64,000 nt of DNA from contig NZ_JAHHZF010000013.1 of the NCBI RefSeq assembly GCF_018729455.1, forward strand, positions 62,001-126,000, in the 5' to 3' direction. Position 1 is the stretch's first letter. Every line of letters starts with the position of its first letter. The position numbers were made by a program, and so were the translations under genes. This DNA is from Prosthecodimorpha staleyi. GTDB lineage: Bacteria; Pseudomonadota; Alphaproteobacteria; Rhizobiales; Ancalomicrobiaceae. This document shows, in pieces, positions 1 through 64,000 of this stretch. Under the pieces are notes generated by a model. It saw only the letters and a program-made list of their open reading frames with translations, was not told the DNA's origin and ran no database searches.

Positions 1-382
1 CGAACTGGAGGGCGTGCCGCTGATCCGCATCAGCCAGCAGACCGGCAACCGCATGATGATCGACGATGCGCTCGGCAGCCGGCGCGAACAGCTGTCCTGG
101 CGCTACGAGGTGCAGCATGTGGCGACCGCCATCGCGCTGGTCCGCGCCGGGCTCGGCATGACCGTCGTGCCCCGCCTCGCCCTCGACACGCTCGACCGCG
201 GCGACCTGCATGTCATGCGCCTGCGCAATCCGGGCGTCACCCGCCAGATCGGCATCGTCTCGCGCCGGGCTGCGCCGCTGTCGCCGCTGGCCGAGGAGCT
301 GCGCCGCTACGTGGTCGAGGAGTTCAGCCCGAATGCCGCCGACAGCGACGAGGACGAGGCGGGCGGGACGACGCATACCTGA
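1..382 (+). CDS. LysR-family transcriptional regulator, C-terminal part only
   Basis: The window opens inside this gene; about 126 codons of its 3' end are visible, read from base 2 to the TGA at 380-382. They encode the end of the effector-binding domain of a LysR regulator: the segment LVRAGLGMTVVPRLAL is the usual conserved patch near the domain end, and the tail is acidic (DSDEDEAGG). The DNA-binding half lies outside the window. It sits 96 bases upstream of, and in the same direction as, the galD-like gene, so by position it probably controls the downstream 4-oxalomesaconate genes, as GalR does in Pseudomonas. That role is inferred from context only. Confidence 0.85.
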   Translation, partial: ELEGVPLIRISQQTGNRMMIDDALGSRREQLSWRYEVQHVATAIALVRAGLGMTVVPRLALDTLDRGDLHVMRLRNPGVTRQIGIVSRRAAPLSPLAEELRRYVVEEFSPNAADSDEDEAGGTTHT

Positions 383-392
383 ATCTCATTCA
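380..392. promoter_or_regulatory. Candidate LysR box (T-N11-A dyad)
   Basis: TGAATCTCATTCA is a perfect 5-bp dyad around CTC and fits the T-N11-A pattern of LysR-type binding sites. It overlaps the stop codon of the LysR gene and lies about 87 bases before the start of the galD-like gene, a sensible position for an activator site. Only the symmetry and the position support it. Confidence 0.4.
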
Positions 393-478
393 TGAAAGGC
401 GCCAAACAAAGCATTTGCTGCATGACGCATCCGGGCTCAGAACTCCTCTCCGTCACAACGAGGTTCGGGAGGAGAGCC

Positions 479-1591
479 ATGCAACCGCGCGTCCCCTGCA
501 TGCTGATCCGGGGCGGAACCTCGAAGGGCGCCTATTTCCTCGCTGCCGACCTGCCCGCCGACCCGGCCGCGCGCGACCGGCTGATCCTCTCGGTGATGGG
601 CTCGCCCGACAGCCGGCAGGTCGACGGGCTCGGCGGTGCCCATCCGCTGACCAGCAAGATCGCCATCGTCGCGCGCTCGACGAAGCCGGGCGCGGACATC
701 GAATTCCTGTTCGGCCAGGTCCTCGTCACCGAGGCGCGCATCGATTACACGCCCAATTGCGGCAACATCCTCGCCGGCATCGGCCCCTTCGCGATCGAGC
801 GCGGTCTGATCGCCGCCGCCGACGGCCGCACCACCGTCCGGGTGCTGACGCTGAACACCGGCACGCTGGCGGAACTGACCGTCGAGACGCCGAACCGGCG
901 CGTGCGCTATGGCGGCGCGGCGCGGATCGACGGCGTGCCGGGCACGGCGGCGCCGATCGCGGTCGCCTTCATGGATACCGAAGGCTCGGTCTGCGGTGCG
1001 CTCCTGCCGACCGGCCATGCCGTCGACCGGGTCGCAGGCGTCGACTGCACCCTGATCGACAACGGCATGCCGGTCGTGGTGCTCGCCGCCGAGTCCGTCG
1101 GGCGCACCGGCCTGGAGCCGCGCGATCTCCTCGACAAGGATACCGAACTCAAGGCGCGGCTGGAGGCGATCCGGCTCGAGGCCGGCCGGCTGATGGGGCT
1201 CGGTGACGTGTCCAAGAAGGTCGTGCCGAAGATGTGCCTGGTCTCGCCGCCGGCCGCCGGCGGCACGCTGAATACGCGCAGCTTCATCCCGCATGAGTGC
1301 CACGCCTCGATCGGCGTCTTTGCCGCCGTCAGCGTCGCCACCGCCGCCATGCTGCCGGGCAGCCCGGCCGCGGCGGTCGCCCAGGTCCCGGCGGGTGCCG
1401 ACAAGACGCTCTCGATCGAGCATCCGACCGGCGAATTCAGCGTCGTCCTGACAGTCGGCGGCAGCCCGGAGGCGCCGGTCGTCGAGCGCGCCGGCCTGCT
1501 GCGCACCGCGCGCCTGCTGTTCGACGGCATCGCCTTCGCGCATGAGGACCTCGCCGAGGCCGCCGCCGTGCCGGCCCGCGACGCCGCCTGA
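479..1591 (+). CDS. galD: PrpF-family isomerase, likely 4-oxalomesaconate tautomerase
   Basis: A 370-residue protein of the PrpF/diaminopimelate-epimerase-fold family. The start at 479 is chosen because GGAGGAGA lies just before it; the frame is open further upstream but without a ribosome site. The N-terminus MLIRGGTSKGAYF and the NCGNILAGIGPFA segment are typical of PrpF and GalD proteins. PrpF members catalyse cis-trans or keto-enol isomerisation of unsaturated tricarboxylates. The next two genes look like GalB and GalC, which makes GalD (keto-enol tautomerisation of 4-oxalomesaconate, from gallate or protocatechuate 4,5-cleavage) the best reading. A 2-methylaconitate isomerase is the alternative, but no methylcitrate-cycle genes are nearby. 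Expected to be cytoplasmic. Confidence 0.8.
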   Translation: MQPRVPCMLIRGGTSKGAYFLAADLPADPAARDRLILSVMGSPDSRQVDGLGGAHPLTSKIAIVARSTKPGADIEFLFGQVLVTEARIDYTPNCGNILAGIGPFAIERGLIAAADGRTTVRVLTLNTGTLAELTVETPNRRVRYGGAARIDGVPGTAAPIAVAFMDTEGSVCGALLPTGHAVDRVAGVDCTLIDNGMPVVVLAAESVGRTGLEPRDLLDKDTELKARLEAIRLEAGRLMGLGDVSKKVVPKMCLVSPPAAGGTLNTRSFIPHECHASIGVFAAVSVATAAMLPGSPAAAVAQVPAGADKTLSIEHPTGEFSVVLTVGGSPEAPVVERAGLLRTARLLFDGIAFAHEDLAEAAAVPARDAA

Positions 1592-1624
1592 TCCCGCTTC
1601 GTTTTCACGTCCACAGAGGGTTCC

Positions 1625-2347
1625 ATGGCCACCGACAAGACCGGCCTCGTCGTCACCGCCCATCCGGGCGATTTCGTCTGGCGCGCGGGCGGCGCGATCG
1701 CGCTGCATGCCGCCCGGGGCTACCGGATGAAGATCGTCTGCCTGTCCTTCGGCGAGCGCGGTGAGAGCCAGTGGGCCTGGAAAAAGGGCGACGTTTCGCT
1801 CGCCGAGGTCAAGGCGCAGCGCCGCGACGAGGCCGAGCGCGCCGCCGCCACCCTCGGTGCCGAGATCGAGTTCTTCGATGCCGGCGACTATCCGCTACAC
1901 CCGACGCCCGCCATGCTCGACCGGCTGGTCGACATCTATCGCGACCTCAAGCCGGCCTTCGTGCTGACCCACTCGCTCGAAGACCCCTACAATGTCGACC
2001 ACCCCGAGGCGACCCGCTTCGCCCAGGAGGCGCGCATCATCGCCCAGGCGGCCGGCCACAAGCCGAGCCCGGACCTCGCCTATTCGGCCCCGCCGGTGTT
2101 TCTGTTCGAGCCGCACCAGCCCGAGCAGTGCAACTACAAGCCGAACGTGATCCTCAATATCGACGAAGTCTGGGAGATCAAGCGCAAGGCCTTCGAGGTG
2201 CTCGCCGCCCAGAAACATCTCTGGGAATACTATACCCGCGTGGCGCTCAACCGCGGCGTTCAGGGTGGGCGGAACTCCGGCAAGGCCATGACCTATGGCG
2301 AGGCCTATCAGCGCATCTTCCCCGAAATCGTCGAGGTGCTGGCATGA
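1625..2347 (+). CDS. galB: PIG-L-fold hydratase, likely 4-oxalomesaconate hydratase
   Basis: A 240-residue protein of the LmbE/PIG-L zinc family. The N-terminal metal motif, normally AHPDDE, reads [12 protein letters not shown] here; an F after the D is consistent with the GalB branch rather than with deacetylases. A second metal motif, [15 protein letters not shown], is present at about residues 113-127. GalB hydrates the enol form of 4-oxalomesaconate to 4-carboxy-4-hydroxy-2-oxoadipate, using a fold unrelated to the LigJ hydratase. The gene follows galD after 33 bases and overlaps the aldolase gene by four bases (ATGA), so it is surely cotranscribed. A PIG-L deacetylase of other function is possible but unlikely in this setting. 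Confidence 0.82.
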
Positions 2348-3036
2348 AGCCCGTCGTCGTCACCGGCGCCCCGCGCACAGACCTGGCGGTGGTTAACCGC
2401 CTCGCCGTGCTCGGCGTCGCCACCGCCCATGAGGCGCTCGGCCGCTCCGGGCTGCTAAAGCCCTATATGCGGCCGATCTGGCCCGGCGCGGCGATCGCCG
2501 GCAATGCGGTTACGGTGCTCGCCCAGCCCGGCGACAACTGGATGATCCATGTCGCGGTCGAGCAGTGCCAGCCCGGCGACGTGATGGTGGTCGCCTGCAC
2601 GGCGGACAATACCGACGGCATGTTCGGCGACCTGCTCGCCACGGCGCTCAAGGCGCGCGGCGTGATCGGCCTGATCATCGATGCCGGCTGCCGGGACGTG
2701 GCGACCCTGACCGAGATGGGCTTCCCGGTCTGGTCGCGGGCGGTTTCCGCCAAGGGCACCGTCAAGGCGACCCTCGGCGCCGTCAACGTGCCGGTCGTCT
2801 GCGCCGGCGCACTGGTCAAGCCCGGCGACGTGATCGTGGCCGACGACGACGGCGTCCTGGTCGTGCCGCGGCGCGAGGCCGAGGCGACGGCGGCCGCCGG
2901 CGAGGCGCGTCTCGCCAACGAGGCCTCCAAGCGCGAAAAGCTCGCCGCCGGCGTGCTCGGCCTCGACCTCTACGGCATGCGCGAGCCGCTGGCCAAGGCC
3001 GGCCTGACCTATGTCGCCTGGACCCCGGAGGACTGA
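2344..3036 (+). CDS. galC: RraA-fold 4-carboxy-4-hydroxy-2-oxoadipate aldolase
   Basis: A 230-residue RraA-like protein. The block [19 protein letters not shown] and the GCRD motif (about residue 119) supply the glycine-rich pyruvate-binding patch and the Arg-Asp pair of class II HMG/CHA aldolases (GalC, LigK, ProA). The enzyme cleaves 4-carboxy-4-hydroxy-2-oxoadipate to pyruvate and oxaloacetate, the last step of gallate or protocatechuate 4,5-cleavage, using a divalent metal. It starts inside the stop codon of the hydratase gene (ATGA). RraA-fold proteins were long annotated as ribonuclease regulators; that function is very unlikely here. Confidence 0.85.
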
Positions 3037-3037
3037 C

Positions 3038-3916
3038 ATGACCGAGCGCATCGCGCTGATCGGCTTCGGCGAGGTCGGCCGGCTGTTCGCCCGGCAATGG
3101 ATCCGGCAGGGCGTCGCCGTCACGGCCTATGACCGGCTGTTCGACGATCCCGCGCGCGGGGCTGCCCTGAAGGCCGATGCGGCTGCGCTCGGCGTGACCG
3201 TGGCGCCCGACCATGCCGGCGCCTGCCGCGGCCAGCCGCTCGTGATCTCCGCCGTCACCGCCGACCAGGCCGTGACGGCTGCCCGGCAATGCGCCCCGGC
3301 CCTCGCGCCCGGCCAGACCTATGTCGACCTCAACTCCGTCTCGCCGTCGACCAAGGCCGAGGTCGCGGCGGTGCTCGATCCCAGCGGGGTCGATTTCGTC
3401 GAATGGGCCGTGATGGCGCCGGTCGCCGAGCCGGGCATCGCCGTGCCGATCCTGGCCGGGGGCCCACGTGCCGCCGCATGGGCCGAGCGCCTCAACCCGC
3501 TCGGCATGCGCATCGATGCCGTCGCCGACCGCATCGGCGTCGCCTCGGCCACCAAGCTGTGCCGCTCGATCGTCATCAAGGGCATGGAGGCGCTGATGGT
3601 CGATCTCGCTGCGGCGGGTTCGGAACATGGCGTGTTGCCGGCCGTGCTGGCCAGCCTGACCGCCTCCTATCCGGGCATGGACTGGGCGCAGATCCTCCGG
3701 ATCATGCCGACCCGCGTCGCCCGCCACGGTGTGCGCCGGGCCGCGGAAATGCGCGAGGTCGCGGTGATGATGCGCGAGGCCGGCCTGTCCGGCGCGCTCG
3801 CCGAGGCGATTGCGGTGCGCCACGAGACCTTCGCGGCCGCCGCCCGGGCCGCCGAGGCGCCGGCCCCGTCCCCGCCCTCGTCCCTATCGGAGCGGAGCCC
3901 CGCCCATGTCGCCTGA
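3038..3916 (+). CDS. NAD(P)-binding 3-hydroxyacid dehydrogenase-like protein (DUF1932)
   Basis: A 292-residue Rossmann-fold oxidoreductase: IALIGFGEVGRLFAR at residues 5-19 is the GxGxxG-type dinucleotide site. The middle (SVSPSTKAEV) and the helical second half with ATKLCRSIVIKGMEAL at about residues 170-185 match 6-phosphogluconate/3-hydroxyisobutyrate-type enzymes carrying a DUF1932 C-terminal domain. It starts one base after the aldolase stop and overlaps the dioxygenase gene by 11 bases, so the five genes form one operon. The substrate is unknown. By position it might oxidise a ring-cleavage semialdehyde or its hemiacetal, as the unrelated LigC does, but no sequence feature proves this. 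Confidence 0.75.
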   Translation: MTERIALIGFGEVGRLFARQWIRQGVAVTAYDRLFDDPARGAALKADAAALGVTVAPDHAGACRGQPLVISAVTADQAVTAARQCAPALAPGQTYVDLNSVSPSTKAEVAAVLDPSGVDFVEWAVMAPVAEPGIAVPILAGGPRAAAWAERLNPLGMRIDAVADRIGVASATKLCRSIVIKGMEALMVDLAAAGSEHGVLPAVLASLTASYPGMDWAQILRIMPTRVARHGVRRAAEMREVAVMMREAGLSGALAEAIAVRHETFAAAARAAEAPAPSPPSSLSERSPAHVA

Positions 3917-4856
3917 ACCGATCCTCGACATCGCCCATCTCGGCCATCTCGAACTCCTGACGCCGAAGCCGCAGGAAAGCCTGGACTTCTTCGTCGATGT
4001 GATGGGCATGACCGAGAGCGGCCGCTCCGGCGACAGCGTCTACCTGCGCGGCTGGGACGACTACGAGTATCACACGCTCAAGCTGACGGCGTCGGCGAAG
4101 CCCGGCATGGGCCATATGGGCTTCCGCGCGCGCAGCCCGCAGGCGCTGGAGCGGCGCGTGGCGGCCCTGAAGGACACCGAATTCGCGATCGGCTGGACCG
4201 ACGGCGACAACGGCCACGGCCCGGCCTTCCGCTGCCGCGATCCGGACGGCCATGTCATCGAGCTCTACTACGAGACCGTCCGCTACGAGGCGCCGCCGGC
4301 GCTCAGGCCCGCGCTCAAGAACCAGGCCCAGCGCTTCCCGGCGCGCGGCTGCAACGTGCGCCGGCTCGACCACCTGAATTGCCTCGCCCGCGACATCGCC
4401 GCCAACCGGGTATTTTTCGAGACTTATCTCGGCTGCCGGCTGACCGAGCAGATCGTGCTCGACAGCGGCATCGAGGCCGGCATGTGGATGACCTTCACGA
4501 ACAAGAGCTACGATTTCGCCTATACGCGCGACGCGACCGGCTCGATGGGGCGCTTCCACCACCTGACCTATGCGGTCGACAGCCGCGAGGACATCCTGCG
4601 CGCCGCCGACATCTTCCTGGAGGCCGGCGTGCCGATCGAATCCGGCCCGCACAAGCATGCCGTCCAGCAGACCTTCTTCCTCTATGTCTTCGAGCCCGGC
4701 GGCAACCGCGTCGAGATCGCCAATGCCGGCGCGCGGCTGATCCTGGCGCCGGACTGGAAGCCGGTCGTGTGGACCGAGACCGAGCGCAAGAAGGGCCAAG
4801 CCTGGGGCCTGAAGACCGTAGAGAGCTTCCACACCTACGGCACACCGCCGGTCTGA
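3906..4856 (+). CDS. Two-domain VOC extradiol (catechol 2,3-dioxygenase-type) ring-cleavage enzyme
   Basis: A 316-residue protein with two vicinal-oxygen-chelate modules (about residues 8-125 and 150-275). The second holds an apparently intact Fe(II) triad: His156 in RRLDHLNC, a His in RFHHLTYAV (218/219) and Glu270 in GGNRVEIAN. The GPHKHAV segment around residue 250 matches the active-site His region of catechol 2,3-dioxygenases. It should therefore open a catecholic ring next to the diol. It is the last gene of the galD-galB-galC-dehydrogenase operon, where a LigAB- or GalA-type enzyme would be expected; no such gene is visible. Its 3' end overlaps the convergent pcaQ-like gene by 22 bases. 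Confidence 0.85.
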   Translation: MSPEPILDIAHLGHLELLTPKPQESLDFFVDVMGMTESGRSGDSVYLRGWDDYEYHTLKLTASAKPGMGHMGFRARSPQALERRVAALKDTEFAIGWTDGDNGHGPAFRCRDPDGHVIELYYETVRYEAPPALRPALKNQAQRFPARGCNVRRLDHLNCLARDIAANRVFFETYLGCRLTEQIVLDSGIEAGMWMTFTNKSYDFAYTRDATGSMGRFHHLTYAVDSREDILRAADIFLEAGVPIESGPHKHAVQQTFFLYVFEPGGNRVEIANAGARLILAPDWKPVVWTETERKKGQAWGLKTVESFHTYGTPPV

Positions 4857-5776
4857 TCCGTATCTCCGCCCTGCAGCCGGCGGCCGAGATCGCGGGTCAA
4901 TTGGATCAGGAGATCGAGGCCGGGGCGGTCGGCGCCGGCCTGGCGGGTGGTCATGCCGACCGAGCCGGACAGGAAGCGCGCGCCGGTCGGGATGGCGACG
5001 AGATCGCCGCGCGCCAGATCCTCGGCGATCACCCCGGCCGAGATGAACCAGACCGCGTCGGAGCCGAGCAGCAGGCCGCGCCCGACCGCCAGCGAGACCG
5101 TCTCGAACACCGGCACCACCCCGCCGAGGCCGTGGGCGGCCAGATAGTCGGCGACCGGGCGGCGGATGATCGCGCCTGCCGGCGGCAGGATCAGCGGCGA
5201 CCGGCGCAGCACGTCTCGTGCCGGCAGGCCGGCGAGCGGGTGGCCGGCGCGGGCGCAAAGCAGGATCTCCTCTTCGTAGAGATGTTCGAAAGTCAGGCCG
5301 GCCATCTCGGCGGCCTCCGGCATGCGCCCGACCATCAGGTCGATGGCGCCGTCGCGCAGGCGGCGCAGCAGGTAGGTGTTGGGGCCGGTCTCGACCGACA
5401 GCACGATGCCGGCCCGCAGCGCCCCGAAACGCAGCGCCACCCGGGGGAACAGCCGCGCCGCGACCGTCGGCAGCACGCCGACCTCGATCCGCCCGCCGGC
5501 CGTCGCCGGGGCGAGCGCCGCCGCGCCCGCCTCCAGGGCCTCGACGCCGGCCGCCGCATGGCGGCGGAACAGGCGGCCGGCCTCGGTCAGCGCCAGCCCG
5601 CGGCCCTGGCGCAGGAATAGGGGTTGGCCGAGCATGGCTTCCAGCTCGCCGAGGCTGCGCGACAAAGCCGGCTGGGTCAGGCGCCGCGCGCGGGCCGCCG
5701 CCGACAGGCTGCCCTCGTCGGCGATCTCCAGGAAGGCGCGGATATGGCGCAGCTTGATGCCCGGATGCATAACCAT
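4835..5776 (-). CDS. pcaQ: LysR-family regulator, probable PcaQ (activator of pca genes)
   Basis: A 313-residue LysR protein: winged helix-turn-helix at residues 8-67 (KLRHIRAFLEIADEGSLSAA, then LTQPALSRSLGELE), followed by an effector-binding domain. The opening 'IKLRHIRAFLEI' resembles PcaQ, the alphaproteobacterial activator that responds to beta-carboxy-cis,cis-muconate. It is transcribed divergently from pcaC-pcaH-pcaG, the usual PcaQ arrangement. Two starts are possible (5776 or 5770, MVMHPG or MHPG); neither has a strong ribosome site. An ATAACC half-site overlaps the start, which would allow autoregulation. Control of the neighbouring galDBC operon as well cannot be excluded. Confidence 0.78.
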   Translation of the reverse strand: MVMHPGIKLRHIRAFLEIADEGSLSAAARARRLTQPALSRSLGELEAMLGQPLFLRQGRGLALTEAGRLFRRHAAAGVEALEAGAAALAPATAGGRIEVGVLPTVAARLFPRVALRFGALRAGIVLSVETGPNTYLLRRLRDGAIDLMVGRMPEAAEMAGLTFEHLYEEEILLCARAGHPLAGLPARDVLRRSPLILPPAGAIIRRPVADYLAAHGLGGVVPVFETVSLAVGRGLLLGSDAVWFISAGVIAEDLARGDLVAIPTGARFLSGSVGMTTRQAGADRPGLDLLIQLTRDLGRRLQGGDTDQTGGVP

Positions 5777-5836
5777 TTCGGTATGGATCGCACCTCAGTT
5801 TGCAGTATCGCGGGAGCTTTGACTGTGGAAGGTTAT
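5769..5836. promoter_or_regulatory. Candidate PcaQ binding half-sites between pcaQ and pcaC
   Basis: PcaQ of rhizobia is known to bind an ATAACC-N4-GGTTA-type dyad. Here ATAACC lies at 5769-5774, followed by an imperfect GGTAT at 5780-5784, and a perfect GGTTAT lies at 5831-5836. The 176-base divergent region (5777-5952) should hold both promoters. Dyad quality is modest. Confidence 0.4.
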
Positions 5837-5952
5837 AGGTGACCGTGCGCGGCGGCAAGGATGGGAGGCCGTCGCCGGTCAGGGACGGGACCGGGCAGCG
5901 GGGCGCGCGGGGGCGTGTCGCGCGGTCCGGCCGATCGGGAGGAGGGCGCGTG

Positions 5953-6330
5953 ATGTCGGATACGGTTCAGAAGGCGATGGCGACGCGGCGACGCGTGCTG
6001 GGCGATGCCCATGTCGATCGTGCCGAGGCCATGAAGACCGCCTTCGACGAGCCGTTCCAGGCCCTGATCACCGATGCGGCCTGGGGGCATGTCTGGTCGC
6101 GCGACACCATCTCGTTGCGCGAACGGTCGATGCTGACCATTGCGCTTCTGGCCGGGCTCGGCAACGATCACGAGCTCGCCATGCATATCCGCGCCACGGC
6201 CCGGACGGGGGCCAGCCGGGAGGACGTGATGGAGGCGCTGCTGCATGTCGCCATCTATGCCGGCGTGCCGCGCGCCAACCACGCCATCAAGATCGCCCGC
6301 GAGACCTTTGCCGAAATGGAGAAGGCGTGA
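5953..6330 (+). CDS. pcaC: 4-carboxymuconolactone decarboxylase
   Basis: A 125-residue all-helical protein of the carboxymuconolactone decarboxylase/AhpD-like family. PcaC decarboxylates gamma-carboxymuconolactone to beta-ketoadipate enol-lactone in the protocatechuate branch. Family features are the [20 protein letters not shown] segment (residues 44-63) and the C-terminal [15 protein letters not shown] motif with its conserved His. The ATG at 5953 follows a strong GGGAGGAGG. It is the first gene of a tight run pcaC-pcaH-pcaG-BKACE. The length is the usual one for PcaC, and no PcaD domain is fused to it. No pcaB or pcaD lies in the window. Confidence 0.9.
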
Positions 6331-6361
6331 CGCACGCCCAAGCTCCGACGGGGGAAACGAC

Positions 6362-7102
6362 ATGTTGAGGAACGACAAGCCGAGACCCGGCGAATTCTTC
6401 CAGCGCGATCGGAACCTGCATCCGCCGCAGTATACGCCGATCTACAAGACCAGCGTGGCGCGCTCGCCGCGCTATGCGCTGCTTTCGCTTGAAAATACGA
6501 TCTCCGAGATCACCGGGCCGGTGTTTGGGCACAACGACATCGATCCGATCGACAACGACCTGATCAAGAACTACGCCAAGACCGGCGATCCGATCGGCGA
6601 GCGGATCATCGTCCATGGCCGCGTGCTCGACGAGAGCGGGCGGGGCGTGCCGAACACGCTGGTCGAGATCTGGCAGGCCAATGCGGGCGGCCGCTACCGG
6701 CACAAGAAGGACACCTATCTGGCGCCGATCGACCCGAATTTCGGCGGCTGCGGCCGGACCCTGACCGACGAGAACGGCTTCTACTTCTTCCGGACCGTCA
6801 AGCCCGGCGCCTATCCCTGGCGCAACTACGTCAACAGCTGGCGGCCGGCGCATATCCACGTCTCGGTCTTCGGGACGAGCTTCGTGCAGCGGCTGATCAC
6901 CCAGATGTATTTCGAGGGCGATCCGCTGATCAAGGTCTGCCCGATCGTCAATACGATCCCGGACCCCAAGGCCATCGACCAGCTGATCGCGCCGCTCGAC
7001 ATGAATGCCGCGATCCCGCTCGACTGCCTCGCCTACAAGTTCGACATCGTGCTCCGGGGCCGTCGCTCGACGCTCTTCGAGAACCGGCTGGAGGGCAATT
7101 GA
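6362..7102 (+). CDS. pcaH: Protocatechuate 3,4-dioxygenase beta subunit
   Basis: A 246-residue intradiol dioxygenase subunit. It carries the Fe(III) ligands of PcaH: a Tyr in the [10 protein letters not shown] region, Tyr in [14 protein letters not shown] and two His in [11 protein letters not shown]. The N-terminal helical segment that contacts the alpha subunit is present. With PcaG it forms the (alpha-beta)n enzyme that splits protocatechuate between its hydroxyls to beta-carboxy-cis,cis-muconate. The ATG at 6362 follows GACGGGGGAAACG; pcaG begins four bases after its stop, so the two are translated together. Cytoplasmic, first step of the intradiol branch. Confidence 0.96.
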
Positions 7103-7105
7103 GCC

Positions 7106-7732
7106 ATGCCGCAATCGCTTGACTATTTGAGAGAAACCGCCTCGCAGACGGCAGGCCCCTATGTCCATATCGGGCTCGCGCCGGGCGCCGCCGGGTTCCA
7201 GATCTTCCGCCGCGAACTGGGCTGGGACATTGCCGGGCCGAACGCGCCGGGCGAGCGCATCCGTGTCGAGGGCATCGTCATCGACGGCACCGGATCGCCG
7301 GTCAAGGACGTGCTCATCGAGGTCTGGCAGGCGGATGCCAACGGCGTCCATGCCCATCCCGAGGACCAGCGGCGCGATCAGATCGCCGACGGTTTCCGCG
7401 GCTGGGGCCGGGTGATCACCGACTTCGAGACCGGACTTTGGGGTTTCGACACCGTCAAGCCGGGGCCGGTGGCGGGGCGGAACGGCAGCCGTCAGGCGCC
7501 GCACATCTCGCTCTGGATCGTCGCCCGCGGCATCAATATCGGTCTCCACACGCGGCTCTATTTCGACGACGAGGCGGACGCCAATGCGGCCGATCCGGTC
7601 TTGAATATGATCGAGCATGTCAACCGCCGGCAGACCCTGGTCGCCGCGCGGTCGGTCCGGGACGGCAAGCCGGTCTACCGCTTCGACATCCGCCTCCAGG
7701 GCGACAACGAGACCGTCTTCTTCGACCTCTGA
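7106..7732 (+). CDS. pcaG: Protocatechuate 3,4-dioxygenase alpha subunit
   Basis: A 208-residue PcaG protein, the usual length. The start TASQTAGPYVHIGLAPG is the typical alpha-subunit N-terminus that lines the substrate pocket, and the core strands IEVWQADANG and PHISLWIVARGINIGLHTRL match intradiol dioxygenase folds. As expected for an alpha subunit the iron ligands seen in PcaH are missing. It follows pcaH by three bases and precedes the BKACE gene by seven, in one operon. There is no sign of truncation. Confidence 0.95.
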   Translation: MPQSLDYLRETASQTAGPYVHIGLAPGAAGFQIFRRELGWDIAGPNAPGERIRVEGIVIDGTGSPVKDVLIEVWQADANGVHAHPEDQRRDQIADGFRGWGRVITDFETGLWGFDTVKPGPVAGRNGSRQAPHISLWIVARGINIGLHTRLYFDDEADANAADPVLNMIEHVNRRQTLVAARSVRDGKPVYRFDIRLQGDNETVFFDL

Positions 7733-7739
7733 GGGTACG

Positions 7740-8576
7740 ATGTCCAATCCGTGCATCATCTGCGTGGCGATCACCGGCAGCCTGCCGACCAAGGACAACA
7801 ATCCGGCAGTTCCGATCACGGTCGCCGAGCAGATCGAAAGTACCCACGAAGCTTTCGAGGCCGGCGCCAGCATCGCGCATTGCCATGTTCGCGACGACGA
7901 CGGCAAGCCGACCTCCGACCCGGAGCGCTTCGCCCGGCTGAAGGAGGGGCTCGAGAAGCACTGTCCGGGCATGATCGTGCAATTGTCGACCGGCGGCCGC
8001 TCGGGCGCCGGCAAGGCGCGCGGCGGCATGCTGCCGCTTCGCCCCGACATGGCCTCGCTGTCGGTCGGCTCGAACAATTTCCCGACCCGGGTCTACGAGA
8101 ACCCGCCCGATCTGGTCGACTGGCTGGCCTCGGAGATGCTCGCCTACGACATCAAGCCGGAGATCGAGGCCTTCGATCTCTCGCATATCGTCCAGGCGAC
8201 CCGCATGGCGGCGGACGGCCGGCTGAAGGGGCCGCTCTATGTCCAGTTCGTCATGGGCGTGAAGAATGCGATGCCGGCCGACGAACCGATCTTCGATTTC
8301 TATATCGAGACCCTGAAGCGGCTGGCGCCGGATGCGCAGTGGTGCGCGGCCGGGATCGGGCCGAACCAGATCCTGATCAACGAATGGTCGATCGCCAAGG
8401 GCGGCCATACCCGCACCGGCATGGAGGACAATGTCCGCCTCGACCGCGACCGCCTCGCCCCCTCCAACGCCGCGCTGGTCCGGCGGGCCGTGGAGATCTG
8501 CGAGCGCCATGCCCGCCCGGTCGCCACCTGGCGCGAGGCCCGCGCCATCCTGGGCCTGCGTCCGGTCGCGGCGTGA
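7740..8576 (+). CDS. Beta-keto acid cleavage enzyme (BKACE, DUF849), probably for beta-ketoadipate
   Basis: A 278-residue TIM-barrel protein. The zinc site His-x-His appears as SIAHCHVRDDDGKPT at about residues 44-58, followed by STGGRSG and KPEIEAFDLSH, all typical of BKACE/Kce proteins. These enzymes condense a beta-keto acid with acetyl-CoA and release acetoacetate and a new CoA ester; some members are known to act on beta-ketoadipate, giving succinyl-CoA and acetoacetate. Its place directly after pcaCHG suggests that it replaces pcaIJ/pcaF, which are not in the window. The ATG at 7740 is preceded by GAGGG. Promiscuity in the family means the exact substrate is inferred. Confidence 0.85.
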   Translation: MSNPCIICVAITGSLPTKDNNPAVPITVAEQIESTHEAFEAGASIAHCHVRDDDGKPTSDPERFARLKEGLEKHCPGMIVQLSTGGRSGAGKARGGMLPLRPDMASLSVGSNNFPTRVYENPPDLVDWLASEMLAYDIKPEIEAFDLSHIVQATRMAADGRLKGPLYVQFVMGVKNAMPADEPIFDFYIETLKRLAPDAQWCAAGIGPNQILINEWSIAKGGHTRTGMEDNVRLDRDRLAPSNAALVRRAVEICERHARPVATWREARAILGLRPVAA

Positions 8577-8732
8577 GGTCCGGGCGCGCGCCGGCGCCGG
8601 ATTGCAATGATCCTGGCGCCGTTGCCCTGCTGTTCGAATGATTTCGACGGCCGTTCGGACGACCTCGGCTCGGTATCCGGCTTCGGCGCGGACGTCTCGG
8701 CGGGCGCGCCGGGACGTGGGGTCAGAATGCCT
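8577..8732. other. Intergenic stretch after the pca operon
   Basis: No gene is seen in the part of this spacer before the fluoride-riboswitch promoter. It has ordinary base composition and no clear terminator with a T run for the pca operon. Confidence 0.5.
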
Positions 8733-8760
8733 TTGACAGCGAACTGCCGCCGCGTTTACG
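8733..8760 (+). promoter_or_regulatory. Promoter of the fluoride-riboswitch operon
   Basis: TTGACA at 8733-8738 is a consensus -35 box; TTTACG at 8755-8760 (spacer 16) serves as -10. Transcription would start at about 8767, directly before the riboswitch aptamer. Confidence 0.65.
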
Positions 8761-8775
8761 CTCTGCCCGTGTGAT

Positions 8776-8823
8776 GGGGATGGAGCTCCCCGACAACCGC
8801 CGGAAGGCTGATAGCTCCTACTG
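8776..8823 (+). promoter_or_regulatory. Fluoride riboswitch aptamer (crcB motif)
   Basis: The segment follows the crcB-motif pattern piece by piece: GGGGATGGAGCTCCCC (5' stem and loop), GACAA linker, the CCGCC-GGAA-GGC hairpin, then the hallmark CTGATAGCTCCTACTG. GAGC/GCTC pairing between the early loop and the 3' part gives the pseudoknot. Fluoride bound through Mg2+ stabilises this fold and switches expression on. It lies between a good promoter and an intrinsic terminator, 103 bases before crcB, so control is probably by transcription termination. Confidence 0.95.
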
Positions 8824-8827
8824 CGAA

Positions 8828-8891
8828 CGGGCCCGAACGGCCCGTCGCGGTGGGAGCGCGACCGAGCGAACCCGCCGTCGGCGGGTTTTTT
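8828..8891 (+). terminator. Riboswitch-controlled intrinsic terminator
   Basis: AACCCGCC-GTC-GGCGGGTT (8869-8887) is a strong 8-bp stem running into TTTTTT at 8886-8891. A second perfect hairpin, ACGGGCC-CGAAC-GGCCCGT (8828-8846), lies between it and the aptamer. This is the expected expression platform: the terminator ends the transcript unless fluoride holds the aptamer. Confidence 0.85.
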
Positions 8892-8925
8892 GTTGCCCTT
8901 CGTCCCATTGAGCGAAAGGGTGACC

Positions 8926-9300
8926 ATGAGCTACTGGATCGTCTTCCTGGGTGCCGGCATCGGCGGAGCCTGCCGGCACGGCGTCAACCAATGGGTCCTG
9001 CGCCTGCTCGGAAGCGGATTTCCATTCGGGACGCTGATCATCAACATCGTCGGGTCCTGCCTGATGGGGCTGGTCGCCGGCTACTTCGCCCTGCGCGGAG
9101 AGGCCCCGCAGGCCGTCCGCCTCTTCCTGACCACCGGGATCCTCGGCGGCTTCACGACCTTCTCGGCCTTCTCGCTCGACGCCGCGCTGCTCTACGAGCG
9201 GGGACAGTTCGCGGCCGCGCTCGGCTACGCCTTCGGCTCGGTCGTGCTGTCCATCCTGGGGCTTTTTCTCGGGCTCTTCGTGGTCCGGCAGATCTCGTGA
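8926..9300 (+). CDS. crcB: Fluoride channel CrcB/Fluc
   Basis: A 124-residue membrane protein with four predicted helices, the standard size of a Fluc subunit. Diagnostic motifs are GGACRHGVN near the N-terminus, FGTLIINIVGSCLMG (helix 2) and TTGILGGFTTFSAFSLD (helix 3, with the TTFS phenylalanine-box region). Fluc forms antiparallel dimers that let cytoplasmic fluoride leave. The ATG at 8926 is preferred: GAAAGGGTGA precedes it, and an upstream ATG option at 8890 would start within the terminator T run. It is the first gene after the fluoride riboswitch. Confidence 0.96.
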   Translation: MSYWIVFLGAGIGGACRHGVNQWVLRLLGSGFPFGTLIINIVGSCLMGLVAGYFALRGEAPQAVRLFLTTGILGGFTTFSAFSLDAALLYERGQFAAALGYAFGSVVLSILGLFLGLFVVRQIS

Positions 9301-9308
9301 GGCAACCA

Positions 9309-9746
9309 ATGGCAGAGCTTCTCAAATCCTGGCAGGCCTGGGCCCTGCTGTCGGCGGCTTGCGCGGCCTTGACGGCGGTCTTCGCCAAGGTTGGCATTGC
9401 GTCGATCGGCTCGGACTACGCCACCTTCATCCGCACCGTCGTCATCCTGGCGGTGCTCGGCGCCCTCCTGACCGTCACCGGACAGTGGCAGGCGCCCTCG
9501 ACGGTGTCGGCCCGGACATGGCTGTTTCTGGTCCTGTCGGGGATTGCCACCGGGGCCTCCTGGCTGTGCTACTTCCGTGCCCTGAAACTCGGCGACGCGG
9601 CGCGGGTGGCGCCGATCGACAAGCTCTCGGTGGTGCTGGTGGCGGTCTTCGGCGTCGCGTTCCTCGGCGAACGGCTTTCCGCCGCCAACTGGCTCGGCGT
9701 TGCGATGATCGCGGCCGGCGCCGTTCTCGTCGCGTTCAAGGGGTGA
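9309..9746 (+). CDS. Half-size EamA/DMT-family membrane protein
   Basis: A 145-residue protein with about five membrane helices; it corresponds to one EamA repeat, whereas most EamA transporters carry two. The block YFRALKLGDAARVAPIDKLS and the closing helix LGVAMIAAGAVLVAF are typical of EamA-like proteins. A single repeat would be expected to work as a dimer, as small multidrug-resistance proteins do. It starts eight bases after the crcB stop, so it should be transcribed from the fluoride riboswitch. The substrate is unknown. A role in fluoride tolerance is inferred from operon position only. Confidence 0.8.
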   Translation: MAELLKSWQAWALLSAACAALTAVFAKVGIASIGSDYATFIRTVVILAVLGALLTVTGQWQAPSTVSARTWLFLVLSGIATGASWLCYFRALKLGDAARVAPIDKLSVVLVAVFGVAFLGERLSAANWLGVAMIAAGAVLVAFKG

Positions 9747-9750
9747 TCGG

Positions 9751-10341
9751 ATGGATGTGTTGGAGCCCGGGTTGCGCCGGGTCGTTGTCGTCGTCGCCTT
9801 GCTGAATCTCGGCTATTTCGGCGTCGAATTCGCCGCCGCCCTGGCCATCGGGTCGGTCTCGCTGTTCGCCGACAGCGTGGACTTCCTCGAAGATGCGGCG
9901 GTTAACCTGCTGATCGTCCTCGCACTCGGCTGGTCGGCGCAGGGCCGCGCCCGGATGGGCATGGCGCTCGCCGGTCTGCTGCTCGTTCCCGGCATCGCCA
10001 CGCTCTGGACGGCCTGGGACAAGGTCCGGATGCCGGTCGCCCCCGACGCTCTGCCGCTCTCGGCGGCCGGCCTCGGCGCCCTGGCGGTCAATCTTACCTG
10101 CGCCTTTATGCTCGCCCGCTATCGTCACCACGGCGGCAGTCTGACTCGGGCGGCCTTTCTCTCGGCCCGCAACGATGCGCTCGCCAATGTGGCGATCGTG
10201 GCGGCCGGCTGCGTGACGGCCTTTCTTTGGCATTCCGCCTGGCCCGATCTGGTCGTCGGCCTGGCCATCGCGGCGATGAATGCGGATGCGGCCCGCGAAG
10301 TCTGGCAGGCCGCCCGTGCGGAACACCGCGCCCGGCCATGA
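9751..10341 (+). CDS. Short cation-diffusion-facilitator-like membrane protein
   Basis: A 196-residue protein with about five or six helices. SVSLFADSVDFLEDAAVN near residue 35 is the CDF helix-2 motif with a DxxxD metal pair (DFLED). The matching helix-5 pair is degenerate: NDALAN keeps an Asp but has Asn where Asp is usual. The C-terminal cytoplasmic dimerisation domain of CDF transporters is missing; the protein ends shortly after the last helix. It follows the EamA gene by four bases and is the third gene of the riboswitch operon. It may move a cation or have lost classical zinc transport. Confidence 0.72.
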   Translation: MDVLEPGLRRVVVVVALLNLGYFGVEFAAALAIGSVSLFADSVDFLEDAAVNLLIVLALGWSAQGRARMGMALAGLLLVPGIATLWTAWDKVRMPVAPDALPLSAAGLGALAVNLTCAFMLARYRHHGGSLTRAAFLSARNDALANVAIVAAGCVTAFLWHSAWPDLVVGLAIAAMNADAAREVWQAARAEHRARP

Positions 10342-10373
10342 TGCGCGGCCTGCGATCCGCCCTGGTCCGCTGC

Positions 10374-11441
10374 CTACAGTTCCGGCCTGACCACCCCGCC
10401 CGCGGCCGCCGCCGCGCTGACCGCCAGGGTGGCGGCGAGCGTGCGGGCGGCCGAGCGGGCATCGACCAGCGGCCTGTCCTCACCGCGGATGACGGCCGTG
10501 AAGTGCTTCAATTGCAGGACGAGCGGATCGGCCTCCGGCGCGACCAGGCGGGTGGCGGCGATCGGATGGAACCAGTGCGGCGCGCCCTCGTGGCGCCAGA
10601 GTTCCAGGCGCGGCACCGACAGGGCCGCCTCGGTGCCGGCGATCAGGTAGCAGGCCTCGCCGGTCGCCGGATAGGCCTTGTTCTCGCCCGAGGTCAGCTC
10701 CCAGCTCCACGGCCCGACGGCGGTGTCGGACAGCGACAGCGTGCCGAGCGCGCCGCTCGCGAAGGTGAACAGCACCGCGGCGGTGTCCTCGACCGCGAAG
10801 CCGCGCGTGGCGTTGGAGGCGATCGCCTGGACGGCGACGATGTCGCCGCAGAGCGCGCGCAGATCGTCGACGACATGCACCAGGTTGATCAGGATCGGCC
10901 CGCCGCCGGGCTCGCGCCGCCAGGCGCCGGCGCCGTCGAAATAGCCGCTGTCGGGCTTGCGCAGCCAGGACAGGCCGTTGACGGCGACGATGCGGCCGAG
11001 CTGGCCGGAAGCGACGATGGCGCGAGCGCGCGCCGCGATCGGGCTGTGGCGGCGGTGGTGGCCGACCAGGACCGGGACACCGGCCCGCTCCGACGCCTCG
11101 GCGAGCTCGACCGCACCCGCGACCGTCTCGGCGATCGGCTTCTCGATCAGCACCGGCACGCCGGCCGCGATCGCCGCGAGACCGCCGGCGACATGGAGCT
11201 GGTTGGGCGTGGCCAGGATGGCTGCGTCCGGCCGGGCGCCGTCGAGGCCCTGGTCCAGGGTCTCGAACCACGGCACTCCGAGCGCGGCGGCATGGTCCCG
11301 GGCACTCGCCGAGGGATCGGCGATGCCGGCCAGCACGGTGTCCGGATCGGCGAGGATGCGGCCGATATGGGCGCGGCCGATCAGCCCGGCGCCGGCGACG
11401 AGGATGCGGACCGGCGGTCGGCCGGACGGGGCTGCGGTCAT
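10374..11441 (-). CDS. Gfo/Idh/MocA-family oxidoreductase next to quiC
   Basis: A 355-residue NAD(P)-dependent oxidoreductase. The N-terminus ILVAGAGLIGRAHIGRI is the GxGxxG nucleotide site, and VPVLIEKPIAET is the EKP motif of the family (catalytic Lys). The start at 11441 (MTAAPSG) gives a normal N-terminus; the frame is open 48 bases further up but adds only a Gln/Arg-rich string. It lies 74 bases downstream of quiC in the same direction. A dehydrogenase acting on quinate, shikimate or a related cyclic polyol would fit this locus, but Gfo/Idh enzymes act on many sugars and cyclitols and the substrate is not fixed by sequence. Confidence 0.8.
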   Translation of the reverse strand: MTAAPSGRPPVRILVAGAGLIGRAHIGRILADPDTVLAGIADPSASARDHAAALGVPWFETLDQGLDGARPDAAILATPNQLHVAGGLAAIAAGVPVLIEKPIAETVAGAVELAEASERAGVPVLVGHHRRHSPIAARARAIVASGQLGRIVAVNGLSWLRKPDSGYFDGAGAWRREPGGGPILINLVHVVDDLRALCGDIVAVQAIASNATRGFAVEDTAAVLFTFASGALGTLSLSDTAVGPWSWELTSGENKAYPATGEACYLIAGTEAALSVPRLELWRHEGAPHWFHPIAATRLVAPEADPLVLQLKHFTAVIRGEDRPLVDARSAARTLAATLAVSAAAAAGGVVRPEL

Positions 11442-11515
11442 CGGCTCTCGGTCCTGTCCCTGTCCCTGTCTTCTTTCGCGGCCGTGCAACTGCGCGTCCC
11501 GGCGGCCTGCGGGGC

Positions 11516-13405
11516 TCAGCGCACCGGCATGCCGGACGGCCGCGCGGTGCGGCGCTGGGCGGCGGTGCGGAAGGGGGCGTTGGGGGCACCGTAGCCGGTA
11601 TAGTCGCCGCGCCGCTCGACGATCTCGAAGAACAGGCCCTCGCCGAAGGCGCGTCCGTAGAGCTGGAAGAATTCCCCGCCGCGGTCGCGGTCATACATGA
11701 TGCCGCCGGCCTTCAGCCGCGCCAGCAGGTCCGGGTCGAGGCCGAAGCGGGCGTCGAGATCGTCGTAATAGTTCGGGCCGATGTCGAGCACCGGGAAGCC
11801 GTGCTCGGCCAGCGCCGCGGCGGTGGCGAAGATGTCGTCGGTGGCGAAGGCGATGTGCTGCACGGCCGAGCCGAAGCTGTCGGAGATGAAGCGGCCGGCC
11901 TGGGTGCGGCTCGATTCCGCCCCGTTCAGCGTTACCCTCAGTGCGCCGCCGGCGGTCTCGATCGCCTGGCTGCGGACGAGGCCGTCCGGGTCGGCGACAT
12001 CGACCATCGGTGCCTTCGCGGCCTCGAAGATCGCGGTGTAGAACAGGGCCCAGCTGAGCATCTCGGCATAGATCATGGTCTGGCCGATATGGTCGACGCG
12101 GGTCAGGCCGGCGCCGTGGAGCGGGCCGGGCCGGTCGAGGCGGAAATCCACCTCCCAGAGCCGTCCGAGATCGGACTTCGGATCGACGAAGCGCAACACG
12201 CTGCCGCCGACGCCGCGGATCGCCGGGATCTGCAATTCGCCGGGCGCGGTCGCCTGCTCGAACAGGTCGGTGCCGAGCGCGCGGGCGCGGGCGAGGGTCG
12301 CCGGGGCGTCGTCGACCCGGACCGCGATGTCGCTGACCGTGGTGCCATGGGTCACGAAGGCGCTGCGGGCGAAGCCGGTCTGCTCGGTGTTGAGCAGGAT
12401 GTTGATCGCACCCTGGCGCCAGAGCGTCACCGCCTTGGAGACGTGCCGGCCGGCCGGCTCGAAGCCGAGGGCGGTCAGGAGCCCCGCCAGCTTGCCGGCA
12501 TCCTCGCCGCCGGTGGCGAATTCGATGAACTCGATCGCCTGCGCATGGGCGCGCGGCGGCAGGGCCGGCAGATCGGCGACCACGGCCGGCTCGGCCCGGC
12601 GCACCCGGTCCATCAGATGGACGAGCGAGCGCCGCCCGTCGGCGGCGATCAGGCGCGGCAGGGCGGCGCGGTACTGGTCGTTGAAGATCTCCAGGCTGAT
12701 CGGGCCGCGATAGCCGGTCGCCATCACGGCGCGCATGAAGCCGGTCACGTCGAGATCGCCCTCGCCCGGCATGTTGCGGAAGTGGCGCGACCAGTAGAGC
12801 AGGTCCATCGGGATGGCCGGCGCGTCGGCCAGCTGGATGAAGAAGATCTTGTCGCCGGGAATGCGCCGGATGGTGTCGGGCGGGATCTTGCGGCCGAGCG
12901 AATGGAAGCTGTCGAGAATCAGGCCGACCTGCGGATGGTCGGCGCGGCGGACGATCTCCCAGGCGTCGCGATGGTCGTCGACATAGCGGCCCCAGCACAG
13001 CGCCTCGAAGCCGATGCGCAGCCCGCGCCGGGCGGCGCGCTCGCCGAGTTCGTGGAAGTCGGCCGCGGCCCGGTCGATGCCGCCGAGCGCTTCCGGGTGG
13101 ACCGAGGAGCAGACCAGCACCAGGTCGGTGCCGAGCTCCTGCATCAGGTCGAACTTGCGCTCGGCGCGGGCGAAGGCGCGCGTGCGCAGGGGCTCGGGCA
13201 GGCCCTCGAAATCGCGGAACGGCTGGAACAGCATGATTTCCAGCCCGTGGTCGCGCACCATGGCACCGACCTCGCGCGGGGAGGCGTCTGTGGCGATGAA
13301 ATCCTGCTCGAAGATCTCGATGCCGTCGAAGCCGGCGCTCTGGATCGCCTTGAGCTTGTCCCGGAAGTCGCCCGAAATCGAGACCGTGGCGATGGATGTC
13401 TTCAT
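11516..13405 (-). CDS. quiC: 3-dehydroshikimate dehydratase, QuiC1 type (fused to HPPD-like domain)
   Basis: A 629-residue fusion: an AP-endonuclease-2-type TIM barrel (residues 1 to about 280) and a C-terminal VOC module resembling 4-hydroxyphenylpyruvate dioxygenase (about 290-610). The metal-binding residues expected for QuiC1 are present at the right spacing: Glu134 (IGFEALCW), Asp165 (LILDSFHS), Gln191 (FIQLADAP) and Glu239 (SLEIFND). The enzyme converts 3-dehydroshikimate to protocatechuate, linking quinate/shikimate breakdown to the pca genes 4 kb away. The ATG at 13405 gives the normal MKTSIATVSISG start. It is preceded on the same strand by liv-type ATPase genes. Confidence 0.93.
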   Translation of the reverse strand: MKTSIATVSISGDFRDKLKAIQSAGFDGIEIFEQDFIATDASPREVGAMVRDHGLEIMLFQPFRDFEGLPEPLRTRAFARAERKFDLMQELGTDLVLVCSSVHPEALGGIDRAAADFHELGERAARRGLRIGFEALCWGRYVDDHRDAWEIVRRADHPQVGLILDSFHSLGRKIPPDTIRRIPGDKIFFIQLADAPAIPMDLLYWSRHFRNMPGEGDLDVTGFMRAVMATGYRGPISLEIFNDQYRAALPRLIAADGRRSLVHLMDRVRRAEPAVVADLPALPPRAHAQAIEFIEFATGGEDAGKLAGLLTALGFEPAGRHVSKAVTLWRQGAINILLNTEQTGFARSAFVTHGTTVSDIAVRVDDAPATLARARALGTDLFEQATAPGELQIPAIRGVGGSVLRFVDPKSDLGRLWEVDFRLDRPGPLHGAGLTRVDHIGQTMIYAEMLSWALFYTAIFEAAKAPMVDVADPDGLVRSQAIETAGGALRVTLNGAESSRTQAGRFISDSFGSAVQHIAFATDDIFATAAALAEHGFPVLDIGPNYYDDLDARFGLDPDLLARLKAGGIMYDRDRGGEFFQLYGRAFGEGLFFEIVERRGDYTGYGAPNAPFRTAAQRRTARPSGMPVR

Positions 13406-13456
13406 CGGGTCGCTCCCGCACGCCGAAACCGATTCGCTCTCAAAGGCATAGCGGTC

Positions 13457-14212
13457 TCAGGCGGCCGTTTCCAGGCTGCCGCCGAGGAACAGCTGCCCGA
13501 CGCGCGGATCGTTGAGGATTTGTGCGGCTGTATCGAACATCCGGGTCTGGCCGAGTTCGAGTACCAGGCCGTAGTCGGACATCTGCAGCGCCGAGCGGGC
13601 GTTCTGCTCGATCATCAGGACGGAGACGCCCTTGACGCGCAGTTCCAGGAGGATGCCGAAGGTCTCCTCGACCATCTTCGGCGACAGGCCGATGGAGGGT
13701 TCGTCGATCAGCACCAGCTTGGGATCGAGCAGCAGGCCGCGCACGATCTCCAGCTGCTTCTGCTCGCCGCCCGAGAGCGTCGAGGCCTGCTGGTCGCGCT
13801 TGCGGCGCAGCACCGGGAAGCGGTCGAGCGCGGCCTCGATGCGCGCCGGCATGTCGGTGACGCCGCGGCCGGCCGCGATGGTGCCGAACTCGATATTGTG
13901 GAACACCGACAGCTCCGGGAAGATGTTGCGGCCCTGCGGGACGTAGCAGATGCCCGCCTCCAGGAGCCTGCGCGGCGTCCAGTTGGTCACGTCGCGGCCG
14001 TCGAAGGCGATGCGGCCCTCGCGCGCCGGCAGGAGACCGAAGATCGTCTTGAACACGGTCGACTTGCCGGCACCGTTGGGGCCGATCACGGTCGTGATCG
14101 AGCCGCGCGGGACCGAGAACGTGGTGCCGTTCAGGATGGTCGTCTTGCCGTAGCCGGCGACGACGGCCTCGAGCGTCAGGATCGTGTCGGCGGGCGGGGT
14201 CATGGCGGTCAT
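13457..14212 (-). CDS. Branched-chain amino acid-type ABC transporter ATPase (LivF-like)
   Basis: A 251-residue ABC ATPase: Walker A IGPNGAGKST at about residues 38-47, signature LSGGEQKQLEIV, Walker B LVLIDEPSIGLSP and the switch His region. The block GICYVPQGRNIFPELSV is typical of LivF. Starts at 14212 (MTAMTPP) or 14203 (MTPP) are possible; the first leaves a five-base gap to livG. It powers import, but no matching permease or binding protein is within this cluster. The complete liv set at 57-61.5 kb has its own ATPases. Uptake of shikimate, quinate or an aromatic acid is a reasonable guess from the quiC neighbour. Confidence 0.88.
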   Translation of the reverse strand: MTAMTPPADTILTLEAVVAGYGKTTILNGTTFSVPRGSITTVIGPNGAGKSTVFKTIFGLLPAREGRIAFDGRDVTNWTPRRLLEAGICYVPQGRNIFPELSVFHNIEFGTIAAGRGVTDMPARIEAALDRFPVLRRKRDQQASTLSGGEQKQLEIVRGLLLDPKLVLIDEPSIGLSPKMVEETFGILLELRVKGVSVLMIEQNARSALQMSDYGLVLELGQTRMFDTAAQILNDPRVGQLFLGGSLETAA

Positions 14213-14217
14213 CGGCC

Positions 14218-14961
14218 TCAATGTCCCAGATAGGCGTCGACGACGGCCGGATTGGCGCGCACCTCGGCCGGCGTGCCGGTCGCGAGCACCCGGCCCTCGG
14301 CCATCACCAGCACCCGCGTGCACAGGCTCATGACGAAATCCATATTGTGCTCGATGACCACGAAGGTCGCCTTGAGCTCGGCGTTGATCGCCCTGAGGCG
14401 CTCCTTGAGGCTGGCCAGCATGGTCAGGTTGACGCCGCCGGCCGGTTCGTCGAGCAGCACTAGGCGCGGGCCGGCCATGAAGGCCATGGCGGCGTCGAGC
14501 AGCTTCTGCTGGCCGTAGGAGAGGCCGCCGGCCTTCTCGTCGGCGAGATGGTCCAGGCGGAAGAAGGCGATCATGCGGTTCGCCTGGGCGGTCAGGCCGG
14601 CGTCGCGGGCGCCGAACAGGCGCGAGACCATGCTGCCCTGGTGCTCCTGGCCGGCCAGGATCAGGTTCTCGCGCACGCTCAGCTGCGGAAAGACCTGCAG
14701 GAGCTGGAAGGTGCGCGACACGCCGAGCCGGTTGAGGGCCGCCGGATAGAGCCCGGTGACCGGCTGTCCGTCGAGCTTCACCTCGCCGGCGCTCGGCCGC
14801 AACTGGCCGAGGATGCAGTTGAACAGCGTGGACTTGCCGCAGCCGTTCGGGCCGATGATGCCGAGGATTTCGCCCTCCTCGACATGGAACGACACGCCGT
14901 CGACGGCGTGGATGCCGCCGAACTGCTTGCGCAGTTCGGTCACTTCCAGGACCCTGCCCAT
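14218..14961 (-). CDS. Branched-chain amino acid-type ABC transporter ATPase (LivG-like)
   Basis: A 247-residue ABC ATPase with Walker A GPNGCGKST, the LSYGQQKLLDAAMAF signature region and Walker B LVLLDEPAGGVN followed by the LivG-type 'NLTMLASLKERL' segment. It sits five bases upstream of the livF-like gene, so the two make a heterodimeric ATPase pair. The upstream 137 bases lead to an unrelated small gene, so the transporter's membrane and binding subunits must be encoded elsewhere or are missing. Compared with the livG at 57.5 kb the sequence is clearly different, so it is not a recent duplicate. Confidence 0.88.
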   Translation of the reverse strand: MGRVLEVTELRKQFGGIHAVDGVSFHVEEGEILGIIGPNGCGKSTLFNCILGQLRPSAGEVKLDGQPVTGLYPAALNRLGVSRTFQLLQVFPQLSVRENLILAGQEHQGSMVSRLFGARDAGLTAQANRMIAFFRLDHLADEKAGGLSYGQQKLLDAAMAFMAGPRLVLLDEPAGGVNLTMLASLKERLRAINAELKATFVVIEHNMDFVMSLCTRVLVMAEGRVLATGTPAEVRANPAVVDAYLGH

Positions 14962-15098
14962 CCTCTCGTCCCCTCATGCGACACGCCGGCCGCTTGGGTC
15001 GATCTGGCACCAATTGCGGCGCAAGAGCAAGGCCCGGTCCGGGTGCCGTCGACCGTCGGGGCCGGGCAGGGGGCGGAAACCGACGGCCGGGGCGAGGG

Positions 15099-15383
15099 TC
15101 AGCGGCAGCGCATGGTGCGGCGATAGTGCGGGCGGCCGTAATGGTCGTAGTAGGAGAAGACCACGCGGGTGACGCAGAAGAGGTCGTTGCGGCCGTCGTC
15201 ATAGATCACCCGGCCGGAATTGCCGTTGACGATCAGCAGCCTGTCTTCGGCGGAGGCCGGATCGGCGTCGATGATGGCGCCGGCCTCGAGGCTGTTGGCC
15301 TGAACCACGACCTCGGCCCGGGCCGCGCCGGCGCCGAGAGAGAGGGCGAGAAGGGCGAGGGCTGCGGTCGTGCGGAAGGTCAT
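15099..15383 (-). CDS. Small secreted protein of unknown function
   Basis: A 94-residue protein with a clear signal peptide (TTAALALLALSLGAGAARA, cleavage after ARA near residue 23). The mature part has two Cys (FCVTR and the C-terminal MRCR), probably a disulphide, and an aromatic stretch VFSYYDHYGRPHYRR. The start at 15383 is set by CAGGAGACC just before the ATG. I recognise no family. It stands alone between the liv ATPases and the signalling block. Confidence 0.7.
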   Translation of the reverse strand: MTFRTTAALALLALSLGAGAARAEVVVQANSLEAGAIIDADPASAEDRLLIVNGNSGRVIYDDGRNDLFCVTRVVFSYYDHYGRPHYRRTMRCR

Positions 15384-15895
15384 GGCGGTCTCCTGTCGGA
15401 TCGGGGCTGCGACGCAGAGCCGGGCGGCTCGGTGACGCCGACGATGCCGGTATCGTGCCGCAATAGACAGGGGCCTGCCCGGCAATCCGATGGGAGGCAT
15501 CGAATTCGGTTGTGTGTCGAAGCCGTCAAAACGTTTGCGTCGATACATGCGGAGTATATTTTCCGATATGCCGGCCATCTTCCATTTCGGGCCCGGAGAA
15601 TATGCTTTCCGGAGGGCGTTCGGTTGTTACGCCTTGTTAGGCACCTGGACTATTCGTTCCGATCAAATTCAGATTTTAAGATACCCGTTAGACTCCACGC
15701 GCCACTATGTTGTCGATCAGGCGATGAACCATCCGACGCCCGGAAGAGGCCGGCACTCCCGGTCCGGCCGGGCGGCGGCCACACATGCCGGCAGTTCGGC
15801 GTCGACGGCCGACGACCCCGGATCGAGGGTCTCGGGGGCGGCGCCCATTCGGACCGGTCGACCGTGAACGGCGTGGCGGGAGCAGGCAGGAGCAA
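15384..15895. other. 512-base gene-poor region with an A+T-rich core
   Basis: No convincing gene. The stretch from about 15490 to 15720 is clearly poorer in G+C than its surroundings, with strings such as AGTATATTTTCC and CAGATTTTAAGATA. It should contain the promoter of the HD-GYP regulator on the plus strand and of the small secreted gene on the minus strand. A 125-codon open frame at 15490-15867 has no family features and an abrupt change in composition halfway, so it is not called. Confidence 0.55.
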
Positions 15896-17086
15896 ATGAT
15901 GTTGGCGAAACGCACGTTTGGCGACGCGAAGGTTGCGAGCCTGCCGGTCCGTCCCGCGCCCCCGGAGCGGGCCGGCGACGGCGCCGATCCGGCCCTGGCC
16001 GGCAGGGACAAGCTGCGCGTCGCCGTCGTCGACGACAACCAGACCAACTGCATCCTGCTCAGTCACATGATCCGGCGTCTGGACGCCTTCCAGATCGAGA
16101 CCTTCAACAGCCCGTTCGATGCCGCAGAGGCGTTCCGGAACAACAGGATCGACATCGGCATCATCGACCATCAGATGCCCGGCATGACCGGCACGGAGCT
16201 GATCCGGCACATCCGCGCCATGGACTGCTGCGCCGACCTTCCGCTGGTCATGGTGACGACCTTCGATCAGGACGACGTGCGGCTGGAGGCGCTGCAGGCC
16301 GGCGCGACCGACTTCCTGTCCAAGCCGGTCAATGCGGTCGAGTTCCGCGCCCGCTTCGCCAATATCGTCACCATCCGGCGCGCCCAGATCGCCCTGCAGG
16401 AACGCGCGGACCGCCTCGCCCTCGAGGTCGAGGCGGCGACGCGGGACCTGTGCGAGCTCGAGGCCGAAGTGATCTTCCGGCTGTCGCGCGCCGCCGAGCA
16501 GCGCGACGGCAATACCGGCCAGCATACGCTGCGTGTCGCCGCCTATGCGCGCGAGATCGCGCGCCGGCTCGGCTGCCCCAACGCCTTCTGCCAGGATGTG
16601 TTCCTGGCGGCGCCGATGCACGATATCGGCAAGATCGCGATCCCCGACGCCATCCTGCAGAAGCGCGGCCCGCTGACCGAGGCCGAGCGGCTGGTCATCG
16701 AGAGCCATACCACCATCGGAAGCTCCATCCTGGACGGCAGCTCCCGTCCGGTCATCGCGCTTGCCGCGGAGATCGCCGCCGCCCATCACGAGCGCTGGGA
16801 TGGCACCGGCTATCCGCATGGGCTCGCCGGCACCGACATTCCGCTCGGTGCGCGGATCGTCGCCGTCGCCGACGTGTTCGATGCGCTGACCACGCCGCGA
16901 TCCTACAAGGCCGCCTGGGCGCCATACGATGCCCTCGAATTTCTGGTGCGCGGCAGCGGGCAGCAGTTCGATCCCGCCTGTGTCGACGCCTTGGTGGCCG
17001 GTTTCGCCACCATTCTGGCCATTCTCGCCGATCACGTGGATCCATGCCCGCCGGAAGCTGGCACTGCGTTCGATCCTGCCATCTGA
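15896..17086 (+). CDS. Response regulator with HD-GYP cyclic-di-GMP phosphodiesterase domain
   Basis: A 396-residue protein. Residues 40-155 form a receiver domain: acidic VVDDN, phospho-acceptor Asp91 in GIIDHQMPG and Lys in LSKPV. A coiled linker follows, then an HD-GYP domain (about 190-380) with HDIGK at 242-246, AAHHERWDGTGYP at 295-307 and VADVFDALTTPRSYK. The metal ligands and the GYP motif are intact, so it should hydrolyse c-di-GMP when phosphorylated. The start at 15896 follows GCAGGAGC; a neighbouring ATG at 15899 is equally possible. It opens a co-directional run with a periplasmic protein, a hybrid kinase, a Crp-type regulator and an adenylate cyclase. Confidence 0.93.
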   Translation: MMLAKRTFGDAKVASLPVRPAPPERAGDGADPALAGRDKLRVAVVDDNQTNCILLSHMIRRLDAFQIETFNSPFDAAEAFRNNRIDIGIIDHQMPGMTGTELIRHIRAMDCCADLPLVMVTTFDQDDVRLEALQAGATDFLSKPVNAVEFRARFANIVTIRRAQIALQERADRLALEVEAATRDLCELEAEVIFRLSRAAEQRDGNTGQHTLRVAAYAREIARRLGCPNAFCQDVFLAAPMHDIGKIAIPDAILQKRGPLTEAERLVIESHTTIGSSILDGSSRPVIALAAEIAAAHHERWDGTGYPHGLAGTDIPLGARIVAVADVFDALTTPRSYKAAWAPYDALEFLVRGSGQQFDPACVDALVAGFATILAILADHVDPCPPEAGTAFDPAI

Positions 17087-17121
17087 CTTCGACGCCGAAC
17101 TGAAGAGAGGAGCCCCGCTCG

Positions 17122-17649
17122 ATGGGCGTGAAATCCATGATCCGCTTCCTGACTGCCGGTCTCCTGACTGCCGGTCTCCTGGCATTCGGGCTCTCCGGTC
17201 CGGTCTCGGCGCTGGACAAGCCGCAGGGCAAGGTGGTCCTGACGGTCACCGGCAAGATCACCGAAACCAACGGCAGTGCCGGCGCCGAATTCGATCTCGC
17301 CATGCTGGACGCCCTGCCGGGTCGCACGGCCCGAATGAAGACGCCCTGGACGGAGGGAGAAACCACCTTCTCGGGACCGCTGTGCCGTGCGATCCTGGCG
17401 GCCGCCGGAGCGAACGGGACGGCACCGATCGTCGTCAGGGCTCTGAACGACTACGCGGCCGATGTCCCGCTCGAGGATTGCAAGAACCTCGACATGATCC
17501 TGGCCACGAAGATCAACGGCGAACCGATTCCGGTGCGCGCCAAGGGACCGCTCTTCGTGATCTATCCGTTCGACAAGGATCCGAGCCTCTACAACGAGAA
17601 GTATTTCGCCCGTTCGGTCTGGCAGGTTAAGTCCATCGAAATCCGCTAA
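17122..17649 (+). CDS. Periplasmic molybdopterin-oxidoreductase-like small protein
   Basis: A 175-residue protein with a signal peptide (about residues 1-31, ending VSALD). The mature region, with VLTVTGKI, FDLAMLDALP, TPWTEGETTFSGPLCRAIL, VRALNDYAADVP and GPLFVIYPFDKDP, resembles the oxidoreductase molybdopterin-binding (SUOX-like) fold, but it is short and I see no cofactor-ligating Cys in the usual place; one Cys is in GPLCRAI, another in EDCKN. It may be a ligand-binding relative rather than an enzyme. A ribosome site AGAGAGGAG precedes it. It ends 22 bases before the kinase gene and may be that kinase's periplasmic partner. The signal peptide contains a tandem 15-base repeat (CTGACTGCCGGTCTC twice). 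Confidence 0.68.
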   Translation: MGVKSMIRFLTAGLLTAGLLAFGLSGPVSALDKPQGKVVLTVTGKITETNGSAGAEFDLAMLDALPGRTARMKTPWTEGETTFSGPLCRAILAAAGANGTAPIVVRALNDYAADVPLEDCKNLDMILATKINGEPIPVRAKGPLFVIYPFDKDPSLYNEKYFARSVWQVKSIEIR

Positions 17650-17671
17650 CGGCCTTCCCGGGAGAGAGGAA

Positions 17672-19945
17672 TTGACCGGCAGTCGCAGCGTCAGGGCATT
17701 CACACCGTTTCTGGTCCTCGGCGCGATCGCCTGCGCGTTCCTGGTCACGGTCGTGCTGATCTTCGGAGCGCTGGACGACCGCGAGGATCAGGTTCGGCAG
17801 AGCGCGCGCGAGGACGCGCTCTGGGCGATCTACCAGTTCGATCGCGAAACGGCGAAATTCGCCGCCGCGCTGGACGGCGTGGTCTCGTCGGGCCGGATCG
17901 ACCAGGCGGCGCTGGAATCCCTCACCCTGCGCTACGACATCCTGTTCAGCCGGATCGAATTCCTCAACAACGGCAACTTCGCGCTCGAATTCCGCAAGCT
18001 CGACCGGCTGAACGCCGAGTTCGAACGCGCCTGGGCGGCGGTGCAATCGGCCCGTACCCTGTTCGACCGGATCGAGGCCGGCTATGTCCCGACCGTCTAC
18101 GAACTGCGCCCGTTCCTGATCGTCTTCACGGATCTGCGCCGCTCGACCGAGGATCTGCTCACCTTCGCCAATGCGCGCGTCAACGAGATGCGCGCGGATT
18201 TCCGTGACGGCACCAGCCGCCTCTATCGATCGCTCGGCTTCGCCATCCTGTGCCTGACCCTGGCCATGGTCGGCATCGTCGCGCTTCTGGTCCGCCAGAT
18301 CCGCGCCGCCCTGCGGTCGCGCGCCGAGATCGCCGCCCTGGTCGCCTCGCTGGAGGAGGCGGCGACGGCGGCGGAGGCCGGCAACAGGGCCAAGTCCGCC
18401 TTCCTGGCCACGATCGGCCACGAAATCCGGACCCCGCTCAACGGGGTGCTCGGCATGGCGGCGGCGCTGGCCGAGACCCGGCTCGACAAGGACCAGACCG
18501 CCTGCCTGGCGGCGATCGACGATTGCGGCCGGACGCTGGTCGAGATGATCGATTCGATGCTCGATTTCGCCAAGTTCGAGGCCGGCGAGTTCCCGGTCAG
18601 CCCGATCGATTTCGAGCTGGCGCCGCTGATCCGCTCGTCCGTTTCGGTGGTCGAGGCGCGGGCGCGCCAGCGGCACAACGCGATCACCGTCTCGCTCGCC
18701 GCCGAGGTCCCCGAGCGCCTGCACGCGGATCCGAGCCGCATCCGGCAGGTGCTCGTCAACGTGCTCGGCAACGCGGTCAAGTTCACCGAGAACGGGACCA
18801 TCCGCCTGTCGGTCGGGCCCGTCGGGCGGGATCGGCTGCGCTTCGCCGTCGAGGATACCGGCATCGGCATTCCGCCCGAGGCGCATCATCGCATCTTCAA
18901 GGAATTCAGCCAGGTCGACAGCTCGATCAGCCGCAAGTTCGGCGGCACCGGTCTCGGCCTGTCGATCTGCAAGCGGATCGTCGAACGGCTCGGCGGCGAG
19001 ATCGGCTTCGAAAGCGAGCCGGGCCGCGGGTCGACCTTCTGGTTCGCACTGCCCTTGCAGGCGGCGCTGACCCCCTCGGCGGCCGCGCCGGCCGCGATCG
19101 TCGACGATGCGCCGGCGGCCGCGGCAGGCCTGCGCATCCTGGTGGTCGAGGACAACCGGGTCAATCAGGACGTGATCCGGCGCTTCCTGATGCGGCTCGG
19201 CCACACGGTGGCGCTCGCCGACGACGGGCGGAGCGGTGTCGCCGCCGCGGAGGCAGAACGCTTCGATCTGATCCTGATGGACATGCACATGCCCGGCATG
19301 GACGGCCTCGCGGCGACGACCGCGATCCGCGCCGGGACCGGCATCAATGGCCGGACCCCGATCGTGGCGGTGACCGCCAACGCCTCCGACCAGGACCGGC
19401 TGGCCTGCACGCGCGCCGGGATGAACGGCTTCCTGTCGAAGCCGGTCGGGCTCGAACAGTTGCGCGCGATGCTGTCCGAATTCGCTCCGCAGCCGGCCCT
19501 GCCGGGCGGCCCGGCGCGCGAGCCGGAGGCGGATGCAGCCGCAGCCTCCGATGCCGCAGCCTCCGATGCCGCGCGCGCCGGTGCCCATGCGGACGCCACC
19601 CGGCCGGCGGCGTCCGACCCGGCCGCCCTGCTCGCCTGCCAGGACCCGGATCGGCGTCAGGAACTGATCGAGGCGATCGGCGAGGACAGCGTCGGCGAAC
19701 TGGTCGAAAGCTTCGCCGACGATCTCGGCGGCCTGGTCGCCGCGCTGGAAGCGGCCGTGGCAGCGGCCGATCTCGTCGAGATCGACCATGTCCTCCATAC
19801 CATCGCGGGCGCCGCCGCCAATGTCGGCTTCACCGCCCTCGCCGAGCATGCGCGCATGATGCGCGGCGATCCCGCCGCGGCGACGTCGGCGCCGTTTGCC
19901 GTCGCCCTCGGCCTGCTCGCCGACGGCCGCCGCCGCGCCGCCTGA
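17672..19945 (+). CDS. Hybrid sensor histidine kinase with receiver and HPt domains
   Basis: A 757-residue membrane kinase: helix at about 10-33, periplasmic region 35-185, second helix about 188-208, HisKA with His250 (GHEIRTPLNG), ATPase domain (NAVKFTENG, DTGIGIP, GGTGLGLSICKRI), receiver with Asp537 (LILMDMHMPGMDG), and a C-terminal HPt with His709 (HVLHTIAGAAANVG). All phosphotransfer residues are present, so it is a complete phosphorelay in one chain. The start is a TTG at 17672, preceded by GGAGAGAGG; no ATG fits. The adjacent HD-GYP regulator is its likely partner, and the secreted protein just upstream a possible input. Confidence 0.93.
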   Translation: MTGSRSVRAFTPFLVLGAIACAFLVTVVLIFGALDDREDQVRQSAREDALWAIYQFDRETAKFAAALDGVVSSGRIDQAALESLTLRYDILFSRIEFLNNGNFALEFRKLDRLNAEFERAWAAVQSARTLFDRIEAGYVPTVYELRPFLIVFTDLRRSTEDLLTFANARVNEMRADFRDGTSRLYRSLGFAILCLTLAMVGIVALLVRQIRAALRSRAEIAALVASLEEAATAAEAGNRAKSAFLATIGHEIRTPLNGVLGMAAALAETRLDKDQTACLAAIDDCGRTLVEMIDSMLDFAKFEAGEFPVSPIDFELAPLIRSSVSVVEARARQRHNAITVSLAAEVPERLHADPSRIRQVLVNVLGNAVKFTENGTIRLSVGPVGRDRLRFAVEDTGIGIPPEAHHRIFKEFSQVDSSISRKFGGTGLGLSICKRIVERLGGEIGFESEPGRGSTFWFALPLQAALTPSAAAPAAIVDDAPAAAAGLRILVVEDNRVNQDVIRRFLMRLGHTVALADDGRSGVAAAEAERFDLILMDMHMPGMDGLAATTAIRAGTGINGRTPIVAVTANASDQDRLACTRAGMNGFLSKPVGLEQLRAMLSEFAPQPALPGGPAREPEADAAAASDAAASDAARAGAHADATRPAASDPAALLACQDPDRRQELIEAIGEDSVGELVESFADDLGGLVAALEAAVAAADLVEIDHVLHTIAGAAANVGFTALAEHARMMRGDPAAATSAPFAVALGLLADGRRRAA

Positions 19946-20010
19946 GCACCCTCGACGGCGCGGGCCGGGCGGGCGATGATGTCGCCTTCCCGAGGGGGAC
20001 GGCCGATCCG

Positions 20011-20727
20011 ATGTCCGCTGCCGATGCTTCGCCACTGATCGCCGCCCTGTCGGCGCAGCCGCTCTTCGCAGGCGCTTCGGCCGACGATCTCGCCGCGGCC
20101 GCCCGGCTGTTCCGGCGCCACCGCTACGGCCGCGACGAACTCGTCTTCGCGCGCGGCGATCCGGGCGACTACCTGATCCTGATCGAGGCCGGCCGCATCC
20201 GGCTGTCGGTCATGGCCGCCGACGGCCGCGAACTGTCGTTGCGCATCGCCGGCCCGGGCTCGATCGTGGGCGAGATCGCCGTGCTCGACGGCGGTTCGCG
20301 CAGCGCCGACGCGACCGCCCTTGACGCGGTCTCGGCACAGATCCTGTCGCGTGGCGATTTCGAGCGCCTGTTCGAGACCCGCCCCGGCTTCGCCCGCGGC
20401 GTCGTGCGCATGCTGTGCGGCCGGTTGCGCGACACCACGGACCAGCTCGAATCGATCGCCCTCTACCGGATCGAGGCGCGGCTCGCACGGCTGTTCCTCG
20501 GGCTCCTGCGCCAGACCCACGATCTCGACACCGCCCGCTCGGCGCCCCTGCGGCTGGACATCAACCAGACCCATCTCGCCGAGATCGTCGGGGCGAGCCG
20601 GCCGAAGGTCAACCGCGCCCTGATCGCGCTGGAGGAGGCCGGCGCGATCCGCCGCAGCGGCGGCGAGATCCTGTGCCGGATCGAGGCGCTCACCGGCATC
20701 GCAGAGGCGGAGGACGGGGGCCTGTGA
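20011..20727 (+). CDS. Crp/Fnr-family transcriptional regulator
   Basis: A 238-residue protein with an N-terminal cyclic-nucleotide-type domain (about 12-130; GDYLILIEAGRIRLS, GEIAVLDGGSRSADA) and a C-terminal winged helix (NQTHLAEIVGASRPKVNRAL as recognition region). The phosphate-cassette segment GEIAVLDGGSRSADA keeps the Arg-Ser that contacts cAMP in Crp, so nucleotide binding is plausible. No Fnr-type cysteine cluster is seen. It lies between the hybrid kinase and a CHASE2 adenylate cyclase, so it is a natural receptor for locally made cAMP. Spacing to the cyclase gene is 51 bases. Confidence 0.9.
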   Translation: MSAADASPLIAALSAQPLFAGASADDLAAAARLFRRHRYGRDELVFARGDPGDYLILIEAGRIRLSVMAADGRELSLRIAGPGSIVGEIAVLDGGSRSADATALDAVSAQILSRGDFERLFETRPGFARGVVRMLCGRLRDTTDQLESIALYRIEARLARLFLGLLRQTHDLDTARSAPLRLDINQTHLAEIVGASRPKVNRALIALEEAGAIRRSGGEILCRIEALTGIAEAEDGGL

Positions 20728-20778
20728 CGCGCGCTCCGGCGACAGCCCGGTCGAGGCCCATTCGATGACGGCGGCGCC

Positions 20779-22878
20779 ATGAAGGTCGGGCCGCGGGGCC
20801 GCGCCGCGGCGGCCGGGCTGGCGGCGGGCATCGCCGTGCTGGTGTCGTGGTCGGTCTGGCCGCAGGCGGTCGAGGATGTCCTGTCGACACCGGCGATCGA
20901 TGCGCTCTACGAGCATTTTCCCGCCGCGGTGGCGCCCGGCATCGTGGTCGTCGACATCGACCGGGCGAGTTTCGCCCGCCTCGGCCCCTGGCCGTGGCCG
21001 CGCGACCGCCTGGCGGATCTGGTCGAGCGGATCGCCGAGGCGGCGCCGCGGACGCTGGCGATCGACATCCTGTTGTCCGAACCGGACCGCCGATCCCCCG
21101 CCGCGCTCGCCCGCGCCCTCGGCGCCGCCACCGGTCGCGACGATCTCGCCCGGCTGGCCGAGGGCCTGCCCGATCCGGACGCCCGGCTGGCCGCGGCGAT
21201 CGCGCGCGTGCCGACCGTGTTCGGCCTGGTCGCCGCGGCAGAGCCCGGCGGGGCGACGGCCGGACCGCCGATCGTGATCGCCCGCCAGGCGGCGGTCGGG
21301 TCGGTCTGGACCGAGCCCGGCGTGGAAGGGCCGCTCACGGTCCTTGCCGCCGGCGCGGCGGGGATCGGCGTCCTGTCCCTGACCGGCGACGAGTCGGACG
21401 GGGTGGTGCGCGGCGTGCCGCTGCTCGCGGTCTTCGGGGGGCGCGCCTATGCGGGCCTTGCCGCCGAGGCGGCCCGGGTTGCCGAGGGCGCCCGCTCGCA
21501 TCTCGTCGCCGGCAGTCCGGCGCAGATGGCGATCGGAAGCCGGCGGGTTCCGATCTCGGCGCAGGGCACGATGGCGCTGCGGCCGACCGATCGGACACGC
21601 CAGGGGGCGGCCACGATGTCGGCAGCCGATCTGTTCGATCCCGACCCGGCGCCGGCGCGCAGCCGGCTGGCCGGGGCGATCGTCTTCCTCGGCTCGAGCG
21701 CGCCGGAACTCGGCGGCCTCCGGCCGACCCCGGCCGATCCGCTGACGCCCTCGGTCCGCATCCAGGCCGATGCCGCCGGACAGATCCTGTCCGGCCGGAT
21801 TCCGGTCCGCGCCGCGGCGGCCGTCGCCTGGGAACGCGGTGCCGCCCTGATCGCGACCGTGCTGGCCGTCGCGCTGGCGCTTGCCACCGGCCCCTGGATC
21901 GGCGCCGCCGCGATGATCGCCGCCGCTACCGCCTGGGCCGTCGGCGCCGCCACGGCGACGCTGCAATTCGACCGCATCGTCGATCCGGTCACGCCGCCGG
22001 CGGTTGCCTTGATCGCCTTTGCGGCCACCTCGCTGGCGGCCTTCGCCGAGACCCGACGCCGGGAGGGCGCGCTGCGGCGCCGCTTCGAGCAGCATCTGGC
22101 GCCCGATCTGGTCCGGCGCCTCGTCGAGAACCCCGACCTTGTCCGCGTCGAGGGCGAATTGCGGCCGGTGACGGCGCTGTTCACCGATGTGGAGGGCTTC
22201 ACCAGCCTGACCGAGCGGGCCGCGCCGCGCGCTCTCGTCGCGCTGCTCGACCGCTATTTCGAGGGCATGACGCAGACCGTCGTCGCCCATGGCGGCCTGG
22301 TCGACAAGATCGTCGGCGACGCCGTCCATGCGCTCTTCAACGTGCCAGTCGACCAGCCCGATCACGCCGCCCGGGCGGTCGATTGCGCGCTCGCGCTCGC
22401 CGCCTTCGCGGCCCGCTTCGCCCGCGAGCCGGATGCCGCCGCGCTTCAGTTCGGGCGGACGCGGATCGGGCTCGAAACCGGGCCGGCGATCGTCGGCGAC
22501 GTGGGCGGCGGACGGAAGCTCGATTTCACCGCGCACGGCACGGTGGTCAATTCGGCCGCCCGGTTGGAGGCGGCCAACAAACAGTTCGGCTCGACGATCT
22601 GCGTCGGACCGGCCCTGGTCGCCGCATTGCCCGAGCGATCCTGGCGCCCGCTCGGCCGGATCACGCTGCGGGGTCTCTCGGCGCCGACACTGGTCAGCGA
22701 GCCCTGGCCGGACAGCGCGCCGGCGGACCTGATCGCCGGCTATGCGGCAGCCTTCGCGCGGACCGACGACGATCCGGCCGGCGCCGCCGCGGCTTTCGCG
22801 GTCCTGGCGGCCGCGCATCCCGATGACGCCGTGCTGGCCGGCTGGGTGGCCCGGCTCGGCGGCGGATCAACTGGCTGA
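20779..22878 (+). CDS. CHASE2-domain adenylate/guanylate cyclase (class III)
   Basis: A 699-residue membrane protein. A signal-anchor helix (about 8-28) is followed by a CHASE2 sensor (about 30-330, with VVDIDRASFARLGPWPWPRD), about three helices (345-425) and a class III cyclase domain (about 455-640). Metal-binding Asp470 (ALFTDVEGF) and Asp514 (IVGDAVHALF), Lys510 and the transition-state VVNSAARLE segment are present, so it should be active; cAMP is the more likely product. CHASE2 cyclases often neighbour FecR-domain proteins, and here the FecR gene is directly convergent, eight bases away. With the Crp-type gene upstream this makes a local cAMP circuit. Confidence 0.92.
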   Translation: MKVGPRGRAAAAGLAAGIAVLVSWSVWPQAVEDVLSTPAIDALYEHFPAAVAPGIVVVDIDRASFARLGPWPWPRDRLADLVERIAEAAPRTLAIDILLSEPDRRSPAALARALGAATGRDDLARLAEGLPDPDARLAAAIARVPTVFGLVAAAEPGGATAGPPIVIARQAAVGSVWTEPGVEGPLTVLAAGAAGIGVLSLTGDESDGVVRGVPLLAVFGGRAYAGLAAEAARVAEGARSHLVAGSPAQMAIGSRRVPISAQGTMALRPTDRTRQGAATMSAADLFDPDPAPARSRLAGAIVFLGSSAPELGGLRPTPADPLTPSVRIQADAAGQILSGRIPVRAAAAVAWERGAALIATVLAVALALATGPWIGAAAMIAAATAWAVGAATATLQFDRIVDPVTPPAVALIAFAATSLAAFAETRRREGALRRRFEQHLAPDLVRRLVENPDLVRVEGELRPVTALFTDVEGFTSLTERAAPRALVALLDRYFEGMTQTVVAHGGLVDKIVGDAVHALFNVPVDQPDHAARAVDCALALAAFAARFAREPDAAALQFGRTRIGLETGPAIVGDVGGGRKLDFTAHGTVVNSAARLEAANKQFGSTICVGPALVAALPERSWRPLGRITLRGLSAPTLVSEPWPDSAPADLIAGYAAAFARTDDDPAGAAAAFAVLAAAHPDDAVLAGWVARLGGGSTG

Positions 22879-22886
22879 AGGGCTTC

Positions 22887-23534
22887 TCAGAGCACGCTCG
22901 CCATCGCCTCGGCGATGCGCGGCGCACCCCAGCGGGCGACCGGGCTCGGCGGCCGGCCGGGAGCCGGGATGTCGGTGCCCTCGCCGGCGGCCAGCATTCG
23001 GGTCACGCCCGCCGCCGCGACCGTAACGGCGCCCCGCTCGACGAAGACGCCGAAGGCGCCGCGGCTCGGGCCGGCGAAGAAGCGCGTGCCGCGCACCGCG
23101 ATCACCCCATAGGCCGAGCGCATCTTCACGTCGACCTTGGGGGCGGTTTCCGGACGGTCGAACAGCACCGCGCCGTCGGCGAGGTCGAGCACCCCGCCCA
23201 TGTCGGCGATGAAGCGGTCGATCACCAGCCGGCTGCGCGCGCCGAGGCGCACCGTGGTGGCGAGGCCGAGTTTCATGGCAAGGCGCGCCTCGGTCCCGGT
23301 CCAGACCATGTCCTGCAGATAGAGGTCGGCCGCAGCCGCGAGGCGCCTTTCGGCCGCATCGCCGCGTGCGAAGGCGTCGCCGATCACCTCCTGCACGGCA
23401 CCGATCCGGCCGGCGGTCGCAGCCGATGCGGAGCCGGCCAATACGACCGATCCCGGGGCGGTGGCCAGCAGGGCGGTGGCGATGAGTTCCCGTCGCGTCA
23501 GGCGCGTTCGCGAAAGGCTTTGCGAAGGTTCCAT
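22887..23534 (-). CDS. FecR-domain periplasmic protein
   Basis: A 215-residue protein. The N-terminus (RTRLTRRELIATALLATAP) looks like a twin-arginine signal, with cleavage after ASAA near residue 39. The FecR fold follows: LVIDRFIADMGGVLDLADGA, MRSAYGVIAVRGTRFFAGP and FVERGAVTV. FecR-only proteins are thought to sense or bind in the periplasm. The ATG at 23534 is preceded by GGGAGACG. It faces the CHASE2 cyclase gene tail to tail, a common pairing, so it may act on the sensor domain of that cyclase. No sigma-factor gene of the FecI type is present. Confidence 0.85.
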   Translation of the reverse strand: MEPSQSLSRTRLTRRELIATALLATAPGSVVLAGSASAATAGRIGAVQEVIGDAFARGDAAERRLAAAADLYLQDMVWTGTEARLAMKLGLATTVRLGARSRLVIDRFIADMGGVLDLADGAVLFDRPETAPKVDVKMRSAYGVIAVRGTRFFAGPSRGAFGVFVERGAVTVAAAGVTRMLAAGEGTDIPAPGRPPSPVARWGAPRIAEAMASVL

Positions 23535-23736
23535 GCGCTGCGTCTCCCTGCCGGCCCTCCGGCGGCCGACGCAGGACCGTGGCATCCGGTGCCTGAACGG
23601 AACATGACCGGACGGACCCGGACTTCGGTACGGGCGGCTGGCCTCGCCGGTGCTGCAAGAGCGCCGGTCAATGAGCATGCAGGGCCCGGCGCACTCCGCG
23701 AGCAGGAGCGTCGGGCCTTGGCGCCGCCGCGTCGCC

Positions 23737-24726
23737 TCACATGCCCCAGCGCAGGGCGGCGGTGTGGACGCGGGCGTCCCAGAGGCGGGCCGTCTCGGTA
23801 TCAAGCTTGGTGACGGTCAGCGAGCAGCCGGCCATGTCGAGCGAGGTGACGTAGTTGCCGACCGCCGAGCGGGCGACGCGCAGCCCGTGCTTGTCCAGCA
23901 TGCGGGCGGCGTTGTCGAACATCAGGTAGAGCTCCATGGCCGGCGTGCCGCCGAAGCCGTTGACCAGCAGGAGCACGTCGGACCCGGCGAAATCGCCGAA
24001 ATCATGCACGATGGCGCCGATCATCTCCGCGGCGATCTCGGCGGCCGGCGTCAGCGGCACGCGGCGGCGGCCCGGCTCGCCATGAATGCCGACGCCCATC
24101 TCCATCTCGTTCTCGCCGAGCGTGAAGGTCGGCTTGCCGGCGGCCGGCACGGTACAGCTGGTCAGCGCCACGCCCATCGAGCGGGTCGCCTGGTTGACGC
24201 GGTCGCCGAGCGCCTTGCAGGCGTCGAGATCGTAACCAGCCTCGGCGGCGGCGCCGACGATCTTCTCGACCACCATGGTGCCGGCGACGCCGCGCCGGCC
24301 GGTCGACCAGGTCGAGCTCTCCACGGCCACGTCGTCGTCGGTCAGGATGCGGGCGACCGGGCCGGACGCCATCTCGGCGGCCATTTCGAAATTCATCACA
24401 TCGCCCTCGTAATTCTTGACGATGTAGAGGACGCCGGCGCCGCCATCGACGGTCTCTGCGGCGGCGAGCATCTGGTCCGGCGTCGGCGAGGTGAAGACCT
24501 GGCCCGGGCAGGCGGCATCGAGCATGCCGTGGCCGACGAAGCCGGCATGCAGCGGCTCGTGGCCGGAACCGCCGCCGGAGATCAGCGCCACCTTGCCGCG
24601 CACGGGGAAGCGTCGGCGCACGAACTTGCCCTCGTCGCCGAGCGTCACGATGTCGGCATGCGCGCGCACGAAGCCGGCGAGGCTTTCGGACAGGACGGTA
24701 TCGACGGCGTTGATCAGCTTCTTCAT
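23737..24726 (-). CDS. dhaK: Dihydroxyacetone kinase subunit DhaK
   Basis: A 329-residue DhaK protein of normal length. Substrate-site motifs: GGGSGHEPLHAGFVGHGML near residue 50, NYEGDVMNFEMA with the catalytic Asp, and GVGIHGEPGRR with the His that binds dihydroxyacetone covalently as a hemiaminal. It phosphorylates dihydroxyacetone (or a related triose/tetrose ketone) using the ADP held on DhaL, recharged by DhaM. It is the last gene of the locus, 34 bases after an HTH gene, and separated by it and the EI/HPr genes from dhaL and dhaM. Confidence 0.94.
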   Translation of the reverse strand: MKKLINAVDTVLSESLAGFVRAHADIVTLGDEGKFVRRRFPVRGKVALISGGGSGHEPLHAGFVGHGMLDAACPGQVFTSPTPDQMLAAAETVDGGAGVLYIVKNYEGDVMNFEMAAEMASGPVARILTDDDVAVESSTWSTGRRGVAGTMVVEKIVGAAAEAGYDLDACKALGDRVNQATRSMGVALTSCTVPAAGKPTFTLGENEMEMGVGIHGEPGRRRVPLTPAAEIAAEMIGAIVHDFGDFAGSDVLLLVNGFGGTPAMELYLMFDNAARMLDKHGLRVARSAVGNYVTSLDMAGCSLTVTKLDTETARLWDARVHTAALRWGM

Positions 24727-24760
24727 GGACGTCTCCCTGCTGTTCGCGCCGGCCGGGACC

Positions 24761-25186
24761 TCAATCCTCGACCAGCTTGGCGATGCGTGCGACGAGATCG
24801 TGGATCATGTCGTCCATCACCTTGTTTTTCTTGGCATCCTCGAAATCCGGCAGGCGCAGCGCCAGGGTCCGGTGGCGGCGCGCCTCGGCCGGCCGGCGCG
24901 CGCGGCGCGGATGCGCCTCCTCGTAGGCGGCCAGGAAACGGGCGCGCTCGGCCGCAGAGAAATGGCAGATCTCCAGGATCGTCTCGACATGGGCGACCGG
25001 GATCGGCGTCGGATAGGCGGGATTGGCGATCTGGCTGACGAAGCTCGGATTGCGCTCCAGCGCCTCGGCGAGGCGCCGGCGCATGCCGGAGGGGCGCTTG
25101 CCGAGCACCTCGCGCAGCACCGCCTTGTAGGCGGCGACCGCCGGATGGCCGTCCGGGCCCGGGGTGGCGGCGTCCTGCACGCTCAT
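24761..25186 (-). CDS. Small XRE-like helix-turn-helix protein in the dha operon
   Basis: A 141-residue soluble protein. Residues 15-85 look like a helix-turn-helix: KRPSGMRRRLAEALERNPSF followed by VSQIANPAYPTPIP and a helix ending FLAAYEEAHP. The C-terminal half is rich in Arg, then acidic-amphipathic (DDMIHDLVARIAKLVED). The ATG at 25186 overlaps the stop of the EI gene by four bases, so it is translated with the kinase genes. It is probably a regulator of the locus, possibly sensing the phosphorylation state through DhaK or DhaL as E. coli DhaR does, although it is unrelated to DhaR. Confidence 0.65.
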   Translation of the reverse strand: MSVQDAATPGPDGHPAVAAYKAVLREVLGKRPSGMRRRLAEALERNPSFVSQIANPAYPTPIPVAHVETILEICHFSAAERARFLAAYEEAHPRRARRPAEARRHRTLALRLPDFEDAKKNKVMDDMIHDLVARIAKLVED

Positions 25187-26835
25187 GGCCGGCGGCCCGG
25201 CAAGGTCGTTGCTCGGATCGCCGCCTTGGCGCGCGGCACGGCGGCCGCGCCCATCGACAGCACGCGCAGGCCCGCGGCGAGCAGATGCGGGATCGCGGCC
25301 GGATCGCCGCCGGCATCGCCGCACAGGCTGACCGGCACGCCGCGCGCGGCGGCCTCGCGCGCGACGGTCTCGATCACGCGCAGGACCGCGGGGGCGAGCG
25401 GATCGGCCAATGCCGCCACGGCGGTGGAATCGCGCCCGGCGGCCATCAGATACTGCACGAGATCGTTGGAGCCGATCGACACGAAGTCGACTGCGAACAG
25501 ATCGAGCGTCAGCGCCGCCGCCGGCACCTCGACCATCATGCCGAGCTCGAACCGGCCGGGTGGGGTGCCGGCCGTGGCGAGACTTGCCGCTTCCTCCTCG
25601 ACCAACGTCCGCACGGCGGCCATCTCGGCCGGCACGGCGACCATCGGGATCATGATCTTGAGCGCTCCGTGCGCGGCGGCGCGCAGCAGCGCGCGCAACT
25701 GGACGCGGAACACCGCCTCGCGGGCGAGCGACAGGCGCACGCCGCGCAGGCCGAGGAACGGATTGGCCTCGCCGTCGAGCGTGTAGCCGGGGATCGGCTT
25801 GTCGCCGCCGGCATCGAGCGTGCGGATGGTCACCGGCCGGCCGTCGGCCCAGGCAAGGATCGCCCGGTAGGCCTCGAACTGCTCGTCCTCGCCGGGCAGG
25901 TCGTCGCCGCCGCGGCCGTGGAACAGGAATTCGGTGCGCACCAGCCCGATGCCGTCGCAGAGCGCCGGATCGAGCCCGGCGAGATCGCTCGGGGCCCCGA
26001 TATTGAGCAGGACCTGGATCGGCGTGCCGCAGGCGGTCGCGGCCGGTTCCAACGCGAAGGTCGCGGCGTCCCGGTCGCGGTCAAGCCCGGCCGCGCGACG
26101 GGCGTCGAACAGGGCGCGGTCCGCGGCATCGGGGGCGAGAAGCAGCGTCCCGGCCTCGGCATCGAGCAGGGCCTCGGTGCCGTCCGGCGCGTCGATCCCG
26201 GCCAAGCCGACCAGCATCGGAATGCCGCGCGCGCGCGCCAGGATCGCAACATGGCTGGTCAGGCTGCCCTCGGCCAGCGCGATGCCCTGGCCGGGACGCC
26301 AGTCGATCTCCAGGAAGCGCGACGGGGCGAGGTCGCGGCCGACCAGGATGGCGTCGTCGGCGATCATGGCGGCGGTGCCGGCCTCGCCGGCGAGATGCGC
26401 CAGGACGCGCGCCTTCAGGTCTTCCAGATCGCTGCCGCGGGCACGGAAATAGTCGTCGTCGGAAGCGCGGTAGCCGGCGATCTCTGCGTCGAGCTGCGCC
26501 GCGAAGGCGGCCTCTGCGCCCATGCCCTCGGCGAGCGCCGCGAAGGCCGGCTCGGTCAGGGCGTCGTCCTCCAGCATGGCGAGCTGGAATTCGAGCATGG
26601 CGGCGGCTTCTTCGTCGTCGAGGCTGCCGATCAGGCCGGCGAGATCGGCCGCGGACGCGGCGAGCGCGGCCTTCAGCGCCGCAGTCTCCTCGTCCGGGGT
26701 CCCGACCGTGCGCGCGGCCGCGATCCCGTCCGCCGCCCCGCGCTCCAGCCGCACGATCCGCCCGGCCGCGAAGCCCGGCGCGGCGGTGCGGCCTTGCAGG
26801 ATGCGGCTCGGACGGGCGGCGGATGCGGCGGTCAT
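25183..26835 (-). CDS. Phosphoenolpyruvate-protein phosphotransferase (Enzyme I) dedicated to the Dha kinase
   Basis: A 550-residue Enzyme I. Order: N-terminal HPr-binding and phospho-His domain with active-site His195 (EGSLTSHVAILARARGIP), linker, PEP-binding TIM barrel with GIGLVRTEFLF, GANPFLG-type EANPFLGLRG, SIGSNDLVQYLMA and the C-terminal CGDAGGDP carrying the conserved Cys. The start MTAASAARP at 26835 leaves one base to the HPr gene. In E. coli DhaM the EIIA, HPr and an EI-like domain are fused; here they are three neighbouring genes. It should pass phosphate from PEP to HPr, then DhaM and finally DhaL-ADP. Confidence 0.92.
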   Translation of the reverse strand: MTAASAARPSRILQGRTAAPGFAAGRIVRLERGAADGIAAARTVGTPDEETAALKAALAASAADLAGLIGSLDDEEAAAMLEFQLAMLEDDALTEPAFAALAEGMGAEAAFAAQLDAEIAGYRASDDDYFRARGSDLEDLKARVLAHLAGEAGTAAMIADDAILVGRDLAPSRFLEIDWRPGQGIALAEGSLTSHVAILARARGIPMLVGLAGIDAPDGTEALLDAEAGTLLLAPDAADRALFDARRAAGLDRDRDAATFALEPAATACGTPIQVLLNIGAPSDLAGLDPALCDGIGLVRTEFLFHGRGGDDLPGEDEQFEAYRAILAWADGRPVTIRTLDAGGDKPIPGYTLDGEANPFLGLRGVRLSLAREAVFRVQLRALLRAAAHGALKIMIPMVAVPAEMAAVRTLVEEEAASLATAGTPPGRFELGMMVEVPAAALTLDLFAVDFVSIGSNDLVQYLMAAGRDSTAVAALADPLAPAVLRVIETVAREAAARGVPVSLCGDAGGDPAAIPHLLAAGLRVLSMGAAAVPRAKAAIRATTLPGRRP

Positions 26836-26836
26836 G

Positions 26837-27127
26837 TCAGGCGCCTTCCTCGACCTCGGCGAAATCGGATTCGACCAGCCGGACCAGCGCCGCGACGGCC
26901 GCCTCGGCATCGCCGCCCTCGGCCCGGAAATGCAGCACGGTGTCCTTCGGCGCCTTGGCGGCCATCACCCGGACGATGCTCTTGGCATCGATCCAGGGTC
27001 CGGCCGCGTTGGTGGCCAGTTCGATGCGCGCCCCGAAGCCCTTGGCGACCTTGGTCAGCTTGACCGAGGGCCGGGCATGCAGGCCGACCTCGTGGAACAG
27101 GAGAACGGAGGCGTTTGCCTTGGTCAT
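26837..27127 (-). CDS. HPr-family phosphocarrier protein
   Basis: A 96-residue HPr. The phospho-acceptor His17 lies in HEVGLHARPS, and DAKSIVRVMA is the usual second-helix region. The position corresponding to the regulatory Ser is present (KSI), though HPr kinase control cannot be judged here. Encoded between dhaM and the Enzyme I gene with gaps of 12 and one bases. Its job is to relay phosphate from the neighbouring EI to DhaM. Confidence 0.92.
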   Translation of the reverse strand: MTKANASVLLFHEVGLHARPSVKLTKVAKGFGARIELATNAAGPWIDAKSIVRVMAAKAPKDTVLHFRAEGGDAEAAVAALVRLVESDFAEVEEGA

Positions 27128-27139
27128 GAACGGGCCTCC

Positions 27140-27532
27140 TCAACCCGGCGAAAGCTCTTCGGCCGTGCGGCGCACCTCGTCGAGGCTCGCGCCGCCCCAG
27201 GCCTCGGTGGCGGCCATCACGGCGCCTTCCACCACGGGGGCGTTGCAGACGACGATCCGATCGCGACGGTCCTCGGGCATCAGCTCGATCGCCATCTCGC
27301 TGTTGGTCTCCGCGCCGCCGAGATCGACCAGGATGGCGACGCCCTTGGGCGACCAGGCCGCATCGATCGCGGCCATGATCTTCTCGACCGAGGTGCCGAG
27401 CCCGCCGCCGGGGTCGCCGCCGGTCCAGGCCAGCGGAACCTCGGTGCCGACCATCTGCCGCACCATGTCGGCCGTTCCCTTCGCCACGTCGGGCGAATGG
27501 GAGACGATGACGATGCCGACCTTGTCGCTCAT
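27140..27532 (-). CDS. dhaM: Dihydroxyacetone kinase phosphotransfer subunit DhaM (EIIA domain only)
   Basis: A 130-residue EIIA-mannose-fold protein with the phospho-His at residue 12 (GIVIVSHSPDVAKG) and the glycine-rich WTGGDPGGGLGTS loop, both typical of DhaM. It lacks the HPr and EI extensions of the E. coli protein; these are the next two genes. Its start overlaps the end of dhaL by four bases. It recharges the ADP bound on DhaL to ATP. Confidence 0.93.
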   Translation of the reverse strand: MSDKVGIVIVSHSPDVAKGTADMVRQMVGTEVPLAWTGGDPGGGLGTSVEKIMAAIDAAWSPKGVAILVDLGGAETNSEMAIELMPEDRRDRIVVCNAPVVEGAVMAATEAWGGASLDEVRRTAEELSPG

Positions 27533-28128
27533 GCCTTGGTCTCCAACACGTCGAGGACCGCCTCGATCATGATCACCGACGAGCGCGCGCCCGGGTCCAT
27601 ATGGCCGATCGAGCGTTCGCCCAGGAAGGATGCCCGGCCGCGGATCGCCAGCATGGGCACCGTCGCGGCCGCGCTCTTGGACGCGATTTCGCGGATCTCT
27701 GCAAGGCTTGCGCCGGATGACAGGGCTGCGGAAACCGGCACCAGCACGTCCAGCATGGTCTTCTGCCCGGTCTCCGACTTGCCGCGCGCCTTGACGGCGT
27801 CGATCGCGGCCGCGAAGGCACGGGCCACGCCGGCGCGGTCCGGCGCGGCGCCGAGTTCCTTGCCGAGCGTCATGAACAGGGTGCCGTAGAGCGGCCCGGA
27901 GGCGCCGCCGACCTTCATGACCAGCGTCATGCCGGCGGTCTTCAGCGCCTCGCCGGGCGCCAGCGCAGCGAGCTTGGCGCGGTCGGCCGCCACGGCCTCC
28001 ATGCCGCGCTTCATGTTGCTGCCGTGATCGCCGTCGCCGATCGCGGAATCGAGTTCGGTCAGTTCCTCCGCGGCGGCGACGATGCGGGCGGTCACGGTCT
28101 CGAACAGGCGGTCCATCGTGTCTTGCAT
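27529..28128 (-). CDS. dhaL: Dihydroxyacetone kinase subunit DhaL
   Basis: A 199-residue DhaL, the nucleotide-binding subunit. Mg-ADP ligands are in ELDSAIGDGDHGSNM, followed by KVGGASGPLYGTLF, TMLDVLVPV and the closing RASFLGERSIGHMDPGARSS motif. The start at 28128 (MQDTMDRL) places it ten bases after the upstream ABC ATPase stop. It follows the transporter genes directly, which suggests that the imported substrate is a DhaKLM substrate or is turned into one. Confidence 0.93.
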   Translation of the reverse strand: MQDTMDRLFETVTARIVAAAEELTELDSAIGDGDHGSNMKRGMEAVAADRAKLAALAPGEALKTAGMTLVMKVGGASGPLYGTLFMTLGKELGAAPDRAGVARAFAAAIDAVKARGKSETGQKTMLDVLVPVSAALSSGASLAEIREIASKSAAATVPMLAIRGRASFLGERSIGHMDPGARSSVIMIEAVLDVLETKA

Positions 28129-28138
28129 GGGTCTGGCC

Positions 28139-29149
28139 TCAATCGATCCGCCGGCCGGCGGCATCGAAGCAGAGCGGGTCGGCGAGCGTGATGTCGACGG
28201 CGGCATCGCGTTCGAGCGCGGTATCGGGATCGACCAGGGCGACCAGCGAATGGCCGTCGAGGGCGATGTGCAGGTGGCTCTGGTCGCCGAGATGCTCGAC
28301 CCACTTCACCCGGCCGCGCGCCTGGCCGTCCGCCGGGGTGACGCGGATATGCTCGGTGCGCGCGCCGACCGTGCGGGTGCCCGCAGCCAGCCGGTTGGCG
28401 GGCAGCAGGTCGGCCGGCAGCAGGTTGATGGCGGGCTGGCCGAGCCGCTGGGCGACATAGGTGTCGACCGGCTGCTCGTAGATCTCGCGCGGACTGCCGA
28501 CCTGCACCAGCCGTCCGCGATCGATCACGCCGATGCGGGTGGCAAGCGTCATGGCTTCGATCTGGTCGTGGGTGACGTAGAGGATCGTGGCGCCGAGATC
28601 CACCTGGATTCGTTTCAATTCCAGCCGGAGATCGGCGCGCAGCTTGGCGTCGAGCGAGGAGAGCGGCTCGTCCATCAGGTAGACCGACGGCCGGCGCACC
28701 AGGGCGCGGCCGATGGCGACGCGCTGCATCTGCCCGCCGGACAGTTGCGTGGCGCGGTTCTTCAGTTTGTCCTCGATCTGCAGCAGACGGGCGAGTTCGC
28801 GCACCGTCGTCTCGATTTCGGCCTCGGGCACGCGCCGGGTCGGCGAGCGCAGCGGGAAGGCGAGGTTGTCGTAGACCGAGAGATGCGGGTAGAGCGAATA
28901 TTGCTGGAACACGAAGGTCACGTCGCGTGCCGCCGGCGGCTCCGCGGTCACGTCGCGTCCGCCGATGGCGATGCGGCCGGCATCGGGCCGCTCCAGCCCG
29001 GCGACCAGGCGCAGCGCGGTGGTCTTGCCGGCCCCGGTCGGACCGAGCAGGACCAGGAATTCGCCGTCCGCGATGGTCAGCGACAGATCCTCGACCGCGG
29101 TGGTGCGGCCGAATCGCTTGGTGACGCCTTCGAGCCTGATCTCAGCCAC
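28139..29149 (-). CDS. Carbohydrate ABC transporter ATPase, second copy (GlpT/UgpC-like)
   Basis: A 336-residue ABC ATPase with Walker A LGPTGAGKTT, signature LSGGQMQRVAIG, Walker B VYLMDEPLSSLDA and a C-terminal TOBE/OB regulatory part (about 240-336). It overlaps the first ATPase gene by eight bases. Having two different MalK-type ATPases in one operon is the arrangement of the rhizobial glycerol transporter GlpSTPQUV, so the two probably form a heterodimer. The sugar is not set by sequence. Confidence 0.9.
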   Translation of the reverse strand: MAEIRLEGVTKRFGRTTAVEDLSLTIADGEFLVLLGPTGAGKTTALRLVAGLERPDAGRIAIGGRDVTAEPPAARDVTFVFQQYSLYPHLSVYDNLAFPLRSPTRRVPEAEIETTVRELARLLQIEDKLKNRATQLSGGQMQRVAIGRALVRRPSVYLMDEPLSSLDAKLRADLRLELKRIQVDLGATILYVTHDQIEAMTLATRIGVIDRGRLVQVGSPREIYEQPVDTYVAQRLGQPAINLLPADLLPANRLAAGTRTVGARTEHIRVTPADGQARGRVKWVEHLGDQSHLHIALDGHSLVALVDPDTALERDAAVDITLADPLCFDAAGRRID

Positions 29150-30254
29150 GGCGATGCCCCTTCGTCTCGGCGGCGACGGTCCAGGCCGTCCTCAGCGCCC
29201 GGCCGGTCGCCTTGTCGAACAGCGACAGCTTCTCGGGCCGGAAGGCGAGGCCGACCGGCGCCCCGACCGTGACGCTCTCGGCGGAGGGCAGGCGCGCGCG
29301 CACCGTGCCGGCGCCGGTGCGGATGGTGACGATCTGCGTGGTGCCGAGATATTCGGCGCCGAACACCTCGCCGCGCAGGCCGCCGTCGTCGACCAGCTGG
29401 ACCTGTTCGGGGCGCACGCCGAGGACCAGATCGGTGGCGGTGGTGCCGTCGAGCACGGCCGGGATGGCGGCGACGGTCTCGCCGACCTGCACGGTAGTCG
29501 CGCCGGGCGCGAGCGGGCCGCGGCAGGGGATCAGGTTCATCGGCGGCGAGCCGATGAAGTCGGCCACAAACAGCGTCGCCGGCCGGCCGTAGATCTGCTG
29601 CGGGGTGTCGAACTGCTCGATCACGCCCTTGTTCATGACCGCGATCTTGTCGGCCATCGCCATGGCCTCGAGCTGGTCGTGGGTGACGTAAAGCGTGGTC
29701 GCGCCGAGCCGGTCGTGCAGGGCGCGCAGTTCGGCGATCATGGCCTCGCGCAATTCGGTGTCGAGCGCGCCGAGCGGCTCGTCCATCAGGAAGGCCTTCG
29801 GGTTGCGCACGATGGCGCGGCCGAGGGCGACGCGCTGGCGGTCGCCGCCGGACAGGCCGGAGACCGAGCGGTCGAGCAGATGGCCGATGCGCAGCGTGCG
29901 CGCCGCCTCCTCGACCCGGGTCTTGATCTCGGGCTTGGCGACGCCCTGGTTGGCGAGCGGATAGCCGATGTTCTTGCGCACGTTCATGTGCGGATAGAGC
30001 GCGAACAGCTGGAACACGAAAGCGATGTCGCGGGCGGACGCCCGGAGTTGGGTCACGTCGTCGCCGTCGAGCCTGATCAGGCCGGAGGAGGGCAGTTCGA
30101 GCCCGGCGATCATGCGCAGCGTCGTCGTCTTGCCGCAGCCGGACGGCCCGAGCATGACGAAGAATTCGCCGCTCGCCACGGTGAAGCTGGAATTCTTGAC
30201 GGCGACGAACTCGCCGAAGGATTTGTGCAGGTTCTCGACCCGGATCTCGGCCAC
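29142..30254 (-). CDS. Carbohydrate ABC transporter ATPase, first copy (GlpS/UgpC-like)
   Basis: A 370-residue ABC ATPase: Walker A LGPSGCGKTT, signature LSGGDRQRVALG, Walker B AFLMDEPLGALDTELR and a longer TOBE-containing C-terminus. It lies 11 bases after the small membrane-protein gene and overlaps the second ATPase gene. It differs throughout from that second ATPase, so this is an old pair and not a fresh duplication. Expected partner of the two permeases just upstream. Confidence 0.9.
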   Translation of the reverse strand: MAEIRVENLHKSFGEFVAVKNSSFTVASGEFFVMLGPSGCGKTTTLRMIAGLELPSSGLIRLDGDDVTQLRASARDIAFVFQLFALYPHMNVRKNIGYPLANQGVAKPEIKTRVEEAARTLRIGHLLDRSVSGLSGGDRQRVALGRAIVRNPKAFLMDEPLGALDTELREAMIAELRALHDRLGATTLYVTHDQLEAMAMADKIAVMNKGVIEQFDTPQQIYGRPATLFVADFIGSPPMNLIPCRGPLAPGATTVQVGETVAAIPAVLDGTTATDLVLGVRPEQVQLVDDGGLRGEVFGAEYLGTTQIVTIRTGAGTVRARLPSAESVTVGAPVGLAFRPEKLSLFDKATGRALRTAWTVAAETKGHRRG

Positions 30255-30265
30255 GTCTGCGCTCC

Positions 30266-30481
30266 TCAGGCCGGGAACTTCGATCCGACCACGAACAGCA
30301 CCGTGCCGGCGAGCGTGACCGCGAAGGAATAGGTGTAGAGGGTCAGTGAGAAGGGCTGCATCAGCATGATCACGCCGGCGACGATCAGGGTGGTGGCCAG
30401 GCCCTCGGCGAGGCCGCGCGGCGAGAGCCGGCGCCTTTCGGAGCCCGGAGAGGCGGATTCGGGTTCGTTCAGCCGGCTCAT
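30266..30481 (-). CDS. Small two-helix membrane protein of the ABC operon
   Basis: A 71-residue protein with a polar, Arg-rich start (ERRRLSPRG) and two hydrophobic helices (LATTLIVAGVIMLMQPF and FAVTLAGTVLFVVGSKF). Its start overlaps the permease gene by four bases. A small membrane protein of unknown role (GlpU) occurs in the rhizobial glycerol transporter operon; this gene may be its counterpart, although the order differs. It may act as an accessory subunit. Confidence 0.75.
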   Translation of the reverse strand: MSRLNEPESASPGSERRRLSPRGLAEGLATTLIVAGVIMLMQPFSLTLYTYSFAVTLAGTVLFVVGSKFPA

Positions 30482-31425
30482 TTCCTGACCGCTCCGAAGG
30501 TGATGCCGCGCAGGAGGTGCTTTCTCAGGAGCACCGTGAAGACCACGATCGGGACCAGGAAGATCGCCGTGCCGGCCGCGACGGCAGGCCAGTCCTGGCC
30601 GCCCTCGCCGATGATGATCGGGATGAAGGGCGGGGCGGTCTGCGCCTCGCCGGAGGTCAGCAAGACCGCGAAGGCATATTCGTTCCAGGCGAAGATCATG
30701 CAGAAGATGGCGGTTGCGGCGATGCCGGTGGCGGCCTGCGGCAGCACGACCTTTCGGAAGGCTTGCAGCCGCGTATAGCCGTCGATCATCGCCGCTTCCT
30801 CGTATTCGCGCGGGATCTCGTCGATGAAGCCCTTCAGCAGCCAGACCGCGAGCGAGACGTTGACGGCGGTGTAGAGCAGGATCATGCCGAACTTGGTGTC
30901 GGACAGGCCGAGCTCGCGATACATCAGGTAGATCGGGATGGCGACTGCGATCGGCGGCATCATGCGCGTCGACAGGATGAAGAACAGCAGGTCGTCGGCG
31001 AGCGGCACCCGGAAGCGCGAGAAGCCGTAGGCCGCCATGGTGCCGAGCGCGACCGCGAAGAAGGTCGACCCGAAGGCGATCACGACCGAGTTCCAGAAGC
31101 GCGGCACGTAGTTGGACGGGCCGGCAATGACCATGTTGCGCGCCCGGGCGATCTCCTCGCAGGTGCCCGAGGCCGGGGGCAGGGACTTGATATAGTCCTC
31201 GGTCTGCCGCGAGCGGGTCGTGAACAGGTTGCAGAAGCCTTCCAGCGACGGCGTGAACACGATCTTGGGCGGATAGGAGATCGAATCCGGCGGCGTCTTC
31301 AGCGCCGTCAGGAAGATCCAGACCAGCGGCAGCATGGTGATCAGCGCATAGGCGATGACCAGGCTGCCGGCGATGGCCTTGGTGCGGCCCGAGGGCTCGA
31401 CGACGGAATGGGCGGACGTGCTCAT
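30478..31425 (-). CDS. Carbohydrate ABC transporter permease (MalG-like)
   Basis: A 315-residue inner-membrane protein with about six helices. The EAA loop, EEAAMIDGYTRLQAFRKVVL, is intact and docks on the ATPases. The first periplasmic loop is long (about residues 45-125) and includes two Cys (GFCNLF and GTCEEIA), which may form a disulphide. It overlaps the partner permease gene and the small-protein gene by four bases each. Confidence 0.92.
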   Translation of the reverse strand: MSTSAHSVVEPSGRTKAIAGSLVIAYALITMLPLVWIFLTALKTPPDSISYPPKIVFTPSLEGFCNLFTTRSRQTEDYIKSLPPASGTCEEIARARNMVIAGPSNYVPRFWNSVVIAFGSTFFAVALGTMAAYGFSRFRVPLADDLLFFILSTRMMPPIAVAIPIYLMYRELGLSDTKFGMILLYTAVNVSLAVWLLKGFIDEIPREYEEAAMIDGYTRLQAFRKVVLPQAATGIAATAIFCMIFAWNEYAFAVLLTSGEAQTAPPFIPIIIGEGGQDWPAVAAGTAIFLVPIVVFTVLLRKHLLRGITFGAVRK

Positions 31426-32369
31426 CGGCTCTTCACCCGGTTGAGCGCCTTCACGTAGATGTTGGCGAGGCCGAAGACGGTGACGAAGAGAATGATCGCG
31501 AAGGCGGAGGAATAGCCGGTGCGCCATTTCTCGAAGGCTTCGCGCTTCAGGGTGATCGAGGCGACCTCGGTGGTCGAACCGGGCCCGCCGGAGGTCAACA
31601 GGTTGACCATGTCGAACATCTTGAAGTTCTCGATGCCCCGGAACAGCACGGCCAGCATGATGAAGGGTAGCGCCATGGGCAGCGTGATGGTCCAGAACTG
31701 GCGCCAGGGCGAGGCGCGGTCGACCTCGGCGGCTTCGTAGATGTAGTCGGGAATCGAGCGCAGGCCGGCCAGGCAGATGAGGATCACGTAGGGGGTCCAC
31801 ATCCAGGTGTCGACGATGACGATCGCCCAGGGCGCCAGCGCGACCGTGCCAAGCATCTCGAAGGAGGACGGCGGTACGCCGGTCACGGCCGAGATGCCGT
31901 AGTTGAACAGGCCGATCTGGGGCTGGAACAGGAAGCGCCAGAAATTGCCGACCACGGCCGGCGACAGCATCATCGGCACCAGGATTACGGTGGTCCAGAA
32001 GCCGTGGCCGCGGAACTTGCGGTCGATCGCCCAGGCGAGCGAGAAGCCGAGCACGGTCTGGATCAGGATGGTCCAGATGACGAAATGCGCGGTCGCCTGC
32101 ATCGGCTGCCAGACTTCCGGATCGGTCAGGATCGACACGTAGTTGTCGATGCCGACATCGCGGACCGGCGCATTGGTGCGGTTGGCGCGGAAGTTGGTGA
32201 ACGACAGCCGGATCGTCCAGATCAGCGGAAAGATGTTGATCGCGAGCAGGAGCACGATCGTCGGCGCGATGAACAGCCACGCGATCGCGCGGTCCGACAG
32301 GCCGCGGATGTGCCGGGCGAGGGCAGGCGGCGTGGACGCGGCGGCGCGGTCGATGATGGGCGGGCTCAC
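31422..32369 (-). CDS. Carbohydrate ABC transporter permease (MalF-like)
   Basis: A 315-residue permease with six helices and the EAA loop YEAAEVDRASPWRQFWTITL. The start is taken as GTG at 32369 (VSPPIIDRAAA), since the open frame above it reads as low-complexity Arg/Pro sequence and no in-frame ATG lies nearby. It is separated from the binding-protein gene by 359 bases that hold two strong hairpins, so it is probably expressed at a lower level than the binding protein. Confidence 0.88.
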   Translation of the reverse strand: MSPPIIDRAAASTPPALARHIRGLSDRAIAWLFIAPTIVLLLAINIFPLIWTIRLSFTNFRANRTNAPVRDVGIDNYVSILTDPEVWQPMQATAHFVIWTILIQTVLGFSLAWAIDRKFRGHGFWTTVILVPMMLSPAVVGNFWRFLFQPQIGLFNYGISAVTGVPPSSFEMLGTVALAPWAIVIVDTWMWTPYVILICLAGLRSIPDYIYEAAEVDRASPWRQFWTITLPMALPFIMLAVLFRGIENFKMFDMVNLLTSGGPGSTTEVASITLKREAFEKWRTGYSSAFAIILFVTVFGLANIYVKALNRVKSR

Positions 32370-32630
32370 GGTCTCGGATCCATGGCTCTGGTGAGGGCTC
32401 TGGCGGGGCGTGCGCGGCAGGCTGATGCCACGGCGCCGCAGGGCATTCGCAAGCGGCCCCGCACGGGCGGCCGCAGGATCACGGCACAGGTGCCGGACCG
32501 GATGATCGTCACCCGGCGCGTCTTCGGGCGGTCCCGGCCGGCCGGCGGGCGAAGCCCGGAACGCCGGGCGGCGGGCGGCGGGATGGGCGGGGTCTCGGCC
32601 GGACCTTGCCCGGACCGGATGCCTGTTTCC

Positions 32631-32719
32631 GTCCATACCGGCCCGGACCTTCGTGGGCCGGCATGGACGCGCCGGTTCGGCGGCCTCCGCCCGCGGCCGG
32701 GAGCCCGCGGGCGGAGGCC
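32631..32719 (-). repeat. Two tandem intercistronic hairpins after the binding-protein gene
   Basis: Reading with the operon (minus strand), a perfect 15-bp stem (arms 32682-32696 and 32705-32719, loop 8) begins ten bases after the binding-protein stop. A second 14-bp stem with one mismatch follows (arms 32631-32644 and 32655-32668). Neither has a T run. Such structures after a solute-binding gene protect the upstream message and reduce read-through to the permeases. The rest of the 32370-32728 gap shows no gene. Confidence 0.7.
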
Positions 32720-32728
32720 TGGACGGCG

Positions 32729-34063
32729 TCAGAGCTTGCCGTCGTCCTTGAACACCTTGATCCAGTCCTTGACCAGGGCGTCGAGGGCTTCCTTGGCGGT
32801 GCCCTTGTCGGCGACGACATATTCGTGGATGCGCTTCTGTTCGGCGAGCAGGAGCTGGGCATAGGACGGATCGGCCCAGAAGTCCTTGACCTCACCCATC
32901 GCCGTCAGGAAGTCGGCTGCAAAGGGCGCGGAGGCCTTGAAGTCCGGCGCGTTGAGCACGCCCTTGTGGCAGGTGTAACCGCCGAGCGCCCACCACTTCT
33001 TCTGCACGTCGAGCGAGGCGAACCACTTGATATACTGCAGCGCCTCGTTCTTGTTGGGCGAGTAGCTGACGACCGAGATGCCCTGGCCGCCGAGCTGCGA
33101 GGCGTGAACCTTCTCGCCCGGATTGACGAAGAAGCCGATCTTGGCTCCGCCGACCTTCTCGTCCTTGTAGAGGCCGGGGAAGAAGGCGAACCAGTTCATC
33201 TGCATCGCGACCTGGCCGGACTTGAAGGCGTCGAGGCCTTCCTGCATGTAGGCGTCCGTATAGCCCGGCGGCGTGCAGCACTTGTACAGCGCCTTGTAGA
33301 ATTCGAGGCCCTTGACGGCGTCGGCGCTGTTGACGAAGCCTTCCATGCTGTAGGGCTTCTTCGGATCCTGGTACTGGAAGCCGAAGGTGTAGAGCGCGTT
33401 GGACACGCCCATCGTGATGCCTTCCGAGCCGCGCTCGGTGAAGATCGCGGCGCCGTAGACCTTCTTGCCGTCGATCTCGCGGCCCTGGAAGAATTCGGCG
33501 ATTTGCTTCAGTTCGGTCTGCGTCTTCGGCGGGGCGAGATCGCGGTTGTGCTTCTTCTTGAATTCGGCCTGCAGCTCGGGCTTGGCGAACCAGTCCTTGC
33601 GGTAGGTCCAGCCGAGCGCGTCGCCCATGGCCGGCAGCGCCCAGTAGTTCGGCGTGCCCTTCGGCCATTCGGCATAGCCGGCGACCGTCGCCGGCATGAA
33701 GTCGTCGATCTTGATGCCTTCCTTGGCGAAGAAGTCGTTCAGCTTGACGTAGTGGCCGTTCTCGGCCGAACCGCCGATCCACTGGCTGTCGCCGATCAGC
33801 AGGTCGCACAGCTTGCCCTTCGAGTTCAGCTCGTTGAGCATGCGGTCGGCGAAATTGGGCCAGGGCACGAATTCGAACTTCATGCCGACGCCGGACTTGG
33901 CCGTGAAATCCTTGGACAGTTCGACCAACGCGTTGGCCGGGTCCCAGGCGGCCCAGCACAGCGTGATGGTCTTGCCCTGTGCGGCGGCCGGAGCGGCGGT
34001 GAGCGCCGTGGCGACGAGGGTCGTGGCCGCCGCGAGGCCGGCCGACGCCAGAATCTTCCTCAT
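32729..34063 (-). CDS. Carbohydrate ABC transporter periplasmic binding protein
   Basis: A 444-residue family 1 solute-binding protein. The signal peptide is clear (about residues 1-29, ...APAAAQG). The mature part starts with KTITLCWAAWDPANALVELS and has ten or so Trp residues spread as in sugar-binding proteins; paired Cys in YKCCTPPG and GGYTCHKG may form disulphides. The ATG at 34063 follows GGGAGGACAT. First gene of the transporter run. Judging by the dha genes in the same run, candidate ligands are glycerol, dihydroxyacetone, erythritol-type polyols or a sugar that gives them. Confidence 0.92.
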   Translation of the reverse strand: MRKILASAGLAAATTLVATALTAAPAAAQGKTITLCWAAWDPANALVELSKDFTAKSGVGMKFEFVPWPNFADRMLNELNSKGKLCDLLIGDSQWIGGSAENGHYVKLNDFFAKEGIKIDDFMPATVAGYAEWPKGTPNYWALPAMGDALGWTYRKDWFAKPELQAEFKKKHNRDLAPPKTQTELKQIAEFFQGREIDGKKVYGAAIFTERGSEGITMGVSNALYTFGFQYQDPKKPYSMEGFVNSADAVKGLEFYKALYKCCTPPGYTDAYMQEGLDAFKSGQVAMQMNWFAFFPGLYKDEKVGGAKIGFFVNPGEKVHASQLGGQGISVVSYSPNKNEALQYIKWFASLDVQKKWWALGGYTCHKGVLNAPDFKASAPFAADFLTAMGEVKDFWADPSYAQLLLAEQKRIHEYVVADKGTAKEALDALVKDWIKVFKDDGKL

Positions 34064-34239
34064 GCGATGTCCTCCCATGTTCGCGTGCCACCGCGCCCCG
34101 AAACGGCGAGATCAATCGCCGTCGAGCGAGGAAAAGCACCATCCCGTCGCGCCCAAACCCAAGTCGAGCGCGCGGAATCAGCCTGATTGTGCTGGAGGCG
34201 ATGCGCCTCCTCCCGGATCGTCCCTCTGAAACGGGGACG

Positions 34240-34276
34240 TTTAGTTTGCGTGTTTAGTGAAACTCAAATCACTAAA
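34240..34276. promoter_or_regulatory. Palindromic operator upstream of the ABC-dha operon
   Basis: TTTAGTG (34253-34259) and CACTAAA (34270-34276) form a perfect 7-bp dyad with a 10-base centre; the right neighbour GAAAC after the first arm makes a nested GTTTAGTGAAAC. A further TTTAGTTT half-site starts at 34240. The patch is A+T-rich against a G+C-rich background and lies 177 bases upstream of the binding-protein start, between it and the Gfo/Idh gene. It could bind a LacI-, GntR- or DeoR-type regulator; none is encoded next to it. Confidence 0.55.
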
Positions 34277-34309
34277 CTTGGCAAGAGGGCGGAGGCCGCG
34301 TTCCGCCGA

Positions 34310-35482
34310 TTATGCCAGAGGCACCCAGGTGCCGCCGGCCGACGCGCTTTTCACGGCCGCGGCGACGAAGCGGACACCGGCCAGCCCGTCGGCCACATCG
34401 GGGAAGACCACCGCCGGATCGACGGCGCCGCCGCTCTTTCGTGCGGCCAGCGCATCGGCGATCTCGCGGTAGATGTTGGCGAAGCCCTCGATATAGCCCT
34501 CCGGGTGGCCGAACGGCACGCGCGTCAGCCGGCCGGCCTCGGGGCTGGCGCCGTCGCCGCCGCGGGTGATGCGGCGCTTCGGCTCGCCGAGCGGCGTGAA
34601 CCAGAGATAGTTCGGATCCTCCTGCGACCATTCCAGCCCGCCGCGGCTGCCATAGACGCGCAGGCGCAGGCCGTTCTCGTTGCCGGGCGCGACCTGGCTC
34701 GCCCAGAGCATGCCGCGCGCGCCGCCGCGGTAGCGGATGAGCACGCCGACATTGTCGTCGAGCCGCCGGCCGGGCACGAAGGTGGTCAGTTCGGCGAGGA
34801 TCGCCTCCGCCTCCAGGCCGCTGACGAAGCGGGCGAGATCGTAGGCGTGGGTGCCGATGTCGCCGACGCAGCCGCCGGCGCCCGAGCGGGCCGGATCGGT
34901 GCGCCAGTCGGCCTGCTTCTGGCCGCCCTGCTCGATCGGCTCGGTCAGCCAGGCCTGCGGATATTCGACCTGCACCACCCGTATGTCGCCGATCGCGCCG
35001 GCCGCCACCATGGCGCGGGCCTGCCGGATCAGCGGATAGCCGGTATAATTGTAGGTGACGGCGAACAGCCGGCCGCTTGTCGCGACCAGATCGGCCAGTG
35101 CCTCGGCCTCCGCGACGGTCGCGGTCAGCGGCTTGTCGCAGATCACGTCGAAGCCGGCCTCCAGTGCCGCGCGGGCGACCGGATAGTGCATGTGGTTCGG
35201 CGTCACGATCGCGACCGCGTCGATGCGGTCGGCCCGGCCGGCCTCGGCGGCCAGCATGTCCTGGTAGGACGCATAGGCGCGGTCCTCGGCGATGCCGAGC
35301 TCCAGCGCCGAGGCGCGCGCCCGCACCGGATCGGACGACAGCGCGCCGGCGGCCAGGACCCAGCGGTCGTCGAGCCGGGCCGCCATGCGGTGGACCGCGC
35401 CGATGAAGGCGCCCTGTCCGCCGCCGACCATGCCGAGACGCAGCCGCCCGCCGACCGCGTCGCCACGACCTTCGATGCTCAT
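34310..35482 (-). CDS. Gfo/Idh/MocA-family oxidoreductase in the carbohydrate locus
   Basis: A 390-residue NAD(P)-dependent dehydrogenase. LGMVGGGQGAFIGAVHR (residues 16-32) is the dinucleotide-binding start; DVICDKPLTATVAEAEAL carries the catalytic Lys of the (E/D)KP motif; GGCVGDIGTHAYDLARF is the typical His-containing second-domain motif. A ribosome site (CACGGAGC) precedes the ATG. It lies 28 bases after the sugar-isomerase gene and upstream of the transporter, so it probably oxidises the carbon atom of the imported sugar or polyol, with the isomerase acting next or before. Confidence 0.9.
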   Translation of the reverse strand: MSIEGRGDAVGGRLRLGMVGGGQGAFIGAVHRMAARLDDRWVLAAGALSSDPVRARASALELGIAEDRAYASYQDMLAAEAGRADRIDAVAIVTPNHMHYPVARAALEAGFDVICDKPLTATVAEAEALADLVATSGRLFAVTYNYTGYPLIRQARAMVAAGAIGDIRVVQVEYPQAWLTEPIEQGGQKQADWRTDPARSGAGGCVGDIGTHAYDLARFVSGLEAEAILAELTTFVPGRRLDDNVGVLIRYRGGARGMLWASQVAPGNENGLRLRVYGSRGGLEWSQEDPNYLWFTPLGEPKRRITRGGDGASPEAGRLTRVPFGHPEGYIEGFANIYREIADALAARKSGGAVDPAVVFPDVADGLAGVRFVAAAVKSASAGGTWVPLA

Positions 35483-35510
35483 GGGATGCTCCGTGGTTTG
35501 TGGCTCTGGA

Positions 35511-36575
35511 TCAAGCGAGGCCGAGCAGGCGGCGGTTGGCCGCCTCGTCGATGCCGGCGGCGGCGAAATCGTCGAAGGCGCGCTCGGTGACGCGGATGAT
35601 GTGGCCGGCGATGAACGGCGCGCCCTCCGCGGCGCCCTGCTCGGGATGCTTCAGGCAGCATTCCCATTCCAGCACCGCCCAGCCCGAATAGCCGTATTGG
35701 GCGAGCTTGGAGAAGATGCCGGAGAAGTCGACCTGGCCGTCGCCGAGCGAGCGGAAGCGGCCGGCGCGGTCGATCCAGGATTGGTAGCCGCCATAGACGC
35801 CGACCCGGCCGGACGGGTTGAACTCGGCATCCTTGACGTGGAAGGCGCGGATGCGCTCGTGGTAGATGTCGATGAAGGCGAGATAGTCGAGCTGCTGCAG
35901 CACGAAATGCGACGGATCGTAGTTGATCGCGCAGCGCGGATGGTTGCCGACCCGCTCCAGGAACATCTCGAAGGTCGCGCCGTCGTGGATGTCCTCGCCG
36001 GGATGGATCTCGTAGCAGACGTCGCAGCCGGCCGCGTCATAGGCGTCGAGGATCGGGCGCCAGCGCCGGGCCAGTTCGTCGAAGGCGGTCTCGACCAGGC
36101 CGGCGGGGCGCTGCGGCCAGGGATAGAGATAGGGCCAGGCGAGCGCGCCCGGGAAGGTGACATGCGAGGTCAGGCCGAGATGGGCGGAGGCGCGCGCGGC
36201 CTTCAGCATCTGGTCGACCGCCCATTCGGCGCGGGCCTTGGGATTGCCGCGCACCGCCGGGGCGGCGAAGCCGTCGAAGGCTTCGTCATAGGCCGGATGC
36301 ACGGCGACCAGCTGACCCTGCAGATGGGTCGACAGTTCGGTGATCGCGACGCCGGATTCGGCGCAGATGCCCTTGACCTCGTCGCAATAGGTCTTCGAGG
36401 CGGCGGCCTTGTCGAGATCGAACAGGCGGGCGTCCCAGGTCGGGATCTGGATGCCCTCGTAGCCGTGGTCCGCGGCCCAGCGGACGATGGCGGGCAGGCT
36501 GTCGAACGGCGCCGCGTCGCCCGCGAACTGGGCGAGAAAGATCGCGGGCCCCTTGATGGAACCGAGCTTGGTCAC
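35511..36575 (-). CDS. Sugar phosphate isomerase/epimerase (AP-endonuclease-2 TIM barrel)
   Basis: A 354-residue TIM barrel protein. The metal-site residues appear in order: CYEIHPGEDIHDG (Glu), CAINYDPSHFVLQQLD (Asp-His), IRAFHVKDAEF (His) and AVLEWECCLKHP (Glu). These are the xylose-isomerase-like ligands of IolE/IolI and tagatose-epimerase-type enzymes. The start is GTG at 36575 with GTGGGAGGATT before it. First gene of the minus-strand carbohydrate locus, paired with the Gfo/Idh gene; such pairs occur in cyclitol, polyol and keto-sugar pathways. The substrate is not identified. Confidence 0.9.
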   Translation of the reverse strand: MTKLGSIKGPAIFLAQFAGDAAPFDSLPAIVRWAADHGYEGIQIPTWDARLFDLDKAAASKTYCDEVKGICAESGVAITELSTHLQGQLVAVHPAYDEAFDGFAAPAVRGNPKARAEWAVDQMLKAARASAHLGLTSHVTFPGALAWPYLYPWPQRPAGLVETAFDELARRWRPILDAYDAAGCDVCYEIHPGEDIHDGATFEMFLERVGNHPRCAINYDPSHFVLQQLDYLAFIDIYHERIRAFHVKDAEFNPSGRVGVYGGYQSWIDRAGRFRSLGDGQVDFSGIFSKLAQYGYSGWAVLEWECCLKHPEQGAAEGAPFIAGHIIRVTERAFDDFAAAGIDEAANRRLLGLA

Positions 36576-36752
36576 GGAAATCCTCCCACGCGAGAGAGCC
36601 GTCTGATGCGGCTCTTGGGCGTTCCGGGGGGCTGCTCCAGCCGCCGGAGGCGGAGGATGCAGGCCGATCCCGAAACGGTCGCGGGACGAAGTCTGTCACG
36701 ATTGGCAGCGGTGCCGCAACTCCCCGATGCGGATCCTCTGCGGGGTCGCGGC

Positions 36753-37553
36753 TCAGCGATCGGCGCGGAAGCGACCGGCAATACCGCGGCCGAAGCGGGC
36801 GAGCGCGGCATCGAGCGCGCGGCCCTGGTCGGGGCTCATGCGCACCAGGAAGATGTCGCGCATCACGAACATGACGAGCAGGGTCAGGCCCCAGGCGATG
36901 ACCACGTCGGACAGGAAATGCGCCCCGAAGGCGATCCGGTTGAGCGAGATCGCCACGGTCCAGACCGCCGCCGTCACAACGATGGGCAGCCGCCAGCGCG
37001 CCGGCGCCAGGATCGCGAAGGCCATGAACAGAACCGCCGTGGAGGCCTCGCCGGAGACGAAGGAACAGTTGGCCGCGCATTGGTCGGCCGGAATCCAGGG
37101 CGGCGTGAACTGCGCCGTGCCCCCGTAGAGGTCGACATGGTTCGGCCGGGCACGGCCCCAATGCTGCTTGAGGATCAGGTTGACGACGACCAGCGGACCG
37201 GCGATCAGGCTGGCGCCGAGGAACAGCGGGCGCCGGACATCGACCCCGTCGACCCAGGCCGGCTTGGCGATCTTCAGCCCGATCGGCACCAAAGCGGCCA
37301 GCGCCAGCACCCAGGTCGCCAGGCGACCGGCCTCGCGCAGGACCAGCAGCCAGCCGGACTCTTCGGCTGCAAATCCACGACCCGTCTGGTAGAAAAGCGC
37401 CGTCATGCCGGTGTCGAGATCCGGCAAGGCATAGAGCAGGACGGAGACGACCAGAGTGGCCAGCAGCGTGATCAGGATCGACCTGCCCGCCCCCCACCGC
37501 GGTCCAGTCCTTTCCCGAGCCATCCTGCCGCCACCGTCTTCCACAACCGTCAT
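36753..37553 (-). CDS. PAP2-family membrane phosphatase
   Basis: A 266-residue membrane protein with about six helices. The three PAP2 signature motifs are KQHWGRARP, a variant second motif SFVSGEAST and NRIAFGAHFLSDV. In motif 2 the usual PSGH reads VSGE, so the expected His is Glu; motif 3 keeps its His and Asp. A PADQCAANCS loop has two Cys. Related enzymes remove phosphate from lipid A or isoprenyl diphosphates. It is divergent from an ArnT-like glycosyltransferase, which fits a role in lipid A or carrier-lipid metabolism. GGAGG precedes the ATG. Confidence 0.85.
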   Translation of the reverse strand: MTVVEDGGGRMARERTGPRWGAGRSILITLLATLVVSVLLYALPDLDTGMTALFYQTGRGFAAEESGWLLVLREAGRLATWVLALAALVPIGLKIAKPAWVDGVDVRRPLFLGASLIAGPLVVVNLILKQHWGRARPNHVDLYGGTAQFTPPWIPADQCAANCSFVSGEASTAVLFMAFAILAPARWRLPIVVTAAVWTVAISLNRIAFGAHFLSDVVIAWGLTLLVMFVMRDIFLVRMSPDQGRALDAALARFGRGIAGRFRADR

Positions 37554-37726
37554 GAGGCCTCCGCGTCGCGACGCGAGATCGGGGAGTTAGCGGCGCGTCC
37601 GCCACGGCTGGCAAGCCCGGCTTCGAACGCACCACCGGTGCCGACCGGAAGGCCGGTCCGGGACCCTATATGAGGAAGGCTGGCGACAGCCTGACGAATT
37701 TCACGAAGGCACCGTCCGAAACGGCC

Positions 37727-39256
37727 ATGCGCAATCTCCTGCTGCTTCTGGCGGCCTCGACCGCGGTCCGTCTGCTGCTGGCCGCCCTGATCGATCCCGG
37801 CATCGACGAGGCCTATGCGCGCGCCGTCGCGCAGCGCCTGGACTGGTCCTATTTCGACCACCCGCCGCTGACCTTCTGGATCGTGCACGCGGTTCAGGCC
37901 GTCGCCGGACCGGCTGCGCCGGTCTGGCTGGTGCGCCTGCCCTTCGTGGCGGCTTTCACGGCGACCGGTGCGCTGATGTTCCGGCTGGCGGCGCGCCTGG
38001 GCGGCGAGCGCGCCGGGGTCGCGGCCGTCGCGGTGCTGACGCTCGCACCCTTCTTTCTGGTCTCGGCCGGCAGCTGGATCGTACCGGACGGGCCGATGTT
38101 GCTGTTCGTCGGCCTCGCCGCCCTGGTCATGGCGCGCATCCTGTTCGACGAGGCCGATCCCGGCCGCGCCGACCGGCTCTGGCTGCTGGCCGGTCTCGCC
38201 TTCGGGCTGGCGCTGCTCTCCAAGCTCCATGCCGGCCTGATCGGGATCGGGGCGCTGGTGTTTCTGCTGGGCTCGCCGCGCCACAGGGGCCTCCTCGCCA
38301 CGCGCGGACCCTGGCTGGCCGGCGCCGTCGCCCTGCTGGTCTTCGCGCCGGTGCTCGGCTGGAACGCGGCGCATGACTGGGTCTCGTTCGGCTTCCAGGG
38401 CGGACGCGGCGTGCCGACGGGCTGGCATCCGGCTGCAGGCGTCCGGCTCCTCGGCGGGCAGGTGCTCTATCTGCTGCCCTGGACCTTCGCCGGCCTCGTC
38501 TGGGCGCTCTGGGGCGGGATCGCGCGGGCCGGCGCGGACACGCCGCAGCGCTATCTCGCCTCTCTGGCATGGCCCTGTATCGCTGTCATGACGCTCGTCC
38601 CGTTCCTGTCCGGCCAGGGCTTGCCGCATTGGGCGATGCCGGGCTGGTTCTTCGCCGTCCCGCTGTTCGGTGCCCGGATCGCGGCCGCCGCCCAGGCCGG
38701 ATCGCCCTGGCCGCGCCGGGCCGGCGCGGCATCGGGCGGCCTCCTCGCCGTGGCGGCCGCCGTCGTGGTGGCGGCGCCCTTCCTGCAGACGCGTTTGCCG
38801 GCCGCCTGGCGCCCGGGCGTCGACCGGGCCTTCGCCGAGGCGCTCGCCTGGCGCGGCCTCGACCGGCTGCTCGAACGGGAGGGCCTGCTGCCTGCGAATG
38901 GATTCGCGGTCGCGACCAGTTGGCGGCAGGGCGGGCGGATCGCCGGCGGGCTGGCCGGGCGCGTCCCGGTCACGGTCTTCTCGCCGGACCCGCGCGGCTT
39001 CGCCTTCCTGGCGCCGGCCGACGCCCGGCTCGGCCGCGACGCCGTGGTGATCGGCACCGGGCCGGGCTTCGCCCGCGACCTCGCGCTGATGAACGGGCTG
39101 TTCGAACGGATCGGCCCGATCCGCGACCTGACCCTGGTCCTGCCGGGCGGGGCGGAACTGCCGGTCCGCGCGGCGCCGGCGACCCGGCTGCGCGTCCCCT
39201 ATCCCTGGCCGTATGGACTGTCCGGCCGGATTGCCGCCGGCCATTCCGGACCGTAA
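37727..39256 (+). CDS. ArnT-like/PMT-family membrane glycosyltransferase
   Basis: A protein of 509 residues with ten or so membrane helices. The first loop carries DPGIDEAYARAVAQRLDWSYFDHPP, the catalytic Asp-Glu and 'FDHPPL' motif of the PMT_2/ArnT group; GNP-type motifs are absent but WNAAHDW is present. These enzymes transfer a sugar from a polyprenyl-phosphate donor to lipid A, protein or glycan on the periplasmic side. The start at 37727 (MRNLLLLL) sits right before the first helix; an ATG at 37670 would add 19 polar residues, and neither has a good ribosome site. Confidence 0.85.
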   Translation: MRNLLLLLAASTAVRLLLAALIDPGIDEAYARAVAQRLDWSYFDHPPLTFWIVHAVQAVAGPAAPVWLVRLPFVAAFTATGALMFRLAARLGGERAGVAAVAVLTLAPFFLVSAGSWIVPDGPMLLFVGLAALVMARILFDEADPGRADRLWLLAGLAFGLALLSKLHAGLIGIGALVFLLGSPRHRGLLATRGPWLAGAVALLVFAPVLGWNAAHDWVSFGFQGGRGVPTGWHPAAGVRLLGGQVLYLLPWTFAGLVWALWGGIARAGADTPQRYLASLAWPCIAVMTLVPFLSGQGLPHWAMPGWFFAVPLFGARIAAAAQAGSPWPRRAGAASGGLLAVAAAVVVAAPFLQTRLPAAWRPGVDRAFAEALAWRGLDRLLEREGLLPANGFAVATSWRQGGRIAGGLAGRVPVTVFSPDPRGFAFLAPADARLGRDAVVIGTGPGFARDLALMNGLFERIGPIRDLTLVLPGGAELPVRAAPATRLRVPYPWPYGLSGRIAAGHSGP

Positions 39257-39345
39257 TCAGGCCCGCGGCCGAGTCCGGTCTTGATCGGCATCGCAACTCG
39301 TATGACAAGTCGCCAACCCGACCGCATGCCTCGGAGGAGAAACCG

Positions 39346-40755
39346 ATGGGCCTCATTCACGAAGACCGCCTGTTTCCGGCGGACCCGACCACCCGCGCGA
39401 TCGCGCGGCGGCTCTACGAGACCGTGAAGGATCTACCCATCGTCTCCCCGCACGGTCATACCGATCCGCGCTGGTTCGCCGAAAACGAGCCCTTTCCGGA
39501 TCCGGCCCGGCTGTTCGTCATCCCGGACCATTATGTGACGCGGATGCTCTACAGCCAGGGCGTTCGGCTTCAGGAACTCGGCATCGCCACCCGCGACGGC
39601 AGCCCGACCGAGACCGATCCGCGGCGCATCTGGCGCCGCTTCGCCGAGAACTACCATCTGTTCCGCGGCACCCCCTCGCGCATGTGGCTCGACCATTCCT
39701 TCGCGACCCTGTTCGGGCTGGACACCCGGCTGAGCGCCGAAACGGCGGATCTCTACTACGACACCATCGCCGACCATCTCGCGCGCGACGACTACCGCCC
39801 GCGCGCCCTGTTCGAGCGCTTCAAGATCGAGGTCATCGCCACCACCGAGAGCCCGCTCGATCCGTTGCACTGGCATGGCATGATCCGCGCGTCGGGCTGG
39901 TCCGGCCAGGTGATCACGGCCTACCGGCCGGATCCGGTCTGCGATCCGGATTTTGCCGGCTTCCACGACAATGTCCGCCAACTGGGCGAATTGACCGGCT
40001 GCGACACCGGTTCCTGGTCGGGCTATCTGGAGGCGCATCGCCGGCGGCGCGCCTTCTTCAAGAGCTTCGGCGCGACCTCGACCGATCACGGCCATCCGAC
40101 CGCGCGCACCGCCGACCTCGCGCGCGCCGATGCCGAGGCGCTGCATGCGCGGGTCATGGCGGGGGCGGTCTCGGCCCAGGATGCCGAACTCTACCGCGCG
40201 CAGTGCCTGACCGAGATGGCCGGGATGAGCCTCGAGGACGGTCTGGTCATGCAGATCCATCCGGGCTCGTGGCGCAACCACAACCCGCTGCTGTTCGATC
40301 GGTTCGGGCGCGACATGGGCGCCGACATTCCGAGCCGGACCGACTATGTCGGCGCGCTGAAGCCGCTGCTCGACCGCTACGGCAACGAGCCCGCGCTGAC
40401 CGTGATCGTGTTCACGCTCGACGAGACCACCTATTCGCGCGAACTGGCCCCGCTCGCCGGACACTATCCGGCGCTTCGGATCGGCCCGGCCTGGTGGTTC
40501 TTCGACAGCCCCGAGGGCATGAAGCGCTACCGCGACCTGGTCACCGAGACGGCGGGTTTCTACAATACCGTCGGCTTCAACGATGACACCCGTGCCTTCA
40601 CGTCGATCCCGGCCCGTCACGACGTGTCGCGCCGGGTCGATTGCGGCTATCTGGCCGGGCTGGTCGCCAGCCATCGCCTCGACGAGGACGAGGCCTTCGT
40701 GGTTGCCCGCGACCTCGCCTACGACCTGGCGCGCAAGGCCTACAAGCTCGACTGA
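39346..40755 (+). CDS. uxaC: Glucuronate isomerase
   Basis: A 469-residue UxaC of normal length. Motifs include SPHGHTDPRWFAEN (zinc-binding His pair) and ATTESPLDPLHWH, DHGHPTA, QIHPGSWRNHN and the GFNDDTRAFTSIPARHD end motif. It converts D-glucuronate to D-fructuronate (and galacturonate to tagaturonate) in hexuronate breakdown. The ATG at 39346 follows CGGAGGAGA. None of the other hexuronate genes (uxuA, uxuB, uxaB) is in the window, so it stands alone. Confidence 0.96.
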   Translation: MGLIHEDRLFPADPTTRAIARRLYETVKDLPIVSPHGHTDPRWFAENEPFPDPARLFVIPDHYVTRMLYSQGVRLQELGIATRDGSPTETDPRRIWRRFAENYHLFRGTPSRMWLDHSFATLFGLDTRLSAETADLYYDTIADHLARDDYRPRALFERFKIEVIATTESPLDPLHWHGMIRASGWSGQVITAYRPDPVCDPDFAGFHDNVRQLGELTGCDTGSWSGYLEAHRRRRAFFKSFGATSTDHGHPTARTADLARADAEALHARVMAGAVSAQDAELYRAQCLTEMAGMSLEDGLVMQIHPGSWRNHNPLLFDRFGRDMGADIPSRTDYVGALKPLLDRYGNEPALTVIVFTLDETTYSRELAPLAGHYPALRIGPAWWFFDSPEGMKRYRDLVTETAGFYNTVGFNDDTRAFTSIPARHDVSRRVDCGYLAGLVASHRLDEDEAFVVARDLAYDLARKAYKLD

Positions 40756-40849
40756 GCCGGCGGGGCGGCGGCCGAAGCGCCGGCGCCGCCCCCGGCCTCG
40801 CCCCGAAGCGGCGGCCGTCCGGCGGTCCCCGGCGGGTCGGAATGGTCTT

Positions 40850-40869
40850 GAAGTCAGATACTTGACTTC
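40850..40869. promoter_or_regulatory. Palindrome upstream of the ArsR-type gene
   Basis: GAAGTC at 40850-40855 and GACTTC at 40864-40869 form a perfect 6-bp dyad around AGATACTT. It contains TTGACT (40862-40867), usable as a -35 box, and lies 97 bases before the regulator gene. This is the layout of an autoregulatory ArsR operator. Confidence 0.5.
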
Positions 40870-40965
40870 CTATGCTCCGTCGCGGAACCACGGTTCGATC
40901 GCGCGAAGCCGTCATCCGATGTCGGGCGAAAGCCTGCGATCCCGTGTCCGCCCAGGAGCCGCGTC

Positions 40966-41328
40966 GTGCCGGAGCCGACCATCGCCATCCCCGATCCGGC
41001 AGACGATTCGGCGATGCCGCCGCCGGTCCCGGACATTGAGATCGCGGCCTTGGGACCGGCCGAGATCCGCAGCGCCGCGGAGGTCTTCAAGGGGCTCGGC
41101 CATGACGGACGGCTCGCCGCCCTGGCCTTTCTGGCCGACGGCGAGAAGTCGGTCGGCGACATCTGCGACCATCTGCATCTGAACCAGCCGGCGACGTCGC
41201 AGATCCTGGCGGCGCTCAGGGCTTCGCGGCTGGTCGCGTTCCGGCGCGAAGGCAAGAACGTGCTCTATCAACTCGCCGCCCCCGAACTCGCCGACCTGAT
41301 CCGCATCGCCGGGCGCCTGAAGTTCTGA
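40966..41328 (+). CDS. ArsR-family winged-helix regulator
   Basis: A 120-residue protein with an ArsR-type wHTH at about residues 35-112: FKGLGHDGRLAALAFL, then SVGDICDHLHLNQPATSQIL as recognition segment and the wing FRREGKNVLYQL. The CVC metal motif is absent; a single Cys in DICDHL is the only one, so a metal-sensing role is doubtful and a redox or other signal possible. The start is GTG at 40966, after CAGGAGCC. No obvious target operon follows; a Bcr/CflA pump is convergent. Confidence 0.8.
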   Translation: MPEPTIAIPDPADDSAMPPPVPDIEIAALGPAEIRSAAEVFKGLGHDGRLAALAFLADGEKSVGDICDHLHLNQPATSQILAALRASRLVAFRREGKNVLYQLAAPELADLIRIAGRLKF

Positions 41329-41392
41329 CCGCGCCGCGGTGGCCCGAAGGCGCATCGCGGGTCCGGCCGGTCGGCATCCCGAGGCGCCGCGC

Positions 41393-42577
41393 TCAGACGC
41401 GGCGCGCGGCGATGACGCGTTCGGTGACGAAGACGGCGACCCCCACCACCGCGACGGTACCGGCCAGCGCCCAGGCGGTCCGCGCCGCCCCGGCGCCGAC
41501 GACGATGCCGATGACGGCCGCCGCGGTCATCTGCAGGAGGCCGATCAGCGAGGAGGCCGCGCCGGCCCGCTCCGGGAAGGGCATCAGCGCCGAGGCCTGG
41601 GTCAGCGGGAAGGCGATGCCGACGCCGATCATGTAGACCATCATCGGGGCGACGATCTCCAGGACATGGCCCGGACCGAAGGCGACGCCGGCCGCCATGG
41701 CCAGACCGCCCGTGCCCATGGCGGCGGCGCCGAAACCGATCGCGCGCGCCATGCCGGCGAGGCGGACCAGGAAGCGGCCGGTCACGGTGCCGAGCATATA
41801 GGCGAGCGCGCAGGCGCCGAAGGCGAGGCCATAGGCGATCTCGCCCAGCCCGTAGAGCCCCTGCAGGACGAAGGACGAGCCGGAAATGAAGGCGAACAGG
41901 CCGCCATAGGTCCCCGCGCACAGCAGCACATGCAGGCGGAAATGGTCCGAGCGCAGCAGGGCGCCGAAGTCCGTCAGGATCGCGACGACCGAGAGCGGCG
42001 AGTCCAGGCGCTGCCGGACGGTCTCCGGCAGGCGCATGACGACGAACCACAGCGCCGTCCCGGCCAGTGCCAAGGCGCCGAGGAAGTTGGCGCGCCAGCC
42101 GAGCGTCACCTCGAGACCGGCGCCGACGACCGGCGCGACCGCCGGCACGAAGGCCATGATGGTCCCCATCCGCGACAGTTCCTGGCCGGCCCGGTCGCCG
42201 GAATAGAGGTCGCGCACGATCGCCCGCGCGATCACGATCGGCCCGCAGGCACCCAGGGCCTGAATGAAACGGGCGGCGATCAGGGTCTCGATCGACCAGG
42301 CGAAGGCGCACAGCGCCGAGGCCAGGGCGTAGAGGCTAAGGCTTGCGACGAGCACCGGCTTGCGGCCGAGCCGGTCGGAGACCGGCCCGTACAGCACCTG
42401 CCCGATGGCGAAGCCGAACATGAAGCCCGACAGGGTCAGTTGGACCGCGGGGCTATCGGCCTGCAGGGCGCGACCGATCGCCGGCAGCGACGGGAGATAC
42501 ATGTCGGTCGACATGGGGCCGAGCGCGATGAGCAGCGCCAGGACCAGCGTCATGCCGAGGGTGTTGGGTTTCAGCAC
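41393..42577 (-). CDS. Bcr/CflA-family multidrug efflux MFS transporter
   Basis: A 394-residue major facilitator with 12 helices. The N-terminal STDMYLPSLPAIGRAL and the motif A region GPVSDRLGRKPVLV are hallmarks of the Bcr/CflA drug:H+ antiporters; RAIVRDLYSGDRAG is the conserved loop of this family. It exports compounds such as bicyclomycin or chloramphenicol from the cytoplasm by proton antiport, though the real substrate is unknown. It converges with the ArsR-type gene and lies 147 bases downstream of the formyltransferase-like gene. Confidence 0.93.
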   Translation of the reverse strand: MLKPNTLGMTLVLALLIALGPMSTDMYLPSLPAIGRALQADSPAVQLTLSGFMFGFAIGQVLYGPVSDRLGRKPVLVASLSLYALASALCAFAWSIETLIAARFIQALGACGPIVIARAIVRDLYSGDRAGQELSRMGTIMAFVPAVAPVVGAGLEVTLGWRANFLGALALAGTALWFVVMRLPETVRQRLDSPLSVVAILTDFGALLRSDHFRLHVLLCAGTYGGLFAFISGSSFVLQGLYGLGEIAYGLAFGACALAYMLGTVTGRFLVRLAGMARAIGFGAAAMGTGGLAMAAGVAFGPGHVLEIVAPMMVYMIGVGIAFPLTQASALMPFPERAGAASSLIGLLQMTAAAVIGIVVGAGAARTAWALAGTVAVVGVAVFVTERVIAARRV

Positions 42578-42724
42578 GGAAGATCACGCCCAGTTGGAGA
42601 CGGGCGCGACCATCCTTCGGCAGCCTGCCGGACGCAAGGCCGAGCCGCTATGCGCAAGCTGCGGGGATCGGGTCCGGCCGATGCCGGCCGGTCCGCTGCG
42701 GCCGGTCCGTTACGGCCTGTCCGG

Positions 42725-43318
42725 TCAGGCGTCCTTGATCTTCGGTGCCCGGGTGGCGAACTGCTCGTCCTGCGGCAGCGACGGGATCGAGCCATGCTCG
42801 TTGGCGTGGCGGACCAGGCGGCCGATCAGCTTCAGCCCGAGCGGCGCCAGGGCACGCTCCCACAATTCGCGGGCGGTCTCGCCCTTGCGGACGAAGCACC
42901 AGTCCTGCATGGCGATCGCGCCGGCATCCATCTTGTCGGCAAGATGGTAGATGGTGCCGCCGGCGATCGCGTCGCCCTCCTTGACGGTCCATTCGACCGC
43001 CGCGATGCCGCGATGGCGCGGCAGCAGGGAGGGATGGTAGCCGACGCCGCCGAGCGGCGCCTTGGCGACCGCCTCGGCGGTGACGCGCGCATGGCTGTGC
43101 GCGGTCACGATCAGGTCGGTGCCGTCCGGGATCTCGCCCGCCGGCACGACCTTCGGGTCGGCCTGGACCGTGACCGGGATGCCCTTCTGTTCGGCCGCGG
43201 ATTTCAGCCGGTCATCCGCCGTCGGCACCACAACGCCGATGACGTTGCCGCCCTCGGCCAGGATCGCATCGAGAGCCGCCGAGCCGAAATAGCGGGAGCC
43301 GACCACCGTGATCTTCAT
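42725..43318 (-). CDS. Formyltransferase-fold protein resembling the hydrolase domain of 10-formyl-THF dehydrogenase
   Basis: A 197-residue protein covering only the N-terminal formyltransferase fold. YHPSLLPRHRGIAAVEWTV at about residues 95-113 carries the catalytic His, and LADKMDAGAI the catalytic Asp. The Asn two residues before the His, invariant in Met-tRNA and GAR formyltransferases (NxH), is Gly here (GYH). The YHPSLLPRHRG string is what the 10-formyltetrahydrofolate dehydrogenase N-terminal domain has. It may therefore hydrolyse 10-formyl-THF or act on another formyl donor. No C-terminal or ALDH domain is attached. A ribosome site (GGGGAGGAAAC) precedes the ATG. Confidence 0.78.
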   Translation of the reverse strand: MKITVVGSRYFGSAALDAILAEGGNVIGVVVPTADDRLKSAAEQKGIPVTVQADPKVVPAGEIPDGTDLIVTAHSHARVTAEAVAKAPLGGVGYHPSLLPRHRGIAAVEWTVKEGDAIAGGTIYHLADKMDAGAIAMQDWCFVRKGETARELWERALAPLGLKLIGRLVRHANEHGSIPSLPQDEQFATRAPKIKDA

Positions 43319-43657
43319 GTTTCCTCCCCGGATTGCCGTGCCGGACCGTGATCTGGCATTCGTTGTGCCAGCTTTGCGCCGCGATCGGAACCGTCCAAGG
43401 TCCTGGTGCGGCGGCCGGTCGCAACCCGCATCCTAGAGCATTTCGGGCGCGGACGAAATCGCGCAGGCGAAAAGGAAATGCACCAGAGTCAAGGGCTTGA
43501 GGGGGCCGCGGCGCGCCTCGTCCGGGCCCGTCGCGCCTGGACCGGCGCATCCCGCACCACCCGCCGGCCGCCGGGCGGGGCCTGGCCCCAAGCCGAACGG
43601 CCCGGCGGGGTGCGCCGGGCCGTCCGATTCGGTGCCGCGAGGCGGCTGTGCTTTCGG
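43319..43657. other. 339-base spacer with a rhizobial-type inverted repeat
   Basis: No gene seen. GCATTTC (43438-43444) and GAAATGC (43475-43481) flank a 30-base interior that contains GGACGAAATCGCGC; the sequence around it (CTAGAGCATTTC) resembles short palindromes scattered between genes in Hyphomicrobiales. The remainder is G+C-rich and includes a run of CCGGCGGG-type repeats without clear function. Confidence 0.45.
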
Positions 43658-44248
43658 TTACTGCGGATTGACGGGCGTCTTCGGGGCCACCGGGCCGGAG
43701 CCGGTCGCCCCCGTGGTCGCGCTGCTGCCGGCGTTGCGCTTGTCGACTTTCTTGAATTCCGGAGCCGCCTTGAGGGCCTCCTTGGTGGTCGACATGGCGA
43801 CCCGCGAGACCTGCGCGTTGTCCGGATCGCGGGTCACCTGCACCGCGTCGTAGGGGACCGCGACATTCTTCTCGCCCATGCCGAGGAAGCCGCCGACGCC
43901 GATCACCACCGCCTGGGCCCGGCCGTCCCGGTCCAGAATCACGTCGTCGATCTCGCCGATCGTCTCGTTCGCCGAACCGCGCACCGTGGCGCCGATCAGG
44001 CCCGAGGCGAGCATCTGGTCGGGCATCTGCTGCTGCACGAAGGTGATGCTGGTCCGGCCGGTCGTGGTGGTGGTGGTGGTCGTCGTCGCGCCGGTGGTGG
44101 TCGTGCCGACCGGCGGATTCACGACGCCGGGCGTCGAGGTGCCGATCGGCGGGGTGATGGTGCCGGGGGTCTTGGTATCGCTCTGGGCCATGGCGCCGGT
44201 GAACGGAACAGCCACCAGGGCGGAGATCATCAGGGCACGCTTCATCAT
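43658..44248 (-). CDS. Secreted PRC-barrel domain protein with poly-threonine linker
   Basis: A 196-residue protein: signal peptide (residues 1-21, ...FTGAMA), a low-complexity Thr/Pro/Gly linker that includes nine Thr in a row, then a PRC-barrel domain (about 83-150: LIGATVRGSANETIGEIDDV, AVVIGVGGFLGMGEKNVAVP) and a short basic/Ser-Thr tail. PRC-barrel proteins with signal peptides are common in Hyphomicrobiales and probably bind in the periplasm or on the surface; their role is unknown. AAGGAAGAAA precedes the ATG. Confidence 0.85.
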   Translation of the reverse strand: MMKRALMISALVAVPFTGAMAQSDTKTPGTITPPIGTSTPGVVNPPVGTTTTGATTTTTTTTTGRTSITFVQQQMPDQMLASGLIGATVRGSANETIGEIDDVILDRDGRAQAVVIGVGGFLGMGEKNVAVPYDAVQVTRDPDNAQVSRVAMSTTKEALKAAPEFKKVDKRNAGSSATTGATGSGPVAPKTPVNPQ

Positions 44249-44643
44249 GGGTTTTCTTCCTTCTATAGGGACGGCGCAATTCGCGCTCTTGGTATCAACG
44301 GTCGAACACTGAATTTGGTTCCGGGCAATACAGAAAAGGCGTGGTCTTATTGCTTAGCTCAAGTGTGCCGATGATCCGGGCATCCGTTCTGCCGGACGAA
44401 AAATACGGCCGACCGCTGGGGAGCGATCGGCCGCCAAGGTCAGGAAGGGGAACGTCTCTGCGTCCGGACGTCCGCCAAAGCCTGACGTCCGACGGGACAA
44501 CGCATGACGGCGCGGCGGGTTCCGCGGCGGACCGAAAAATTCCGACGCCGCCCGAATGCGGGCCGGGCCGCCCGCAATGGCGAAGCCGGAGCCGCCCAAG
44601 GGGGCGCTCCGGCTCGTCGTCCCGGCATCCGGCCGGCAGCGGA
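44249..44643. other. 395-base spacer between two small secreted genes
   Basis: No gene seen. The part nearest the PRC-barrel gene (44260-44350) is A+T-rich and should hold its promoter. The middle holds a strong terminator-like hairpin (44396-44433), and close to the 44644 gene there is another stem (GCCGGAGC at 44585 pairing with GCTCCGGC ending at 44613). Confidence 0.6.
44396..44433 (-). terminator. Intrinsic terminator, minus strand
   Basis: CGGCCGACCGCT (44406-44417), a GGGG loop and AGCGATCGGCCG (44422-44433) form a 12-bp stem with one mismatch. Read on the minus strand the stem is followed by TATTTTTCG, a proper T run. It would end transcripts that come from the Gly/Tyr-rich gene about 210 bases upstream. 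Confidence 0.7.
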
Positions 44644-44898
44644 TCAGTAGCAGAAGGTCTTGTTCTTCCAGACCGGGCCCCAGGGGGTGTGAACCAGCTT
44701 CGGCTTCACCACGCAGCCGCCGCCATAGTAGCCGCCGTAATACGGGCCGCCATAGTAGGGGCCGCCGTAGAAGTGGCCGCCGTGATGGCCGTGGACCTTG
44801 ATCACCACCTTGGCTTCGGCCGCGGAGGTGGCGGCGACGGTGCCGGTGGCGAGGGCGGCGGTGGCGGCCAGGGCCATCATGGTCTTGCGCATGATCAT
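44644..44898 (-). CDS. Small secreted Gly/Tyr/His-rich protein
   Basis: An 84-residue protein with a signal peptide (about residues 1-29, ...SAAEAK). The mature part has a His/Gly segment (KVHGHHGGHFYGG), three repeats of the type PYYGG and a short Cys-containing end (GGGCVVKPKLV ... KTFCY), with two Cys likely to pair. Such proteins occur in Hyphomicrobiales as surface or periplasmic proteins of unknown role; the His-rich part might bind metal. The start at 44898 (MIMRK) or 44892 (MRK) cannot be separated. Confidence 0.75.
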   Translation of the reverse strand: MIMRKTMMALAATAALATGTVAATSAAEAKVVIKVHGHHGGHFYGGPYYGGPYYGGYYGGGCVVKPKLVHTPWGPVWKNKTFCY

Positions 44899-45050
44899 GT
44901 CGGTGTCTCTCTCTCTTTCGGGTCGGACCGTCGATCGATCCGTCATGAGGAGAGGATGCAGCCGCGGCGCTGAACCCGTTCTGAGGGCGCCGTTCAGCAA
45001 ACTTGCAGGATTCGAGATGTCGGCCGCGACCGCACCCCGTAGGCGGCCGT

Positions 45051-46652
45051 CTACGGCTGCAGGTCGACGCCGTCGAAGGGGTAGCGGCCGAGCGGGTCCA
45101 TGCGGAAACCGGTCACCTCCTTGCGGGTCGCCATGTAGACGACCGAATGGGCGATCGGCACCCAGGGCGCGTCGGCCTTGGCGATGATCTGCGCCTCGCG
45201 GTAGTAGCGCTCGCGCTCGGTCTGGATCGCGGTCTCCTTGGCGCGGGTGATCAGCTGGTCGAAATCGGCGTTGCACCACTTGGCAACGTTGTTGCCGCCG
45301 GCGCGCGCGGCCGTGCAGCCCAGCATGGTGTCGAGGAAATTGTCCGGGTCGCCGTTGTCGCCGGTCCAGCCGAACAGGGCCATCGGCGCCTCGCCGGCCT
45401 GCAAGCGGGCGCGGTAGGAGCTCCATTCGTCGGTGACCAGCTTCAGCCGGACGCCGACCTTGGCGAGATCGGCCTGGATCAGCTCGGCGATGCGCTTGCC
45501 GTTCGGATTGTAGGGGCGGCTGACCGGCATGTACCAGAGCTCGGTCTCGAAGCCCTGCGCCAGCCCCGCCTCGGCGAGCAGCTTGCGGGCGGCGGCCGGG
45601 TCGTAGGGATAGTCCTTCACGTCGTCGTTGTAGGACCACAGCGTCGGCGGAATCGGGTTCTTGGCCGGCGTGCCGGCGCCGCCATAGACGGCGGCCACGA
45701 TGGTCTGCTTGTCGATCGCCATGTTGACGGCGCGCCGGACGCGCAGGTCGTCGAACGGCGCGCGCGTGACGTTGAGCGACATGTAGCCGATGTTCAGCCC
45801 CTCCAGCCGCAGCAGCCGCAGGGCCGGATCGGTTTCGATGCGCCGGATGTCGGCCGGGTTCGGGAAGGCCATGACGTGGCATTCGCCGGCCTTCAGCTTG
45901 GTCAGCCGCACCGCCGGATTGGGCGTGATGGAGAAGACCAGCGTGTCGAGCGGCATGCGCCCGCCCCAATAGTCCGGGAATACGCGATAGCGGATCGCGA
46001 CATCCTTCTGGTAGGAGACGAACGAGAACGGTCCGGTGCCGATCGGCTCCAGATCGAGCTGTTCGGGATGGCCCTGGCGGAGCAGCAGGTCGGCATATTC
46101 GGCCGAATGGACGACATTGAACGACATCGCCAGATTGGCCAGGAACGGCGCGTTCGGCCGCTTCAGTCGGATGACCACGGTCCGCTCGTCGCGCTTCTCG
46201 ATGGCATCGAGAAGCTCTGGCATGGCCAGATCCTTGAAGTAGTCGTAATTGCCGCCCGAGATCTTGTGGTAGGGGTGGTCCGCCTTCCACTGCCGCATCA
46301 GCGAGAAGACCACATCGTCGGCATTCATGGTCCGCGACGGGGTGAAGACGGCGTTGGAATGGAACTTCACGCCCTCGCGCAGCCGGAAGGTATAGACCCG
46401 GCCGTCCTCTGAGATGGTCCAGGACTCGGCGAGGCCCGGCAGGATGCGGGTGCCGCCCGGCTCGAACTCGACCAGCGAGTTGAACATCGGCTTGCCGGCC
46501 GTCACCCCGGTCGTGGTGGTGACGAGCTGCGGGTTCAGCGCCTCCGGATTGCCCTCCGAGCAATAGACCAGCGTCTTGGCGGCGGCGGGCAGCGGCGCGG
46601 CCACCAGCGCGGCGGCCAGGAAGAGGGCGCGTGGCTTGCGGATGGGGATCAT
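45051..46652 (-). CDS. Peptide/nickel-type (DppA/OppA family 5) periplasmic binding protein
   Basis: A 533-residue family 5 solute-binding protein with a signal peptide (about 1-25, ...PLPAAAK). The start of the mature protein, TLVYCSEGNPEALNPQLVTT, closely matches DppA, and FDDLRVRRAVNMAIDKQTIV is the family signature. It delivers dipeptides, haem or related ligands to an ABC permease, but no permease or ATPase genes (dppBCDF) are near; it is an orphan. It lies 157 bases downstream of a large histidine kinase on the same strand, with two hairpins between. GGAGGCCC precedes the ATG. Confidence 0.92.
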   Translation of the reverse strand: MIPIRKPRALFLAAALVAAPLPAAAKTLVYCSEGNPEALNPQLVTTTTGVTAGKPMFNSLVEFEPGGTRILPGLAESWTISEDGRVYTFRLREGVKFHSNAVFTPSRTMNADDVVFSLMRQWKADHPYHKISGGNYDYFKDLAMPELLDAIEKRDERTVVIRLKRPNAPFLANLAMSFNVVHSAEYADLLLRQGHPEQLDLEPIGTGPFSFVSYQKDVAIRYRVFPDYWGGRMPLDTLVFSITPNPAVRLTKLKAGECHVMAFPNPADIRRIETDPALRLLRLEGLNIGYMSLNVTRAPFDDLRVRRAVNMAIDKQTIVAAVYGGAGTPAKNPIPPTLWSYNDDVKDYPYDPAAARKLLAEAGLAQGFETELWYMPVSRPYNPNGKRIAELIQADLAKVGVRLKLVTDEWSSYRARLQAGEAPMALFGWTGDNGDPDNFLDTMLGCTAARAGGNNVAKWCNADFDQLITRAKETAIQTERERYYREAQIIAKADAPWVPIAHSVVYMATRKEVTGFRMDPLGRYPFDGVDLQP

Positions 46653-46672
46653 CGAAGGGCCTCCGGAGCCGG

Positions 46673-46727
46673 GTGGTCCATCCAATCGGACATTTGCGTT
46701 CCGCGAATGTCCGATTGGATGGACCAC
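46673..46727. repeat. Near-perfect 26-bp inverted repeat
   Basis: Arms 46673-46698 and 46702-46727 around TTC pair at 25 of 26 positions (one T:G in the middle). The arm begins GTGGTCCATCCAATCGGAC. It stands 20 bases upstream of the binding-protein start codon, on its ribosome-site side, and is too long for an ordinary operator. See the related second hairpin at 46743-46793. Confidence 0.85.
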
Positions 46728-46742
46728 GGAGTCAAAGAGTGA

Positions 46743-46793
46743 GTGGTTCGGATTCCCGAGACGGATGGGTGCCATCCGTTTCGATCGAACCAC
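46743..46793. repeat. Second inverted repeat, cruciform with nested stem
   Basis: Outer arms GTGGTTCG (46743-46750) and CGAACCAC (46786-46793), inner arms ACGGATGG (46761-46768) and CCATCCGT (46772-46779). It shares the GTGGT end and an ATGGATGG/ACGGATGG-like part with the neighbouring 26-bp repeat, so both may belong to one family of REP-like elements. It sits 17 bases downstream of the kinase stop. Confidence 0.75.
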
Positions 46794-46809
46794 CGGGGAA
46801 CGGGACGGT

Positions 46810-49062
46810 TCATGCGGATTGGCGCAGCGCCTCGGGGCCGCCGAGCGTCGCCGGGATGTCGATGACGAAGCGGGTGCCCTCGCCGGGCTTGGAGAAGATC
46901 TGGATCTGCCCCTGCAGCGTGACCGTGACGATGTTGTGGACGATATGCAGGCCGAGGCCGGTGCGGCCGCGGTCGCGGCCGGTCGTGTAGAAGGGGTCGA
47001 ACACCTTCGGCAGATGCTCGGCGGCGATGCCGCTGCCGTCGTCGGAGAACTCGATGCGCACCCAGCCGGGCTTCGGATCGGTGACCACGATCGACAGCAC
47101 GCCCGAGCGGCCGTCCCGGAAGGCGTGATCGCGCGCATTGGTGATCAGGTTGGTGACGACCTGGGCGAGGCTGCCCGGATAGCTGTCGAGCACCAGCCCG
47201 TCCGGACAGTCGATCCGGATCTGGTGGCCGGACTTGCGCAGCACCGGTGACAGGCTGGTCAGCACCTCCTTCAGCCATTCCTGCATCTCGAACGACCGCC
47301 GTTCGCCGCTCGCCTGGTCGGCGGCGACCTGCTTGAAGCTGTGCACCAGTTCGGCCGCCCGGTAGAGATTGGCGAACAGCAGGCGCGAGCCCTCGGTCAG
47401 ACGCTCGACCGCCCGGGTCAGGTCGGAGCGCAGCAGGCGCCCGGTCTCCGCTCCCTCCTTCAGCCGCTTGACCTCGCCGTCGAGCGCCGTCGACGTGGTC
47501 AGCGCGATGCCGACCGGCGTGTTGATCTCATGCGCCACGCCGGCGACCAGCTGGCCGAGCGAGGCCAGCTTCTCGGCCTGGATCAGGTTGGTCTGGGTCT
47601 CCTTCAGCTCCGCCAGCGCCGCGTCGGCGCGCTCCTTGGCGCCGATCAGGTCGCGCTCGCGCCGGCCGAGTTCGGCGACGAAGAAATTTGCCGCCCGCGC
47701 CATGGCGCCGAGCTCGTCGTTGCGGTCCGCGCCGGTGACCCGGCCGCGCGAGGGATCGGCGGCGAGCGCGCGCATGTCGTCGCGCAGCCGCATCAGCGGG
47801 CCGGTGATCGACAGCGCCACGATCCAGGCCGTGATCGAGCCGAGCAGCAGGCCGAGCCCGGTGCCGATCAGCAGCATGGTGCGGACGAAGCCGTCGATGC
47901 GCTCGGCATTGGCGGCGAATCGCTCGTTGAGCGTGTCGGCATGGCGGGTCATGTCGGCGGCGGTCGCGTCCATCCGCGCCAGGATGCGGTTCTGCTCCTG
48001 CAGCCCGTCGCGGGTGGTGGTCAGGCGCTGGCGCCATTGATCGATGGAATCGATCATCTCGGTCTGGATCAGCGGCGAGATCGGCAGGCTCGACACCGTG
48101 GTGCCGAGGCTCGCGCTCTCCGCCAGGATCGCCGCCACGGTCTCGACATCGCGCGCCGCCAGCGCGTCGACGGTGCGCCGGCCGAGCTTCAGGGTCTGGA
48201 TCGCGATGGTCTGCGTCGCCTGCTCGGTTTCGGAGGCCTGCACCGAATAGGTCAGGAGCTGGGTGATCTCCTCGTGCAGCGAGCGCTGGTCGGTGGCGTT
48301 GACCTTGATCAGCCGCTCGATCCAGTCGGTCAGCGCGCCGGCGTCGCTGCCGCCGGTCGCCGCGGCCGGGATCATGGCGCGCAGTTCGTCCGCCTCGTCG
48401 ACCTTGTCGGAGGTGCGCAGCAGCGTCTCGACATCCTCTGCCGCCGCACTCGCCCGCGCGATGCCGGTCGGTGTCGGACCGCCCGCATGGGCCTCGAGCC
48501 GGATCGCCAGGATGGCGGCACGCAGTTCCTGAGCCTTGTCGACGATGTCGCGCGCGATGCGCAGGCGCCGGTCGCCTTCGGTGATCGAGGTGACGATGTC
48601 GGCATTCGAGGCATGCTGGCGGGCGCGCGCGGTGTCGGTCAGCGCGATCAGCGCGGCGGCGCGGGCATTCATTTCCTGCACGAGATGATCGTTGCGCCGG
48701 GTGACCAGGCTCAACTCCTCCATCTCGCGGCTGTAGAGTTCGAGCGCCCGGCGCACCTCGACCACCACCGGCAGGAACTCGCCCTGCGAGGGGCCTTTCA
48801 GGTCTTCCAGGCGCGCCCGTGCGCGGCCGGCGAAGTCGACGAAACGTTCCGCGCCGCGCGTGCGGTCCTGCGGCTGCACGCGGATGAAGTCGTCGCGCGC
48901 GATCGAAACGGCGGCGAGGTCGCGCGTCGCCGCGCTGGCCAGCACGGCACCGCGCCGCGCCTGCTCCGCCTCGTCGAGCAGGAGCCAGGCGACCAGCGCG
49001 ATCGCGGCCGCGATCGTAATCGGGATGCCGCCGACCAGGGCGACCTTGTAGCGTATCCGCAT
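46810..49062 (-). CDS. Sensor histidine kinase with large periplasmic domain, HAMP and coiled coil
   Basis: A 750-residue membrane kinase. Helix 1 at about 7-30; a long mostly helical periplasmic region (31-395) with Arg/Glu-rich heptads; helix 2 at about 397-419; HAMP (about 420-472); coiled coil; phospho-acceptor His511 in SLGQLVAGVAHEINTPVGI; ATPase domain with NLITNARDHAF, DDGSGIA and TGLGLHIVHNIV. The N box is intact, so it should be active. There is no receiver and no adjacent response regulator. The start at 49062 (MRIRYKVALVGG) lies directly before helix 1; the ribosome site is weak. Confidence 0.9.
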   Translation of the reverse strand: MRIRYKVALVGGIPITIAAAIALVAWLLLDEAEQARRGAVLASAATRDLAAVSIARDDFIRVQPQDRTRGAERFVDFAGRARARLEDLKGPSQGEFLPVVVEVRRALELYSREMEELSLVTRRNDHLVQEMNARAAALIALTDTARARQHASNADIVTSITEGDRRLRIARDIVDKAQELRAAILAIRLEAHAGGPTPTGIARASAAAEDVETLLRTSDKVDEADELRAMIPAAATGGSDAGALTDWIERLIKVNATDQRSLHEEITQLLTYSVQASETEQATQTIAIQTLKLGRRTVDALAARDVETVAAILAESASLGTTVSSLPISPLIQTEMIDSIDQWRQRLTTTRDGLQEQNRILARMDATAADMTRHADTLNERFAANAERIDGFVRTMLLIGTGLGLLLGSITAWIVALSITGPLMRLRDDMRALAADPSRGRVTGADRNDELGAMARAANFFVAELGRRERDLIGAKERADAALAELKETQTNLIQAEKLASLGQLVAGVAHEINTPVGIALTTSTALDGEVKRLKEGAETGRLLRSDLTRAVERLTEGSRLLFANLYRAAELVHSFKQVAADQASGERRSFEMQEWLKEVLTSLSPVLRKSGHQIRIDCPDGLVLDSYPGSLAQVVTNLITNARDHAFRDGRSGVLSIVVTDPKPGWVRIEFSDDGSGIAAEHLPKVFDPFYTTGRDRGRTGLGLHIVHNIVTVTLQGQIQIFSKPGEGTRFVIDIPATLGGPEALRQSA

Positions 49063-49263
49063 CTGCCGAAGCCATTCCGTTCCGACATGCGTCGGAGCCG
49101 CTCTTGCCTGATCCGCACCGACCCATGCGGTTCTTAGCAGGTCGTCGGCGCGGAGGCGATGGTTGCGCACCCGCCCGGGCGGAACCCCCCGGGCGCCGGG
49201 CCGGTCGAGCCGGCTTCCGCCGCGCGCGGATGGAGCTATGCTGGCGGCCCGGGGAGGCTGTCC

Positions 49264-49848
49264 ATGTCGGCGAGGCGGCAGACACGCGAAAGGCTGGTCC
49301 ATGCGGCCGCCGACCAGTTCTGGGCGGTGGGCTACGAGACCGCGACGCTCGCCGCCATCGCGGCGGCGGCAGGCGTGCCGCCCGGCAACGTCTTCTATCA
49401 CTTCCCGACCAAGGCCGATCTCGCCCGCGCGGTGACGGCGCTGTTCGTGGCCGAGGTCGCCGGGACCCTGGCCGAGATCGACCGGCGCGGCGGCGATCCG
49501 GCCCGACGCATCGCCGCCTTCTTCGACCTCATCGCCGATACGGTCGTCTCGCGGGTGGCGCGCGGCTGTCCGATCGCCCGGGCGACGCGGGACTTTCCGG
49601 CCGATGCCGAGAGCGGCGGGCCCGCGCAGGTGTTTCGCATCATGATCGGCTGGCTCGCGGCGCGCCTCGCCGAGGCCGGGCGGACCGATGCCGAGGCGGC
49701 CGCGCGCTCGGCGCTGGCGCGCTGGCAGGGGGCCATCGTGCTGGCGGCAGGGCTCGGCGACGGGGCCATCCTGGCGACCGAGATCGCCGCCCTGCGCGCG
49801 GAATTCGGCGCGCCGGCCGCAGCGCCGGCGGTCATCACATCGATTTGA
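49264..49848 (+). CDS. TetR/AcrR-family transcriptional regulator
   Basis: A 194-residue TetR protein: HTH at residues 6-52 (RERLVHAAADQFWAVGYE, then TLAAIAAAAGVPPGNVFYHF), with the YHFPTKADLARAV motif. The ligand domain contains a single Cys (RGCPIAR). The ATG at 49264 follows GGGGAGGCTGTCC. It is divergent from the histidine kinase gene across 201 bases. The next genes (small RNA, xthA) are not typical TetR targets, so it may repress itself or the kinase. Confidence 0.88.
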   Translation: MSARRQTRERLVHAAADQFWAVGYETATLAAIAAAAGVPPGNVFYHFPTKADLARAVTALFVAEVAGTLAEIDRRGGDPARRIAAFFDLIADTVVSRVARGCPIARATRDFPADAESGGPAQVFRIMIGWLAARLAEAGRTDAEAAARSALARWQGAIVLAAGLGDGAILATEIAALRAEFGAPAAAPAVITSI

Positions 49849-49926
49849 GGCGGATCCGCCGTCTCGATGGCGGATGTCAGCTTTCTGTAATCTTGAAATG
49901 GCCAGACCGCACGCCACATTGACGCC
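49849..49926 (+). promoter_or_regulatory. Promoter region of the predicted small RNA
   Basis: CTTGAA (49892-49897) and CACATT (49915-49920) are separated by 17 bases and match the alphaproteobacterial -35/-10 pattern reasonably well. Transcription would begin at about 49927-49930, at the foot of the first stem of the RNA. No gene is seen here. Confidence 0.45.
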
Positions 49927-50065
49927 TACAGGCGGTCGCCCGTTGTTCGGTCGTGTCCCCCGTCGCACCGAGGGCGATCCGCCGCGATCGGTGTTCCCTC
50001 CCGATCGGCGCGTCCGCAAGGCCGCGCGAGCGCTCCGTCTCCCCCCGGGACGGAGCGCTTTCCTT
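49927..50065 (+). ncRNA. Predicted structured small RNA with three C-rich loops
   Basis: About 139 nt with three consecutive stems. Stem 1: GGCGGTCGCCC (49931-49941) pairs with GGGCGATCCGCC (49972-49983) with one bulge and encloses a small hairpin (CGGT 49948-51 with ACCG 49967-70) that shows TCCCCC in its loop. Stem 2: CGATCGG (49985-49991) pairs with CCGATCG (50001-50007), loop TGTTCCCTC. Stem 3: AGCGCTCCGTC (50029-50039) pairs with GACGGAGCGCT (50049-50059), loop TCCCCCCGG, then TTTCCTT, an intrinsic terminator. C-rich loops able to pair with Shine-Dalgarno sequences are typical of several trans-acting alphaproteobacterial RNAs. No named family is assigned. Confidence 0.7.
50029..50065 (+). 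terminator. Intrinsic terminator ending the small RNA
   Basis: Perfect 11-bp stem, arms 50029-50039 and 50049-50059, nine-base loop, followed by TTTCCTT. It stands alone between the TetR gene (ends 49848) and xthA (starts 50292), so it ends a transcript that does not code for protein. The following 50066-50291 shows nothing further. Confidence 0.75.
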
Positions 50066-50291
50066 ATCCGCCGAAGGGGCTCTGCGGCGGGGCCGGGGGC
50101 GGTGGCCGCGGGGCGGCCGGCGGACGGGGATCCGGCACCGGGTCCGGTCGGCGAGATACCGGTGCATGCGCGCGGCTTCCCGCTCGGCCGGCGATTCCCT
50201 CAGGCTGCGGGATGGTTTAGGGTCCGGGCAAATCCTGATGCTTGCGGCCGCCTGCGGCCGTCAGCCCCGTGGCGCCGATCCGAGATCCTGC

Positions 50292-51101
50292 ATGGCCCGT
50301 TCCTTCACACTCGCCACCTGGAACATCAATTCCGTCCGCATCCGCACCGACCTGGTCGAAAGGCTGGCGGCGGAGCGTGCGCCGGACGTGCTCTGCCTGC
50401 AGGAGATCAAGTGCCCGGAGGCGAATTTCCCGTCATCGGTCTTCCGCAAGCTCGGCTATGTCCATCAGGCGATCAACGGCCAGAAGGGCTATCACGGCGT
50501 CGCCGTGCTCTCGCGGCTGCCCTTCGCGGCGATCGACCGGCGCGGCTTCTGCGACAAGGGCGACGCGCGCCACATCGCGGTGACCGTCGACGACGGCGGC
50601 GACGGGGTCGAGATCCACAATCTCTATGTCCCGGCCGGCGGCGACGAACCGGACGCGACCCTCAACGAGAAGTTCGCCCACAAGCTCCAGTTCCTCGACG
50701 AGATGGCCGCATGGATCGGCAAGGCGCCGGCCGGTCGCGCCTCGATCGTGGTCGGCGATCTCAACATCGCGCCGCTCGAGCACGATGTCTGGTCGCACAA
50801 GCAGCTTCTCGGCGTGGTCAGCCACACCCCGGTCGAGACCGCCGCCCTGGAGGCGATCCGCACCGGCGGCGGCTGGGTCGACGCCATGCGCAGCCACATC
50901 CCCGTGCCGCAGAAGCTCTACACGTGGTGGAGCTACCGCTCGGCCGACTGGTCCGCCGCCGACAAGGGCCGCCGCCTGGACCATGTCTGGGCCTGCCCGG
51001 CCGTCGCCCCGCGCGTCGCCGCGATCGAGGTCTTGCGCGCGGCGCGCGGCTGGGATCGTCCGTCCGACCATGTCCCGGTGATCGCCCGCATCGAACGGTG
51101 A
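50292..51101 (+). CDS. xth: Exodeoxyribonuclease III
   Basis: A 269-residue AP endonuclease/exonuclease. Motifs in order: LATWNINSVR, VLCLQEIKCPE (catalytic Glu), GYHGVAVLSRL, IVVGDLNIAPLEHDVW (Asp-Asn), RRLDHVWA and the closing SDHVPVIA with the general-base His. It cuts DNA 5' to abasic sites and degrades 3' ends in base-excision repair. The ATG at 50292 is the natural start (MARSFTLATWN); the longer frame upstream runs through the small RNA. It stands alone. Confidence 0.96.
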   Translation: MARSFTLATWNINSVRIRTDLVERLAAERAPDVLCLQEIKCPEANFPSSVFRKLGYVHQAINGQKGYHGVAVLSRLPFAAIDRRGFCDKGDARHIAVTVDDGGDGVEIHNLYVPAGGDEPDATLNEKFAHKLQFLDEMAAWIGKAPAGRASIVVGDLNIAPLEHDVWSHKQLLGVVSHTPVETAALEAIRTGGGWVDAMRSHIPVPQKLYTWWSYRSADWSAADKGRRLDHVWACPAVAPRVAAIEVLRAARGWDRPSDHVPVIARIER

Positions 51102-51200
51102 GGGCGCCGGTCGCGCGGCGTCGATTTTCTGTCAATCGAGGAATGGTATGAGACGCCACGGGGGCGCGATGGTGAAGGCTCCATCGCGGGAGGATCGTCG

Positions 51201-51737
51201 ATGGACTACAAGGCCCTCAGCCGGAGCGTCGCCCACGCGCTGCGCCACGAGCCCTGGCTCTACGAGCTGGAACTGGACGCGGCCGGCGCGGTCGCGGTTG
51301 CGGACCTGATCGCGGCCCTGAAGCGCGAGCGGCCGGACTGGCGCGATCTCGGCCCCGGCGATCTCGACACCATGCTGGCGACGGCGTCCAAGACCCGCTT
51401 CGCGATCGAGCACGGACGCATCCGCGCCATCTACGGCCATTCGCTGCCGCAGCGGCTGGAGCGGGTCGCCCTGGCGCCGCCGGCGATCCTGTTCCACGGC
51501 ACCTCGCCCGAGGCGGCGGCGGCGATCCGCGCCGACGGTCTCCGGCCGATGGGCCGCCAGTATGTCCATCTCTCGACCGACCGGGCGACCGCCGTCGAGG
51601 TCGGCCGGCGCAAGGCCGACGCGCCCGTGATCCTGACCGTCGCCGCCGGCGAGGCCGCGGCCGCCGGCCATCCCTTCTATGCCGGCCACGACAAGGTCTG
51701 GCTCGCCGACCACGTCCCGCCGCAATTCATCGCCTGA
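51201..51737 (+). CDS. kptA: RNA 2'-phosphotransferase KptA/Tpt1
   Basis: A 178-residue KptA. The N-terminal wing-helix part has SRSVAHALRHEPWLYEL (catalytic Arg-His), followed by RFAIEHGRIRAIYGHS, and the ADP-ribosyl-transfer half has FHGTSPEAAAAI, QYVHLSTD and the C-terminal VWLADHVPPQFI. In fungi Tpt1 removes the 2'-phosphate left by tRNA splicing, making ADP-ribose cyclic phosphate from NAD+; its role in bacteria is unknown, since they lack that splicing. GGGAGGATCG precedes the ATG. It stands alone 99 bases after xthA. Confidence 0.95.
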   Translation: MDYKALSRSVAHALRHEPWLYELELDAAGAVAVADLIAALKRERPDWRDLGPGDLDTMLATASKTRFAIEHGRIRAIYGHSLPQRLERVALAPPAILFHGTSPEAAAAIRADGLRPMGRQYVHLSTDRATAVEVGRRKADAPVILTVAAGEAAAAGHPFYAGHDKVWLADHVPPQFIA

Positions 51738-51769
51738 TCACCGCCCGCGCGGCATCACCGCCAAGCGCG

Positions 51770-52324
51770 TCATCCCCTGACCGCCAGCACGGCGCCGGGG
51801 GCCAAGCGGGCGAGCAGGCGGCGCATGGCCGGCAGGGCAACGGCGACGCAGCCGGCCGTCGGGGCGGGGTCCGGGCGGGTCAGGTGGAAGAAGATCGCGC
51901 TGCCGCGCATCTGGCTGCGGCGGGTCACGTTCCAATCGAGCACCACGACAACGTCATAGACATGATCGTCGCGCCACAGCGCCTCGTGCGACGGGGCGAA
52001 GGGCAGCCGGACCGGGCGGTTGTAGCGGCCGTCGCCGGGCGCGTCGCACCAGCCGTCGTCGCGGCGCAGTGCGCGGACCGGCAGGCGCGTCGCCGGGCGC
52101 GCGATGCGGTCGGCGCGGTACAGCACGGCGAGCACCCGCATGGCGGCGACCGGGGTGGCGCCGTCGCCCTCGCGCTTGAAGCGGGTGATGCCGGTGCGTC
52201 CGAGCCGGCACGGCACGGCGAGCGCGCCGAGCCGGATCAGGCCCTCGGTCGGGCAGCCGGGCCGGACCTGGACGATGAGGCGGGCGGGAGACGAGGGATC
52301 GGCGGAGCGGCGGCGCTGCGGCAT
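51770..52324 (-). CDS. L,D-transpeptidase (YkuD) domain protein
   Basis: A 184-residue protein with one YkuD-type domain. The catalytic segment FFHLTRPDPAPTAGCVAVAL keeps the His and Cys of the HX(n)S/T-x-GC signature, with TAGC in place of the usual S(H/R)GC. The N-terminal part, LIVQVRPG...CRLGRTGIT followed by GDGATPVAAMRVL, is as in short alphaproteobacterial L,D-transpeptidase-like proteins. No signal peptide is evident at the start 52324 (MPQRRRSADPSS), so its location is unclear. It could crosslink peptidoglycan or modify it. Confidence 0.85.
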   Translation of the reverse strand: MPQRRRSADPSSPARLIVQVRPGCPTEGLIRLGALAVPCRLGRTGITRFKREGDGATPVAAMRVLAVLYRADRIARPATRLPVRALRRDDGWCDAPGDGRYNRPVRLPFAPSHEALWRDDHVYDVVVVLDWNVTRRSQMRGSAIFFHLTRPDPAPTAGCVAVALPAMRRLLARLAPGAVLAVRG

Positions 52325-52670
52325 GGACGGAGGGGACCGGGTTCGAAAGGCGAGGGGGCGAACGGCCCGGGCCTGCGGCGACGGGCTGGGGCGGCCGGCC
52401 CGCGACGGCGCGGCGATCCGCCCCGACGGACGAGGCGCCAGGATGAACGAAGCCTGAGAATGACGGGCCGTCCGCGCCCCGGCAAGGCCCGGCGATCCGG
52501 CGGCCATTCACCTCACGCCGGTCTCGCGCAGGCGTGAGCGCGGTCGGAATCATGGCGGAACGGCGTGCCTTGAACTCGACACCGAACGATGGTTTTTTGT
52601 CACCCCCACCGTCTGGCCGAATTCTTCGCGCCGGACCCTCTGTCGATTCCGCGTACGAGGATAGCTGTCC
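52325..52670. other. 346-base divergent spacer
   Basis: No gene seen. The half next to the response regulator turns A+T-richer around 52570-52610 (ATGGTTTTTTGTC); CTTGAACTC at 52570 could be a -35 box for that gene. The rest is G+C-rich and featureless. Confidence 0.45.
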
Positions 52671-53354
52671 ATGGCGGCGCGCAAGATTCTCATCTGCGAC
52701 GACGATACCGATCTTCGCGAAGGTCTCGTCGAGCAGTTGTCTCTCTACGAGGAATTCGAGACGCAGCAAGCCGATACGGCCGCCAAGGGCGTGCAGCTGG
52801 CGCGCACCGAACATGTCGATCTCTTGATCATGGATGTCGGCCTGCCGGACATGGACGGGCGCGAGGCCGTCCGGCTTCTGCGCAAGAACGGCTTCAAGGC
52901 GCCGATCATCATGCTGACCGGGCACGACACCGATTCGGACACGGTGCTCGGCCTGGAGGCCGGCGCCAACGACTATGTCGCCAAGCCGTTCAAGTTCGCC
53001 GTGCTGCTCGCGCGCCTGCGCGCCCATATGCGCCAGCACGAGCAGACCGAGGACGCGACCTTCACGATCGGCCGCTATACCTTCCGCCCCGCCGCCAAGC
53101 TGCTGCTCGACGAACGCGGGTCCAAGGTCCGGTTGACCGAGAAGGAGACCGCGATCCTCAAATATCTCTATCGCACCGGCGAACGTTCGGTGTCGCGCGA
53201 CGTGCTGCTGCACGAGGTCTGGGGCTACAATTCCGGCGTCACCACCCACACGCTGGAAACCCACATCTACCGGCTGCGCCAGAAGATCGAGCGCGATCCG
53301 TCCAATGCCGAACTGCTGGTGACGGAATCCGGGGGTTACAAGCTCGTCCCGTGA
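52671..53354 (+). CDS. OmpR-family response regulator
   Basis: A 227-residue regulator: receiver domain (residues 4-118) with acidic ICDDDTD, phospho-acceptor Asp55 (LLIMDVGLPDMDG), Thr in MLTGH and Lys in YVAKPFKF; then an OmpR winged helix (about 135-225) with RLTEKETAILKYLYR, LLHEVWGYNSGVTTHTLETH and IYRLRQKIE. It resembles the CenR/RR-type regulators of alphaproteobacteria that control envelope genes, but that identity is only tentative. ACGAGGATAG precedes the ATG. No kinase lies beside it. A terminator follows the stop. Confidence 0.9.
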   Translation: MAARKILICDDDTDLREGLVEQLSLYEEFETQQADTAAKGVQLARTEHVDLLIMDVGLPDMDGREAVRLLRKNGFKAPIIMLTGHDTDSDTVLGLEAGANDYVAKPFKFAVLLARLRAHMRQHEQTEDATFTIGRYTFRPAAKLLLDERGSKVRLTEKETAILKYLYRTGERSVSRDVLLHEVWGYNSGVTTHTLETHIYRLRQKIERDPSNAELLVTESGGYKLVP

Positions 53355-53359
53355 ATTTC

Positions 53360-53381
53360 GCCCCCGCCCGGGCGCTTTTTC
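53360..53381 (+). terminator. Intrinsic terminator after the response regulator
   Basis: CGCCC (53360-53364) pairs with GGGCG (53371-53375) and is followed by CTTTTT (53376-53381). It begins only five bases after the stop codon. Confidence 0.7.
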
Positions 53382-53486
53382 GATTATACCCACACGGCCC
53401 CGCCGGGAGGCTTCGGCGGCGCATGGCGCCATGATTCGGCGCGACCGGGCCGGACGGACGTGTGACGGGGTGAGAAGCCGCACGGA

Positions 53487-53939
53487 ATGACACTCGAGCG
53501 AGACATCGAAGTCCTGCGGCGCGTGCCCCTGTTCGCCGACCTCCCGTCGGAGCCCTTGAAGTTGCTCGCCTTCAGCGCCGAGGCCCGCTATCTCGGCGAC
53601 CGCACCACCCTGTTTCTGCAAGGCGACCGCGCCGACAGCAGCTTCGTCGTGGTGTCCGGACGGATCGACCTCAAGCGCGGCACCCGGCTGGTCGCCTCGG
53701 CACCGCCCGGCGCCCTGATCGGCGAGGTCGCCCTGGTGATCGAGGCGGAGCGGCCGGCCAGCGCGATCGCCGCGGGGCCGAGCACGGTCATCGAGATCCG
53801 CCGTCAGACCTTTCGCCGCGTGCTCGAAGAGTATCCGGAGGTCGTGCGCGCCCTGCAGCATCGTCTTGCGGCCCGGCTGGCCGCGCTCGGCCCGGATCTC
53901 GCCGCCGCTGCCGATGCGCGCGGTCGCCGCGACGGCTGA
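53487..53939 (+). CDS. Stand-alone cyclic-nucleotide-binding domain protein
   Basis: A 150-residue protein consisting of one cNMP-binding domain: VPLFADLPSEPLKLLAFSAE, FLQGDRADSSFVVVSGRIDL, PPGALIGEVALVIEAERPAS and a C-helix part. The phosphate cassette reads GEVALVIEAERPASAIA, with an Arg (ERPAS) where cAMP receptors have it. No DNA-binding domain follows. Small proteins of this type may buffer or sense cAMP, perhaps from the CHASE2 cyclase encoded at 21 kb, or regulate through protein contacts. The domain end is Arg/Ala-rich. Confidence 0.85.
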   Translation: MTLERDIEVLRRVPLFADLPSEPLKLLAFSAEARYLGDRTTLFLQGDRADSSFVVVSGRIDLKRGTRLVASAPPGALIGEVALVIEAERPASAIAAGPSTVIEIRRQTFRRVLEEYPEVVRALQHRLAARLAALGPDLAAAADARGRRDG

Positions 53940-54119
53940 TCCCGACCGCCCGGGTTGCCGCATCGGGACCCGTGAAAGCCGCGCGACTGTCGCGCCTGCG
54001 ACGCCGGCTTGAGACATTCGCGGATCGCATGCCGGCGATCGTTCATCGTTGCCGTCGTTCTGGAAAAGCTACGGTCCGATGCCGTCCGGCCGGCGGCGAC
54101 CAGGCCGGGCGCGCGCTGC

Positions 54120-54157
54120 AAAAACAAAGCCGGTGAACCCTGATGGGAACACCGGCT
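54120..54157 (-). terminator. Intrinsic terminator of rhlE
   Basis: AGCCGGTG (54128-54135) pairs with CACCGGCT (54150-54157); the loop side adds ACCC/GGG pairs. Read on the minus strand it runs into TTTGTTTTTG (54118-54127). It lies about 80 bases past the rhlE stop. The spacer 53940-54238 holds no gene. Confidence 0.7.
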
Positions 54158-54238
54158 CTGGTCGTCGATGGCTTGAGCGGATCGCGATCCGTCGGTTCGG
54201 GCCGGCCTCTACAGGATGCAGATGCCGGCTTCGGACCG

Positions 54239-55810
<1,572 letters not shown>

Positions 55811-56369
55811 GCGGACATGACTTTCTTGGGGTCCAGCTTCAAGCCGGACGGGTGACGGGGACGGGTCCGCGTCGGTCGGCTCCGCACGAGTCGGGAGCCC
55901 CGGGGACCGGGCGCCGGCGGGAATGTCCCGGGGGCGGCACCCTTCCATCCACGTGAACGTCTTTCGTGTTCTTCACATGAATGGAGCGATGAAAAAAACG
56001 CGACGGCAAGTTTGCCGCAAGCGGGGCAGGGCGGCCGAACCGGCCGGCAAAGTCCACTTGCTGAGGCAGCGCCTCCGATCCGGATGGTGCAGGGCGGCGT
56101 GGCTTGGGGGCAAATGCACCCGGCTCAGGCCTGCACGCGGAGGAGGCGACCCGTGCGCCGTATCCTGAAGGAGGATCGGCCGTCGCGGCCCGGTGGCAGC
56201 CAGTCCCCGTGGGGTCCGTCCCCGTTTCGGGGATATGCTGCACCGAACCAAGCGGCGCGCGAGAGGCCCGCGCGCCGAACCGTCTCACCGGAGAGCGGCG
56301 GTCAGGCTGGCGCGGATGATGTCATCCGTCCGAATCCTGGCACCGAAAACCGGCTTTGAGTGGCTCTTG
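55811..56369. other. 559-base spacer between the cold-shock gene and rhlE
   Basis: No gene seen. CGGCAA-GT-TTGCCG (56004-56017) followed, on the minus strand, by T7 (55992-55998) could be a weak terminator. Just below it, 55960-55990 is A+T-rich and should carry the rhlE promoter. Around 56200-56240 GC-rich short repeats (TCCCCG TTT CGGGGA) form a small hairpin of unknown role. The distance is unusually long and would allow a long rhlE leader, which is common for cold-induced genes. Confidence 0.5.
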
Positions 56370-56588
56370 TCAGGCCGACTGCTTGACGACCAGATTGCCG
56401 GCAGAGGACTTGCCGGTGCGGCGATCGGTGAGCACCTCGTAGGAGATCGGCTGACCTTCCGCGAGCTCATAGATGCCGGCGCGCTCGACAGCGCTGATAT
56501 GGACGAAAACGTCCTTGCCGCCGTCGTCGGGCTGGATGAATCCATAGCCCTTCTGCGCGTTGAACCACTTCACTTTTCCGGTCGCCAT
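56370..56588 (-). CDS. Cold-shock domain protein (CspA family)
   Basis: A 72-residue CSD protein with RNP1 (KGYGFIQPD) and RNP2 ([10 protein letters not shown]) intact. It binds single-stranded RNA/DNA and melts secondary structure. The start at 56588 ([10 protein letters not shown]) follows AGAAGGAATGG. A 254-base spacer upstream (56589-56842), A+T-richer in places, can carry a structured leader as CspA genes often do. One of usually several paralogues. Confidence 0.95.
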
Positions 56589-56842
56589 TGGACCATTCCT
56601 TCTAGACATAAGATCGACGCCCACACGGACGCTCGTGCCCGCGCGGTGCGCAACAACCGAGATTTTTGGAAGGCGTGACGTCCGAGACGCTCAACGCGTC
56701 GAGGGCCAATACCGGGCCGCAATCTGATTGCACTCGACAGATAGGCCCGAACGAAAGCGAAGTCAAGATTTATCCGCCGGCATTCTGCGAAACGTCAGTC
56801 TCACTGACGAATCCGATCGGGCAAAGCATCGCCGGATGGCGG

Positions 56843-57556
56843 CTATATTCCCAGGTAGGCGGCCCGCACCCGGTCGTCGGCCAGCAGACTTGCGGCCTCG
56901 CCTTCATGTGCAATTTTACCGGTTTCGATCACGTAACCTCGGTCGGCGATCGACAAGGCGGCGGCGGCATTCTGTTCGACCAGAAATACAGTGACGCCGC
57001 GCTGCTTGAGCGAGGCGATGATCTCGAAGATCTGATCGACCAGGATCGGCGCCAGCCCCATCGACGGTTCGTCGAGCAGCAGGAGCTTCGGCCGGCTCAT
57101 CAGGGCGCGGCCCATGGCCAGCATCTGCTGCTGACCGCCGGAGAGGCCGCCGGCCGGCGTCGCGCGGCGCGCCTTGAGCACGGGGAAGAGTTCGTAGACG
57201 GCGTCCATGTCGGCGGCGATCGCACCGTCGCGGCGCCGGTAGGCGCCGAGGCGCAAATTGTCCTCGATCGACAGCGGCGCGAAGATCTGGCGGCCCTCCG
57301 GCACCTGCGCGATGCCGCGCGCCACGCGGGCATGCGGGACGAGCCTGGTGACATCCTCGCCGAGGAAGCGCACGCTGCCGCCGATGACCGGCTGGACGCC
57401 CGAAATGGCGCGCAGCAGCGTCGTCTTGCCGGCCCCGTTGCCGCCGACCAGGCTGACGATCTCGCCGGCCCGGACCGTCACCGACACGCCCTTCAGTGCC
57501 TTGACGCGGCCATAGGCGGAGACCAGGCCGTCGACCTCCAGAAGTGTCTCAGGCAT
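56843..57556 (-). CDS. livF: Branched-chain amino acid-type ABC transporter ATPase LivF
   Basis: A 237-residue ATPase with Walker A VGGNGAGKTT, the LivF block GIAQVPEGRQIFAPLS, signature LSGGQQQMLAMG and Walker B LLLLDEPSMGLAP. It is the last gene of a complete five-gene transporter on the minus strand, overlapping livG by eight bases. A sequence distant from the LivF-like protein at 13.5 kb, so the two systems are separate. Lies close to phenylacetate genes, so aromatic acids are plausible substrates. Confidence 0.93.
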   Translation of the reverse strand: MPETLLEVDGLVSAYGRVKALKGVSVTVRAGEIVSLVGGNGAGKTTLLRAISGVQPVIGGSVRFLGEDVTRLVPHARVARGIAQVPEGRQIFAPLSIEDNLRLGAYRRRDGAIAADMDAVYELFPVLKARRATPAGGLSGGQQQMLAMGRALMSRPKLLLLDEPSMGLAPILVDQIFEIIASLKQRGVTVFLVEQNAAAALSIADRGYVIETGKIAHEGEAASLLADDRVRAAYLGI

Positions 57557-58334
57557 GGGCCGCCTCCCGGCTGCCGTGGCGGCCGAGATAGGCCTCGACC
57601 ACCTTGGGATGGGTGCGGATGTCCTGCGGCCGGCCTTCCGCGAGCGTCTCGCCGTAGTTCAGCACATGGATGCGGTCGGAGATGCGCATGACCAGCTTCA
57701 TGTCGTGCTCGACCAGGACGACGGTGATGCCCATGGCGGCGATCCTGCGGATGACCTCTTCGATCTCGCCGGTCTCGACCGGATTGCAGCCGGCGGCCGG
57801 CTCGTCGAGCAGGAGCAGAGCGGGTTCGGTGGCGAGCGCGCGGGCGATCTCCAGGCGCTTGGCGGCCCCGTAGGGCAGCGCGCCGGCCGGCGTATCGGCG
57901 TCGCCGGCGAGGCCGATCAGGGCGAGGAGGTCCATCGCGCGCGCCCGGCTCGCCCGGTTGTCGCGCCCGCCGAGGCCGAGAAGATGCGCCGCCACGTTGC
58001 GGCTTTCCTTGAGGTGCCGCCCGACCATGACATTCTCGGCCGCGCTCATGCGGGCGAAGATCTGCAGGTTCTGGAAGCTGCGCGACAGGCCGCGGGCGGC
58101 GAGCCGGTTCGGCGGCTCGCCGGTGACGGGCGTGCCGGAGAGTTTCACGGTGCCGGACTGCGGCCGGTAGACGCCCGAGACGATGTTGAAAAGCGTGGTC
58201 TTGCCGGCGCCGTTCGGGCCGATGACCGAGAAGATCTCGCCCTTCTCGACCCGGAAGCAGACATTCGACAGCGCCTTCAGGCCGCCGAAGGCGATCGAGA
58301 TGCCGTCGAGTTCGAGAATCGGCACGGCGTTCAT
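57549..58334 (-). CDS. livG: Branched-chain amino acid-type ABC transporter ATPase LivG
   Basis: A 261-residue ATPase: Walker A IGPNGAGKTT, GLSRSFQNLQIFARMSAAEN (typical LivG), signature region GALPYGAAKRLEIARAL in which the usual LSGGxxQ is LPYGAAK, and Walker B LLLLDEPAAGCNP. It overlaps livM by four bases and livF by eight. Pairs with LivF to drive the permease. Confidence 0.93.
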   Translation of the reverse strand: MNAVPILELDGISIAFGGLKALSNVCFRVEKGEIFSVIGPNGAGKTTLFNIVSGVYRPQSGTVKLSGTPVTGEPPNRLAARGLSRSFQNLQIFARMSAAENVMVGRHLKESRNVAAHLLGLGGRDNRASRARAMDLLALIGLAGDADTPAGALPYGAAKRLEIARALATEPALLLLDEPAAGCNPVETGEIEEVIRRIAAMGITVVLVEHDMKLVMRISDRIHVLNYGETLAEGRPQDIRTHPKVVEAYLGRHGSREAAHA

Positions 58335-59272
58335 GCGGACCTCCCGCGGACAAGCCCGATCAGGGTCGGCACCACGCCGGCGCGCATGAAGATCATGACG
58401 CCGATCATGATCAGGCCGATGGCGAGATGCTCGTATTCGTGGAACACGGTCAGCACCTGCGGCAGCACGACCAGGATGGTGGCCCCGACGACCGCGCCGA
58501 CGACCGAACCGAGGCCGCCCAGTACCACCATGGTGACCAGCTCGACCGAATGCAGGAAGCCGGCGATGTCCGGGGTCACGAAGGCGTTGACGAAGGCAAG
58601 CAGCGCGCCGCCGGTCGCCGCATAGACGGCCGAGATGGTGAAGGCGGTCAGCTTGGCGCGCGCCACGTCGATGCCGAGTACGCGCGCGGCGACTTCCGAA
58701 TCGTGCACGGCCCGGAGCGCCCGCCCGGTCGGGCTGTCGATCAGGTTGACGGCCAGCACGGCGCCGAGGATCAGGAAGCCGCCGCAGATCCAGTACCAGG
58801 TCTCTGCGCCGCGCACGCGCCAGCCGAACAGTTCCATGCGCGGCACCTGCATGCCGTCCGGCCCGCCGGTCAGCCCCTGCTGGTTCTGGATCACCATGGC
58901 GATCAGCATGCCCATGCCGAGGGTCGCCACCGCCAGATAGTGGCCACGCAGGCGCAGGATCGGCCGCCCGACCGCATAGGCGAGCAGGCCCGCCGCGCAG
59001 ACGCCGAGCCCGAAGGCGGCCAGCGGATGGATGCCGTAATGGGTCGGCAGGATCGCCACCGCGTAGGCGCCGATGCCGCCGAAGCCGGCGTGGCCGAGGC
59101 TGACCTGGCCGGCATGGCCCATCAGGATGTTGAGCCCGATCGCGGTCAGGCCGGCGGTGAAGACCAGCGTGGCGACGCGCAGCTGATAGGCCGATTTCAG
59201 CAGGAACGGCAGCGCGACGACGAGCGCCAGCAGGATCAGCACGGGCAGGAAGCGGCGGAGGAGGGCCGGCAT
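58331..59272 (-). CDS. livM: Branched-chain amino acid-type ABC transporter permease LivM
   Basis: A 313-residue permease with about nine helices. The segments LNILMGHAGQVSLGHAGFGG and RGHYLAVATLGMG and the loop DSEVAARVLGIDVARAKLTA (the EAA-like ATPase contact) are typical of LivM. Overlaps livG by four bases and follows livH by two. Confidence 0.93.
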   Translation of the reverse strand: MPALLRRFLPVLILLALVVALPFLLKSAYQLRVATLVFTAGLTAIGLNILMGHAGQVSLGHAGFGGIGAYAVAILPTHYGIHPLAAFGLGVCAAGLLAYAVGRPILRLRGHYLAVATLGMGMLIAMVIQNQQGLTGGPDGMQVPRMELFGWRVRGAETWYWICGGFLILGAVLAVNLIDSPTGRALRAVHDSEVAARVLGIDVARAKLTAFTISAVYAATGGALLAFVNAFVTPDIAGFLHSVELVTMVVLGGLGSVVGAVVGATILVVLPQVLTVFHEYEHLAIGLIMIGVMIFMRAGVVPTLIGLVRGRSA

Positions 59273-59274
59273 GG

Positions 59275-60147
59275 TCAGACGCGCTCCACCGATCGGGCGC
59301 CGAACAGGCCGCCGGGCATGACGAACAGCACCAGGAGGATGACCACGAAGGCGAAGGCATCCTTGTAAGTCGAGGACAGGTAGCCGGCGCCGAAGGCCTC
59401 CAGGAGGCCGATCAGCAGCCCGCCGGCGACCGCGCCGATCGGGTTGCCCATGCCGCCCAGCATGGCGGCGGCGAAACCCTTCAGCGCCAGCATGGTGCCG
59501 ACCTCGTAGGAGGTCAGGGTGATCGGCGCGACCAGGATGCCGGCGATCGCCCCGATCGCGGCGGAGAGCGCGAAGGACAGGCCGACCACGAAGCGGGTGT
59601 CGATGCCGACCAGGCTCGCGGCCAGCCGGTTGGCGGCGGTGGCGAGCACGGCCTTGCCGGTCAGGGTGACACGGAAGAACCACCACAGCGCGGCCAGGAT
59701 GACGCCGGCCCCGCCGATCACCCACAGGCTCTGCGGCAGGATGGTGGCGCCGAGGATGTGGATCGGGTCGTCGCCCGAGAAGGAGGGCAGGCGGTGGAAC
59801 TGCTTGTCGAAGACGATCTGGGCGGCGCCGCGCAGCGCGATCGAGGCGCCGATGGTGATGATGATCAGCGTCACCGCCGAGGCGCCGCGCGCCGGCTTGA
59901 TGGCGAAGAGATAGAGCCCGAGGCCGACCGCAACCGTGACGACGACCGCCGCGATCGCCGCGAGCGGCAGCGGCAGGCCGGCGGCGGCCAGGAACACGGT
60001 CGCCATGCCGCCGAGCATGACGAATTCGCCCTGGGCGAAATTCACCACGTCGGAGGCGTTGTAGATGATCGTGAAGCCGAGCGCGACCAGCGCATAGACG
60101 GCGCCGACGGTCAGGCCGGAGAAGATGAACTGCAGCAGTTCGGCCAT
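59275..60147 (-). CDS. livH: Branched-chain amino acid-type ABC transporter permease LivH
   Basis: A 290-residue permease with about eight helices. The start region FIFSGLTVGAVYALVALGFT and NASDVVNFAQGEFVMLGGM are typical of LivH, as is GFAAAMLGGMGNPIGAVAGG. The start at 60147 (MAELLQF) is the family-typical one; the frame is open 63 bases further up. Separated from livK by 227 bases that contain GC-rich stems but no gene, so the binding-protein gene may be expressed more strongly. Confidence 0.93.
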   Translation of the reverse strand: MAELLQFIFSGLTVGAVYALVALGFTIIYNASDVVNFAQGEFVMLGGMATVFLAAAGLPLPLAAIAAVVVTVAVGLGLYLFAIKPARGASAVTLIIITIGASIALRGAAQIVFDKQFHRLPSFSGDDPIHILGATILPQSLWVIGGAGVILAALWWFFRVTLTGKAVLATAANRLAASLVGIDTRFVVGLSFALSAAIGAIAGILVAPITLTSYEVGTMLALKGFAAAMLGGMGNPIGAVAGGLLIGLLEAFGAGYLSSTYKDAFAFVVILLVLFVMPGGLFGARSVERV

Positions 60148-60374
60148 GGCGGTCCCGGGGGCGGTCTTCGGGGATGGTCCTGCGCGCCGGTTCGGCGCGA
60201 CGGTCGGCACGGGCGTGAGCGCGGTCCCGGGCGGGGCGTGCGTTCAGCCGGCCATGCGTTGGGCGCGGCCGACCGGCGACGGTGCGGAACACGCGGATCG
60301 GCGGGCGGGCACCGGCCGCGTGGTCTCGGGCCGAAGAGTGGGCCGGGACGGGCGGGGCCGCCCCGGCCGGGTGC

Positions 60375-61529
60375 TCAGTTGGCGAGCGTCCAGTCGCCGT
60401 TCTTGATTTCCAGCATGCGGAAGGCGGTCAGATCGAGGCCCATATGGTCGGTCGGCGTCATGGTGATCGCGCCGGCCGTGCCCATCAGGCCCTTGGTCGC
60501 CTCGATGGCGTCGCGCAGCTTCTTCGGCTCGGTCGAATTCGCCCGCTTGACCGCATCGACCACCATCATCAGGCCGTCATAGGCATGCCCGCCGAAAGTC
60601 GAGACCGGCTGCTTGGCGACTTCCTCGAAGGTGGTCTTGTAGCCGACCACGGTCTTCTTCTGCGGATCGCTGTCGGGCAGCTTGTCGGCGACCAGCAGGG
60701 CTGAGGCGGGCAGGCGGACGCCGTTGGCGGCCTCGCCGGCCAGATCGATGAACTGCTTCGAGGCGACGCCGTGGCTCTGGTAGAAGGGCAGGGTGATGCC
60801 GAGCTGGCGGTAGTTGCGCGTCACGATGGCCGGGCCCTGGCCGAAATCGGCATTGACCACCGCCTGCACGCCGGCCGTCCCCTTGATCTTGGTCAGCTGC
60901 GGGGTGACGTCGGTGTCCTTCGGACCGTAGGTCTCGTCGGCGACGATCTCGACGCCGTATTTCGCCGCGACCGCCAGGCACTGCTTGCGCATCGAGGCGC
61001 CGAAGCCGCCGGTGCCGGAGACGAGGCCGATCTTGGCGAGGCTGCGCTTCTTCAGGTCGTCGAAGATCTTTTCGCAGGCCATCTTGTCGGTATGCGGCGT
61101 CTTGAAGACGAACTTGCGCACCGGCTCGACGATCTCGATCGCGCCGGCGAGCGAGATGAACGGCACTTCGGCATCCTCGAAGACCGGGATCATCGCCATC
61201 GTGGTGCCGGTGGTCGAGCCGCCCACCATGGCGACGATCTTGTCCTCTTCGACCAGGCGCTGGGCGAAGGTCTTGGCCTTGTTGGCGTCGCCGCCGTCGT
61301 CATAGGTGACGAGCTGAATCTTGCGGCCGCCGACGCCGCCGGCCGCGTTGATGCGGTCGACATAGAGCTTCAGCGTCTTCTCTTCCGGGTCGCCCAGGAA
61401 GGAGGCCGGGCCGGTCGCCGACAGCACGGCGCCGATCTTGATCGTCTCCTGCGCGACGGCAGGCGCGGCCAGCGCGAGCGCCAGCGTCGCGCCGCCGAGA
61501 AGGGATTTCAGAGCACTGTGACAGGTCAT
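60375..61529 (-). CDS. livK: Branched-chain amino acid-type ABC binding protein LivK
   Basis: A 384-residue type I periplasmic binding protein. Signal peptide residues 1 to about 25 (...ALAAPAVA). The mature part begins QETIKIGAVLSATGPASFLG, as in leucine/isoleucine/valine-type and aromatic-acid-binding relatives; two Cys (KMACEKI and RKQCLAV) may form a disulphide. The ATG at 61529 follows GGGAGGAAAA. First gene of the livKHMGF run and 149 bases downstream of paaN on the same strand. Located next to phenylacetate genes, it may bind phenylacetate or a similar ring acid. Confidence 0.93.
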   Translation of the reverse strand: MTCHSALKSLLGGATLALALAAPAVAQETIKIGAVLSATGPASFLGDPEEKTLKLYVDRINAAGGVGGRKIQLVTYDDGGDANKAKTFAQRLVEEDKIVAMVGGSTTGTTMAMIPVFEDAEVPFISLAGAIEIVEPVRKFVFKTPHTDKMACEKIFDDLKKRSLAKIGLVSGTGGFGASMRKQCLAVAAKYGVEIVADETYGPKDTDVTPQLTKIKGTAGVQAVVNADFGQGPAIVTRNYRQLGITLPFYQSHGVASKQFIDLAGEAANGVRLPASALLVADKLPDSDPQKKTVVGYKTTFEEVAKQPVSTFGGHAYDGLMMVVDAVKRANSTEPKKLRDAIEATKGLMGTAGAITMTPTDHMGLDLTAFRMLEIKNGDWTLAN

Positions 61530-61678
61530 GGTTTTCCTCCCAGTTTCTGTTTTTCGCCATTCCGGCTTTTCGACACTGTGTGCCGGCCGGTCGGCCCGGT
61601 CCAGCCCCGCCCTCCCGGCGCGACCGTCGAGCCTGTCAAAATCTCCGCATCCCGGTGTCGGGCCGGGATGCCGGACGG

Positions 61679-63340
61679 TCAGGCCGCCGACTGCCGGCGC
61701 ACGGTCGCAACGCGGAAGCGGCCGGCCACGAAGGCGGTGTCGGTCAGGCTGGCATTGCCGGCCGGATTGGCGCCGGAGACGTGGTAGTCGGAGAAGGCGG
61801 CCGACTGGTTGACGAAGACCTGGCCGGTCAGGTTGACCGACAGCGCCACGCCGGCGGCCGCGAAGGCATCGGCGGCGGCATCGATCACGGCCGGGTCGGT
61901 CGCATAGAGGCTGGCCGTGATGGCGCCCTTCTCGCGCGCGGTTCCGGCGGCGCGGGCGAGCGAATCCGCGGTCGAATCGGTGGCGATCACATAGGCGACC
62001 GGGCCGAAGCACTCGACCGTGTAGTCCGCCGTGTCGGCGGCATCGGCGGCCAGGATCAGCGGCGTGATCGCACGCGCGCCGTCATAGCCCGGCAGGGCGA
62101 TCCGCTCGGCGGCCCGGATGACCCGGCCTTTCGCGGCGGCCGCGTCGACGCGGGCGAGCGTCGCCTCGGACTGTACGGCGCCGAGCACGGCGGCGGCGCG
62201 TTCGGGATCGCCGAGCAGCCGGTCGACCGCGACCTTGATGCCGTCGGCGACCGCCTCGAAGCTCTTGTGGCCGTCCGGCGTCTCGATGCCGGCGCGCGGC
62301 ACGAAGATGTTCTGCGGGGCGGTGCACATCTGCCCGGTATAGAGCGACAGCGAGAAGGCGATGTTGCCGGTCATGCCGCGGAAGTCGTCGGTGCCGTCGA
62401 TGACGATCGAGTTGACGCCGGCCTCCTCGGTATAGACCTGCCTGCCCTCGGCATGGGCGCGCACCCAGGCGCCGAAGGCCGGCGAGCCGGTGAAGTCGAT
62501 GATCTTCACGGCCGGATGCAGCACCAGGTCCTTGGTGATCGGGGCGTCGGCCTCGTCGGCGGCGAGCTGGACCACGTCGGCCGGGAAGCCGGCCTCGGCC
62601 AGCACCGCACGGGCGACGCGGACGGTCTCGGCGAGCGGCAGGATGGCGCCCGGATGCGGCTTGACGATGACCGGGTTGCCGGTGACCAGCGAGGCGAACA
62701 GGCCCGGATAGCTGTTCCAGGTCGGGAAGGTGGCGCAGCCGACGACCAGCGCGACGCCGCGCGGCACGATGCGGAACTGCTTGTCGAGCACCAGGTTGAC
62801 CTTGCCGGCCGGCTTGGTCCAGGTCACCGCGCCGGGGATCTTGGCCATCTCGTCATAGGCGTAGGCGACCGCCTCCAGGCCGCGATCCTGCGCATGCGGG
62901 CCGCCGGCCTGGAAGGCCATCATGAAGGCCTGACCGGAGGTGTGCTGCACCATGTTGGCGATCAGGAAGCTCTCCCGGTTGAGCCGGGCGAGGATTTCGA
63001 GCGCCACGCCGACGCGGTCCTCGACGCTGGCGCGCGCCCAGGCGGCCCCGGCGGTCTCGGCGGCGGCGACCAGGCTCGCAACCGGCGCGGACGGGTAGGT
63101 GATGGCGAGATCGAAACCGTAGGGCGAGGTCTCGCGGCCGACGCGGGTCGTGGCCTGCTGGTCGAGCGGGAAGGGCTGGCCGAGCAGGGCCTTGAAGGCG
63201 GCCTCGCCGTCCGCCTTGGCGGTCTCGCCGTAAATCTTGCCCGACGGCGCTTCCGGATAGGCACTCCAGTAGCCGCGCGTGCGCGCCGCCTGCACGGCAG
63301 CCTCGAGCAGGCCCCGATGGGCCGCGAAGAATGCGCTCAT
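61679..63340 (-). CDS. paaN: Phenylacetic acid degradation aldehyde dehydrogenase-type protein PaaN
   Basis: A 553-residue aldehyde-dehydrogenase-fold protein. Motifs: VVGCATFPTWNSYPGLFASL, KIIDFTGSPAFGAWV, catalytic Glu in YTEEAGVNSIV and catalytic Cys in YTGQMCTAPQNIFVP. The family (PaaN, 'phenylacetic acid degradation protein') has the ALDH half of PaaZ without its hydratase domain and is thought to oxidise the ring-opened semialdehyde of the phenylacetyl-CoA pathway. The start at 63340 (MSAFFAAHRG) has GGGAGGATACC before it. Divergent from a paaG-like gene across a shared regulatory region; livK follows. Confidence 0.92.
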   Translation of the reverse strand: MSAFFAAHRGLLEAAVQAARTRGYWSAYPEAPSGKIYGETAKADGEAAFKALLGQPFPLDQQATTRVGRETSPYGFDLAITYPSAPVASLVAAAETAGAAWARASVEDRVGVALEILARLNRESFLIANMVQHTSGQAFMMAFQAGGPHAQDRGLEAVAYAYDEMAKIPGAVTWTKPAGKVNLVLDKQFRIVPRGVALVVGCATFPTWNSYPGLFASLVTGNPVIVKPHPGAILPLAETVRVARAVLAEAGFPADVVQLAADEADAPITKDLVLHPAVKIIDFTGSPAFGAWVRAHAEGRQVYTEEAGVNSIVIDGTDDFRGMTGNIAFSLSLYTGQMCTAPQNIFVPRAGIETPDGHKSFEAVADGIKVAVDRLLGDPERAAAVLGAVQSEATLARVDAAAAKGRVIRAAERIALPGYDGARAITPLILAADAADTADYTVECFGPVAYVIATDSTADSLARAAGTAREKGAITASLYATDPAVIDAAADAFAAAGVALSVNLTGQVFVNQSAAFSDYHVSGANPAGNASLTDTAFVAGRFRVATVRRQSAA

Positions 63341-63424
63341 GGTATCCTCCCGCCGAAACCGGTTCCGGTCACCGATGTCGCAACAATCGTGCGAAACGGT
63401 GCCGTCCGGTTCTCGATCCTGTCG

Positions 63425-63478
63425 TTGACAGCCGGTCAACCTTGCGCCTATTAATTAACCGACCGGCCAGTCAGTCAA
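63425..63478 (+). promoter_or_regulatory. paaG promoter with PaaR-like operator
   Basis: TTGACA (63425-63430) and TATTAA (63449-63454) are separated by 18 bases, a near-consensus promoter for the plus-strand paaG-like gene. Directly after the -10 box, 63455-63478 is an imperfect dyad centred on GGCC (TTAACCGACCGG against CCAGTCAGTCAA; 18 of 24 positions symmetric). ACCGACCGG-type dyads are bound by PaaR, the TetR-type repressor that is released by phenylacetyl-CoA. The region also separates paaN, so both genes may be controlled. Confidence 0.7.
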
Positions 63479-63518
63479 GTGAAATCTGATCGAAAAGAGC
63501 CGGACACGAGGAGATGCC

Positions 63519-64000
63519 ATGACGGACACGCCCGCCGACGCGGTGGTGCGGATCGAGGACGGTGCCGGCTGGCGCCGCCTGACCCTCAACCGCCCCGACA
63601 AGCTGAACAGCTTCAACGCCGACCAGCATGTCGCCCTGAAGGCGGCGCTCGACGCGGCCGCCGAGGATCGCAGCGTCCGCGCCGTCATCCTGACCGGGGC
63701 GGGCCGCGGCTTCTCGGCCGGCCAGGACCTGTCGGACCGCAACCGCGCGCCCGGCGCGCCGCCGCCGGACCTCTCCGAGACCATCGAACGCTTCTACAAC
63801 CCGCTGATCCGCCGCCTGCGCACCATGCCGGTGCCGGTGATCGCGGCCGTCAACGGCGTCGCCGCCGGCGCCGGCGCCAACATCGCCTTCGCCTGCGACC
63901 TGGTGCTGGCCGCGAAATCCGCGCGCTTCATCCAGGCCTTCTCGAAGATCGGGCTGATCCCGGATTCGGGCGGCACCTGGACCCTGCCGCGCCTGGTCGG
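63519..64000 (+). CDS. paaG: Enoyl-CoA hydratase/isomerase, PaaG-like (cut by window end)
   Basis: The first 160 residues of a crotonase-fold protein. WRRLTLNRPDKLNSFNADQH and AGRGFSAGQDLSDRN provide the CoA- and oxyanion-hole segments; AAVNGVAAGAGANIAFACDL and FSKIGLIPDSGGTWTLPR follow. The Asp in IPDSGGT is the active-site Asp of PaaG, the 1,2-epoxyphenylacetyl-CoA isomerase, where hydratases have Glu. The ATG at 63519 follows ACGAGGAGATG. It starts a phenylacetate operon that continues past the window. Confidence 0.88.
   Translation, partial: MTDTPADAVVRIEDGAGWRRLTLNRPDKLNSFNADQHVALKAALDAAAEDRSVRAVILTGAGRGFSAGQDLSDRNRAPGAPPPDLSETIERFYNPLIRRLRTMPVPVIAAVNGVAAGAGANIAFACDLVLAAKSARFIQAFSKIGLIPDSGGTWTLPRLV

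Follow-up and report, generated by a model that had tools for sequence, protein, structure and literature searches.

In the 64,000-nucleotide stretch of Prosthecodimorpha staleyi DNA analysed here (contig NZ_JAHHZF010000013.1, positions 62,001 to 126,000; hereafter the window), a gene-free interval folds into hairpins with C-rich loops, which raises the question whether it encodes a small regulatory RNA and, if so, to which kind this RNA belongs. By taxonomy, Prosthecodimorpha is placed in the Ancalomicrobiaceae, Hyphomicrobiales. A first-pass annotation had located the interval (49849-50291) between a TetR gene and xthA, and Pfam identified both neighbours: a TetR regulator gene on the 5' side (49264-49848, + strand; TetR_N, 3.8e-13) and, on the 3' side, a gene of the Exo_endo_phos family (50292-51101, + strand; 2.3e-27), which was named xthA (exonuclease III) on the basis of tblastn relatives and synteny. 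The best segment of the window XthA is 100% identical to Prosthecomicrobium hirschii, followed by 66% for the next one, among the best 80 of 97 relatives. Directly 3' of xthA lies a Tpt1/KptA RNA 2'-phosphotransferase gene (51201-51737, + strand; Pfam 2.2e-31), an unexpected neighbour in DNA repair. Elsewhere in the window, a fluoride riboswitch (RF01734, 49.8 bits) is present at 8767-8827 (+ strand), just 5' of an ORF (8890-9300) that, judged by eye, looks like CrcB/FluC by sequence.

The putative small RNA gene extends from 49928 to 50067 on the + strand (about 140 nt), its start being derived from the promoter position. The segment originally proposed has a minimum free energy (MFE) of -81.4 kcal/mol compared to a mean of -59.3 (sd 3.9) for shuffled sequences (z -5.69), and none of 200 dinucleotide shuffles was as stable. 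The three stems with C-rich loops described in the first-pass annotation are present where it had placed them, but they are part of a set of four hairpins, the one at 50008-50027 having been overlooked. Stem-loop 1 (49931-49983) indeed contains the 11-bp stem noticed before; this basal stem, however, bears an apical stem, and the C-run (CCCCCGUC) sits in the apical loop. It is supported by the MFE fold and by covariation of the basal stem. Stem-loop 2 (49985-50007) has a 7-bp stem and a loop with UUCCCUCCC, a probable target-pairing seed of the anti-Shine-Dalgarno type. Stem-loop 3 (50008-50027) is a small GCGC hairpin and stem-loop 4 (50028-50067) a terminator-like hairpin of 14 pairs in the window fold, with a C-rich loop, both being supported by the MFE fold and covariation. 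The T-rich tail noted earlier, UUUCCUU, is only moderately U-rich, and a pattern scan for terminators found none at the interval. At another locus, L153, the tail reads UUUUUUU. One member (L161:1439-1665, - strand) is 227 nt long, the stem-loop 3 region ahead of its terminator being enlarged by about 80 bases.

Upstream of the predicted start, a promoter-like element can be read from the sequence at 49892-49920 (+ strand), with the -35 CTTGAA (49892-49897) and the -10 CACATT (49915-49920) separated by 17 nt, in line with the -35/-10 pair proposed earlier and its suitable distance. CTTG is the usual alphaproteobacterial -35; a promoter scan tuned to the E. coli consensus (TTGACA/TATAAT) found no promoter at the interval. 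Of the 24 aligned loci, 21, the window included, have a -35 of the CTTG/TTGA type 33-38 nt 5' of the RNA, compared to 3.1% of 9600 random 60-mers drawn from the same 24 loci. Judged from these sequence features, a self-standing small RNA with its own putative promoter and terminator is strongly supported.

To find relatives, a covariance model (R1) was built from the two closest genomes only. It matched 26 of 150 genomes at E<=1 and 22 of 150 at E<=6e-5, the own genome and two congeners included. Alignment A4 combines 24 sequences, i.e. 22 whole-genome loci and the named loci L055 and L094, the weak R1 matches L158-L162 being omitted, and from these 24 sequences the model was rebuilt (R2). This covariance modelling, suggested in the first-pass annotation, did yield a family: the 24-sequence model R2 matches, at E<=0.01, 117 of 297 order genomes, some of which had supplied its sequences, as well as 35 of 289 genomes in a class sample and, at E<=0.05, 37 of 40 genomes in the order of genome G307, which consists of a single family of 40 genomes. 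Under strict filters, 180 of the 297 order genomes and 254 of the 289 class genomes are without an R2 match. In the window's own family, 3 of 15 genomes have a clear copy; the other 12 gave no clear match and one weak one (G007, E=0.0027 and 0.0089). The window's genome itself has a single clear copy, the next R2 match having E=3.1. At the DNA level, similarity reaches clearly only three species of the genus, and other matches span 28-42 bases.

Two further alignments were made. A5 has 72 rows that were selected from the available loci, all 72 sources matching R2, and is not a census: L158 and L162 (no lolA or xthA match), near-duplicates, later-ranked loci and some named loci with weaker matches (e.g. 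L076, L081, L084, L096 and L133) were omitted. A6 consists of 22 of 30 xthA loci from the family of genome G574; its row L243 (+ strand, E=0.098) lies antisense to the true match and is still included in the 22-row counts. A4 and A5 were fitted to the covariance model. In A4, so fitted, 40 of 45 pairs show double-sided changes compared to 26.2 in shuffles, and 93% of cells pair, dropping to 29-47% in slid controls; in the larger model-fitted alignment all 45 pairs are changed on both sides. In stem-loop 2, a six-pair helix, every pair shows double changes and 98.8% of cells are paired; in the 11-pair helix of stem-loop 4, all cells of the 24 rows are paired and 11/11 pairs are changed on both sides. 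The basal stem of stem-loop 1 and stem-loop 3 also covary in A4, and in genome G002, the third species of the genus, stem 1 has already been rebuilt with other bases on both sides. Because A4 was fitted to the model, the same 24 sequences were realigned with MAFFT without structure (A7). On this structure-blind alignment, RNAalifold recovers the apex of stem-loop 1, stem-loop 2 and the terminator, with double changes in 15 of 25 predicted pairs; the base of stem-loop 1 and stem-loop 3 are not recovered from these 24 sequences. The stem-conserving substitutions on which the first-pass annotation had staked its proposal are thus present in both kinds of alignment, and the structure, as read from sequence comparison, exceeds chance. 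The segment is very probably a real small RNA gene.

The genomic position of the RNA recurs. Neighbours of the A5 rows were called by tblastn with LolA and XthA in flanks of mostly 1.5 kb, and some neighbour absences are therefore a limit of the data. Within 1 kb, lolA precedes and xthA follows the RNA in 26 of the 72 rows, 27 have xthA only, 13 lolA only and 6 neither, so that 66 of 72 lie near at least one of these genes. Leaving out the 10 rows that were fetched through xthA, the numbers for the remaining 62 are 19 with both, 27 with xthA only, 10 with lolA only and 6 with neither. The TetR gene of the window occupies the place where lolA is found in 39 of 72 aligned members; no lolA match was obtained in loci L001-L003, the window having tetR instead, and in G002 another gene, not tetR, is at the upstream position. 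Starting from the protein, 80 named xthA loci were collected (the best 80 of 97 XthA relatives), and 15 of these have an R2 match (E<0.005) on the same strand at most 2 kb upstream of xthA, with Methylocella silvestris, Marinicaulis, Aquisalinus and Elioraea rosea among the records. None of 15 loci titled Rhizobium, Aureimonas or Aurantimonas had an R2 match at E<=1 within 1 kb upstream of xthA. In the G574 family, which we suspect to be sphingomonads and which is outside the build set of model R3, 30 xthA loci were obtained from 39 genomes with xthA. R3 matches 22 of these 30 at E<0.05, all at most 140 nt upstream of xthA; the other 8 have no R3 match at E<0.05, and no match is found elsewhere in the 110,718 bases. 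Downstream of the RNA at L149 are, on the other strand, a response regulator gene and one for cyclic-nucleotide binding, two families that are also found beyond xthA in the window. Together, these data define a conserved four-hairpin RNA that, by sequence, has a promoter-like element and a terminator-like hairpin and is kept at lolA-xth in many Alphaproteobacteria.

The loops point to how such an RNA might act. All three C-rich loops had been called complementary to the Shine-Dalgarno sequence, a claim that holds for loop 2, which contains the core CCUCC and is the only one of the three to do so; loop 1 is conserved as CCCCCG, CCCCCGUC being identical in 24/24 A4 rows, and loop 3, in the terminator hairpin, is often lost. 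As simple duplexes, calculated without a control, loop 2 pairs with a GGGAGG site at -13.4 kcal/mol and loops 1 and 3 at -9.4 and -9.8, whereas a GGGGG site pairs better with loops 3 and 1 (-12.3 and -11.2) than with loop 2 (-9.0); with GGAGG, loop 1 pairs poorly (-5.0). The stem-loop 2 motif CC[CU]UCCC occurs in 18/24 A4, 53/72 A5 and 21/22 A6 rows, a C-run in the 5' part in 24/24, 66/72 and 2/22, and the C-run of the terminator loop in 18/24, 48/72 and 5/22, one A6 row being antisense in each count. By pattern, the stem-loop 2 motif is thus missing in 6 of 24 close members and the stem-loop 1 C-run in 20 of 22 A6 rows. Loci L055, L140, L149, L155 and L156 keep the CCCCCG loop of stem-loop 1 and have no CCCUCCC loop in stem-loop 2; in rows from the G574 family it is the other way round. 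In the class sample, L183-L186 are members of 114-118 nt, nearer to RusT (see below) in size, with CCCC in the loop of the second hairpin and no stem-loop 1 C-run. Since the loop motifs differ between the A4, A5 and A6 rows, different lineages appear to lean on different loops. An anti-Shine-Dalgarno motif fits a great many start regions.

Instead of a gene of its own, the RNA could be the 5' leader of xthA, an attenuator or riboswitch whose terminator hairpin controls read-through into xthA. A leader is followed directly, on the same strand, by the gene it controls, as is the case in the window and, within 1 kb, in 53 of the 72 aligned rows; in a quarter of the 74 A5 and A6 cases of this arrangement, at most 50 nt (minimum 9) separate the RNA from the XthA match. 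In the remaining 19 rows, however, the first 1 kb downstream is free of xthA: in 10 the RNA follows lolA without an xthA match in the 967-1500 downstream bases (L138, L145, L149, L150, L154 and L157 are loci of this kind), in three more xthA is 1.5-1.8 kb away and 6 have neither gene within 1 kb. At L084 (titled Pleomorphomonas), the R2 match (E=2.7e-5) even lies downstream of xthA on the opposite strand, and in the window 224 nt separate the RNA from the start of xthA. Because of the 10 rows that follow lolA without xthA in the downstream flank, we reject the leader, which we hold to be improbable. Less probable by far is a G+C-rich structured intergenic element with no function in regulation, for instance a terminator region or an element acting at the DNA level: the window is indeed G+C-rich, but covariation in stem-loops 1-4, an invariant loop, a conserved promoter position, the single copy and the recurrent locus all speak against an inert element.

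No Rfam 15 family reached its threshold on the window RNA or on 20 homologue loci, in line with the first-pass annotation, in which no named family could be assigned. Nine sub-threshold Rfam matches were found in the 20 homologue loci, three of which overlap the RNA on its own strand. The Brucella sRNA BASRCI408 on L138 (34.3 of 398 bits, E=3.4e-5), ctRNA_pGA1 on L146 (26 of 45 bits) and tfoR on L154 (22 of 70 bits), the latter two with E 0.5-0.6, were set aside as falling short of their thresholds; the BASRCI408 match (L138:1260-1543, - strand) covers about the last 43 nt of the RNA and some 240 nt downstream. At the window, Sr006 (15.6 of 100 bits, E=5.4) was rejected, and the better of the two sub-threshold signals is ar7 (RF02342), which matches over its full length with 20.3 bits. 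The earlier comparison with ar-type RNAs was thus a useful lead; RusT had not been named in it. From its neighbours, polA and a MarR gene, ar7 is probably identical to SmelC023 (Smr7C), which adjoins DNA polymerase I (polA) and a MarR gene according to the available text of PMC3927594.

The window RNA might accordingly be a diverged ar7 rather than a relative of RusT. As far as described in that text, SmelC023 has four hairpins with two conserved middle loops (PMC3927594) and a terminator, and the ar7 loop 1 (GUCCCCCG) is close to that of the window. Model R2 gives E=0.0017 and 0.0033 on the two over-threshold ar7 loci, and R3 matches both along its full length with E 1.4e-5 and 5e-4; among 40 loci searched with R3 (30 obtained via ar7 and 10 via suhB), a sub-threshold ar7 locus (L024) also scores E=7.7e-5. 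Against this, the 20.3 bits at the window compare with a gathering threshold of 60 bits, and E is 0.07 even for 501 bases; a whole-genome ar7 search pointed to two other places in the window's genome, at 20.2 and 17.7 bits, without listing the window RNA; and the 20 homologue loci have no ar7 match at E<=1. Moreover, ar7 lies divergent from polA in L014 and L015 (polA being recognised by eye in the ORF translations) and not at lolA-xthA, whereas the window RNA lies between tetR and xthA, and not beside polA and a MarR gene as in the available description of SmelC023. Because the score is below threshold, membership of ar7 was rejected, and we consider a diverged ar7 that is not related to RusT to be quite unlikely. 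The likeness between R3 and ar7 may reflect common descent or convergence, and ar7 may be a distant relative of the window RNA.

The suhB family (RF00519), which we take to be alpha-r8, has ten matches at E<=1 on several contigs of the window's genome, four of them over threshold, and other C-rich alphaproteobacterial sRNAs are therefore present there. Like the alpha-r8 RNAs MmgR and SisA-D, as partly described in PMC12559287, the window RNA has a C-rich anti-Shine-Dalgarno core; the suhB loci are, however, separate from it, and R3 has no clear match in the ten suhB loci (best E=0.24). Because RF00519 does not match at the window, suhB was rejected. SmelA075 and SmelA099 also have several hairpins with C-rich loops (CCUCCUCCC), but, in the available text of PMC3927594, each of their loops carries a similar anti-Shine-Dalgarno motif, whereas the loops in the window are unlike one another, with the core in loop 2 only. 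GspR (reported, in the available description, in Sinorhizobium only, between SMc03844 and SMc03845) and PmaR (in the available description, in Agrobacterium and one Rhizobium strain) were set aside.

A close parallel is RusT (CCNA_R0199) of Caulobacter crescentus, the only relevant report found in the literature on a small RNA at lolA/xthA. In the available text of PMC11005374, RusT is a 118-nt Hfq-bound RNA encoded between lolA and xth, with four stem-loops of which the last is the terminator, and with an Hfq contact in stem-loop 3. Through the conserved loop of stem-loop 2 (C53) it pairs with mRNAs of TonB-dependent receptors, which are among the transporters it represses; it is induced by iron chelation (iron starvation) or zinc and controlled by NtrX, and homologues are named in related Caulobacteraceae, where it is conserved (PMC11005374, same text). 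The window family resembles this description in its locus, 26 of 72 rows having both genes and 66 at least one within 1 kb; in its four stem-loops with the terminator last, which the window shows by fold and covariation with an only moderately U-rich tail; and in a conserved stem-loop 2 loop, anti-Shine-Dalgarno by sequence, which may correspond to the RusT pairing site. It differs in length (about 140 nt) and, in the window, in having tetR and no lolA next to xthA. The comparison with RusT was made by its description, and the link rests on locus and architecture. By this analogy, the window RNA is most likely a relative of RusT, and we regard a small RNA gene of the RusT type, acting in trans, as a likely reading, with good though not full confidence.

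Such an RNA would be transcribed from about 49928 to 50067 and would bind Hfq around stem-loop 3 and its terminator, the stem-loop 3 position being taken over from RusT. The hfq gene is present in the window's genome; in an Hfq search of the 289-genome class sample, none of the matches listed was more than 89% identical to the 6GWK sequence. Stem-loop 2, and perhaps also stem-loop 1, would be presented to G-rich ribosome-binding regions of mRNAs, and pairing there together with Hfq would block translation, a reading that follows naturally from RusT as the example already worked out. By the same analogy, transporters of the outer membrane may be its targets and iron shortage, relayed by NtrYX, its signal, these two being the least certain steps.

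Small RNAs of this kind are known already; what is new is the breadth of the family, best described as found in many Alphaproteobacteria and unrecognised by Rfam, together with a possible connection of RusT to ar7. We give even chances to a wider reading in which RusT, the ar7 RNA of Rhizobiaceae and those RNAs that other orders carry at lolA-xth form one ancient class-wide small RNA family that Rfam does not recognise. Such an RNA would be a core regulator of the outer membrane in Alphaproteobacteria, acting at the post-transcriptional level; many lineages would have retained it at lolA-xth, and in the rhizobial lineage it would have moved to polA. The available text describes RusT as conserved in the Caulobacteraceae; should the family prove real throughout the class, this one characterised small RNA would gain well over 100 testable relatives, for which covariance models exist and in which the conserved loops indicate the bases to mutate, and a small RNA gene would have kept its neighbours even between distant alphaproteobacterial groups.
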